A DNA stretch of 40,647 nt, from the NCBI GenBank assembly GCA_021604405.1, contig BQJA01000025.1:1-40647 (forward strand), in the 5' to 3' direction. Made by a program: the position numbers and the translations under genes. Under the pieces are notes generated by a model. It did not search any database, was not told the origin of the DNA, and worked only from the letters and a program-made list of their open reading frames with translations. Shown here piece after piece: positions 1 through 40,647 of this stretch. This stretch comes from Nitrosomonas sp. (GTDB taxonomy: Bacteria; Pseudomonadota; Gammaproteobacteria; Burkholderiales; Nitrosomonadaceae). Each line of letters starts with the position of its first letter. Position 1 is the stretch's first letter.

Positions 1-138
1 ACTGAGACAAGCGATTCCAGCCAAACAACCGATGTTGATAACAGCTCGAACATTTCAGCGAATCAAACATATGCCATGGTACTCGTTGGCTTAGGTATGT
101 TAGGTTTGTCTGCACGCAACAGAAGAAATAACTTCTAG
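1..138 (+). CDS. C-terminal end of a PEP-CTERM-like exported protein (partial, 5' end outside window)
   Basis: The first frame is open from base 1 to a TAG at 136-138 and encodes the last 45 residues of a protein. The upstream part is rich in Ser, Thr, Asn and Asp, as in the linker of secreted proteins. It ends with NQTYAMVLVGLGMLGLSARN followed by RRNNF, that is a short hydrophobic helix and then a basic tail. This is the layout of the PEP-CTERM sorting signal, normally a Pro-Glu-Pro box, a helix and an Arg-rich end. Here the box position reads Ala-Asn-Gln, so the motif is degenerate. Members of this class are exported and processed by exosortase during surface or exopolysaccharide assembly. 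The body of the protein is outside the window, so its function cannot be given. Confidence 0.65.
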   Translation, partial: TETSDSSQTTDVDNSSNISANQTYAMVLVGLGMLGLSARNRRNNF

Positions 139-901
139 CGCCCGGTTTTATTTATTGCATCAGATGTATCCTTTTAGTCGAACGGAGAAGCATTCATAAC
201 CGATCGCGGTCAAACAGCGCTTTGTCGGCAGGCGTTATTTTAGTGGCTACGAATACCTGTTCAGTTTACCAATGCGCCGCTTGCCAGACAATGCAACCCA
301 GGCTATCACGCGCAGTCTATTCTTCCCTAATCCATCGTTGACAAATGCGCCCCCTGGTCAATTACCCAGACAAACACCTGCCACCGCACTTGTTTCCCCT
401 GTCGCAAAGAACCCTGCGCCAGGGCAAGTCCTCGTTAGCAAATTATCTGATACACTAAAAAACAGACGGCATCGATGGAATAGCACTGGCGCAGCGTTAG
501 ATTCTCATCAACAGCCAATCCCCGCCACGTTGCCGTTATGCATCGGAAGCCCACTGAACGGTTTCAACTTTCTTATCTGAACAGGCCCCTTATATGAGCA
601 ATGATACGTTTCTGACTTAACCGCTATCGCGAAACGATTCACGCAAAAAAATGGGCTTATCGGTCCGTCCTTGTTGCTATGGTATCAAGTATCGAGGTAT
701 CCAGGTGTTGCCGCGCCTTTAAATTGGACATTCTGAATGCATATTTCGTATTAGAATTGATTTAGCCCGGAGCGGCATCAAATCGGCGTCATAATAAACA
801 TACCCAATTAAAACTATAATGCAGTCAGTGTCAGACCTGGTATTACCAGTGCCATTAATCCCGAATGACAATTTAGCCAGGCAATTTCTAAAATAAAAAA
901 A
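139..901. other. 763-bp region without a supportable gene
   Basis: I find no convincing gene here. A 102-codon frame at 272-580 begins with ATG but has no ribosome-binding site, no recognisable domain and odd composition. Frames on the opposite strand are broken by stops. The stretch could be an old decayed gene, but I could not assign it to a family. A perfect TATAAT hexamer at 815-820 near the right end could be the -10 box of the downstream porin gene. Confidence 0.5.
815..820 (+). promoter_or_regulatory. Possible -10 box of the porin gene
   Basis: A perfect TATAAT lies 81 bases before the porin start codon. No good -35 hexamer sits 16-18 bases upstream (the sequence there is AT-rich), so an activator may be needed if the site is real. 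It predicts a leader of about 75 nucleotides. Confidence 0.35.
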
Positions 902-2377
902 ATGAATTATTTCAAGTTTGTAACGCTCTCTATCGTTTTTTTGAGCATTGTCTTGTCGTCTGGTGCCTTTGCACTGGATATCTATGTGGATACAAAAACC
1001 AAACAGCTTTTTTCAGAGCCAGGAGTTGGCAGAGAATTTGTCGGTACTGTCAAAGGGGTTGAGGTTCCCGCCACAGAAAATAATCAGGAAGTGAACGCTG
1101 ATGATGATCAAGAAAGCAAAATAACCGAAATTAAAGCGTCTAATGAAGCACTCACAACAGACAGCAACATTCAAATCAAACAGGGTAAAGATGGTGCGTT
1201 TAGTATTGAGACGGCAGACGGTAATTTTAATTTCAAGCTGGGCGGCCGTATCAATGTGGATGCTTCTTTCAGTGATCATGATCATTTCACGGATGCTGCT
1301 GGAAACAATATTGAGGCAAATGATGGCACTGAAATACGCCGGGGGCGTTTAAAGTTCGAAGGCACTTTCTATAAAGACTGGTTTTTTAAAAGCGAGGTTG
1401 ATTTTGCCGATAACAACGTCGCAGTTACGGACATGTTTATACAATATCATGGCTTAGGATCTGCCCGCATTCGGGCAGGCCAACAGAAACAGGCATTCAG
1501 TCGAGAGTTGCAGGAAAGCGCAAACGATCTTTTATTTATGGAACGTTCAGCCATGAATGTGTTGAACCAACGGACCGTCAATCGCGCGGTTGGCATAAAT
1601 GTTTTTAGCCATGGAAAAAGTATCTTTGGTTTGGGGCAAAATTGGACCGGACAGGCCGGCATTTATGGCGACACAATCGTCGCAAATAATCGTAACACAT
1701 TTGCCGATGAAGGATGGGGTGTGAGTTCTCGTGTGACTTTTGCGCCAATCGCTGCACCAGACAAAGTCATTCATATTGGCGTGGCTGGCAATTATCGCAA
1801 ACCGAACGACGCGGGTGAAGTCATCGACGAGCCGCTTATTCTAGCCTATGAAACAACGCATATGTCTAACCTGGATCTTATTAGCACCCGTATCGCAGAC
1901 ATCCACAACATCAAAATGCTCGGCATAGAAGGACATGGGTTAAAGGGTCCTTTCAGTATTGGTGGTGAATATACCAATAGCTGGATAGATCTCAAAGACG
2001 GCACAGGGCCAAGTTTTAATTTTAACGGCTGGTATGCTGAAGCCGCTTGGACGCTGACGGGTGAATCACGCGTATATACCAACGGATTATTCCATCGGGT
2101 AATTCCCGATAAGGCATTCAGCTTAGCAAAAGGCGGGTTAGGTGCCTGGGAACTGGCAATGCGTTACGCTGAAGTTGATCTTAATGATGGCACTTTCAAA
2201 GGGGGGGAATTAGGGAACCTCACGGTTGGTCTTAATTGGTATCCTAATCAGATTGTCCGGATTATGGCAAATTACGATAAGGTACTACGAATTAAAGATT
2301 CGCCGCTCATCCCTAAAGATGGCGGCAGGATTGATGATCTGAATACTTTCATGTTCCGTACGCAACTGGCTTTTTAA
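902..2377 (+). CDS. Outer-membrane porin of the OprP/OprO (phosphate-selective porin) family
   Basis: This 491-residue protein is likely a trimeric beta-barrel porin of the outer membrane, in a family known for anion or phosphate passage. Residues 1-24 form a Sec signal peptide ending GAFA. A variable, charged stretch (about 25-90) precedes the barrel, which opens with FNFKLGGRINVDASF near residue 110. Typical porin P features follow: IRRGRLKFEGTFYKDWFFKS, strands alternating polar and hydrophobic residues, and a C-terminal phenylalanine (RTQLAF) of the kind recognised by the BAM complex. Length suits a 16-strand barrel of this family. The ribosome-binding site is weak. Phosphate specificity cannot be read from the sequence, and no pho gene lies nearby. 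Confidence 0.85.
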   Translation: MNYFKFVTLSIVFLSIVLSSGAFALDIYVDTKTKQLFSEPGVGREFVGTVKGVEVPATENNQEVNADDDQESKITEIKASNEALTTDSNIQIKQGKDGAFSIETADGNFNFKLGGRINVDASFSDHDHFTDAAGNNIEANDGTEIRRGRLKFEGTFYKDWFFKSEVDFADNNVAVTDMFIQYHGLGSARIRAGQQKQAFSRELQESANDLLFMERSAMNVLNQRTVNRAVGINVFSHGKSIFGLGQNWTGQAGIYGDTIVANNRNTFADEGWGVSSRVTFAPIAAPDKVIHIGVAGNYRKPNDAGEVIDEPLILAYETTHMSNLDLISTRIADIHNIKMLGIEGHGLKGPFSIGGEYTNSWIDLKDGTGPSFNFNGWYAEAAWTLTGESRVYTNGLFHRVIPDKAFSLAKGGLGAWELAMRYAEVDLNDGTFKGGELGNLTVGLNWYPNQIVRIMANYDKVLRIKDSPLIPKDGGRIDDLNTFMFRTQLAF

Positions 2378-2406
2378 TAATTTGATAATTAAATGAGGCA
2401 TGCGGC

Positions 2407-2911
2407 ATGGATCCATTACATCATGCAGGTCTTGCCAGACACTTTGTACTGCCCGACAACAATCAATTTCTGGCTGGCACACCACGCGCCAATATTATTT
2501 AAGACTCTGATTAGCATCCCGTTGCTTACACAGATAAAATTGCATCCATCCGTTATATTAATCAATCTCGAGGTGATCAACGGTAGCCTGGGCAGAGAGG
2601 CGCTCAACAATTTCCAAGTATGAAGGTTATTGAACCTTAATATTCAAGAAGCTTTTCGCCAGGGTACAACAGGTACTGCGCAGGATATGCAATTGTGTAC
2701 CCAACCGTTGAAGTTTCAGTTAACAGATATACCAATACCACCTCCGTAGCAATCTGGCATGGTGATGCCGGCCAGCTGATACCCCTTTCACACCGGCAAT
2801 ATGTCCACACGGCCAGCTACCTGACTCCCGGCTAACAGAGTTGTCCCGGGAAAAGCGCACTTTTCTCTGCCAATCCGTCACACAATGCAAATTCTGCAAC
2901 AATTCTCATAA
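2407..2911 (+). pseudogene. Degraded alpha/beta hydrolase gene (multiple frameshifts, internal loss)
   Basis: Pieces of one alpha/beta-hydrolase protein can be read in shifting frames on the plus strand. An ATG at 2407 gives MDPLHHAGLARHFVLPDNNQ, the usual N-terminal entry of such enzymes, and runs to a stop within about 32 codons. Further on, AFRQGTTGTAQDMQL, then VAIWHGDAGQLIPLSHRQYV in another frame, then LPDSRLTELSREK, then AHFSLPIRHTMQILQQFS before a TAA at 2909-2911. These match the family's C-terminal part: the WHGDxDxLIP strand with the catalytic Asp, and HFSLP with the catalytic His. At least three frame changes and a missing middle, including the nucleophile-elbow region, show that the gene is dead. 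Recognition comes from motif order only. Confidence 0.6.
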
Positions 2912-2979
2912 TTAATTGTGTCAGCATGAGCTGCAGTATCGCCATTTCAGATATGATTTAGACTTGATGCTCTTCAATT

Positions 2980-5790
2980 TTAATGAACTAAACGCAGCCC
3001 CGGCGGCAATGACTCCCCATACATACTCCGTTCGTCAGCTTCTTGCAACTCAGTAGTGCGCTGAACTAACGTAATCCATGATGCTGGACTTCTGGCTGAT
3101 TGTAAACACTGAACGATTTGTTCGCGCAGTTGTGGCTGAATATCCCGCTCTCGATCACCGCTCATACGTGCCAACATGGTTGCAGCAAATGCAGCGGTCT
3201 GGTTTTTCTTCCAATCCAGTTTGAAGGTAAGTTGCAGCCAGTTTGTCGCAATTTCAACCGGCACGACGTTATGAACGCTGCCATAAAATGGTACGCGCGC
3301 TCCGATGCGTCCGACAGCCCACCAGGTTTGAGGAGATTCCGATGCATTTTGCAAGCGTTCCAACAGCCATTCACCCACTTCAACTTTGCGTGCTGCTGGC
3401 AATCGTTCCAATGTTGCAACCAGACTGACCATATCATCATAACCCTGCTGTTTTGCACCTGGTTGCCGTTGCCTGGCGCGTTTGCCAGGAGGGCGCAGGC
3501 TGTCAGCAATATCATCGGCAATCTGACATTGCGCCGGTTCATCCAGCCCACCGCTCACGCGCCGCCACAATGTCCACCATTCCGCCCATACCGCTGCATC
3601 AGGTGTATATTGTATTCCCTTCTGGTAAATAGTCCATAATTGTCGCACCCGCCAATCATCGAGTGGATAGCCAAATCCCGGACGCATACAGAAGCCCGCC
3701 AAATTAAACCATAATCTTTCATGTGTTGAAGAGCGGCGGCGGCGTTGACCGCACGCCCAGAATATGCCGAACAGTTCCCGCAGTAAAGGCGTATCCCACT
3801 CATCACGCTTGCCTAAAATCTTTTCCAGATCGGTCCGTAGAATCTTTATCGCCTTAGGATTCACCTGTTTTGAAGGCGGACCATATACCTGATTAATCCG
3901 TCCGGCTGCGTCGACAAAACACGGATGCAAATCACTGGACATACTGGACACCAGTCCACCTTTGCCACCACGCAATTGAAACTCCAGTTTCCAATGCTGT
4001 GACGGTTTATCTTTGGCGACGCAGGCCATTTCAAGTGTGCCAATTTCGCTCAATGTTGTTTGTATCTGTACCGGTACTTCAATGCTATGTTCAGGATGCA
4101 TATTTTTATCCTGCGTTAATACGGTAGCGATAGGCGGCAATAAAGTGAATGTGATTTCATCCAGCGTCACGACGTCTCCCGGCATGTAGACAGCATCACT
4201 GACCGATGAAACAAGATGAAAACGCACGGGTTCGCCAGTACGCAGGGCAAATATGCGTTCAGTCAATTGAATCGACTGACCTTCCTCGGCGCCACGCGGT
4301 AATATGCAGACAGCTTGTTGCGCCGCTTGCGCTGCAGCTACCTGAATAAAATAACTCCGCGCTGAACCGCCTCCAATTCTGACCCCTGCGCCCTGGCGCG
4401 CCATGGCATAAGCAACTGCACCACGCGCAACGGCAAGATCAGGATTCGCATTTTGTAGTTGTTGCAGTGGCGCACCGCGCCATCGCGCCAATATGTCCAA
4501 CAGGCGCTGCGATATCAAGGTGCTATTAAATATGCCCCCATTGAGCAAGATAGTATCAGGAATGGGAATACTGTTATCCAAAGGTGCGCGTTCACCGAGC
4601 GCATCATGCGAGGCCTGCGCATGGAGGGTAAGAAATGCTGCAACATGCCGGCTGATGGCTGGATCCGCAACATAGGGCAAACCGAACTCAACAATGCCTC
4701 TGCGGGTGTGTTGTGGAAGCTCATCCAGTGACGTGACAGGCAAAAACCCATCCAGCAGCATACTGTGTACTGCATCGCGGCATAGTTCAGTGGAGCGTGC
4801 ACCACCAATCAGTTTAGCACCCGTGCCTAAAATGGTCACGGTGGTTTTTTCCGGCGCATCGGGATTCAACAAGCGTTCCTTGGCTGTACGGCATTGTTGC
4901 ATGAGTTGTGAAAGGCTCGCGGCGCTCAACGGCGCACCCGGTGTAACCAGTTGTCCTTCTGCAACATGAGCCAATGCCAGGTCCATGTTATCACCGCCCA
5001 GCATAAGATGATTACCCACGCCGACTCGTGTCAGCTGCACTTGACCATCATCCTGAGGCTCAACTTTAATCAAGGTAAGATCGGTAGTGCCGCCACCTAC
5101 ATCGCAGACCAAGATCAGGCGGACATCCGCTAACAAGGAATTTAATTGCTGCTGATGAGACGCCAGCCAGTCATAACAGGCGGCTTGCGGTTCTTCAACC
5201 AAACGTGCGCCGGCAAGGCCTGCCAGATGGGCTGCTTCAACCGTCAATGTCCTGGCCCCCTCATCAAAAGAGGCCGGTACGGTGATAATGACTTCCTGTT
5301 TCTCCAGCGGATATTCAGGAAATTGATGATTCCAGGCGCTGCGTACATACGCCAGATAAGAAGCACTGGCATGCACCGGTGAAATTTTACCGATATCATC
5401 AGCACCCCCCCAAGGCAAAATTGGCGCCATCCGGTCGACTGCCGCATAGGATAACCAACTTTTTGCACTGGCAACCAGGCGACCAGGTACACGTGAACCC
5501 AGTTCGCGGGCTAGCTCGCCAAACACAGCCAGGGGATCTTGTGCATCAATACGCGCTGCCTGCCATGGCAACTGAATATCGCGTCCGGCAAGTTCTTCCG
5601 CAGCAGGATGATAACGTAAAGACGGCAATAACGGTCGCTCGGCCACTTCGCCTGGCGCAACCAGCTGTTCGATGGAGAATAATTCTATGACGGGCTGAGT
5701 CTGCTTCAGATCAGCGTAGGCTGCGACGGTATGTGTGGTGCCCAGATCGATACCGACGATATAGCGGTTTGATTTTTTGATTCCGCTCAA
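2980..5790 (-). CDS. Large Hsp70-family ATPase with long C-terminal extension (DUF3731-type)
   Basis: This 936-residue protein has an actin/Hsp70-type ATPase fold. The phosphate-1 motif is VGIDLGTTHT (12-21), phosphate-2 is DVGGGTTDL (230-238) and the adenosine motif is LLNGGIFNS (415-423). Compared with DnaK, GGGTFD has become GGGTTD and the adenosine loop is NGGIF. ITVPASF and EEPQAA replace ITVPAYF and NEPTAA. A short beta-rich segment ends near 610. Residues 611-936 form an extra, Trp- and Arg-rich, probably helical domain that is absent from DnaK. I recognise this as the DUF3731 type found on such proteins in proteobacteria. The ATG overlaps the stop of the upstream Hsp70 gene by four bases, implying translational coupling. 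Client and function are unknown. No J-protein or nucleotide-exchange factor gene is adjacent. Confidence 0.9.
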   Translation of the reverse strand: MSGIKKSNRYIVGIDLGTTHTVAAYADLKQTQPVIELFSIEQLVAPGEVAERPLLPSLRYHPAAEELAGRDIQLPWQAARIDAQDPLAVFGELARELGSRVPGRLVASAKSWLSYAAVDRMAPILPWGGADDIGKISPVHASASYLAYVRSAWNHQFPEYPLEKQEVIITVPASFDEGARTLTVEAAHLAGLAGARLVEEPQAACYDWLASHQQQLNSLLADVRLILVCDVGGGTTDLTLIKVEPQDDGQVQLTRVGVGNHLMLGGDNMDLALAHVAEGQLVTPGAPLSAASLSQLMQQCRTAKERLLNPDAPEKTTVTILGTGAKLIGGARSTELCRDAVHSMLLDGFLPVTSLDELPQHTRRGIVEFGLPYVADPAISRHVAAFLTLHAQASHDALGERAPLDNSIPIPDTILLNGGIFNSTLISQRLLDILARWRGAPLQQLQNANPDLAVARGAVAYAMARQGAGVRIGGGSARSYFIQVAAAQAAQQAVCILPRGAEEGQSIQLTERIFALRTGEPVRFHLVSSVSDAVYMPGDVVTLDEITFTLLPPIATVLTQDKNMHPEHSIEVPVQIQTTLSEIGTLEMACVAKDKPSQHWKLEFQLRGGKGGLVSSMSSDLHPCFVDAAGRINQVYGPPSKQVNPKAIKILRTDLEKILGKRDEWDTPLLRELFGIFWACGQRRRRSSTHERLWFNLAGFCMRPGFGYPLDDWRVRQLWTIYQKGIQYTPDAAVWAEWWTLWRRVSGGLDEPAQCQIADDIADSLRPPGKRARQRQPGAKQQGYDDMVSLVATLERLPAARKVEVGEWLLERLQNASESPQTWWAVGRIGARVPFYGSVHNVVPVEIATNWLQLTFKLDWKKNQTAAFAATMLARMSGDRERDIQPQLREQIVQCLQSARSPASWITLVQRTTELQEADERSMYGESLPPGLRLVH

Positions 5791-7637
5791 GACCCGCCTT
5801 CCGTGCTGCCACGCGCATCAAACTCAACTTTCCAACGCTCCCCAGTGGGCGATACAGCTTCTAAATGCAAGGTACCTGTTTCTGTAATGGCTGCTTGCAA
5901 ATGGACCGGAACAACTTCGCCAGGCGAATGATTTTCTGCGGGCAGATTGATCTCGATTTCTTCCAGTTCTTCGATTTCTTCAGGCGACCAGTGATCAAAC
6001 ATTACACCCACCTGATCATCACGCCGTACCGATGAACCAAAAAAACGAAACCTTACCGGTTCACCAACAATCAAACCAAATTCCTGACCAGAAAGCTCAA
6101 CGCATGTCCCTTCTTCCATGCCAAAGGGCGCAACACACAATGCCTGAATTGGTGGTTCAATACCAGGAACCGCTGGCATGGCACTTTCCACGCCGATATA
6201 GTAAGATTTGGCGGTGCCGCCACGAATACGCACGCCCTGTCCAAGCCTGACATGCCCATAATAAGCCGCACCTTTTGCCACGGCGAGATCTAGATCCATG
6301 CCTTCCAATACGCGTACATTGGGCGCATCTTCTTTTTGCAACCAGCTGTTTATCACTTCACACACGCGCTCAGCCATCAACTCGGCCTTGAATACCCCGC
6401 CATTGAACAGGATTGCCGTCGGATGCAAAAAACCTGCGTCTCGTGTTGACGGACTTTCAAAACCCGCCAACTCAACGGCGGCACTGCTTTGTCGGGTCAA
6501 GAACGCCGCCAAATGCCGGGTTATCGCAGCATCCTGGGCGTAGGGCAGGCTAAGCCGGGTTAATGCGCCGCGTGCCCGGGAAAGCGGTTGCGCCGTAACA
6601 TCTACGCGCGGAAAAAAACCCTCGACAATAGCTTGCATCAATTCAGCACGTGTTAGATCAGTACGCAGCGTCCCGCCGATTAACCGCGAGCCCCGACCGG
6701 GCACAACAACAGGCACAGTTTCCACATCTGGATCATTTAATAAGGTTTCTTTGGCGGCTCGACAACCATGAGTCAGCCCCTGTATTTGCCATGGTTCAAG
6801 GCGGGTGCCTTGACTGGACAGCTTGGCGCCAATCACATGGGCTAATGCCAGATCCATATTGTCCCCTCCCAGTAGAATATGGTCACCTACCGCAATGCGC
6901 TGCAAAGTGAGATTGCCTTCCTGCTCTGTCACCGCAATCAATGATAAGTCGGTGGTTCCACCACCCACGTCTACCACCAGAATAATATCGCCGACATGAA
7001 CCTGCTTACGCCAGTCTCCGCAAGTAGCCTGTAGCCAGCTATACAATGCCGCTTGCGGTTCTTCCAATAAAAGGAAATTTTCCAGGCCGATGGCTCGTGC
7101 AGCTTCCGCGGTTAAATCCCGTGCCGCAGGATCAAAAGAAGCCGGAACAGTAATCGTCACCGATTGCTCCGCCAACGGTGCATTGGGATATTTGTTATTC
7201 CAGGCGCCACATAATTCCTGCAAATAATAAGTTGAAGCCTGTAATGGTGAAATTTTTTCTACATCATCAGGTGCGTCCAACGGCAAGACGGCAGCGCGCC
7301 GGTCTATTCCTGGGTGACACAGCCAGCTTTTTGCACTGGCTACCAAACGTATCGGCGTGCGTGCACCCTGGCTACGGGCCAGTTCACCAACCACATAATG
7401 CCGTTCACCACGCCCTGACTGAGTTATATCATCTTGCGCAAATTCCTCAGGATGCGGCAAATATAAAAAAGATGGCAGTAATACTTTTTCTTCTACGTTA
7501 CCTGGCGATGTCAGTTGAGGGACACTCATGACCTGCTGCTGCGCCCCTTCCCCCTCACTTTGTGTCAAATCCACAAATGACAAAGCGCAGTGTGTTGTGC
7601 CTAAATCAATGCCTACGCTATATCTTGCATTGCTCAC
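5787..7637 (-). CDS. Hsp70-family ATPase (second gene of the DUF2760/Hsp70/Hsp70 operon)
   Basis: This 616-residue protein is about the size of DnaK but divergent. Phosphate-1 is VGIDLGTTHC (8-17), phosphate-2 is DVGGGTTDL (223-231) and the adenosine motif is LFNGGVFKA (410-418). TVPASFD and LEEPQAALYSW are shared with the larger downstream paralogue, so the two genes probably arose by duplication. The C-terminal 150 residues contain a reduced beta-domain (ETGTLHLEAVSPTGERWKVE) and no clear helical lid. The C-terminal EEVD/DnaK-type tail is absent. The start overlaps the stop of the DUF2760 gene by four bases (7634-7637) and its own stop overlaps the next start, so the three proteins are probably made together. 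Likely cytosolic. Function unknown. Confidence 0.9.
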   Translation of the reverse strand: MSNARYSVGIDLGTTHCALSFVDLTQSEGEGAQQQVMSVPQLTSPGNVEEKVLLPSFLYLPHPEEFAQDDITQSGRGERHYVVGELARSQGARTPIRLVASAKSWLCHPGIDRRAAVLPLDAPDDVEKISPLQASTYYLQELCGAWNNKYPNAPLAEQSVTITVPASFDPAARDLTAEAARAIGLENFLLLEEPQAALYSWLQATCGDWRKQVHVGDIILVVDVGGGTTDLSLIAVTEQEGNLTLQRIAVGDHILLGGDNMDLALAHVIGAKLSSQGTRLEPWQIQGLTHGCRAAKETLLNDPDVETVPVVVPGRGSRLIGGTLRTDLTRAELMQAIVEGFFPRVDVTAQPLSRARGALTRLSLPYAQDAAITRHLAAFLTRQSSAAVELAGFESPSTRDAGFLHPTAILFNGGVFKAELMAERVCEVINSWLQKEDAPNVRVLEGMDLDLAVAKGAAYYGHVRLGQGVRIRGGTAKSYYIGVESAMPAVPGIEPPIQALCVAPFGMEEGTCVELSGQEFGLIVGEPVRFRFFGSSVRRDDQVGVMFDHWSPEEIEELEEIEINLPAENHSPGEVVPVHLQAAITETGTLHLEAVSPTGERWKVEFDARGSTEGGS

Positions 7638-8212
7638 AGTTCAATCTCCGCCGGCGCCAACACCTTCACATCATGACCTTCCGTGAGCTTCGGCAAGGTA
7701 ATCTTTTGAATACGCCAGCCACGGTGAATTAAGGTGCCATTAAACGGTGGTTTCCCTGTCACATTGCCGGTTACACGAATAGCCGAGGCATCAAAACCCG
7801 CTGGCAAAGTTATTCGAGCCCCTTCTTGTTCACTTCGCACGGGCTCGGTAATCATATGATCGTGCAAAGCTCTGCGACAACCATCGTGCACCACTCTAAC
7901 CGCAGCGCCAATATCAGCATCAGAAAATTGCGTGACATCTTCTTCAATAAAATCAATGAAGCGGCCCTCTTGCTGCAACAAACCTAACAGCTGGAGCGCT
8001 GAATCAGGCGGCGTTTCCTTTAACGACGGAGGCGCAGCCTGAGATTTGGGTTTAGCTGTGACTGCTGGTTCTTCCACGGTAACAGCGGGGCTTTCACTTT
8101 TACCAATGCGCATAACGGCACCAGCAAATTCTCTATTAAATATAAAACGGAAAAAAAAGCTGAATGCAAGAAAAAATCGTGCAAAAAAGCCCGGCCCAGC
8201 AGATTCGCTCAT
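7634..8212 (-). CDS. DUF2760 family protein (first gene of the Hsp70-pair operon)
   Basis: This 192-residue protein starts at an ATG with an excellent ribosome-binding site (AAGGAG, six bases upstream). Residues 8-30 are very rich in Phe (FFARFFLAFSFFFRFIF), an amphipathic or membrane-associating segment. A Pro/Ala/Lys linker follows (about 40-65). The rest is a compact domain with a LQLLGLLQQEGRFIDFIEED motif and a VRVVHDGCR segment. I recognise this as DUF2760, which commonly precedes paired Hsp70-like genes. The Phe-rich N-terminus suggests that it could hold the two ATPases at the inner membrane, but that is inference. No catalytic residues are apparent. Confidence 0.85.
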   Translation of the reverse strand: MSESAGPGFFARFFLAFSFFFRFIFNREFAGAVMRIGKSESPAVTVEEPAVTAKPKSQAAPPSLKETPPDSALQLLGLLQQEGRFIDFIEEDVTQFSDADIGAAVRVVHDGCRRALHDHMITEPVRSEQEGARITLPAGFDASAIRVTGNVTGKPPFNGTLIHRGWRIQKITLPKLTEGHDVKVLAPAEIEL

Positions 8213-8218
8213 TGTTAT

Positions 8219-8224
8219 CTCCTT
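8219..8224 (-). promoter_or_regulatory. Strong ribosome-binding site of the DUF2760/Hsp70 operon
   Basis: AAGGAG on the minus strand lies six bases before the ATG of the DUF2760 gene. It fixes the start of the operon's first gene and contrasts with the overlap-coupled starts of the two Hsp70 genes. No sigma-32-type promoter or CIRCE element was seen upstream. Confidence 0.75.
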
Positions 8225-8482
8225 CTCAAATACTATTAAAGCGAATTGATGCTATCACGTTCTAGATTCCAAGTCTAGATACAGATCACATAAAATTCAA
8301 CAACTTATACCCTTTTTTATTCCGCAAAAGATTAATAATTAATCAGGCTAAAACCCTTTATCCATGCGGCCCTTATTTTTTTCGGAACAAAATAACCGAT
8401 TTTTTAACATAAAAAAACATGCCCAACATGATAATACTTCTCTCTTTTTCGCCACGACTTCCTGTGCCTGAATAGCTCGGGA

Positions 8483-9163
8483 TCACTGTACAAGCTGTCC
8501 GCCCGCCAAGCGGATCTGCCGTGAGCAGCGATTAGATATGGCCTCGTCATGAGTGACCAAAACCAATGTCGTCCCATGTTCACGATTAAGCTCAAACATA
8601 AGCTCTATAATTTGCGTGCCAGTCGAGACATCCAAATTACCGGTCGGCTCATCGGCAAGCAATAATTTTGGGTCCGTGGAAAAGGCACGAGCGATGGCAA
8701 CACGCTGCTGCTCTCCACCTGAAAGTTGCTTGGGATAATGTTTTAAACGCTTTTCCAAGCCAACGCGTTCAAGTAATTTCATTGCAGTTGCGTCGGCTTT
8801 CTTAAACCCGGCGAGTTCTAGTGGCAGCATAACATTTTCCATAGCAGTTAATGCGGGCAATAATTGAAAGGACTGGAAAACAAAACCGAGTATTTTTCCT
8901 CGCAAAGCTGCCCGATCATCTTCATTCAATGAAAAAATATCAACACCATTCAAGTGAACTTTACCCTGAGTTGGCATATCCAATCCAGCGAGTAATCCCA
9001 GAAGGGTCGATTTTCCTGAGCCGGATGCGCCAACAATAGCAACGGCCTCGCCGGGATTTACTTCCAGGTCGATATTCTGCAGAATAGTTAATTGGATATC
9101 GCCGGTATTTACTTGTTTAGTCAGAGCCCTGGCTTGAAGAATGGGCTTAATCAATTTATTCAT
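8483..9163 (-). CDS. ybbA: ABC transporter ATP-binding protein, YbbA/LolD type
   Basis: This is a 226-residue ATPase subunit of the MacB/LolD/YbbA class, which pairs with FtsX-like permeases in the inner membrane. Walker A is GASGSGKST (45-53), the Q-loop is FVFQSFQLLP, the ABC signature is LSGGEQQRVAIARA (147-160), Walker B is LLLADEP (167-173) and the switch histidine is in LVTHD. It lies back to back with tesA, as ybbA does in Escherichia coli, which argues for YbbA rather than LolD. The matching ybbB/ybbP-type permease gene is not adjacent downstream; a 270-bp gap and the DUF2760 operon follow. The start codon is one base from that of tesA. The likely ribosome-binding site (AGGA, 11 bases upstream) lies inside the tesA coding sequence. 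Confidence 0.85.
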   Translation of the reverse strand: MNKLIKPILQARALTKQVNTGDIQLTILQNIDLEVNPGEAVAIVGASGSGKSTLLGLLAGLDMPTQGKVHLNGVDIFSLNEDDRAALRGKILGFVFQSFQLLPALTAMENVMLPLELAGFKKADATAMKLLERVGLEKRLKHYPKQLSGGEQQRVAIARAFSTDPKLLLADEPTGNLDVSTGTQIIELMFELNREHGTTLVLVTHDEAISNRCSRQIRLAGGQLVQ

Positions 9164-9164
9164 T

Positions 9165-9812
9165 ATGAAAAAAATCCTAATCGTTATTTGTTTTCTTTTT
9201 ACCGCCAGTTATGGCGCAGCGATCGCATCGACCAATCCGGTTACGGTGATGATACTGGGTGATAGTCTGTCAACGAGCTATGGTATGCCTTTGCAAGCTG
9301 GCTGGGTAAATTTGTTGCAGCAACGTTTACAAGCGCATTCACCAGCTTATCAAGTAATCAATGTCAGTATCAGCGGCGAAACAACGCTGGGCGGACGTAA
9401 TCGGATCAATCAGGCACTTCAGGCGCATAATCCAGACATCGTCATGGTTGGACTTGGCGGCAACGATGGGCTGCAAGGTTCATCTATTAAATCCATTTAT
9501 GAAAATCTGGAAGCAATCATTACAAGCTGCCTGCAAAATGACGCGGCAGTATTACTGCTTGGTATGCAAATTCCGCCCAATTATGGCATTTCCTATACCC
9601 AAAAGTTTCGTGATATTTATCCGCAATTGGCAAAAGAGTTTCAAGTTAATCTGGTGCCATTTTTATTAGACGGTTTTGGTGAAAACCGGGAATATTTCCA
9701 GTCTGATGGAATCCATCCAAATATTCGGGCACAGGAAATCATTGTAGAAAATGTCTGGCCAGTATTATATCCCATGCTTCACCCTGAACAAGTCGCGGCA
9801 AGTGTGGATTGA
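9165..9812 (+). CDS. tesA: Periplasmic arylesterase / lysophospholipase TesA (GDSL/SGNH hydrolase)
   Basis: This 215-residue SGNH-fold esterase has a Sec signal peptide, MKKILIVICFLFTASYGAAI, cleaved near residue 21, so it acts in the periplasm. Catalytic blocks are all present: GDSLSTSYG with Ser34, INVSISGETTLGG (block II), GGNDG (99-103, block III) and DGIHPN with Asp181 and His184 (block V). Such enzymes hydrolyse aryl esters, lysophospholipids and acyl-CoA thioesters. The frame is also open from an ATG at 9141, but that start would put eight residues before the signal peptide and lie within ybbA. I prefer 9165. No clear ribosome-binding site precedes either ATG. It converges on rluC with 22 bases between. 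Confidence 0.9.
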   Translation: MKKILIVICFLFTASYGAAIASTNPVTVMILGDSLSTSYGMPLQAGWVNLLQQRLQAHSPAYQVINVSISGETTLGGRNRINQALQAHNPDIVMVGLGGNDGLQGSSIKSIYENLEAIITSCLQNDAAVLLLGMQIPPNYGISYTQKFRDIYPQLAKEFQVNLVPFLLDGFGENREYFQSDGIHPNIRAQEIIVENVWPVLYPMLHPEQVAASVD

Positions 9813-9834
9813 AATGTAATCCTTTGCATCCTGC

Positions 9835-10857
9835 TTAATGCTCTCCTGAATACCGATTCAGTCCATCCAGGAACGCTTGCAAAGCGTCCGGTAAGGGCGC
9901 CTCAAATTCAATACGTTTGCCAATCAATGGGTGCGTAACACCCACGTTACTTGCGTGCAAAAACATCCGTTGCAGATTTCGCCCCCCTTTCTGTTTGGCG
10001 AGTTGCTTGTTAAGCGTAAAGTCTCCGTATTTATCATCGCCGATGATCGGAAAACCAAGATGCGCAAGATGGACCCGTATTTGATGTGTCCGGCCCGTTT
10101 TTAATTCCGCTTCCAATAAACTGAAATTCTTCCAGGATTCAATTAAAGTAAAAATTGTATGCGCCGTCATCCCTTTAGCATCCCGGCATGTATCAGTAGT
10201 AACAGAAACACGACGTTCACCCGTTGCTGTTACATATTTATTTAAAGGCAATTTCACACTTTGTTTAAGATTATGCCACCTGCCTTTGACTAGTACCAGG
10301 TAACGTTTTTTAATTGTACCCTGGCGAATTTGCTGATGCAGTTCCACCAATGCCGACCGTTTCTTTGCCAGCAGTAAAACGCCAGAAGTTTCCCGGTCAA
10401 GACGATGGACCAGCTCCAAAAATTTCCAGTCAGGATGCTGACTGCGCAGTTGCTCAATCACACCAAAACTGACACCGCTACCACCATGAACGGCAATACC
10501 CGCTGGTTTGTTAATTACTAACAATGATTCATCTTGAAACAAATTATCAAATAAAATAAATTGAGATTTATTTAAATCACTGCGGGAGGAAATTGAATTT
10601 TCGAATCGCTTTATCGGCGGAATACGGACGCTGTCGTTAAATTGCAACCGATATTGCGCACTGACACGTTTGCTGTTAACACGCACTTGGCCACTACGTA
10701 ATAGCCGATAAATATGGCTTTTTGGTACATTTTTTAAGCGCTTGATTAAATAATTATCAACACGTTGGCCTGCACTGTCCTCACCAACACTTTCCATTGT
10801 TACAGTTTTTGGTGAAATTTCTTTGCTTAAATCTTTAATTTTTCTTATACTTATCAA
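9835..10857 (-). CDS. rluC: 23S rRNA pseudouridine synthase, RluC type (RluA family)
   Basis: This 340-residue enzyme isomerises specific uridines in 23S rRNA; E. coli RluC modifies 955, 2504 and 2580. An S4 RNA-binding domain spans about 30-80 (GQRVDNYLIKRLKNVPKSHI). The catalytic domain carries the RluA-type motif HRLDRETSG (151-159), with Asp154 as the nucleophile. RTHQIRVHLAHLGFPIIGDD is the conserved second motif. The start is a TTG preceded by AAGG at a seven-base spacing; the first ATG is 20 codons further in and has no ribosome-binding site. Position back to back with rne is the usual arrangement for rluC in beta- and gammaproteobacteria and supports RluC over RluD. Confidence 0.9.
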   Translation of the reverse strand: MISIRKIKDLSKEISPKTVTMESVGEDSAGQRVDNYLIKRLKNVPKSHIYRLLRSGQVRVNSKRVSAQYRLQFNDSVRIPPIKRFENSISSRSDLNKSQFILFDNLFQDESLLVINKPAGIAVHGGSGVSFGVIEQLRSQHPDWKFLELVHRLDRETSGVLLLAKKRSALVELHQQIRQGTIKKRYLVLVKGRWHNLKQSVKLPLNKYVTATGERRVSVTTDTCRDAKGMTAHTIFTLIESWKNFSLLEAELKTGRTHQIRVHLAHLGFPIIGDDKYGDFTLNKQLAKQKGGRNLQRMFLHASNVGVTHPLIGKRIEFEAPLPDALQAFLDGLNRYSGEH

Positions 10858-11491
10858 ACTGGAACCTTAACTATATGGAACATAAAATTCTGCTAAAAAA
10901 ATGTTAAATTTTATTTAAAAAAAATCATTTTGACCACGTGAATTGTTTGTCATCTAATAAGTATTGAAAAAAGTCTTTGTAAACCTGTTAAGTGTCGCGT
11001 ATTACGCTGGCGAAAAACCCCAAGCAAGTGTACTTGGCGCGGCATACTGTCCGTTCACACAAAAAACCAGACGTATTACTGACAAATAAATTGAAACGTA
11101 ACTATATACAAAGTAAGTGTCTGCTCCAGACGTTGGTTAATATCACTCACCAAATGATAAAAGTAGTGATAGTGGTAAAATATAAGCGCTAGAAATACGA
11201 GTAGATTATTGACCGGATGCCACCTTGCACCCCGATTCTATCAAAGAAAAGTCGTTGATGAGAGCTGGTTGAAATATAACGCATGCTTATTTTTATATCA
11301 AATAAGAAAGGCATCGCTGAGTAAATGTGTGTGATTGCTATTTATCATTTAAAAACGAAAAAAAACAAACAAAACAATCATGATAACCACATGACCTAAT
11401 CTATAATTTGTTTATTTGCTGATACCAACTGTAAGTTATTCATGCAAATAATTATGTAGTCTGCCTGTAAGCAAAGCGCAAAAGGCATAGA
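10858..11491. other. 634-bp rluC-rne intergenic region, mostly the rne leader
   Basis: No gene is supported here. A 66-codon frame from a GTG at 10992 has no ribosome-binding site and no recognisable domain. A sigma-70-type promoter at 10930-10958 would start rne transcription near 10965, leaving a leader of about 525 nucleotides. Inside the leader are small hairpins (for example CCAAG/CTTGG around 11030) and a TATCACT/AGTGATA inverted repeat. A long, structured 5' leader is known in E. coli, where RNase E cleaves its own mRNA leader. Confidence 0.55.
10930..10958 (+). promoter_or_regulatory. Predicted sigma-70 promoter of rne
   Basis: TTGACC at 10930-10935 and TCTAAT at 10953-10958 are separated by 17 bases. 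Each hexamer differs from consensus at one position. Transcription should begin near 10965, more than 500 bases before the rne start codon. Confidence 0.55.
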
Positions 11492-14038
11492 ATGAAACGA
11501 ATGTTATTTAATGCGACGCAGCCGGAAGAGCTACGCGTCGCTATTGTTGATGGTCAAAAACTGATTGACCTTGATATTGAATCTGTTAGTAAAGAGCAAC
11601 GCAAGAGCAATATATATAAAGCAGTCATTACGCGCCTGGAACCCAGCCTGGAAGCTGCTTTCGTTGACTATGGCAGCGACCGTCACGGCTTTCTGCCGTT
11701 TAAGGAAATCTCTCCTTCCTGCTTTGGAGATGATGCCAACTTCTCGAGTAGCCGTATTCCGGACCAGCTCTACGAAGGCCAGGAGCTGATTGTCCAGGTC
11801 GACAAGGATGAACGCGGGAGTAAGGGCGCGGCACTGACCACTTACATTTCGTTGGCCGGCCGGTATCTGGTTTTAATTCCCAACAAACCAAACAGTGGCG
11901 GTGTATCCCGCCGAATTGGCGGCGAGGAGCGTACCGAGTTACGGGAAGTTATGTCGAAACTGGACGTTCCTGAAGGAATGAGTATCATTGCCCGTACCGC
12001 AGGAATAGGCCGTGACGCTGAAGAATTGCAATGGGATCTCAACTATCTAACACAGTTATGGCACGCCATTGCAGAAGCTGCCAAGAATCAAGATGGCGTC
12101 TTTTTGATTTATCAGGAAAGCAGCCTGGTAATCCGGGCCATTCGTGATTATTTCAACTTGGAGATTGGTGAAATACTGATCGACAGCAAAGATATTCATG
12201 AACAGGCTTGCCAATTCATGACGCATGTAATGCCCGCCAATGTCAATCGACTTAAGTATTACCAGGATGATGTGCCATTATTCTCGCGGTTCCAAATTGA
12301 ACATCAAATTGAAACCGCTTATTCTCGTCAGGTTACGCTGCCTTCCGGTGGTGCGATTGTAATTGATCACACCGAAGCACTCGTGTCAATTGACGTCAAT
12401 TCCGCGCGCGCCATTCGCGGCACCGATATTGAACATACCGCCTTAAGCACCAACCTGGAAGCCGCTGATGAAATCGCCCGGCAATTGCGCTTGCGTGACC
12501 TGGGTGGTTTAGTCGTCATTGACTTCATTGACATGGAACTTTCCCGCAACCAACGTGAAATCGAGGCTCGTTTGCATGAAGCGTTACGACATGACCGCGC
12601 ACGCATACAAGCCGGAAAAATTTCCCGCTTTGGGCTGCTTGAGTTATCACGTCAACGCTTGCGTCCTTCCCTGGGTGAAAGTAACTATATTACTTGTACA
12701 CGCTGCCACGGAACGGGCCATATCAGAGGCACAGATTCTTCCGCTTTGCATATTCTCAGAATTATCCAGGAAGAAGCCATGAAAGAGCATACCGTTGCAC
12801 TTCATGTGCAGCTGCCAGTCGACGTAGCCACCTACCTGTTAAACGAGAAACGCACTGAAATTCATGGCATTGAAGCGCGCCTGAAAGTTAATATCATTTT
12901 GATTCCTAATATTCATCTTGAAACACCGGATTATAATATTAATCGCTTACGCTATGATGACACCAAACCAAGCGAAGCATTGCCGAGTTACCAGTTGGTC
13001 GAAAAGATAGCTGATGAGGTGAAGCTGCCTTCCGCCGAACCAAAAACAAAACCGATGCAACCGAAGGCAGCTGTCCAAGGTATCAAGCCTGCCCAGCCTG
13101 CACCAATACGCGAAGAAAAGTTGCGTGAATCATCATTTATTGACAAGTTTTTCAGTTGGTTTAAACCGGCAAGTCATGAAGAAATAAAAGAAATCCCCAA
13201 ACACCATGAGACTAAAACAGTCAGTGAAAAAACACAGCGGCCAGAACGTGGAAAGCGTGTACGCCGCGATCGCCGGCGAAATACGCAAAATAAAGACACA
13301 CTGACTAAAGAGTCGCGCAAACGAAATGGTCAAGTTGAAGTTGATGAGGACGCAGGAGGAAGCCTGCTTCATGAACAGATCACTGCTGATAGCACCCCGG
13401 ATTTGAGACACAAGGCAGACCAGCCACTACACAGCGCCGAAGCGCTGTCTGCCGAAGAACCCAAAAAAACGAGCGCCGCCTCGTTATCAACAGACGAAGG
13501 CGGACGATCTCGCCGGCGACGCGGCAATAGAAAAAAAGACCGCCCAGATGCAGACAAGGCCGGCCGGAAAAATAGTATAACAAATGTCCAGGACGCGCTG
13601 CATGACTCAATAACCGGTAATACTGAAGACACAGAATCCACTGCAGATTTGATTGTTGAAGCGAAGATAACCACGTCTGAAGTAACCGCTGCACCGGCTC
13701 CGCAGCAAACAACGAATGTAGCAGGCACTAAAAAAACAGCCGAACAATCTGACCAGCGTGAAAAAAGAGCACCGGCCAAAAAAGAAAAAACCGCGACCGT
13801 CAAAACAGATATCGGACCCGGCCAGTCTCCGTCCGAATTGACAGCGGCAAGCACTGCCAAACCAACGCCTGATACTGAAAATCTACAAAAAAGCGGCCTG
13901 GTGATGATTGAAACAACCGCAGATAAAGTTGAGGAAACAACCGAGGAGGTCACATTGCCAAAACGTAAAAGAAAGCGGAGCAAAGCTGCACCGGCGTCGG
14001 AATCTGAAGCATTAATGCAGGTAGAAACGCAGAAATAA
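11492..14038 (+). CDS. rne: Ribonuclease E
   Basis: This 848-residue endoribonuclease is the core of the RNA degradosome and processes rRNA, tRNA and m[23 protein letters not shown] is the canonical start, preceded by AAGG seven bases upstream. An S1 domain spans about 37-120. Catalytic Asp residues lie in SIDVNSARA (Asp301) and VVIDFIDME (Asp344), equivalent to Asp303 and Asp346 of E. coli. The zinc-link CTRCHGTG (Cys402, Cys405) for tetramer assembly is present. From about residue 510 the sequence is low-complexity, with Arg-rich patches ([16 protein letters not shown]) likely to bind RNA and acidic/Thr-Ala stretches that form a flexible scaffold. Its C-terminal partners cannot be predicted. 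It ends just before a strong terminator. Confidence 0.97.
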
Positions 14039-14050
14039 CAGGTTGTTAGT

Positions 14051-14089
14051 TTTGCGTTTCATCATATTATCAAAGAAATGAAACGCAAA
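14051..14089. repeat. Perfect 12-bp inverted repeat after rne
   Basis: TTTGCGTTTCAT at 14051-14062 and its exact complement at 14078-14089 flank a 15-base spacer. It begins 12 bases after the rne stop. No T run follows, so it is not a standard terminator; it could be a 3' stem-loop protecting or processing the rne transcript. Confidence 0.7.
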
Positions 14090-14136
14090 CACCGCATCCA
14101 TCAAAAGCCAGAGTTCTCCATCCGGCGACCAATGAG

Positions 14137-14164
14137 TGGCGTGATTCTACTCGCGCCATTTTTT
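14137..14164 (+). terminator. Rho-independent terminator of rne
   Basis: TGGCGTGA (14137-14144) pairs with TCGCGCCA (14151-14158) across a six-base loop, with one G-T wobble, and is followed by six T residues. It lies about 100 bases past the rne stop and faces the correct way. Confidence 0.8.
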
Positions 14165-14326
14165 ACTTAAACGCAACGTTAAATCATGTTAAAGATTTAG
14201 CCTATTCCTGCCGTTTACGATTCGCGCATTTCAGGAAAACAACTCATTCACTGCTAAATGCCAATACAATTTGTATCTTTCATTCGGCACGACCCGATAC
14301 ACCTTACCGCATTAGTTCATCGCTTC

Positions 14327-15532
14327 TTAATCATTCAGCACGCTTAATCGCCGATCCAGCCATCGTTCAATCGCCGCCAGTATATTCTGACGTGCAGGCT
14401 CCGCCAAAAACAAATGTTGATGATAACGCATACCCGGCAATGTTATTACCCCATTGTCAGAGCGATTATTCAGCGTGACTTGCGCGAAATCGCTGCTGCC
14501 CCAGAATGGCGTAATCGGGTCATTTTCTGAAGCAATCAATAAATAGGGAATTGCGAATTGATTCATTTGACGGCGGAAAAGAACAATTTCCTCTTCTATT
14601 CCTTTTACATAGCGCAACAGACTGCGACGCACAATCCAATTATCTTCACGTAAGCGTGCTTTTTCTTTTTCACTATCAGTAAGATAGTCCAGCACCCAGC
14701 TGGGTGCAGCAGGCGTAAACAGGTTTCTTAACCCCGGCCAGGAGAAAACCTCAAATAACCCGTCAAATACGGGCACAATGATTAATGACAGCAGTTGATT
14801 CAGGATTAACTGAGGCAACGGCTCGCTTTGGGGATACAAGAAATGCTCTTCAGCAAAAAAAGACAACCGGATAAACGGATTCTGCAACCAACCACGCCAG
14901 CCTGGCGGTTCACTGACAGAAAATGCCGGCGCCAGTAATACAATACCCTTTACGCGGCTCGCGGTTTCATTTTCATTCCCGGTCCGTAGAAAGTATGACG
15001 CCGTTACCAGAGAGCCCAGGCTGTGGGATATGATAAAGACAGGCTTCTGAGAGCCATTTTCATCACAATGTACAATAAAATGACGGAGCGCTAAATTCAG
15101 ATCCTCCCGCATTGGTTCCAAATCACCCAGTGGAATTTGATCCAGATAAGCGTCGCTAACTTCTCGGTTCACGGCCCCTTCCCTAAGCGCCTGATCGGCC
15201 CGCTGCAAAAACTGATTTGACAGACCATGGCCAAAGAGATCAAAACCTGCAACGATGAAACGTTGAGAAAAATAACGGGCCACATCTTGGTAGCGCCCAA
15301 TATATTCGTTCATGCCATGGACAAGGAGCAAACAGGCTGGTGCCTGCGCTGACTCTGGCGGTGACAGCATTCGTAGAATCAGCGGAAGACTGTTGCCAGG
15401 TCGTTTGATAAGATTTTCTTCTCCCCAACGGGGATAGGGTTCATTGACAATTTTTTTCTGCGCACAACCCGTCAATATGGCCGATGATGCCAGTACTAAA
15501 ACTATGTAAGCCGCAGCAGTAGAGGTACGCAT
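14327..15532 (-). CDS. Lipoprotein alpha/beta hydrolase, lysophospholipase / monoacylglycerol-lipase-like
   Basis: This 401-residue protein begins with a lipoprotein signal (helix 8-20, then lipobox LTGC with Cys23), so it is probably anchored in a membrane facing the periplasm. The rest is a serine-aminopeptidase S33-type (Hydrolase_4) fold. The oxyanion strand is LLLVHGMNEYIGRYQDVARY, followed by GFDLFGHGLS. The nucleophile elbow is SHSLGS with Ser171. The acid lies in ASENDPITPF and the His in MRYHQHLF near the C-terminus. The closest functional analogues are lysophospholipase L2 and monoacylglycerol lipase. A lid insertion of about 90 residues lies in the middle. The substrate is unknown. 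No strong ribosome-binding site is visible. It is downstream of aceE on the same strand, after a 229-bp gap. Confidence 0.8.
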   Translation of the reverse strand: MRTSTAAAYIVLVLASSAILTGCAQKKIVNEPYPRWGEENLIKRPGNSLPLILRMLSPPESAQAPACLLLVHGMNEYIGRYQDVARYFSQRFIVAGFDLFGHGLSNQFLQRADQALREGAVNREVSDAYLDQIPLGDLEPMREDLNLALRHFIVHCDENGSQKPVFIISHSLGSLVTASYFLRTGNENETASRVKGIVLLAPAFSVSEPPGWRGWLQNPFIRLSFFAEEHFLYPQSEPLPQLILNQLLSLIIVPVFDGLFEVFSWPGLRNLFTPAAPSWVLDYLTDSEKEKARLREDNWIVRRSLLRYVKGIEEEIVLFRRQMNQFAIPYLLIASENDPITPFWGSSDFAQVTLNNRSDNGVITLPGMRYHQHLFLAEPARQNILAAIERWLDRRLSVLND

Positions 15533-15761
15533 GCAATAGCTTTTCCTAACCTGATCACGTTATGAAACTTTCCACGCTCGGAAATTTTACCTTTAATATT
15601 AAAAAAGATTACACGTAGAAGTAACAGTGGGGTTATAACCTGACGCTATTCATCATCGGGTCAATATAACCGCTTCACGGAGAGCAACTTGATTTTTTTC
15701 AATACAAGCCGGAAATTCAAAATTTCAGCTGCATAATTTTTCTTTCCGCCAACAAATCTAT

Positions 15762-18422
15762 TTAAAGCGTCACCGGGTCAGGTCTATCTGGGTCAATATT
15801 GAATTTCTTTATCGCCTGAGTAACCTGCTTAACAGGAATCTTATCTTCTTCTGCTAATGCCTTCAGGGCCGCAATAGTAATATAGTAACGATCTACTTCA
15901 AAAAAATGCCGTAATTTTTCTCGTGTATCCGAACGACCAAAGCCATCAGTGCCCAACACGAAATAACGTTTATGAACAAATTCTCGGATCTGATCTGCAT
16001 AAATCTTCATGTAGTCAGTTGCCGCTATGACTGGACCCGTCCGGTCTTTAAGGCATTTTTCCACAAATGTTAACCGGGCTGTTTCTTCTGGATGCAGCAT
16101 ATTCCAGCGGGTAACACTGAGTGCTTCCCGTCTTAGTTCATTAAAACTGGTAATACTCCAAATATCCGCATCAACGTTAAACTCTTTTTTCAACAAATCC
16201 GCAGCAGCGATTACTTCATGCAGTATAGTACCGGACCCGAATAGCTGGACACGTGATTTTTTGCTTCGTTTGTTGCCTTCACTGAACAAATACATGCCTT
16301 TCAGAATGCCTTGTTCAGCGTCTTTCGGCATTTCTGGATGGGCATAATTTTCATTCATGACCGTGATGTAATAGTAAACATCCTCTTGCTCTTGAACCAT
16401 GCGGCGCAAACCATCCTGTATAATCACGGCCAGTTCGTAGGCAAAAGTCGGGTCATAGGATATACAATTTGGAATGGTTGAAGCTGTAACTTGACTGTGC
16501 CCGTCTTCATGCTGCAACCCTTCGCCATTGAGCGTGGTACGCCCGGCGGTTCCACCCAGCAAAAACCCCCGACAGCGCATATCCCCTGCTGCCCAGGCCA
16601 AATCGCCGACACGCTGAAAACCAAACATGGAATAAAAGATATAAAATGGGATCATTTGTACGCCATGGGTACTGTAAGCAGTGGCTGCCGCAATCCACGA
16701 TGACATGGCACCTGCTTCATTAATCCCTTCCTGCAGTATCTGGCCATGTTTATCTTCCTTATAGTACATTAACTGCTCAGCATCCTGAGGGGTATAAAGC
16801 TGGCCGACAGACGACCAAATTCCTAATTGCCGAAACATACCTTCCATACCAAAAGTCCGCGATTCATCCGCAACTATGGGTACAATATGCTTACCAATCG
16901 CTTTATCCTTGACCAAAATATTAAGGATACGCACAAACGCCATCGTCGTTGAAGATGTGTGCCCTTCCCCGCTGGCTTTTAACAACGCCTCGAAGGCTGA
17001 TAACACCGGCACCTGCAACGCTTCCGTTTTCTTCCGGCGACGGTGAAGGAATCCTCCCAGCGCCTGGCGTCGAGACTGCATATACTCATATTCAGACGAA
17101 TCTTTATCCAGCGTAAAATAAGGCACTTCGTCTATTTTATCATCCGGAATGGGCACACCAAATCGATCACGAAAAGCCTTTAGTGATGTTGTGCCCATTT
17201 TTTTCTGCTGATGCGTAATATTTTGCGCTTCCCCGGATTCGCCCATGCCGTAACCTTTAATCGTTTTGGCAAGTATCACGGTGGGCTGTCCCGTATGTTT
17301 GATTGCCGCAGCATAGGCGGCGTACACTTTATGTGGATCGTGACCACCGCGATTTAGGCGCCAGATATCATCGTCTGACATATTGGCAACCATTTCCAAT
17401 AATTCCGGGTGTTTACCAAAGAAGTGCTTACGCACATATGCGCCATCCCTGGCTTTGAAGGTTTGATATTCACCATCGACACACTCCATCATACGGCGCT
17501 GCAACAATCCTTTGGTATCCTTAGCTAATAATGGATCCCAATAAGAGCCCCAAATTACTTTGATGACATTCCAGCCGGCACCGCGAAAACCGCTTTCTAA
17601 TTCCTGAATAATTTTACCATTGCCACGCACAGGCCCATCAAGACGCTGAAGATTACAATTAATGACAAAAATTAAATTATCCAGATTCTCCCGTGCGGCC
17701 AGTGAGATAGCGCCCAATGATTCGGGCTCGTCCATTTCACCATCACCCATAAAAGCCCAGACTTTTCTCCCTTCGGTACTCGCCAAGCCACGACTGTCGA
17801 TATACTTCATAAAGCGCGCCTGATAAATAGCCATCAGCGGTCCAAGGCCCATGGAAACCGTTGGAAACTGCCAGAAATTAGGCATTAACCATGGATGCGG
17901 ATAAGACGACAAACCGTTACCATCGGCTTCCTGGCGAAAATTATTCAGTTGCTCCTCGGTCAGTTCGCCAAACAAAAAAGCATAAGCATAGATGCCAGGC
18001 GCGGAATGCCCCTGGGTGTATAGCAAATCACCATTATGATCTTCATTCGGTGCATGCCAAAAATGATTATATCCAACATCATATAGCGTTGCAGCGGATG
18101 CAAATGAGGCGATATGCCCGCCGACGTTTGTATTTTTATTAGCGCGTAATACCATCGCCATGGCATTCCAGCGCACATAAGAGCGAATGCGGTGTTCTAT
18201 CTCATGGTCACCCGGTGAACGCGCTTCCTTACCCGTTGGAATTGTATTGATGTAGGCGGTATTCGCACTATACGGCAGATACGCACCGGATCGACGTGCC
18301 TTTTCTACTAACTTTTCCAACAAAAAATGTGCGCGTTCAGCACCTTCATTTTCCAGTACGGATTCGAGTGCCTCAAGCCAGTCTTGTGTTTCCAGCGGAT
18401 CAATATCTGGTATTTGTTCCAT
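15762..18422 (-). CDS. aceE: Pyruvate dehydrogenase complex E1 component, homodimeric AceE type
   Basis: This 886-residue thiamine-diphosphate enzyme decarboxylates pyruvate and passes the acetyl group to the lipoyl domain of E2. Length and sequence match the single-chain AceE of E. coli. The ThDP/Mg motif is GDGEMDEPES (227-236) with INCNLQRLDGP after it. GGHIASFASAATLYDVGYNH (101-120) and KHFFGKHPELLEMVANMSDD are AceE hallmarks. The C-terminal domain ends TQAIKKFNIDPDRPDPVTL. Unusually, no aceF (E2) or lpdA (E3) follows: the downstream neighbour is a lipoprotein hydrolase. The gene lies 187 bases downstream of folD, behind a nested inverted-repeat structure that may act in its leader. Confidence 0.97.
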   Translation of the reverse strand: MEQIPDIDPLETQDWLEALESVLENEGAERAHFLLEKLVEKARRSGAYLPYSANTAYINTIPTGKEARSPGDHEIEHRIRSYVRWNAMAMVLRANKNTNVGGHIASFASAATLYDVGYNHFWHAPNEDHNGDLLYTQGHSAPGIYAYAFLFGELTEEQLNNFRQEADGNGLSSYPHPWLMPNFWQFPTVSMGLGPLMAIYQARFMKYIDSRGLASTEGRKVWAFMGDGEMDEPESLGAISLAARENLDNLIFVINCNLQRLDGPVRGNGKIIQELESGFRGAGWNVIKVIWGSYWDPLLAKDTKGLLQRRMMECVDGEYQTFKARDGAYVRKHFFGKHPELLEMVANMSDDDIWRLNRGGHDPHKVYAAYAAAIKHTGQPTVILAKTIKGYGMGESGEAQNITHQQKKMGTTSLKAFRDRFGVPIPDDKIDEVPYFTLDKDSSEYEYMQSRRQALGGFLHRRRKKTEALQVPVLSAFEALLKASGEGHTSSTTMAFVRILNILVKDKAIGKHIVPIVADESRTFGMEGMFRQLGIWSSVGQLYTPQDAEQLMYYKEDKHGQILQEGINEAGAMSSWIAAATAYSTHGVQMIPFYIFYSMFGFQRVGDLAWAAGDMRCRGFLLGGTAGRTTLNGEGLQHEDGHSQVTASTIPNCISYDPTFAYELAVIIQDGLRRMVQEQEDVYYYITVMNENYAHPEMPKDAEQGILKGMYLFSEGNKRSKKSRVQLFGSGTILHEVIAAADLLKKEFNVDADIWSITSFNELRREALSVTRWNMLHPEETARLTFVEKCLKDRTGPVIAATDYMKIYADQIREFVHKRYFVLGTDGFGRSDTREKLRHFFEVDRYYITIAALKALAEEDKIPVKQVTQAIKKFNIDPDRPDPVTL

Positions 18423-18456
18423 AACCTATCACTAGAAAAATTATCATTAAATTGTA

Positions 18457-18534
18457 GCGTAACAGATTACTTCTAGTATCTGCCATTTCATCGTTTCAAG
18501 TTGTTTGTTTAACTTGAAAGATAATATGTTACGC
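18457..18534. repeat. Nested inverted repeats between folD and aceE
   Basis: An inner hairpin, TTTCAAGTT (18494-18502) and AACTTGAAA (18511-18519) with an eight-base loop, sits inside outer arms GCGTAACA (18457-18464) and TGTTACGC (18527-18534). All arms are perfect complements. No T run follows on either strand, so a simple terminator is unlikely. It lies 35-112 bases before the aceE start codon and could be an operator or a leader RNA structure. Confidence 0.65.
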
Positions 18535-18609
18535 CGCCAACTGACGAAATATAGAGATACGCCAAACCGTATTGATGGTCTGTATTTATAATTATATTAA
18601 GTCACATCA

Positions 18610-19467
18610 TTAAATAACACCATAAACACGTTCAGCTGCCTCGATAGTGTTGCAAAGCAACATGGTTATCGTCATTGGGCCAACGCCCCCAGGAACCGGT
18701 GTAATGAAACCAGCCTTTTCTTTAACCGATGCAAAATCTACATCCCCTACCAGCTTTCCATCAGGCAAGCGATTTATTCCAACATCAATGACGGTAGCAC
18801 CGGATTTTACCATTTCCTTACTAATCATCCGCGGTCTTCCAGTTGCAACGACCAGAATATCCGCATTCTTCGTATACATAGCCAGATCCCGGGTTTTAGA
18901 TGTACAAATTGTAACAGTTGCACCTTTTTCCAGCAGCATCAATGCCATCGGTTTACCAACAATATTACTGCGCCCTACCATCACCGCATGCTGGCCTTCT
19001 ATCGGAATATGTTTTTTATTCAGCATGATCATGATGCCGTGCGGTGTACAAGGCGAAAAAACAGTATTTCCTGTCACCAATGCACCCACATTATAGAGGT
19101 GAAAACCATCCACATCTTTCTCAACAGCAATTGATGTCATGATCCGGTTTGCATCAAAATGCTGAGGCAATGGTAATTGCACCAGAATTCCATGAATGAA
19201 TGGATTTTCATTTAACTCCTGGATACAGCATTGCACATCATCCTGTAGCGTATCCTCAGGGAAATTATGTACCTCAGAATGTATTCCGACCTCACTGCAC
19301 GCCTTGACTTTATTGCGCACATAGATTTTTGCAGCCGGATCATCCCCTACAATAATTACGGCCAATCCTGGCTTTAGACCGTTTTTTTCAAGGATTTCAG
19401 CGCGTACTTTGAGTTCAGCACGAACTTCTTTTGCTATCGCTTTTCCATCTATGACGTTGGCGCTCAT
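18610..19467 (-). CDS. folD: Bifunctional methylenetetrahydrofolate dehydrogenase / cyclohydrolase
   Basis: This 285-residue cytosolic enzyme interconverts 5,10-methylene-, methenyl- and 10-formyl-tetrahydrofolate, linking serine-derived one-carbon units to purine and formyl-Met-tRNA synthesis. The catalytic Y-x3-K pair lies in KIYVRNK (Tyr49, Lys53). Other family motifs are [20 protein letters not shown], the nucleotide-binding [14 protein letters not shown] and the C-terminal [15 protein letters not shown]. Length is normal. It is the last gene of the minus-strand cluster metK-ahcY-metF-(unknown)-folD, 58 bases downstream of the unknown membrane protein. Confidence 0.97.
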
Positions 19468-19525
19468 TATTTCCGAGGTTGATTAACTGTCCAGGGTGAA
19501 AACATCGTTGAGGTTATCTCAAAAA

Positions 19526-20209
19526 CTATGGAGTAGGTGACTGTCTGGGTTTTTTGATTTTAAATCGATAAATCAGTAACCCAATTAAAAACACAGGTAT
19601 AACAAAAATGGTGGCTGCAAGTAATCCTGCAGCAAGAATAGAAATAGCGCTATTTCCAGGCAGGAAAAGCGTGACAAACCAAATAACAATAAAGGCTATC
19701 CCCAGGCCTCCATACAGTATGGTTTTTTTTAGGCGTTCATAAAGCCGCCAAAATGCGCCTGAAACCCTCACCTCGTCAATATAAAGGTCAAGCAAACCGG
19801 CAAGACTATTGTCACCGGGCTTTGAGCGATAACCAGCCTCTACTGCTTCTGCATTACTGCCATCTTCCAGACGGGACATTTTTCTTAAAAATTCAATGCG
19901 TTTATGTACGTTTTTTTCGTGCATTCCATCATTGATCAGCATTGAATGTATCGTTGTAAATGCATGTTCACGCGCATTTTTGTGTGCATCCAATCCTTCT
20001 GCAAATCGCCAGACGGCACCCAGCAAATACAGATGAATCGTCATTTCCTGAAATTGTGGCGCAAAGTCATACCCTTTATTTTTAATAACTGCGAGTTGGG
20101 TATCCATAACTTCCCTACCGTACTTAACACAAGCCTCATCTATTGATCCGCTTGTATCTGTTTTGGTTTCATTTTCTGAATCAATTATTGTTTCATCCAT
20201 CGCTAACAA
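19526..20209 (-). CDS. Protein of unknown function with two C-terminal membrane helices
   Basis: I do not recognise a family for this 227-residue protein. The first 25 residues are acidic and probably disordered. Residues 30-160 are soluble and mostly helical, with conserved-looking aromatic stretches (PQFQEMTIHLYLLGAVWRFA) and a charged RIEFLRKMSRLEDGS segment. Two transmembrane helices follow at about 164-184 and 190-214, separated by a short LPGNSAIS turn, ending in a basic tail (RFKIKKPRQ). The hairpin predicts both ends on the cytoplasmic side. A second ATG three codons in could be the real start. It lies between metF (28 bases upstream) and folD in the one-carbon cluster, but nothing in the sequence ties it to folate chemistry. 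Confidence 0.7.
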   Translation of the reverse strand: MLAMDETIIDSENETKTDTSGSIDEACVKYGREVMDTQLAVIKNKGYDFAPQFQEMTIHLYLLGAVWRFAEGLDAHKNAREHAFTTIHSMLINDGMHEKNVHKRIEFLRKMSRLEDGSNAEAVEAGYRSKPGDNSLAGLLDLYIDEVRVSGAFWRLYERLKKTILYGGLGIAFIVIWFVTLFLPGNSAISILAAGLLAATIFVIPVFLIGLLIYRFKIKKPRQSPTP

Positions 20210-20237
20210 CCCTTATCCGGTTAATTCAATTGTCAAA

Positions 20238-21083
20238 TTATATGCCTAGTCGCCGCCAAATGGCAGTCGTTAATTCTGCTGAATTCATCGTGTAGAAATG
20301 CAAACCTGGCGCGCCAGCATCAAGTAGCCGTTCGCATAAATCTGTCACAACGTCTAGTCCAAAAGCATGAATGGAATCAGCATCATCCCCATAAGCCGCC
20401 AGTTTTTTTCGAATCCAGCGAGGAATTTCTGCACCGCATGCATCTGAAAACCTAACCAACTGTACAAATTTATTGATAGGCATCACGCCTGGCACAATCG
20501 GAATTTTCATGCCGATCTTCTCACATGAATCGACAAAATGGAAATAAGCCTCAGCATTATAAAAATACTGGGTCAAGGCTGAGTCTGCACCTGCTTCCGC
20601 TTTGCGCTTAAAGTTTATTAAATCTTCTTGCGGAGATTTGCATTGGGGGTGATATTCCGGATAAGCGGCAATTTCAATATGAAACGTATCCCCAAACTCT
20701 TTACGGACAAAAGAAACCAGCTCATTAGCATAACGAAACTCACCCGGCTGCGCCATTCCCGAAGGCAAATCACCTCGTAACGCAACAATACGTCGGATGC
20801 CATTATCCCGGTATTTTTCAAGTATCGCCCGGATATTTTCCTGCGTTGACCCGATACAAGAAAGATGCGGCGCCGCAACAAGTCCTTCGGCCTGAATTTC
20901 AAGTACGGTTTCAAGTGTTCGGTCACGCGTTGATCCGCCCGCTCCAAACGTCACGGAAAAGAATTTTGGGTTAAGCTGCGCTAATTGTTCACGGGTTGAG
21001 CGCAATTTACTCACGCCTTCCGGTGTTTGTGGCGGAAAAAGTTCAAAACTGAAAGTGGGAGTAAAATTTTTTTGTGATTGCAT
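20238..21083 (-). CDS. metF: 5,10-methylenetetrahydrofolate reductase
   Basis: This FAD enzyme reduces 5,10-methylene-THF to 5-methyl-THF, the methyl donor for methionine synthesis. From the ATG at 21083 the product has 281 residues beginning MQSQKNFTPTFSFELFPPQT, which is the normal MetF start. SFELFPP carries the conserved active-site Glu. SVTFGAGGSTRDRT, HLSCIG, IVALRGDLP and LTQYFYNAEAYFHFVD are family motifs for folate and FAD binding. The frame is open upstream to a GTG at 21170, but the extra 29 residues (rich in Cys, Ser and Leu) look non-native and overlap a decayed coding remnant, so I reject that start. The ribosome-binding site is weak. Confidence 0.95.
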   Translation of the reverse strand: MQSQKNFTPTFSFELFPPQTPEGVSKLRSTREQLAQLNPKFFSVTFGAGGSTRDRTLETVLEIQAEGLVAAPHLSCIGSTQENIRAILEKYRDNGIRRIVALRGDLPSGMAQPGEFRYANELVSFVRKEFGDTFHIEIAAYPEYHPQCKSPQEDLINFKRKAEAGADSALTQYFYNAEAYFHFVDSCEKIGMKIPIVPGVMPINKFVQLVRFSDACGAEIPRWIRKKLAAYGDDADSIHAFGLDVVTDLCERLLDAGAPGLHFYTMNSAELTTAIWRRLGI

Positions 21084-21422
21084 TTGAATACTTAGCGCGA
21101 TTAAAAGATTGGGAGTTATTGTGCGCAGACTTATTGACTGCAATGACTGACAGATTCCACAAGGAGCCACCAGGCTACTTGTGGATATTCTGCAATAAAA
21201 CGCGGAGCAAGCTGCTGAGTAAAAGTGATGCGGACGCCATCATTTACTGCGGGAATGCATATAAATTTAAAGTATCGTTCAGCGCAATTCCCGTTTCACG
21301 ATTATAATACGTCGGCACCGTATCGGCTTACCGCTATGACAACCATCTTAAATCAGACAGTGAGCAGCCGTATAACATTTGGCTTGCGCATTTCTCCCAT
21401 ACAGCACGCGCTATCCAGTTAA
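21084..21422. other. 339-bp ahcY-metF gap
   Basis: Apart from the possible remnant at 21131-21327, I see no gene, no second SAH riboswitch and no clear terminator here. The gap is long for an operon, so metF may have its own promoter, although I could not pick one with confidence. Confidence 0.4.
21131..21327 (-). pseudogene. Possible decayed coding remnant between ahcY and metF
   Basis: On the minus strand, a frame from about 21327 reads ADTVPTYYNRETGIALNDTL and then NLYAFP before a stop. Shifting one base gives VNDGVRITFTQQLAPRFIAE and then YPQVAWWLLVESVSHCSQ before a TAA at 21131-21133. Composition and continuity look like real protein with one frameshift, and an ATG-led intact frame is absent. 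I cannot name the family. It overlaps the rejected upstream extension of metF. Confidence 0.3.
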
Positions 21423-22856
21423 TTAATAGCGATACATTTCCGGCTTATAAGGGCCTTGTTTATCCAGATTGAGATACAGCGCCTGTTCATCTGTCAACTC
21501 AGTAAGCTTTGCGTCAAGTTTGCCAAGATGCAACCGGGCAACTTTCTCATCTAGGTGCTTGGGTAACACATAAACATTGTTCTGGTAATTTTCACCCCGT
21601 TGCCAAAGCTCCAATTGCGCCAATACTTGATTAGTAAATGAACTGGACATCACAAATGAAGGATGCCCTGTGGCGCAACCAAGATTTACCAGCCGACCTT
21701 GTGCTAATACAATAATTCGCTTTCCATCTGGGAAAATAACATGATCAACCTGTGGTTTAATATTTTCCCATTGATATTTCTGAACGGATGCAATATCTAT
21801 TTCAGAATCAAAATGGCCAATATTACAAACGATCGCTTGATCTTTCATTCTCAACATATGATCATGCGATATGACCCGAACATTACCTGTAGCGGTTACA
21901 AAAATATCAACTTGGTCACAGGCTTCGTCCATAGTAACAACCCGGTACCCTTCCATTGCCGCCTGTAGCGCGCAAATCGGGTCAATTTCAGTAATCCAGA
22001 CGGTCGCGCCCAAACCACGTAATGATTGCGCGCAGCCTTTGCCGACATCGCCATAACCACATACCAGTGCAATTTTTCCTGCGATCATTACGTCGGTTGC
22101 CCGCTTAATCCCGTCCACCAAAGATTCGCGACAGCCATAAAGGTTGTCAAATTTTGACTTTGTAACGGAGTCATTGACATTAAACGCTGGAAAAGGCAAC
22201 TCACCATTTTTTTGCATTTCATATAAGCGATGAACACCGGTTGTTGTTTCCTCTGTCACACCACGGATAGCTGCAAGTTTTTTTGAATACCAATCAGGCT
22301 GTGCAGCCAATTTACTTTTGATGGAAGCAAATAACGCCTGTTCCTCTTCATTCCCTGGATTCGCAATAACCGATTGATCTTTTTCTGCTCGACTGCCCAG
22401 AATCAATAGTAAAGTTGCATCACCACCATCATCCAGGATCATATTTGCGCTTTCAGGCTTACCATCAACCTGCCATTCAAATATCTGGTGAGCATATTCC
22501 CAATAATCTTCCAGTGATTCACCTTTGTAGGCAAATACAGGAATCTTTCTCGCAGCAATTGCAGCAGCCGCATGATCCTGTGTTGAGTAAATATTACACG
22601 AAGCCCAGCGAACTTCTGCACCCAATGCGACTAATGTTTCGATGAGCACCGCGGTTTGTATCGTCATATGCAATGAACCGGCAATACGTGCTCCCGCCAG
22701 TGGTTTCTGGCCAGCGTATTCTTCACGCAACGCCATTAAACCCGGCATTTCGGTTTCTGCGATAGCAATTTCTTTGCGTCCCCATTCTGCTTGGGACATA
22801 TCAGCGACTTTACAATCGGCAAAATTCATATCATTTGGACTAAGCACAGCGTTCAT
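21423..22856 (-). CDS. ahcY: S-adenosylhomocysteine hydrolase (adenosylhomocysteinase)
   Basis: This cytosolic, NAD-dependent enzyme splits S-adenosylhomocysteine into adenosine and homocysteine, relieving product inhibition of methyltransferases. The ATG at 22856 has a strong AGGAG seven bases upstream and gives 477 residues beginning [20 protein letters not shown]. The frame continues upstream to 22907, but that extension runs into the riboswitch and lacks a ribosome-binding site. Family motifs include [15 protein letters not shown], the NAD-binding [35 protein letters not shown] and the C-terminal [12 protein letters not shown]. The insertion around residues 140-190 is typical of the bacterial long form. 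Expression is probably controlled by the SAH riboswitch just upstream. Confidence 0.97.
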
Positions 22857-22884
22857 AAATTTACTCCTAAATACAGAAACAAGC

Positions 22885-22947
22885 GCAGTTGTTACGAATA
22901 CCCTCACACTGAGCCTCGCGGATAAATGACCGCTGCAGCGCTCCTCA
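22885..22947 (-). promoter_or_regulatory. SAH riboswitch upstream of ahcY
   Basis: The minus strand carries the conserved SAH-riboswitch core TGAGGAGCGCTGCAGCGG, beginning at 22947. It continues through a GCGG/CCGC hairpin (loop TCATTTAT) into CGAGGCTCA ending at 22910. TGAG and CTCA form the closing P1 stem. The rest of the element, probably the P4 region, runs toward the AGGAG ribosome-binding site at 22868-22864. SAH riboswitches are known before ahcY in proteobacteria and switch the gene on when S-adenosylhomocysteine builds up. Boundaries are approximate. An upstream TCCTC (22958-22954) could pair with the core GAGGA and form a competing stem. Confidence 0.85.
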
Positions 22948-23017
22948 ACATGAGAGGATTAAAACTTAAAGATTAGATTGGAAGCTGTTAAAAACCAATA
23001 GGCGCCCTCACGCTACG

Positions 23018-24181
23018 CTAGATCCCTGCTGCAGCGCGAAGTTGTTGTGATTTATCGGTCGCTTCCCAAGTGAAATCTGCACCTTCCCGCCCAAAGTGAC
23101 CATGAGCTGCCGTTTGTGCATAGATCGGACGCAATAAATCGAGTGTATGAATAATGGCGCGGGGACGCAGATCAAAATGTTCTTCAATCAATTGAATAAT
23201 TTTTTCATCTGGAATCTTCCCAGTACCAAAAGTTTCTACCATTACAGAAACTGGACGGGCAACCCCAATTGCGTAAGCCACCTGCACTTCACATTTAGAT
23301 GCGATGCCAGCAGCGACAATATTTTTTGCCACATATCGGCCAGCGTATGCGGCTGATCGATCAACTTTTGAAGGGTCTTTGCCAGAAAAAGCCCCGCCAC
23401 CGTGATGCGCAGTTCCACCATACGTGTCAACAATGATTTTGCGGCCAGTCAGTCCACAATCACCCATCGGACCGCCGACGACAAAGCGTCCCGTAGGATT
23501 CACCAGATAATTGGTTTGCCCGGTCAGCATTTCTTTCGGCAGTATGGGCTTAATGATTTCTTCAATTACAGCTTCCGTCAGTTCATTGTGAGAAATATCA
23601 GGATCATGTTGCGTAGAAATCACCACGGTATCTATGCGCTGCGGTTTACCGTCCTGATACTGGACGGATACCTGCGATTTCGCGTCTGGACGCAACCAGC
23701 CTAACTGCCCGTTTTTTCTTAGTTCCGCTTGTCTTTCTACGAGCCGATGGGCATAAAATATTGGCATTGGCATCAATTGCGGGGTTTCGTCGCAAGCATA
23801 GCCAAACATCAGGCCTTGATCACCCGCACCCTGATCCATTTCATCTTCTACTGAACGGTCAACCCCCTGGGCAATATCCGGTGATTGTTTATTGAAAGCT
23901 GTTAATACCGCACAAGTCGTGGCATCAAAGCCAATTTCAGAGCTGGTATAACCTATTTTTTGGACTGTTTCGCGTGCTATAACATTGTAATCCACTGTAG
24001 CATGCGTGGTTATTTCACCTGATAAAACAATTAATCCTGTGCTGCACATTGTTTCACAGGCAACACGTGCATTTTTATCCTGGACCAAGATTGCATCTAA
24101 AACCGCATCTGAAATCTGGTCAGACACCTTATCCGGGTGCCCTTCAGAAACTGATTCTGAAGTAAAAAGAAAATCACTCAT
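23018..24181 (-). CDS. metK: S-adenosylmethionine synthetase
   Basis: This 387-residue cytosolic enzyme makes S-adenosylmethionine from methionine and ATP. It begins [20 protein letters not shown], the canonical N-terminus with the ATP-contacting [22 protein letters not shown] is the MetK signature. The P-loop-like [22 protein letters not shown] and the C-terminal [12 protein letters not shown] are also present. Length is normal. It is the first gene of the methyl-cycle cluster; a TATAAT box 32 bases upstream suggests its own promoter. No SAM riboswitch was seen before it. ahcY follows after about 160 bases containing the SAH riboswitch. Confidence 0.98.
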
Positions 24182-24212
24182 ATTTAGCCAATTGTAATAA
24201 AAAAAGATTTCT

Positions 24213-24218
24213 ATTATA
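24213..24218 (-). promoter_or_regulatory. Probable -10 box of metK
   Basis: A perfect TATAAT on the minus strand lies 31 bases before the metK ATG, predicting a leader of about 25 nucleotides. The -35 region is AT-rich without a clear TTGACA. Confidence 0.5.
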
Positions 24219-24342
24219 TCAAATTACCGCTCACTTAAAAAATACGGCATCGGTCTGCTTAGGTTTTGTGATGCTTACTGCCGCAACACACCACCGCAGA
24301 AAAAGTCGCATAGTGTATTGATATAACAGATGATTAATTAAC

Positions 24343-24356
24343 TTGATCTGGGTCAA
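24343..24356 (+). promoter_or_regulatory. FNR/Anr-like binding site
   Basis: TTGATCTGGGTCAA matches the FNR/Anr/Dnr consensus TTGAT-N4-ATCAA at nine of ten specific positions. Its centre is at 24349.5. A TATTAC at 24382-24387 would put transcription start near 24391-24394, about 42-44 bases from the centre, the spacing of a class II activated promoter. It faces the small lipoprotein-like gene at 24439. Control by oxygen or nitric oxide is inference. Confidence 0.5.
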
Positions 24357-24391
24357 AAAGTAATAGCCACACGACAGGAAATATTACATCT

Positions 24392-24408
24392 GCATGTCAG
24401 TGACATGC
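24392..24408. repeat. 17-bp palindrome in the leader of the small lipoprotein-like gene
   Basis: GCATGTCA and TGACATGC flank a single G: eight perfect base pairs. As RNA it could form a GCATGT/ACATGC stem with a five-base loop; as DNA it resembles a dimeric operator. It lies at the predicted transcription start, 30 bases before the ATG at 24439. Confidence 0.6.
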
Positions 24409-24438
24409 GTTTCAAAATAAAAAGTCAGGAGAAGATAT

Positions 24439-24562
24439 ATGAAATTTCAGCGCTATCGTATTATTGCTAGCGCTTGTTATCGCTGCGTGCGGCAAGCCGA
24501 CTGCCCAGAATCGCCCGATGAAAGCACTTACGGGCAAACTAACAAACCTGATTCCACTCTAA
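24439..24562 (+). pseudogene. Small lipoprotein gene, apparently frameshifted near its start
   Basis: A very good ribosome-binding site (AGGAG, nine bases upstream) precedes the ATG at 24439. The frame that starts there (MKFQRYRIIASACYR, 60 codons) does not look like a natural protein. One base over, from 24443, the sequence reads NFSAIVLLLALVIAACGKPT and ends PMKALTGKLTNLIPL at a TAA (24560-24562). This is a typical lipoprotein signal, with a hydrophobic helix, lipobox (IAAC) and short tail. A single-base deletion after MKF would explain both facts. It could be a dead gene, a sequencing error or, less likely, a programmed shift. It is too short for any function to be assigned. An FNR-like box lies upstream. 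Confidence 0.45.
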
Positions 24563-25117
24563 TGTTCCCGGGAAGCATCAAACGGGCAACAGTTAAGCGG
24601 ACAATAATAAATACAATGTAAATTGTCCCACTGAAAGTTTTGTCTAAAACCTAAACCCCTAAAATCAGGTAACTGTAAAATTTACATTGATATTTCATCA
24701 TTGTTTGTTTATTGTACTACAATTTAGCTCCATTAATAAAATATAAACAGGATTGCTCTAAGAATAAGCCAATTTTTATCTTATCCTGAATCCAAACAGT
24801 TTATATTCGGTTATAGCAATATAACAGCGCAAGCTGAAAGATAAATGGCTTAATAGGACGGCTTTTTGCAGCCTACTTCATCCTTTTATCAATCTCGCAC
24901 ACGAATATGATTGGTTTATTCACCACATTATCGTTGTACTTAATATAACCTGCGACTGTTTCAATCGTTATTTTCTTGTCTAAATTTTACTTCCACTTTA
25001 CTTTTTACATTATTTACTTTGCGAAAATCCGCTCGTTTCACTAAAACTTTGTTTCAGCAATTTCCTGTATTATTAAGTAAAAAGATGAACAAATAGCTGG
25101 GACCTGAAAGCATTCAA
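24563..25117. other. 555-bp AT-rich gap before dapF
   Basis: No gene is supported. A small GGCT/AGCC stem near 24860-24875 has no proper T run. No convincing dapF promoter was found; the region is AT-rich, with several weak -10-like hexamers. Confidence 0.4.
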
Positions 25118-25945
25118 ATGAAGTTAAAGTTCACAAAAATGCAAGGTATTGGCAATGATTTTGTCGTAATTGATGCAATCAATCAACCCGTATCACTGCA
25201 TCCGGATCAGATTCGCCTACTTTCAGACCGCCATTTCGGTGTGGGTTGCGATCAGATTCTGCTGGTCGAAAAAGCGACACATCAGGCTGATTTCCGTTAC
25301 CGTATTTTTAATGCGGATGGCAATGAAGTTGAACAGTGCGGCAATGGTGCGCGTTGTTTTGTGCGCTATGTTCATGACCATGGATTGACTCAAAAGAAAT
25401 TGATTGATGTAGAGACGCTTAGCGGCGTGATTAGCCCCAGATTAGAAGCCAATGGTGACGTAACGGTCAACATGGGTGTTCCTAAGTTTGCCCCTGCGGA
25501 CATTCCGTTTACCGCTGAGAAAGATACGTTGACCCACCTGCTCGATTTGAACGATAAAAATGTAAAAATTAGTGTTGTCTCCATGGGGAATCCGCATGCC
25601 GTAACAATTGTTCCATCCATCATTCAGGCACCGGTATTGACAGAAGGCGCAATGATTGAATGTCATCCACGCTTTCCCAATCGAGTTAATGTTGGATACA
25701 TGCAGATAACTAGTCGCAATAACATCAAACTTCGCGTCTATGAACGCGGCAGCGGCGAAACACTCGCGTGCGGCAGTGGCGCCTGCGCAGCGGTGGTCGC
25801 GGGAATTCGCCTGAAGTTACTTGAGCCGAAAGTTAAAGTGAGCACCCGGGGCGGCGATTTATTCATACGCTGGGAAGACCGCAATCAACCCGTTTGGATG
25901 ACTGGACCCGCCGTTACTGTTTTTGAGGGAGAAATTAACCTATGA
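25118..25945 (+). CDS. dapF: Diaminopimelate epimerase
   Basis: This 275-residue cytosolic enzyme converts LL- to meso-diaminopimelate for lysine and peptidoglycan synthesis. It starts [19 protein letters not shown], the canonical N-terminus. The two catalytic cysteines lie in [10 protein letters not shown] (Cys73 region) and [10 protein letters not shown] (Cys217 region). NVGYMQI and ERGSGET are substrate-binding motifs. The two halves form the pseudo-symmetric DapF fold and the length is normal. Its TGA overlaps the ATG of the DUF484 gene by four bases. In many proteobacteria lysA precedes dapF; here it does not. Confidence 0.97.
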
Positions 25946-26628
25946 CCAAAGAGAAAGTCATGCAGCCAAATGAAGTCTTGCAATACTTGCAAGATAACCC
26001 GCAGTTTTTTGAGAATTACGCGGATACATTGGCCAACATTTATATCCCTCATCCTCACAACGGCAAAGTCATCCCTATTAGCGAGCGCCAGATTGTCACT
26101 TTAAGGGAAAAAAATCAGACATTGCAGAAAAAATTACTTGAGTTAATTAGTTTCGGCGAAGAAAACGACGCAATTGGTGAAAAGATGCACCATTTCACCG
26201 TGGCTTTGCTGACTTTTAACGGTCTCGATGAATTATTGCGTAGAATAAATTTAAATTTATGCGATGACTTTGCCGTTCCACATACTGCGATCCGTCTGTG
26301 GAACATAACCGGCAATGAGTTAGATAGCCAAGAATTCACCGAGACAAGTGATGATATTCATGCGATTGCCGACAGCTTGTCGCAGCCATATTGCGGCCCG
26401 CATATCGCAGATGAAATCAAGCAGTGGTTTGGTGCAGATGCCGACCATTTACAATCCTTCGCAATGATACCACTACGAGCAACCCAGACCATCGGCTTAC
26501 TCGCTTTGGGAACCCAGGAACCACAGCGTTTTTATCCCGGTATGGGAACACTTCACCTGAAACGTTTAGGCGAACTCGTGAGTACAGCGCTTTCGCGATA
26601 TTCTATTGAGCAAAACGATTCAGATTAA
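25942..26628 (+). CDS. DUF484 family protein (GAF-like)
   Basis: This 228-residue protein belongs to the DUF484 family that typically sits between dapF and xerC. The N-terminus has the conserved [18 protein letters not shown] block and a short coiled segment ([20 protein letters not shown], about 45-65). The C-terminal 150 residues have a GAF-like layout ending [20 protein letters not shown] and a helical [16 protein letters not shown]. No catalytic residues or ligand are known. Translation is probably coupled to dapF through the ATGA overlap; a second ATG at 25960 is an alternative start. Conserved position suggests a link with XerC or cell-wall/chromosome processes, but the function is unknown. 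Confidence 0.85.
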
Positions 26629-26711
26629 CATCGTTAACTTCATCATATTGACATCACCGCAACCAAAAAGTCACTATTTAATAAACACATTATACGTAAC
26701 CATTCAACTGT

Positions 26712-27620
26712 ATGCATATGTCGCCAACGTCGCTTGCCGCAGACTATATTTCTCATCTGAGTAATGAACGGCGGCTTTCGCCCTTAACCTGCAAAAGCTA
26801 TGCAGGCGACATTGGCATGTTACTTAAATATCTGCAAAAAAACTCACTGAATCAAATACAGCCACACCATATCCGTCATTTTATCGCGCAACTTCGCCAC
26901 CACGGACTTTCGGGCAGAAGCCTGGCCAGAATAATTTCTTCATGGCGTGGTTTCTACGGCTACTTAATACGGTCGCACAATTTTACCCAGAATCCCTGTG
27001 TTGGCATTCATGCACCCAAATCAGCTAAAAAACTGCCGCACACACTTTCCCCTGATGAAACGGCACAGTTACTTACATTTCCAGCTGACGATATATTAAA
27101 TTCTCGTGATCGCGCCATGTTTGAGTTGTTCTACTCATCCGGTTTACGGTTGGCCGAACTGGCCAACCTGAAGCCTGGTGATATAAATTTTTCAGATGAG
27201 ACTGTTCGAATCAGTGGTAAGGGAGATAAAACACGTATTGTACCGGTAGGTAATAAAGCCTTGATAGCATTACAGGCCTGGATAATACAGCGCGAAAAAT
27301 TAATTAACCCTGGAGAAAAAGCGCTTTTTTTATCACGTCATGGCAATGCGATCAGCGCCCGGACAATCAGTCATCGATTAAAAAACCGGGCAATACAGCA
27401 AGGAATCTCAAGTAACGTGCATCCCCACATGTTACGGCATTCATTTGCTTCCCATCTGCTGCAATCCAGCGGCGATTTGCGCGCAATCCAGGATATGCTT
27501 GGCCACGCCAATATCAGCACGACTCAAGTGTACGCTCACCTGGATTTTCAGCATTTGACAAAAATATATGACACGACCCACCCGAGAGCGAAAAGGAAGC
27601 TTGATCCGGGTTCTACCTGA
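26712..27620 (+). CDS. xerC: Tyrosine recombinase XerC
   Basis: This 302-residue site-specific recombinase works with XerD at dif to resolve chromosome dimers. The N-terminal SAM-like domain covers about 5-95. The catalytic set is complete: Arg146 (SGLRLAEL), Lys170 (SGKGDKTR), His239 and Arg242 (HPHMLRHSF), His265 (LGHANIS) and Tyr274 (TQVYAHL). Position after dapF and DUF484 identifies it as XerC rather than XerD or a phage integrase. Two ATGs lie six bases apart (26712 and 26718) and neither has a clear ribosome-binding site. Confidence 0.95.
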   Translation: MHMSPTSLAADYISHLSNERRLSPLTCKSYAGDIGMLLKYLQKNSLNQIQPHHIRHFIAQLRHHGLSGRSLARIISSWRGFYGYLIRSHNFTQNPCVGIHAPKSAKKLPHTLSPDETAQLLTFPADDILNSRDRAMFELFYSSGLRLAELANLKPGDINFSDETVRISGKGDKTRIVPVGNKALIALQAWIIQREKLINPGEKALFLSRHGNAISARTISHRLKNRAIQQGISSNVHPHMLRHSFASHLLQSSGDLRAIQDMLGHANISTTQVYAHLDFQHLTKIYDTTHPRAKRKLDPGST

Positions 27621-28104
27621 ACGTATTTCATTTCCCGGTCCAGTTGATAACGCTTACCTCAACAGCATAATTCGAACAATGATCGTGTAATGGTAACAAT
27701 CATATTTATCTTTATCGGATCAACCGTTACTTTATTCCTGCACCTAAAAGCGCTTTTTATTAATTTAGTCGCATCCAGCAGATCCTGAAGCGAAGCCGCG
27801 TCATTTCCCTTTTGTCAGAACAAATGTTTGACTATTGCCAGAACTTCTTCTAAATCACGTCCAAGCGGCTTGTCTGACTTCTTCACAGAAAGCAAATAAT
27901 ATAAAAACAATGCGGTATCTATTTAAATGACAGATTTTAAAGAAAACACTTGATTCCATTTGCACGCAGAATATAATGCGCTCCTTCTATTATTCAGTCT
28001 CCTGACACAAGCCATTATGAATAAAAATCTGAATTACTCCGCACCGGCCGATCTAGTCAATATTCAAATTCCTGTAACGTAGCAACCCTGAAAGGAGAGC
28101 GCAT
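27621..28104. other. 484-bp xerC to decarboxylase gap, with possible minus-strand coding remnants
   Basis: No intact gene is seen. On the minus strand around 27810-27930 a stop-bounded frame without an ATG contains VKKSDKPLGRDLEEVL. A different frame further along reads NDAASLQDLLDATKLIKSAF. Both look protein-like, so an old gene may have decayed here, but I cannot assign a family and the frames do not join. Confidence 0.3.
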
Positions 28105-29280
28105 ATGCCAACACTTTTTTCTGCACGTCAAGAACAGGTTAATCCGTCAGACGTATTTGATACCCATCCGGAATCCAGCCTGGACCTGGCTTATGTCCGG
28201 GAAGCCCTAAAAAATGGTTACGACAAACCTTTTTTATTGATTGACAGCAGTATCATCCGTCACAAAACCCGCCGTTTTAAAGCCGCAATGCCGCGTGTTC
28301 GCCCACACTATGCTGCCAAAGCGAACCCTGATCCACGGGTATTAAAAACACTGATTGAAGAAAAATCAGGCTTTGAAATTGCCTCAACGGTAGAATTGGA
28401 CCTGTTGTTGAACCTGGGTGTCCCAGCCAGCGAAATCTATTACAGTAATCCTATAAAATCCAGTGCTTATATAAAGTATGCGGCAGCAAAAGGTGTTGAA
28501 TGGTATGCAATTGACAGTATTGAAGAGCTGCGAAAAATTATAAATATTGCACCAAACGCGAAAATGTATTTGCGTATCGACACACCAAACATTGGCAGTG
28601 ACTGGCCGCTAGCTGGGAAATTTGGCACACACCTTGCTGATATACGGGAAATTATCCATGAAGCTGCCAGATTAAAAGCCGATCTTGCTGGCGTCACGTT
28701 TCATGTCGGTTCACAATGCCGCAATCCACAAAACTGGCGAGTTGGCATAGAACGCGCTAAAAAAGTATTCGAAAATATGCGTCATGAAGGATTGCATCCG
28801 CGCTTACTGAATATTGGCGGTGGTTTTCCAGTCCGCCATACTAAGCCCATACCGTCAATCGAAGTGATTGCAAAAGTTGTGAATGCTGAAATTGCTGATT
28901 TACCAGATGAAATCCGAATTATGGCGGAACCAGGCCGTTATCTGGTTTCCGATTCCGCATGCTTTGTCTGTCAGGTTGTTGGCACAGCCACCCGCAATGA
29001 TAAACGGTGGATGTATTGGGATGCTGGTATGTTTGGCGGCATGATTGAGATAACTGAAGGTTTGCATTATGAAATCCTCACTGACCGCTCAGGAAACAAT
29101 GTGCCATGGTCTATTGCCGGACCGACCTGCGATTCGGTTGATATTTTGATGCAGGATGAAATGCTGCCCCAGAATATCCAGGAAGGCGACTTCATTTACA
29201 TACTAAACGCGGGAGCATACACAACGGCCTATGCCAGCAATTTCAATGGATTCCCTTTGCCGGATGTGATGGTGATATAA
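28105..29280 (+). CDS. Group IV PLP-dependent decarboxylase, ornithine decarboxylase-like
   Basis: This 391-residue alanine-racemase-fold enzyme probably decarboxylates ornithine to putrescine, the first step of polyamine synthesis. AAG-type start features are strong: AAGGAG seven bases before the ATG. The PLP lysine is Lys72 in HYAAKANPDPRVL. HVGSQC, the phosphate-binding LNIGGGFP and EPGRYLV follow. The active-site Cys342 lies in GPTCDSVD, and the C-terminal GAYTTAYASNFNGF is diagnostic of the ODC branch. DapDC (LysA) is longer, with a different specificity helix; lysine activity or dual lysine/ornithine activity cannot be ruled out. It stands alone, with other polyamine genes not nearby. 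Confidence 0.85.
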   Translation: MPTLFSARQEQVNPSDVFDTHPESSLDLAYVREALKNGYDKPFLLIDSSIIRHKTRRFKAAMPRVRPHYAAKANPDPRVLKTLIEEKSGFEIASTVELDLLLNLGVPASEIYYSNPIKSSAYIKYAAAKGVEWYAIDSIEELRKIINIAPNAKMYLRIDTPNIGSDWPLAGKFGTHLADIREIIHEAARLKADLAGVTFHVGSQCRNPQNWRVGIERAKKVFENMRHEGLHPRLLNIGGGFPVRHTKPIPSIEVIAKVVNAEIADLPDEIRIMAEPGRYLVSDSACFVCQVVGTATRNDKRWMYWDAGMFGGMIEITEGLHYEILTDRSGNNVPWSIAGPTCDSVDILMQDEMLPQNIQEGDFIYILNAGAYTTAYASNFNGFPLPDVMVI

Positions 29281-29312
29281 CCAAAACCAAACAATTTTAA
29301 TTACCAGAAAAT

Positions 29313-29359
29313 GCAGCAAATCTTAAAGCTGCACTTTCTGACAGCAAAATCTGCTGTTA
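29313..29359. repeat. Two hairpins between the converging decarboxylase and folA genes
   Basis: GCAGC (29313-29317) pairs with GCTGC (29328-29332). A second stem, TGACAGCA (29339-29346) with TGCTGTTA (29352-29359), has a five-base loop and one G-T wobble. They fill the 87-base gap between two converging stops. Neither has a T run, so they may be weak bidirectional terminators. Confidence 0.45.
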
Positions 29360-29367
29360 GCGGCTTC

Positions 29368-29883
29368 TTAACCCGCTTTACGGTCTAACACAACAAAATG
29401 ATACGCCAGTTCATTACCATTATGAGTTGAAGAATGTTTTTCGCATGCTGTTTCAACCCATTCCTGTTCATCAAACTCAGGAAAATAAGTATCACCATCG
29501 AAACATCGCTGGATCTCTGTAATATACATACGATGACATAAAGACAGGGTTTGTTGATAAAGTTCTGCGCCGCCAATGATGAAGCCTTCCCCACTGATCT
29601 TTTTTTCGTTTCTACAAACCTGCACCGCTTCGTCGATTGAATGCACCACAATAGCACCATTCACATGATAATCTTTTTGCCGCGTTATAACGATATTCAA
29701 TCTTCCAGGCAATGGCTTGCCAATAGACTCATATGTTTTCCGCCCCATAATGATGCCATGTCCCATTGTCAGCGCCTTGAAATGTTTTAGATCTGCCGGC
29801 AGGTGCCAAGGTAATGCATTTTTCTGTCCGATAACACGATTACTGGCCATTGCTACCAAAATAGCAATACGTAATGGCTGCAT
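29368..29883 (-). CDS. folA: Dihydrofolate reductase
   Basis: This enzyme reduces dihydrofolate to tetrahydrofolate with NADPH. From the ATG at 29883 the product has 171 residues and begins MQPLRIAILVAMASNRVIGQ, a normal DHFR start. NALPWHLPADLKHFKALT carries the active-site loop, with the conserved acidic residue (Asp) in LPADL. GHGIIMGRKTYESIGKPLPG is the NADPH-binding motif and GFIIGGAELY the second glycine motif. The frame is open further upstream, with an ATG at 29919 and a TTG at 29943. The extra residues are not DHFR-like and no start has a strong ribosome-binding site, so the exact start is uncertain. It follows thyA on the same strand, the usual partnership because ThyA produces its substrate. 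Confidence 0.93.
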   Translation of the reverse strand: MQPLRIAILVAMASNRVIGQKNALPWHLPADLKHFKALTMGHGIIMGRKTYESIGKPLPGRLNIVITRQKDYHVNGAIVVHSIDEAVQVCRNEKKISGEGFIIGGAELYQQTLSLCHRMYITEIQRCFDGDTYFPEFDEQEWVETACEKHSSTHNGNELAYHFVVLDRKAG

Positions 29884-30112
29884 CGTTGCAACCGCAGCTG
29901 ACGAACATTTAGCGGACATATTTATTCTACCAACTGGAAACAATGAACCATAAGTTATTGACTACAAATAATTGCAACAGGGTTAAGAATATAAAACAAC
30001 CATTTCCAAGTACCATAGCGTGATTCAAAAAAGGTGACTGGCGGGATTGTATAATTTTTACCTGCATTCGTTAGACCGGCTTTATTTGCAGCGGCCATTC
30101 ACAGTTGTTCAG

Positions 30113-30907
30113 TCATACCGCAACCGGAGCCTTGATGGCCGGATACGGATCATAGCCCTCCAGCGTAAAATCTTCAAATTCAAAATCGAAAATATGGTTA
30201 ATAGCGGGATTCAGTGTCATGGTCGGCAGTTTTCTGGGATGCCGGTTTAACTGTAAGCGGGACTGTTCAAGATGATTTTGGTACAGGTGCGCGTCACCCA
30301 GCGTATGCACAAAGTCTCCGGGTTTTAGATTACATACTTGCGCCACCATCATCGTCAATAACGCATAAGATGCGATATTAAATGGCACCCCCAAAAAAAT
30401 ATCAGCACTGCGCTGATATAACTGACAGGAAAGTTTGCCATCAGCGACATAGAATTGAAACAAGGCATGGCAAGGCGGCAGTTTCATTATGTCCACATCG
30501 CCGACATTCCATGCAGATACAATCATGCGCCGTGAGTCCGGGATATTTTTAATTTGCTCAATAACCCGCTCGATTTGATCAACATGATGGCCATGCCGGG
30601 TGGGCCAGGCACGCCACTGATGGCCATAAATTGGGCCAAGATCACCGTTCTTATCCGCCCATTCGTCCCAAATAGTAACGCCATTTTGATTGAGATATTT
30701 GATATTGGTATCACCTTTTAAAAACCATAACAATTCGTATATTATTGACCGTAAATGGCATTTTTTTGTTGTAACCAGTGGGAAACCGTCGGCCAAATTA
30801 AATCGCATTTGGTAACCAAATACGGAGAGCGTGCCAGTGCCGGTCCGGTCTAATTTGACATGCCCGCGGTTGAGCACATGCTGCATCAGTTCAAGGTATT
30901 GGCGCAT
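30113..30907 (-). CDS. thyA: Thymidylate synthase
   Basis: This 264-residue cytosolic enzyme methylates dUMP to dTMP using methylene-tetrahydrofolate, releasing dihydrofolate. Length equals that of E. coli Thy[20 protein letters not shown] carries the phosphate-binding Arg21. The catalytic Cys146 lies in [23 protein letters not shown] and [18 protein letters not shown] are family motifs, and the C-terminus ends in KAPVAV as expected for the mobile tail. A 230-base gap separates its stop from the preferred folA start. Confidence 0.97.
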
Positions 30908-31034
30908 ACGAATTTTGAGTTTCTGGACTAATCGTTAAGAAGAATCAATAGTAAAAAACGATATCGAAGTAAATGAAGGCTCACCCTATATTATAATAGC
31001 AGTTTAGCAGTCTAATTTAACAGAGAAGTTCTCA

Positions 31035-32501
31035 ATGCTCGCATCACTTAATCAAAATGCTTCACCGTTCGACAAATCTATCAAAGCGACACATATCTTA
31101 GTCATACTTCCGAAACTGGAACGGCTACCTAAGAAGTATGAAATCCCCGGTGAAGAAGCACTTAAAAATTTATTAACGCGGCGGAAAATTAAGTTAAGTA
31201 AAATCAGTGAAACGCCACTCAGCGCTAACCTGGAAAATGGTGCGCTCTGCGCGTGGGTAATGGTTGATTCAAGTAAAACAGTTTTTGCTCAGCAAACTGA
31301 CATTCGCAAAGCGTTACAACTGTTGCTTGAAGAAAATCCAGAAGAAATTCATCTTGTCGTTTTTGGCAATGAAAATCAAAAACGGATGCTTGCCAATCTT
31401 GGAATTTATACAACACTGGTAAATGGTGCAGCGCTCCCTGTACGCAAGAAGAAGCCGAACAGGGAATCGTTATCATCCATTACACTGCATGGTTATAAAG
31501 ATCCTGATAATTTTATGCTTATTCACGCACAGGCTGAGGGGAATTTGCTCGCGCGCGGACTCACTGTATTACCGCCCAATGAATTAACACCTGGAACTTA
31601 CCGTGAGCAAATCAAAAAGCTCGCCGCAAATGAAGGTTGGGAATTCAAGGAATACAATCTGAATGAATTGCGAAAAATGGGCGCCGGCGCTTTTGTCGCC
31701 GTCGCACAAGGCAGTGATCCCGAAGACGCAGCCATTATCCATTTGCAACGGCGTGTCAGCAGCAACAGAACAGATAAAACAGTTGCACTCGTTGGCAAAG
31801 GAATTTGCTTCGACACGGGCGGATACAATCTAAAACCCCCCCGGTATATGCACGGTATGCATGAAGACATGAATGGATCCGCAGTCGCATTAGGTATCTT
31901 GCTTGCCGCTACGCGCGCTAATCTGCCCGCAAATATTGATTGCTGGCTGGCTATCGCGCAAAATCATATCAGCCCACATGCATATAAACAAAATGACGTG
32001 ATTACCGCACTTAATGGTTTAACCATTGAGATTATTCATACCGATGCTGAAGGACGAATGATATTGGCGGATACGCTCACCCTGGCGGAAAAAAACAAAC
32101 CAGATTTAATTATCGACTTTGCCACATTGACGGGAAGCATGCATACTGCACTGGGATCACGTTACAGTGGTATTTTTAGCAATAAAGAAAATCTGGCACA
32201 CAAGGCGATTGCTGCGGGAAAATCGAGTGGTGAACGCGTCTGCGAATTTCCACTTGATACTGATTATGATGAAAATCTGCAAAGCAGCATTGCGGATATA
32301 AAACAATGCACCTTGGGCGGCGAATACGACCATATCCTCGCAGCCCGTTTTCTTAGCCGCTTTGTCAATAACGTTCCATGGATACATATGGACATTTCCG
32401 CTTGCAACCATAAAGATGGATTAGGTGCAGTAAGCAGTGATATCACTGGTTTTGGCGTCAGCTGGGCCATCCAATTGCTAAAAGAAATGTCAGATACTTA
32501 A
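31035..32501 (+). CDS. M17-family leucyl aminopeptidase
   Basis: This 488-residue two-metal aminopeptidase removes N-terminal residues from peptides. All catalytic and metal-binding residues of the PepA family are in place: Lys255 and Asp260 (GKGICFDTGG), Lys267 (NLKP), Asp278 (HEDMNG), Asp337, Glu339 and Arg341 (HTDAEGRMILADTL). The local sequence differs from classic PepA: DTGGYNLKP replaces DSGGISIKP and EDMNGSA replaces EDMGGAA. This suggests a separate branch of the family and is why I give no symbol. The N-terminal 150 residues form the usual regulatory or oligomerising domain. A TATAAT at 30992-30997 may be its -10 box. Its stop is only six bases from that of mltD, which converges on it. 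Confidence 0.88.
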   Translation: MLASLNQNASPFDKSIKATHILVILPKLERLPKKYEIPGEEALKNLLTRRKIKLSKISETPLSANLENGALCAWVMVDSSKTVFAQQTDIRKALQLLLEENPEEIHLVVFGNENQKRMLANLGIYTTLVNGAALPVRKKKPNRESLSSITLHGYKDPDNFMLIHAQAEGNLLARGLTVLPPNELTPGTYREQIKKLAANEGWEFKEYNLNELRKMGAGAFVAVAQGSDPEDAAIIHLQRRVSSNRTDKTVALVGKGICFDTGGYNLKPPRYMHGMHEDMNGSAVALGILLAATRANLPANIDCWLAIAQNHISPHAYKQNDVITALNGLTIEIIHTDAEGRMILADTLTLAEKNKPDLIIDFATLTGSMHTALGSRYSGIFSNKENLAHKAIAAGKSSGERVCEFPLDTDYDENLQSSIADIKQCTLGGEYDHILAARFLSRFVNNVPWIHMDISACNHKDGLGAVSSDITGFGVSWAIQLLKEMSDT

Positions 32502-32507
32502 CATGAC

Positions 32508-33878
32508 TTAGCGCCAGACAGTTGGTGAATCGGGCATCAGTATGAGTTCCTGTCCAATAGACAAATTTTCGTCATTATTATTCCAATATTTAATCTGTGT
32601 AACTGTTAAACCATGCTGTCTTGCAATTGCGTAAAGTGTATCGCCTTTTTTTACAATATAGGTCAACGCATTTTCTGAATCATTATTTTCAGACCGTTTA
32701 ACAATATTACTAGCAACGGGTTTTTTTCGAACAATATTGGCGTTTGCGCCGATATCCCGTTTTCTCGATGGTACGGGTATCATTTGGCTCGTCGGCATCA
32801 TATTTTCATCACGCTTAATGTCATTGATGACGCCTAAATGCGTTAAAATAATTTCATGAGGTCTTGAACTTTCAACAGTATCGGGTTTATTTTGAGCCAG
32901 AAAAATCCTCCACGGCCTAAAAACTCTATTATAGAACTTAAGGTTCTTGAAAAAGGTTTCTTTTTTTTCAATAGGTACCAACAGAATTCGGGGTGTGTCC
33001 TCAATTTTAATGACACCTCGGTTATATGCCGGGTTCAGTGCATTAAATTCATCGATGGAGATGTTGGCAAGCTTCGTTATTTGCGAAATATTTACAGTAT
33101 GTCTGATTTTGATTTCAGCAAAATAAGGCTGGTCAGGAATAGCATCAAGCGTAACGCCAAACTTTTCCGGTGCTGCGACAATATTTCTTACGGCAATTAA
33201 CTTATAAACATGGTTGCGCGTTTCTGATGGCAACTCAATATGTTGGAAACTGGCAGGCTGTCCTTTTTGGTGGCTGCTGGCCAGTGAACGTCTAACGGCG
33301 GTTTTGCCCCAGTTATAAGCGGCCAGGGCCAACTTCCAGTCGCCAAAAATCATATGGAGTTTTTGCAGGTAATCGAGCGCGGCGCGGGTTGCAGCAAGTA
33401 TATCCTTACGGTCATCGTACCATTTATTTCGCATCAGCCCATAACTATCGCCCGTTGCAGGAATAAATTGCCACAAGCCTAGCGCGTTACTTTTTGATTT
33501 TGCTCTGGGATCAAAAGCACTCTCAACCAGTGGAAGCAGTACGATCTCGGTTGGCATACCCCGATGTTCGACTTCCTCGACGATATGATAGAGATAGGGT
33601 TTGCTACGCTTGATTATTCGGTGGATATATTTGGGATGGCGCGTATATAAAATTTCATGATGACGTACTGCCCTTCTGTCAAATCCCTTCAATTTGAAAC
33701 CACCACGTATGCGTGCCCATATGTCAGTTGGATGACTGGTGTAACTTGCCGAAGATTGTTGCTGAGAAGACTGGACAGTTTGCGGCTCCGACGCGATGGC
33801 TGTATTTATGGTGACTGCCAATAATATCAACAACGTCCACACCATAAAAAGTAATACCGTACAACGTGACCCAGTCAT
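32508..33878 (-). CDS. mltD: Membrane-bound lytic murein transglycosylase D-like, SLT plus LysM
   Basis: This 456-residue periplasmic enzyme cleaves peptidoglycan glycan strands to 1,6-anhydro-muropeptides. Residues 1-29 form a signal sequence ending AIA; there is no lipobox, unlike E. coli MltD. The SLT goose-lysozyme-like domain (about 90-220) carries the catalytic Glu119 in LPLVESAFDP, then NALGLWQFIPATGDSYGL and AAYNWGKTAVRR. Residues 220-400 are a linker with a degenerate LysM-like stretch (HTVNISQITKLANISIDEFN). A clear C-terminal LysM (about 408-452, YIVKKGDTLYAIARQHGLTV) binds peptidoglycan. It lies 42 bases downstream of queF on the same strand. Confidence 0.88.
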   Translation of the reverse strand: MTGSRCTVLLFMVWTLLILLAVTINTAIASEPQTVQSSQQQSSASYTSHPTDIWARIRGGFKLKGFDRRAVRHHEILYTRHPKYIHRIIKRSKPYLYHIVEEVEHRGMPTEIVLLPLVESAFDPRAKSKSNALGLWQFIPATGDSYGLMRNKWYDDRKDILAATRAALDYLQKLHMIFGDWKLALAAYNWGKTAVRRSLASSHQKGQPASFQHIELPSETRNHVYKLIAVRNIVAAPEKFGVTLDAIPDQPYFAEIKIRHTVNISQITKLANISIDEFNALNPAYNRGVIKIEDTPRILLVPIEKKETFFKNLKFYNRVFRPWRIFLAQNKPDTVESSRPHEIILTHLGVINDIKRDENMMPTSQMIPVPSRKRDIGANANIVRKKPVASNIVKRSENNDSENALTYIVKKGDTLYAIARQHGLTVTQIKYWNNNDENLSIGQELILMPDSPTVWR

Positions 33879-33920
33879 ATATGCAACAATTCCCGACGCT
33901 AAAATATCTTTAATGAAAAA

Positions 33921-34340
33921 CTACTTGCGCACATTTGATTGTTCTTCGAAATCGTTAAGAAATACTGCTGGTTGTGGCGCCCATCCTCGCTTACGGTGTT
34001 CCGCAGTAACATTGGTGAATATACCGCCGCGCACATAGAAACGGGCGATCAAGCGAATATAGCGCGGCTTAAGCGCAGCAACAAGATCATCAAGTATCTG
34101 GTTCGTTACCGCTTCATGAAAAACGCCTTCATCCCGAAAAGACCATATATATAACTTTAGGCTTTTTAATTCGATGCACTTTTTATCAGGGATATAATCA
34201 AGGATTAACGTTGCAAAATCGGGTTGCCCTGTTTTCGGGCAAAGGCAGGTAAACTCAGGAATCTCCATATGAATATGGTAATCCCGCAGCCGCACTGGAT
34301 TAGGAAAAGTTTCCAGTTTTTTTGTTGATCTACTTGGCAT
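33921..34340 (-). CDS. queF: 7-cyano-7-deazaguanine reductase (NADPH-dependent), QueF
   Basis: This enzyme reduces the nitrile preQ0 to preQ1 in queuosine biosynthesis. From the ATG at 34340 the product has 139 residues, the normal length of the short YkvM-type QueF. The catalytic Cys34 lies in [14 protein letters not shown], with Asp41 after it. [20 protein letters not shown] carries the substrate-binding Glu-Ser/His region. The frame is open upstream to 34475, but the extra 45 residues would include the promoter, so I reject them. A good promoter and a modest AAGAGA ribosome-binding site precede this ATG. No preQ1 riboswitch was recognised. Other queuosine genes are not nearby. Confidence 0.93.
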
Positions 34341-34373
34341 TTTCGATTCTCTTGTTTTAAAAAAATCAGTTAA

Positions 34374-34402
34374 AATATATCTATCGGCATAAGTTTTGTA
34401 AA
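34374..34402 (-). promoter_or_regulatory. Predicted sigma-70 promoter of queF
   Basis: On the minus strand TTTACA (34402-34397) and TATATT (34379-34374) are exactly 17 bases apart. Transcription should start near 34367, giving a leader of about 27 bases before the ATG at 34340 and confirming the short form of QueF. Confidence 0.6.
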
Positions 34403-34728
34403 CTATATTCGCGCGGCAGGGCGTGGGAGTTTTTATTTTTGCCATGAAGATCACAAAATTTGTGAAGCGAATCAATTCATAATGTTCATAGCTGACTGAT
34501 GATATGCTGATTAAAAACTACAAAATTCGCACAACGCTCAAAGAAAAATCAACTTGTTTTTATCGGCAACATCGACCTTGATTTTTACTCGCCGATAACT
34601 ATTCCACGAATTACTGAGCTCAATCAATAAATAACCAGCGTATGATTTCTGTATTCTTTATATATATACTAAATGTTAGATTTTGTTTTTATAGTGATAT
34701 TCGATTCTAACTTTTCCATGTTAGCCGT

Positions 34729-34742
34729 CCCATTATAATGGG
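34729..34742. promoter_or_regulatory. 14-bp palindrome containing the likely -10 box of smc
   Basis: CCCATTATAATGGG is a perfect palindrome and contains TATAAT at 34734-34739. Transcription would begin near 34746, only about nine bases before the smc start codon. The -35 region is not obvious. A dimeric regulator binding here would block RNA polymerase, but that is inference. Confidence 0.5.
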
Positions 34743-34754
34743 TAATTAATAAAA

Positions 34755-37700
34755 TTGCGCCTCACACATATTAAACTTGCTGGCTTCAAGTCTTTTGTTG
34801 ACCCGACAGCCATTTCTATTCCAGGTGATCTCGTTGGCGTAGTTGGTCCGAACGGTTGTGGAAAATCAAATATCATTGACGCCGTGCGCTGGGTGCTGGG
34901 TGAATCAAAAGCTTCAGCGCTGCGTGGAGAGTCCATGCAAGATGTAATTTTTACCGGATCCGCAAGCCGGAAACCTGTCAGTCGCGCCAGTGTAGAGCTG
35001 ATATTTGACAATAAGCTTGGAAAAGCGGCTGGACAATGGTCAAGTTACGCAGAAATTGCTATCAAACGCATCGTCTATCGGGATGGCGACTCTATCTATT
35101 CAATTAACAATATGCGCGTACGTCGGCGCGATATCGCCGACCTGTTTCTTGGCACCGGAATTGGCGGAAAAGGTTACGCCATCATTGAACAAGGCATGAT
35201 CTCTCGTGTTATTGAAGCCAAACCGCAAGAATTAAAAGTATTTCTTGAGGAAGCTGCCGGTATCTCCAAGTATCGGGAACGTCGCCATGAAACCGAACGA
35301 CGCTTGACCGATACCCAAAAGAACCTTCAACGTGTTGAAGATATTTGTCAAGAATTGAGAAAACAATTACAACATTTGGAAGCACAGGCCGAGGTAGCGC
35401 ATCAATTTAACGCATTGCAACAGGAATTGCGCCATACACAAAACCTGCTATGGTTAGCACACAAAAAGAAAGCCGAAGCACAGCGCACGCAGGCTGAACA
35501 AGCAATTCAACGTACCGAATCGGCGCTGGAAACCGAAACAACTTTTTTACAAAAAACAAAAAATCAACTTGAAGAAATTCGTCGCCGGCATTATACCGCC
35601 AGTGATGCACTGCACGAATCACAAGGCGCACTCTACGCCACCAATGCGGAAATAACCCGGATTGAACAGGAAATCAAATACCTTCGCGAGACTGAGCAAC
35701 GTCTTTTGCAACAAATTAACGAAGAAGAAAAGCAGCTGACTAAAAACTCTGAAGAGAAAAAAAACGCATTAAATAGCCTTAAACATTGGACGGAGGAATT
35801 TGAACAAGCCCATTTGACCCATGAAGCATCCACCCAGAAAAATGTTGCTGAGAATGAAAAATTGCCCGTAATAGATGCAGATGCGCGCGCTTGCCAGGAC
35901 AGTCTTAATAACTGTCAACGCAATTTGCTGCTTATCCAACAAGCTGGCCAACTCGAGGAAAACCACCTTACGCATGCCTTAAAAACATTGCAACAACTTG
36001 AATCCCGTCAATCACGATTAGAGCAGGAACTGGATTCGTTACCCCAACAGGATGTTGATACACTGGCCACGCTACAGACAGAAACCAAGAATTTGGAGCA
36101 AGCTCTTGCACAACAAAAAACAGCACTCGTCGATGCTGAAAAACTATTGCCACGGGTAACCCGCAATAAAGAAGAGATAATAAAAAAACGCCAGATACTA
36201 CAACAGTCGGCAACGCAGGCACAGGCAAGATTTGATGCGCTGCAAAGGCTGCAACGTCAGCTTGAAAGTAATCAAGCGTTGAACAAATGGATGACCGATC
36301 ACCAATTTGATATTTTACCGCGTTTATGGCAAAACATTCAGGTTAAAGAAGGTTGGGAAGATGCATTTGAAGCAATACTTCATGAACGGCTGAACAGCGC
36401 CGAATTTGACCGACTGGAAGTCATCCAGGAATGGATTGATGACATGCCACCCGGAAAATGGACGTTATTTGAGCCAGCCGACATCGACGTTGATGAGCCG
36501 CCCGTTAACAACCTTAAAGAAAAACAAATGAAAAACCATCATCGTCGATCGATAATGGGATATGTAAGCTGTGACCATCCAGCAATTAAATCGATACTGG
36601 GTGAATGGCTAAACAATGTTTTTATTATTGACGATCTACAGACTGGCTTATCGGAGAGAGAAAAGCTAGCCGCAAACGAAGTACTGATCGCACCAGAAGG
36701 ACATATTTTTACCCGGCATAGTTTGACTTTCTTTTCGCCGGATTCCCAACTACATGGCGTTCTGGCCCGCAAACAGGAACTTAACCAAATCAGCGCTGAA
36801 ATAAAAATTTTAGAAAAAAATCTTGACCAGGAAAACGCCCGATTACTGAATGCGGAACAAGCTTGCACCGCAGCCATTGAAACAATTAAAGTCAGCCGTC
36901 AGAAATGTGAGCAACTGCAACATCAGCATCACGATTCGCAACTGCAAATGATTAAATACACGCAACTGGCGGACCGCACAGATCAAAGACGCAAACAAAT
37001 TCACGAAGAATTAGTAGAGATTGTTCGCCAATTAAAAGCTGAGCACTTAAATCAACAAAATGCCCAGAAAAAAATAGTCGGTTATACAGCAGAAAAAGAA
37101 GCATTAAAAAAAGTACTGCAGCAAAACCAGGCTGCCTGGGAAGGCGCGGATCAATTACTTACAAAACAACGGCAGGTAACACAAAATACCATGCATGAAG
37201 TCCAGGAAACTGCCTTCCGCAAAAAAAACTGCCATAACAAAACAAAAGAAATACAGGCGACTATCCAGATTATTGAAGAAAATGCAGTGAGATTAACCAA
37301 CAAACTCGAGCGTTTGTCAGCAGAGCGGGAAGCAATTAATGAGGACAAATTAAATGGTCAGTTGCAGGATTGTCTGTCACAACGTATAACCCATGAGGCA
37401 GAAGTCAGCCATGCGCGCAATATTCTGGAAGAAGCCGCCAGTGAATTACAAAGAATTGAAGAAGCCCGTATGCGTTCCGAGCATAAGCTGCATCCACTGC
37501 AGGAATCTTTGAACAAAACACGGCTGAAGGAACAAGAAGCACGAATTACTGAAAATCAATTTGCTGAACAATTACGTACAGCAGGTGCGAATATAGAAAC
37601 CTTATTGCCTGTTTTGGAAAAAACGAAGCCTGCTGCGCTGCAAAGTGCTCTCAATCGCCTCAATGCTGAAATTCAGGCACTAGGAGCAGTTAATCTTGCC

Positions 37701-38306
37701 GCCCTGGACGAATTACAAACATTGAGTGCACGCGAAACTTACTTGAACTCACAATTATGTGATTTAAAAGAAGCAGTCGCCACATTGGAAAATGTCATTC
37801 GGCAAATTGACCGGGAAACACGGGAGCGCTTATTAGAAACCTTTACTGCATTAAATAATAATTTGAATGAAGTATTTCCAGCCATATTTGGTGGTGGACA
37901 AGCGAAATTGATATTAAATGGTAATGAGATTCTTGACTCAGGTGTACAACTGACCGCACAGCCACCCGGCAAAAAAAACAGCTCAATCCAGTTGTTGTCA
38001 GGTGGCGAGAAGGCATTGACTGCATTGGCCCTGGTTTTTTCAATGTTTCGACTTAATCCCGCGCCATTTTGTTTACTCGATGAAGTCGATGCGCCGCTTG
38101 ATGACAGTAATACCGGCCGATTCTGCGATTTGGTAAAAAAAATGTCAGAACAAACCCAATTTCTTTTTATCAGCCATAATAAAATTACCATGGAGATGGC
38201 GCAACAACTGATTGGCATTACAATGCAAGAACAAGGCGTCTCACGTGTGGTTGCAGTCGATATTAACGAAGCAGTTAAACTGGGCAATGCAGCTGTAATG
38301 GCCTAG
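34755..38306 (+). CDS. smc: Chromosome segregation protein SMC
   Basis: This 1183-residue condensin ATPase organises and helps segregate the chromosome, normally with ScpA and ScpB. The start is TTG at 34755, giving the canonical MRLTHIKLAGFKSFVDPT. Walker A is GPNGCGKSN (31-39). Two long coiled-coil arms (about 170-500 and 680-1010) flank a hinge near 510-660. The C-terminal head has the ABC signature LLSGGEKALTALAL and Walker B CLLDEVDAPLDD. Coiled-coil arms are rich in Gln, Glu, Lys and Ala. There is no clear ribosome-binding site and the leader is predicted to be very short, so initiation may be near-leaderless. zipA follows 40 bases downstream. Confidence 0.97.
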   Translation: MRLTHIKLAGFKSFVDPTAISIPGDLVGVVGPNGCGKSNIIDAVRWVLGESKASALRGESMQDVIFTGSASRKPVSRASVELIFDNKLGKAAGQWSSYAEIAIKRIVYRDGDSIYSINNMRVRRRDIADLFLGTGIGGKGYAIIEQGMISRVIEAKPQELKVFLEEAAGISKYRERRHETERRLTDTQKNLQRVEDICQELRKQLQHLEAQAEVAHQFNALQQELRHTQNLLWLAHKKKAEAQRTQAEQAIQRTESALETETTFLQKTKNQLEEIRRRHYTASDALHESQGALYATNAEITRIEQEIKYLRETEQRLLQQINEEEKQLTKNSEEKKNALNSLKHWTEEFEQAHLTHEASTQKNVAENEKLPVIDADARACQDSLNNCQRNLLLIQQAGQLEENHLTHALKTLQQLESRQSRLEQELDSLPQQDVDTLATLQTETKNLEQALAQQKTALVDAEKLLPRVTRNKEEIIKKRQILQQSATQAQARFDALQRLQRQLESNQALNKWMTDHQFDILPRLWQNIQVKEGWEDAFEAILHERLNSAEFDRLEVIQEWIDDMPPGKWTLFEPADIDVDEPPVNNLKEKQMKNHHRRSIMGYVSCDHPAIKSILGEWLNNVFIIDDLQTGLSEREKLAANEVLIAPEGHIFTRHSLTFFSPDSQLHGVLARKQELNQISAEIKILEKNLDQENARLLNAEQACTAAIETIKVSRQKCEQLQHQHHDSQLQMIKYTQLADRTDQRRKQIHEELVEIVRQLKAEHLNQQNAQKKIVGYTAEKEALKKVLQQNQAAWEGADQLLTKQRQVTQNTMHEVQETAFRKKNCHNKTKEIQATIQIIEENAVRLTNKLERLSAEREAINEDKLNGQLQDCLSQRITHEAEVSHARNILEEAASELQRIEEARMRSEHKLHPLQESLNKTRLKEQEARITENQFAEQLRTAGANIETLLPVLEKTKPAALQSALNRLNAEIQALGAVNLAALDELQTLSARETYLNSQLCDLKEAVATLENVIRQIDRETRERLLETFTALNNNLNEVFPAIFGGGQAKLILNGNEILDSGVQLTAQPPGKKNSSIQLLSGGEKALTALALVFSMFRLNPAPFCLLDEVDAPLDDSNTGRFCDLVKKMSEQTQFLFISHNKITMEMAQQLIGITMQEQGVSRVVAVDINEAVKLGNAAVMA

Positions 38307-38346
38307 CAATAGCTGAGAGAGTAAAAAATGGATGGAGATATTTAAA

Positions 38347-39486
38347 ATGAGTGACCTGCAAATAAGCTTGATTATTATTGGTGTCATTATTATTGCCGGG
38401 GTCGTTGTTTTTAACCGGATACAACAAGAACGGTATCGACGTAGAGTAGAAGAAGCTTTTGAGCACAAACATGAAGATGTCCTGCTCAGAACAAACAAAA
38501 CAACAAAACAAAATGATCGGATCGAACCGCAGCTTAGTAAACGCGTCCCGCCTGATGATGAATCAGCGCAAATTGACCCTGAAAACGTTCTGGAAAATGC
38601 TGAAAAAACGGATCATGAAATAAGCAAACCAATAGCTGAACCACCTGATGCGAAGTCAAATGAGAACATCAATATTATTAATTATGTTACGAATATTCGA
38701 TCTTCTGCACCGATTTCCGAGACGCACCTTACTGAATTGCTGCAACGAAAATTTGATTTTGGAAAGCCTGTCCGCTGGTTTGGTCAGCGTGAGAATAATC
38801 CTCAATGGGAGGAGTTCCCGTCTGAAACGAATGAATATGGTAATGGCTACATTAACTTGAAAGGTTGCTTGCAACTGGTTGATCGATCCGGTCCAGTCAA
38901 TGAAGTTAATTTGTCTAATTTTCGCGATCTGGTCCATGATTTTGCTGCCCAAATAAATTCAGACGCAGAATGCCCTGATATCGTAGCTGCGCATGAACAC
39001 GCTGTTTTACTTGATAAGTTTTGCGCGGATGTGGACGTTGTGATAGGTATTAATATTATCAGCAGGGATCACGGTGCGTTTATTGGCACTAAAATCCGCG
39101 CACTGGCTGAGGCGTCGGGATTCAAACTGGAAACAGAAGGCATGTTTAAATATCGTGATGAAAATGATAACGTTCTTTTTACACTTAACAATCACGAGAA
39201 TGAACCATTCCGGGCAGATAATATGAAAAATTTGACGACACACGGCGTCACGCTTCTACTTGACGTGCCCCGGGTAGCAAATGGAGAAAAAACTTTTGAC
39301 CAGATGACACATATTGCCAGAATTTTTACCAATACATTGGGTGGTATCATGGTCGATGACAACCGTGTTCCGCTGACAGATAATGGTATTACCAGAAGCA
39401 GGCAACAGTTAAGTAAAATTCAGTCAGTCATGGAAGCTAATAATATCCCTGCTGGAAGCCCTAACGCAATGAAATTATTCGTCTAA
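38347..39486 (+). CDS. zipA: Cell division protein ZipA
   Basis: This 379-residue inner-membrane protein tethers FtsZ filaments to the membrane at the division site. The N-terminal helix LQISLIIIGVIIIAGVVVFN (about 4-23) spans the membrane, followed by a basic patch (QERYRRRVEE) and a charged, Pro-containing linker of roughly 100 residues. The C-terminal FtsZ-binding domain covers about 240-379 (DVVIGINIISRDHGAFIGTK, then VTLLLDVPRV). The ATG at 38347 has GGAG nine bases upstream; an in-frame ATG at 38332 would add MEIFK and lies in front of that site. The smc-zipA order is common in proteobacteria, but ligA, the usual third gene, is absent. Confidence 0.9.
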   Translation: MSDLQISLIIIGVIIIAGVVVFNRIQQERYRRRVEEAFEHKHEDVLLRTNKTTKQNDRIEPQLSKRVPPDDESAQIDPENVLENAEKTDHEISKPIAEPPDAKSNENINIINYVTNIRSSAPISETHLTELLQRKFDFGKPVRWFGQRENNPQWEEFPSETNEYGNGYINLKGCLQLVDRSGPVNEVNLSNFRDLVHDFAAQINSDAECPDIVAAHEHAVLLDKFCADVDVVIGINIISRDHGAFIGTKIRALAEASGFKLETEGMFKYRDENDNVLFTLNNHENEPFRADNMKNLTTHGVTLLLDVPRVANGEKTFDQMTHIARIFTNTLGGIMVDDNRVPLTDNGITRSRQQLSKIQSVMEANNIPAGSPNAMKLFV

Positions 39487-39499
39487 CCAGGAGAGTACT

Positions 39500-39745
39500 A
39501 TGACCCAACCATCAGATTCAGTTAAAACTTTTTCACCGATTGAAGTAACCTTCGAGGCAGGTCGCCAATATTACTGGTGTGCATGTGGACTTAGCAAATC
39601 GCAGCCTTTCTGTGACGGCTCTCACAAAGGTACAAATTTCACGCCTATGGCATTTAGTGTTAACGAAAATAAGAAAGCCTGGCTATGCACCTGCAAAAAA
39701 TCCGGCAACGCCCCTTTTTGCGACGGTACCCATAATAAACTTTGA
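39500..39745 (+). CDS. Double-CDGSH iron-sulphur protein
   Basis: This 81-residue protein carries two CDGSH-type [2Fe-2S] sites. The first uses Cys27, Cys29, Cys38 and His42 (CACGLSKSQPFCDGSH); the second uses Cys63, Cys65, Cys74 and His78 (CTCKKSGNAPFCDGTH). Both retain the three-Cys one-His ligand set that makes such clusters redox-active and labile. It resembles the tandem-motif CISD3/Miner2 class and lacks any membrane anchor, so it is probably soluble. Its role is unknown; electron transfer or cluster transfer are the usual proposals. AGGAG lies six bases before the ATG. It starts 14 bases after zipA, so it is probably co-transcribed with smc-zipA. Confidence 0.88.
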   Translation: MTQPSDSVKTFSPIEVTFEAGRQYYWCACGLSKSQPFCDGSHKGTNFTPMAFSVNENKKAWLCTCKKSGNAPFCDGTHNKL

Positions 39746-39831
39746 TTTCATTAAAATTGTCCATACCGGGTCGATGCATTTCCATTTATGCCATATCATT
39801 ATTTTTATGCCTTGCCTAAACAAGTTATGGC

Positions 39832-39871
39832 ATGAATCGTAAATTCATTCTTCTGGATGGTACGCCATCCA
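39832..39871. repeat. Tandem hairpins between the CDGSH gene and the zapB-like gene
   Basis: ATGAAT (39832-39837) pairs with ATTCAT (39843-39848). Next, TGGATGG (39854-39860) and CCATCCA (39865-39871) form a seven-pair stem with a TACG loop, a UNCG-type tetraloop in RNA. No T run follows, so they may be a Rho-dependent 3' end or part of a small RNA. Confidence 0.5.
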
Positions 39872-39958
39872 TGCATATCGTGTACTGCTTTCTATAACGT
39901 AAATGGATAGATTATCTGCAAAAATTAATAAGCTAGTCAAAAACGCCTCTATTATTGA

Positions 39959-39988
39959 TTGACGCAATAGAATCTAAAAAACTATAGT
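39959..39988 (+). promoter_or_regulatory. Predicted promoter of zapB-like/zapA, probably leaderless
   Basis: TTGACG (39959-39964) and TATAGT (39983-39988) are 18 bases apart. The ATG of the next gene begins seven bases after the -10 box, at the expected transcription start, and no ribosome-binding site is present. This predicts a leaderless mRNA. Confidence 0.5.
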
Positions 39989-39995
39989 GTGCAGC

Positions 39996-40193
39996 ATGAA
40001 TACAGAACTTGAATCTCTGGAAAAAAAAGTTGATCAGCTATTACGCTTGTATCAGGATACACAACTGGAAAATATCAAATTACGCCAGAAACTATCTGAA
40101 ACAGATACGAAAAACAAGAAATTGGCGGAAAAAGTTAATATTGCTGCTGATAAACTTGAAACGATACTGATAAAAATTTCCGAGAAAAAATAA
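39996..40193 (+). CDS. ZapB-like small coiled-coil protein (TIGR02449-type)
   Basis: This 65-residue protein is almost entirely a charged coiled coil (MNTELESLEKKVDQLLRLYQ, then ENIKLRQKL). It resembles the short TIGR02449/ZapB-like proteins encoded just before zapA in many proteobacteria and proposed to act with ZapA at the FtsZ ring. A GTG nine bases upstream (39987) could add three residues but overlaps the -10 box, so ATG 39996 is preferred. Its TAA overlaps the zapA ATG by one base, implying coupling. Too short for firm assignment by sequence alone; context carries the call. Confidence 0.75.
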   Translation: MNTELESLEKKVDQLLRLYQDTQLENIKLRQKLSETDTKNKKLAEKVNIAADKLETILIKISEKK

Positions 40194-40504
40194 TGAATAC
40201 AGAAAATGTTATCGATATTACTATCATGGGATGTGAATTTCGCATTAATTGTCCGCAAGAGGAATGCGAACAACTATTTTTAGCTTCTTCATATCTTGAC
40301 GAAAAAATGCGCAAAATCAGGGAAGAAAGAAATATACTTGGTTCTGAAAGAATTGCGATTGCAGCAGCTTTAAGCATTACGCATGAATTACTCATGTTAC
40401 AAACAGGAAGAGGTTTTGACATGAACGAATTTAAGCGTAGAATTGGAATAATGGAAGACAGGCTTGATAATGTATTAACAGAAAAAGCGTCTAACCAGGA
40501 TTGA
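40193..40504 (+). CDS. zapA: Cell division protein ZapA
   Basis: This 103-residue cytosolic protein binds FtsZ and cross-links its filaments. The N-terminal domain has the ZapA pattern DITIMGCEFRINCPQEECEQ, then a helix beginning LFLASSYLDEKMRKIREE and SERIAIAAALSITHELL. The C-terminal third is a coiled coil (EFKRRIGIMEDRLDNVL) used for tetramer formation. Length is normal. The ATG shares a base with the stop of the zapB-like gene. The 6S RNA gene follows, as in many proteobacteria. Confidence 0.93.
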   Translation: MNTENVIDITIMGCEFRINCPQEECEQLFLASSYLDEKMRKIREERNILGSERIAIAAALSITHELLMLQTGRGFDMNEFKRRIGIMEDRLDNVLTEKASNQD

Positions 40505-40559
40505 CTAACTTCTGATTTCTGACGATAATTTAATTTTTTTCTAAAGAAGTCTGATACCG

Positions 40560-40647
40560 ATTGTTCCCTGCGGTGTTTGTTTAGGCCCATATTCTTTGAA
40601 CCAATTTTTAGAATTGGTTGCTGACTAAAGTGATACTGTTGTGCGCG
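40560..40647 (+). ncRNA. ssrS: 6S RNA, 5' part (runs off the window)
   Basis: Downstream of zapA, where 6S RNA normally lies, the sequence TTGTTCCCTGCGGTGTTTG resembles the 5' end of E. coli 6S RNA (TTTCTCTGAGATGTTCG). It is followed by AGGCCCATATTCTTTGAACC, which lines up with the E. coli GAGCCGATATTTCATACC at the entry to the central bulge. An AACCAATT/AATTGGTT hairpin comes next. 6S RNA binds sigma-70 RNA polymerase holoenzyme and mimics an open promoter. The 3' half is outside the window and the exact 5' end is approximate. Confidence 0.65.

Follow-up and report, generated by a model that had tools for sequence, protein, structure and literature searches.

A conserved DUF2760–Hsp70–Hsp70 gene set in Nitrosomonas as a candidate membrane-linked pair of Hsp70-type ATPases

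The usual description of an Hsp70 machine has a single Hsp70, with J-proteins and exchange factors driving it. The window analysed here, a stretch of 40,647 nucleotides from Nitrosomonas sp. (GCA_021604405.1, contig BQJA01000025.1), carries a gene for a DUF2760 protein followed by genes for two Hsp70-like ATPases. We refer to the two ATPases as HspA and HspB, names coined in the present analysis (Table 1). The window proteins are clear members of the Pfam families DUF2760 (PF10816) and DUF3731 (PF12531, 'DNA-K related protein'). These Pfam labels assign no function, and a literature search found no published function for DUF2760 or DUF3731 and no paper naming them.

Table 1. Positions of the three genes and associated features within the window.
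Feature	Position	Strand	Description
DUF2760 protein	7634..8212	(-)	192 aa from an ATG start; N-terminal helices rich in Phe, linker, DUF2760 domain 69-191
HspA, Hsp70-like ATPase	5787..7637	(-)	616 aa, GTG start within GTGA overlap; NBD and SBD-beta-like part
HspB, Hsp70-like ATPase with C-terminal DUF3731	2980..5790	(-)	936 aa, TTG start within TTGA overlap
DUF3731 domain of HspB	2989..3732	(-)	all-helical in predicted model
AAGGAG ribosome-binding site preceding DUF2760	8219..8224	(-)	read by eye

The original prediction held that the genes are joined by two ATGA overlaps behind a single strong ribosome-binding site, with their products probably made in fixed proportion. The minus-strand trio and its overlaps are as described, but the overlaps read GTGA and TTGA. 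The AAGGAG site lies six bases ahead of the DUF2760 start codon, while the inner starts of HspA and HspB are preceded by GGAG and GGAAGG stretches (all read by eye), so that 'one' ribosome-binding site was too strong a statement. Across related loci, the 4-base DUF2760/HspA overlap is kept in 82 of 88 sets, as against 29 of 72 adjacent pairs for HspA/HspB; fixed proportion is therefore plausible for the DUF2760 protein and HspA only.

To what extent the three genes belong together can be read from their distribution. DUF2760 was found in 22 and DUF3731 in 21 of the 299 Pseudomonadota genomes searched, with both in 21, DUF2760 alone in one, DUF3731 alone in none and neither in 277 (Fisher p 2e-31, with relatedness ignored), and a class sample gave nine with DUF2760 and 10 with DUF3731 out of 229, nine of them shared. 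The set is patchy, occurring in nine of 153 sampled genera, and a one-contig genome of the same genus (G520) lacks both families. Its carriers include Paraburkholderia graminis (L068) and a Massilia. It is not confined to this phylum: the three-gene unit recurs in Myxococcota, where the order is kept in 20 of 31 fetched loci. Among 80 named loci, HspA follows DUF2760 in 79 and HspB lies at most 400 bases away in 65. HspB is apart from the other two genes in a minority of loci and is missing from six of the 80 despite at least 3.6 kb of room; five genomes with such roomy loci were searched, and DUF3731 was found elsewhere in three and not seen in two. A DUF3731 match was lacking in four of the 13 genomes searched, one of these four (L084) having HspB cut by a contig end, and DUF2760 proved to be present in 10 of 11 genomes that carry DUF3731 and in which it had previously gone unseen. 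The expectation of a conserved three-gene order, as opposed to genes often found apart, is thus borne out by co-occurrence (21 of 22) but not by HspB in that minority of loci. By these counts the three genes form a conserved, co-occurring unit.

Both ATPases pass the cut-off (20.6) of the HSP70 profile (PF00012), HspA at 2.5e-15 (56.2 bits) and HspB at 1.7e-16 (60.1 bits), and neither reaches that of the NCBIfam DnaK/HscA models (best score 91.7 bits, where the cut-offs start at 620). The residues corresponding to DnaK D8, K70, E171, D194, G196-T199 and D201 are kept in 103-104 of 105 HspA sequences (the rest being gaps) and in all 105 HspB sequences, and both proteins would be expected to hydrolyse ATP. 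The kept catalytic residues, together with the co-occurrence in the 299 genomes, support the view that this is a dedicated set. As originally noted, the motif changes GGGTTD, NGGVF/NGGIF and EEPQAA, which depart from DnaK, are present in both window proteins. The position of DnaK N170 is a glutamate in 104 of 105 HspA (one gap) and 105 of 105 HspB sequences; the second T of GGGTTD is found in 102 of 105 HspB and in 66 of 105 HspA sequences (31 S, 7 A, one gap). HspA and HspB are 42% identical over 630 columns. In a tree without YegD each falls on one side of a branch with 99% SH-aLRT support (leaving three E. coli rows out of account), and a single HspB group is not rejected (AU p 0.845); in the first tree, which included YegD on a very long branch, HspB was scattered. 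The two are old paralogues.

The paralogues differ at the C-terminus. HspA stops near the point at which the lid of DnaK would start, whereas at this position HspB carries the helical DUF3731, as indicated by both the profile match (8.4e-104, residues 687-934) and the predicted model; the extra part of HspB measures about 320-330 residues, in agreement with the roughly 325 first estimated. Structural matches to the HspB model cover residues 7-607, ahead of DUF3731, and over about residues 8-608 the model superposes on the NBD and SBD-beta of DnaK (7kru, Z 31.8, 462 residues, 5.8 A; integrative model 9a5j, Z 34.1). The set resembles E. coli DnaK in its NBD and SBD-beta fold and its ATP-site residues, but differs from it in the exchange of N170 for glutamate, in having T, S, A or once M in place of F200, in never having Q at Q378, and in that no DnaK-type linker was found in HspA, which also has no canonical lid.

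That Q378 position is one of four through which DnaK contacts J-proteins, the others listed in the available part of a 2021 review being R167, L391 and P419 (PMC8215388); the complete set of four is present in HscA and HscC of E. coli. Among 105 sequences of each paralogue, R167 is R in four HspA and 80 HspB, Q378 is Q in none of either, L391 is L in no HspA and 29 HspB, and P419 is P in none of either, with the L391 and P419 counts depending on the alignment. A linker-like hydrophobic motif beyond the GAA motif, with VLLLD of DnaK as the reference, was found in none of 98 HspA and in 47 of 93 HspB sequences; rows without the anchor motif (seven HspA, 12 HspB) were dropped, and the position of the linker differs between the MAFFT alignment and reading by eye. 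As aligned, the J-contact residues are nearly always lost in HspA and present a mixed picture in HspB, for which the frequent R167 and linker-like stretch make independence from J-proteins doubtful.

J-protein or GrpE genes near the locus had been reported absent, and phmmer searches with E. coli DnaJ, GrpE, HscB and DjlC indeed gave no match in the window. Extended to 122 stretches including the window, the same four queries returned a single weak J match (L021, 1.7e-4), in a search that detected the dnaJ and grpE control stretches, had no positive control for HscB and DjlC, and, as a single-query method, can miss divergent J-domains. The window DUF2760 protein matches its own profile at 4.5e-54, its sole Pfam match at E values up to 0.01, with no J-domain among them. 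The protein matches no solved structure at E values up to 1. Its predicted model is of low quality (pLDDT 61.5), below what a structural search needs, and places the Phe-rich N-terminal helices, with low confidence, at about residues 9-38. Across the family this N-terminal helix is mostly amphipathic, significantly more so than shuffled sequences (p<0.05) for 40 of the 63 distinct sequences analysed and not significantly for the other 23, and only moderately hydrophobic (median 1.28); a true membrane helix occurs at this place in five of 89 sequences. The suggestion that the Phe-rich N-terminus may bind membrane gains support from the true membrane helices and from the amphipathic majority; the moderate hydrophobicity and the 23 other sequences speak against it. 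The DUF2760 protein probably sits on a membrane.

We tentatively propose, at somewhat short of an even chance, that the three genes encode a membrane-tethered, two-ATPase, Hsp70-type machine with the DUF2760 protein as a non-J cofactor and a restricted client. HspA, lidless, and HspB, with DUF3731 in place of a lid, would work jointly, most likely as a heteromer; the DUF2760 protein would hold the pair at the cytoplasmic membrane and act as the dedicated cofactor, a role filled for other Hsp70s by a J-protein and GrpE; and ATP cycling in the pair would drive grip and release of the client, which is likely to be a protein of the membrane or envelope. The set invites comparison with HscC of E. 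coli and its cofactors DjlB and DjlC: in the available part of the review, HscC is a specialised Hsp70 that does without GrpE and has been suggested to work at the plasma membrane by way of dedicated cofactors anchored in the membrane (PMC8215388). As there described, however, the HscC system has one Hsp70 where the present set has two, and DjlB and DjlC carry J-domains, none of which was matched by Pfam in the window DUF2760 protein at E values up to 0.01. It is conceivable, if unlikely, that the set amounts to a further bacterial Hsp70 type beside DnaK, HscA and HscC (three prokaryotic types are listed in the portion of the review available; PMC8215388), defined by an obligate paralogue pair and a membrane-bound DUF2760 cofactor instead of J-protein and GrpE, with DUF3731 as a shared lid or client arm. 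If the proposed machine is real, the Hsp70 motor can be run in another way, by two active-looking paralogues, of which HspA lacks the residues that normally contact J-proteins, and by a non-J partner linked to the membrane. The set also provides three genes that have no known function and lend themselves to testing.

Other readings of the same data have to be weighed. The ATPases could be nucleotide-dependent switches in a regulatory or signalling module, acting on, for example, envelope polysaccharide output rather than folding proteins, a reading that we consider rather unlikely. It draws on StkA, an Hsp70 homologue of Myxococcus xanthus that negatively regulates exopolysaccharide, and on HspA being lidless with a linker region far from that of DnaK; the partners given for the stk locus in the accessible part of that report, however, are SCP2- and PhaE-like, with neither DUF2760 nor a second Hsp70 among them (PMC4319316), and no constant neighbour family beyond the three genes was found in 91 loci (the commonest cluster occurs in 28, in mixed positions and strands). 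It is distinctly improbable that HspB serves HspA as an exchange factor or a lid in trans, with the DUF2760 protein merely localising the pair, although the analogy with Hsp110/Sse1 and Hsp70 is evident in two Hsp70-type paralogues, one lidless and the other enlarged by a helical extension. The HSP110 NBD (6gfa) superposes on HspB about as well as many DnaK entries do (Z 30.8, 352 residues), and Sse1 appears among the Foldseek matches at ranks 34 and 37, but full DnaK chains rank above it. Moreover, the catalytic residues are kept in both proteins, which gives neither the look of an exchange factor and nothing more, and two draft genomes have HspA and downstream room without a DUF3731 match. 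Unlike the Hsp110/Sse1 pairs, the present set is bacterial and has the DUF3731 extension and a membrane-linked partner.

Least probable in our estimation is that the genes serve as general stress chaperones that overlap in part with DnaK, and that HspB may have remained responsive to J-proteins. The R167 and linker-like stretch of HspB would fit, as would the reduced sporulation and peroxide resistance on deletion of non-canonical Hsp70s of M. xanthus, including the 925-aa MXAN_5323; yet in the available text the transcriptomic statement that expression under heat was 'unchanged or decreased' exempts MXAN_5323, and qPCR gave no obvious increase (PMC8265645). Against this reading also stand the patchy occurrence, the full-length DnaK-type match that the window genome itself carries, the Q378 position, and the heat-shock promoters: none had been seen originally, and sigma32-like matches in the window (99, against a shuffle mean of 121.6) show no excess.

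Polyhydroxyalkanoate storage is common to many of the named hosts. A link to polyhydroxyalkanoate granules was considered and rejected: PhaC_N is found in 120 of 299 genomes and in 11 of the 22 with DUF2760, and is absent from the window genome. PADLOC anti-phage systems gave part-length matches only (PDC-M61B, 4.5e-07 and 1.3e-05), with none at full length. PHROGs has no match to DUF2760, and the ATPase part of both Hsp70s matches PHROGs families of unknown function. From the part of the source available, MXAN_5323 is a candidate HspB orthologue, with agreement in length and in an NBD-only annotation; open frames of about 900 aa that match Hsp70 also occur in Myxococcota away from DUF3731 matches. 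A 'DnaK-related protein' of Thiodictyon (AUB85620.1), present at higher abundance in the dark according to the accessible part of the report (PMC6413534), shares the name only.

The best reading of the unit is a membrane-tethered pair of Hsp70-type ATPases, which we name HspA and HspB, with a dedicated non-J partner, the DUF2760 protein; its activity, client and binding are ones that we infer. The original prediction placed two ATGA overlaps between these genes, but the 4-base junctions actually read GTGA (DUF2760/HspA) and TTGA (HspA/HspB). By eye, AAGGAG stands 6 bases upstream of the DUF2760 ATG, and the inner starts of HspA and HspB are also preceded by GGAG and GGAAGG stretches. The genes around the unit are, as scanned, ordinary (including a porin O/P gene), and ten more distant window genes are for the most part housekeeping.

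Location of the unit and of other features in the window
Feature	Position	Strand	Description
DUF2760 gene	8212-7634	minus	192 aa, ATG start; Pfam DUF2760 4.5e-54
HspA gene	7637-5787	minus	616 aa, GTG start; Pfam HSP70 2.5e-15
HspB gene	5790-2980	minus	936 aa, TTG start; Pfam HSP70 1.7e-16
DUF3731 domain	HspB residues 687-934		Pfam 8.4e-104
YbbA/LolD-like ABC ATPase and TesA-like GDSL esterase genes	8483-9812		divergent, starts overlapping
Methyl-cycle cluster	18610-24181	minus	FolD-, MTHFR-, AdoHcyase- and SAM-synthetase-type genes

At least 391 DUF2760 relatives were confirmed in genome contigs and the best 80 of these, all containing DUF2760 by construction, were kept as loci; judging by their titles, we take them to be mainly from Burkholderiales and Gammaproteobacteria, with some Myxococcota and one Thermoanaerobaculia. 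Among these best 80, the expected three-gene order stood for DUF2760-HspA (79 of 80, the contig of the remaining one ending) but less well for HspB, which followed within 400 bases in only 65 and farther on in 2, was absent despite at least 3.6 kb of room in 6, and in a further 6 was truncated where the contig stops within 751 bases. Where HspB was cut or not adjoining, 9 of the 13 genomes searched, many of them drafts, had a DUF3731 match (in L084, a locus from one of the other four, HspB is truncated by a contig end); of five genomes searched with room but no HspB, three carried DUF3731 elsewhere and two had none. The 4-base overlap of DUF2760 and HspA was kept in 82 of 88 cases (43 GTGA, 38 ATGA, 1 TTGA), that of HspA and HspB in 29 of 72 adjacent pairs. 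One locus (L013, genome G224) has two additional reading frames between HspA and HspB.

DUF3731 was found in 21 and DUF2760 in 22 of 299 Pseudomonadota genomes, counts that we took as one draw because the listed genome handles agree: 21 genomes had both domains, one (draft G449) DUF2760 only and 277 neither (Fisher p 2e-31, relatedness ignored). In 20 of the 21 genomes with both, the coordinates as we read them put the two domains on one contig and one strand, at a distance of 3.7-7.1 kb. Each domain occurs in 9 of 153 genera, and neither is present in G520, a genome from the same genus as the window that consists of a single contig; the set is therefore accessory, with components that are gained and lost together. 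A class sample gave DUF2760 in 9 and DUF3731 in 10 of 229 genomes, with 9 in common; in the odd one, G174, a contig end falls inside HspA. Neither domain was found in 14 control genomes.

DUF3731 was present in 33 of 188 Myxococcota genomes (a sample centred on G231, Sandaracinaceae), and 31 of the 33 loci were examined, some from genomes shared with the best 80 DUF2760 loci. The order DUF2760-HspA-HspB appeared in 20, with about 2 kb separating the ATPases in two of these, and in the other 11 stretches HspB was present but the set was incomplete, some of these stretches being truncated at a contig end. DUF2760 was present in 19 of 20 genomes checked, but in 9 by construction; excluding these it was found in 10 of 11 genomes chosen on DUF3731, for example 33 kb distant in G418, and thus the partnership often persists after adjacency is lost. 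Two of the genomes, G233 and G238, have two DUF2760 matches each.

The two window ATPases share 42% identity across 630 alignment columns and probably derive from an old duplication within the set. In a tree of 30 HspA and 30 HspB sequences, a branch with 99% SH-aLRT support separated the two groups when three E. coli rows were left uncounted and YegD, an unstable row, was removed; a single HspB group was not rejected (p 0.845), and with YegD included HspB was scattered. The DnaK catalytic positions are kept in 103-104 of 105 HspA (the remainder gaps) and 105 of 105 HspB, and the DnaK N170 position is E in all ungapped rows of both. None of the three unit proteins reached a curated NCBIfam cut-off, the ATPases scoring below both the DnaK and HscA models.

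The predicted HspB structure (mean pLDDT 76.3, 10 input sequences) consists of a nucleotide-binding and a beta domain up to about residue 607, with helices at 625-924. Its best structural match was an integrative DnaK model (Z 34.1); residues 9-604 of the prediction align with crystal DnaK 7kru (Z 31.8, 462 residues, 5.8 A), and an HSP110 nucleotide-binding domain gave Z 30.8. The alignment of HspA to HspB ends at HspB residue 612, so that, judged by this alignment, HspA seems to be without a lid. The DUF2760 model is poor (pLDDT 61.5) and matched no solved structure at E up to 1. A predicted Phe-rich helix precedes its domain, and the helix motif is present in 82 of 89 DUF2760 sequences, that of the window among them. 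Over 19 residues, the highest hydropathy reached at least 1.6 in 10 of the 89, lay between 1.0 and 1.6 in 67 and stayed below 1 in 12; five (L040, L055, L010, L018, L017) have a clear membrane helix of at least 2.5. Forty of 63 distinct helix stretches were more amphipathic than shuffles (p<0.05) and 23 were not; that of the window gave p 0.044. Membrane association of DUF2760 is likely from these sequence features.

Passages of a review name R167, Q378, L391 and P419 as J-domain contacts of DnaK (PMC8215388). In E. coli HscA and HscC all four residues are present, whereas among 105 HspA R167 is kept in 4 and the others in none; among 105 HspB R167 is kept in 80, L391 in 29, and Q378 and P419 in none. 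R167 and Q378 adjoin firm alignment anchors, while the L391 and P419 counts depend on the alignment; in 98 anchored HspA, checked without an alignment, the Q378 place never held Q. A linker-like hydrophobic stretch, counted in rows with the anchor motif, occurs in 0 of 98 HspA and 47 of 93 HspB (e.g. L011, L020, L021, L030), which suggests that the paralogues may be regulated differently. On these counts of contact residues and linker, HspA looks J-independent and HspB may still meet a J-protein. J-protein and GrpE homologues were not found in the window and sigma32-like sites there were at chance level; sigma70-like promoters and terminators around the unit were likewise no more than chance. 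A search of 122 stretches for J and GrpE gave one weak J-domain match (1.7e-4), at L021:2835-3455, upstream of DUF2760. The window genome contains two further matches besides HspA and HspB, a full-length one of DnaK type and a short one of Hsp70 type. By eye, eight loci (L014, L015, L021, L022, L025, L028, L037, L039) carry, upstream of the unit at a distance of about 60-145 bases, a divergent gene resembling a CheY-type response regulator.

No paper naming DUF2760 or DUF3731 was found in a search covering few subscription papers, and none describing the three-gene set was found by title or abstract in broader searches. By analogy, the unit may work somewhat like HscC and its membrane-anchored J-proteins, as these appear in parts of the review (PMC8215388). 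Myxococcus xanthus MXAN_5323, given as 925 aa in another paper (PMC8265645), may be a relative.
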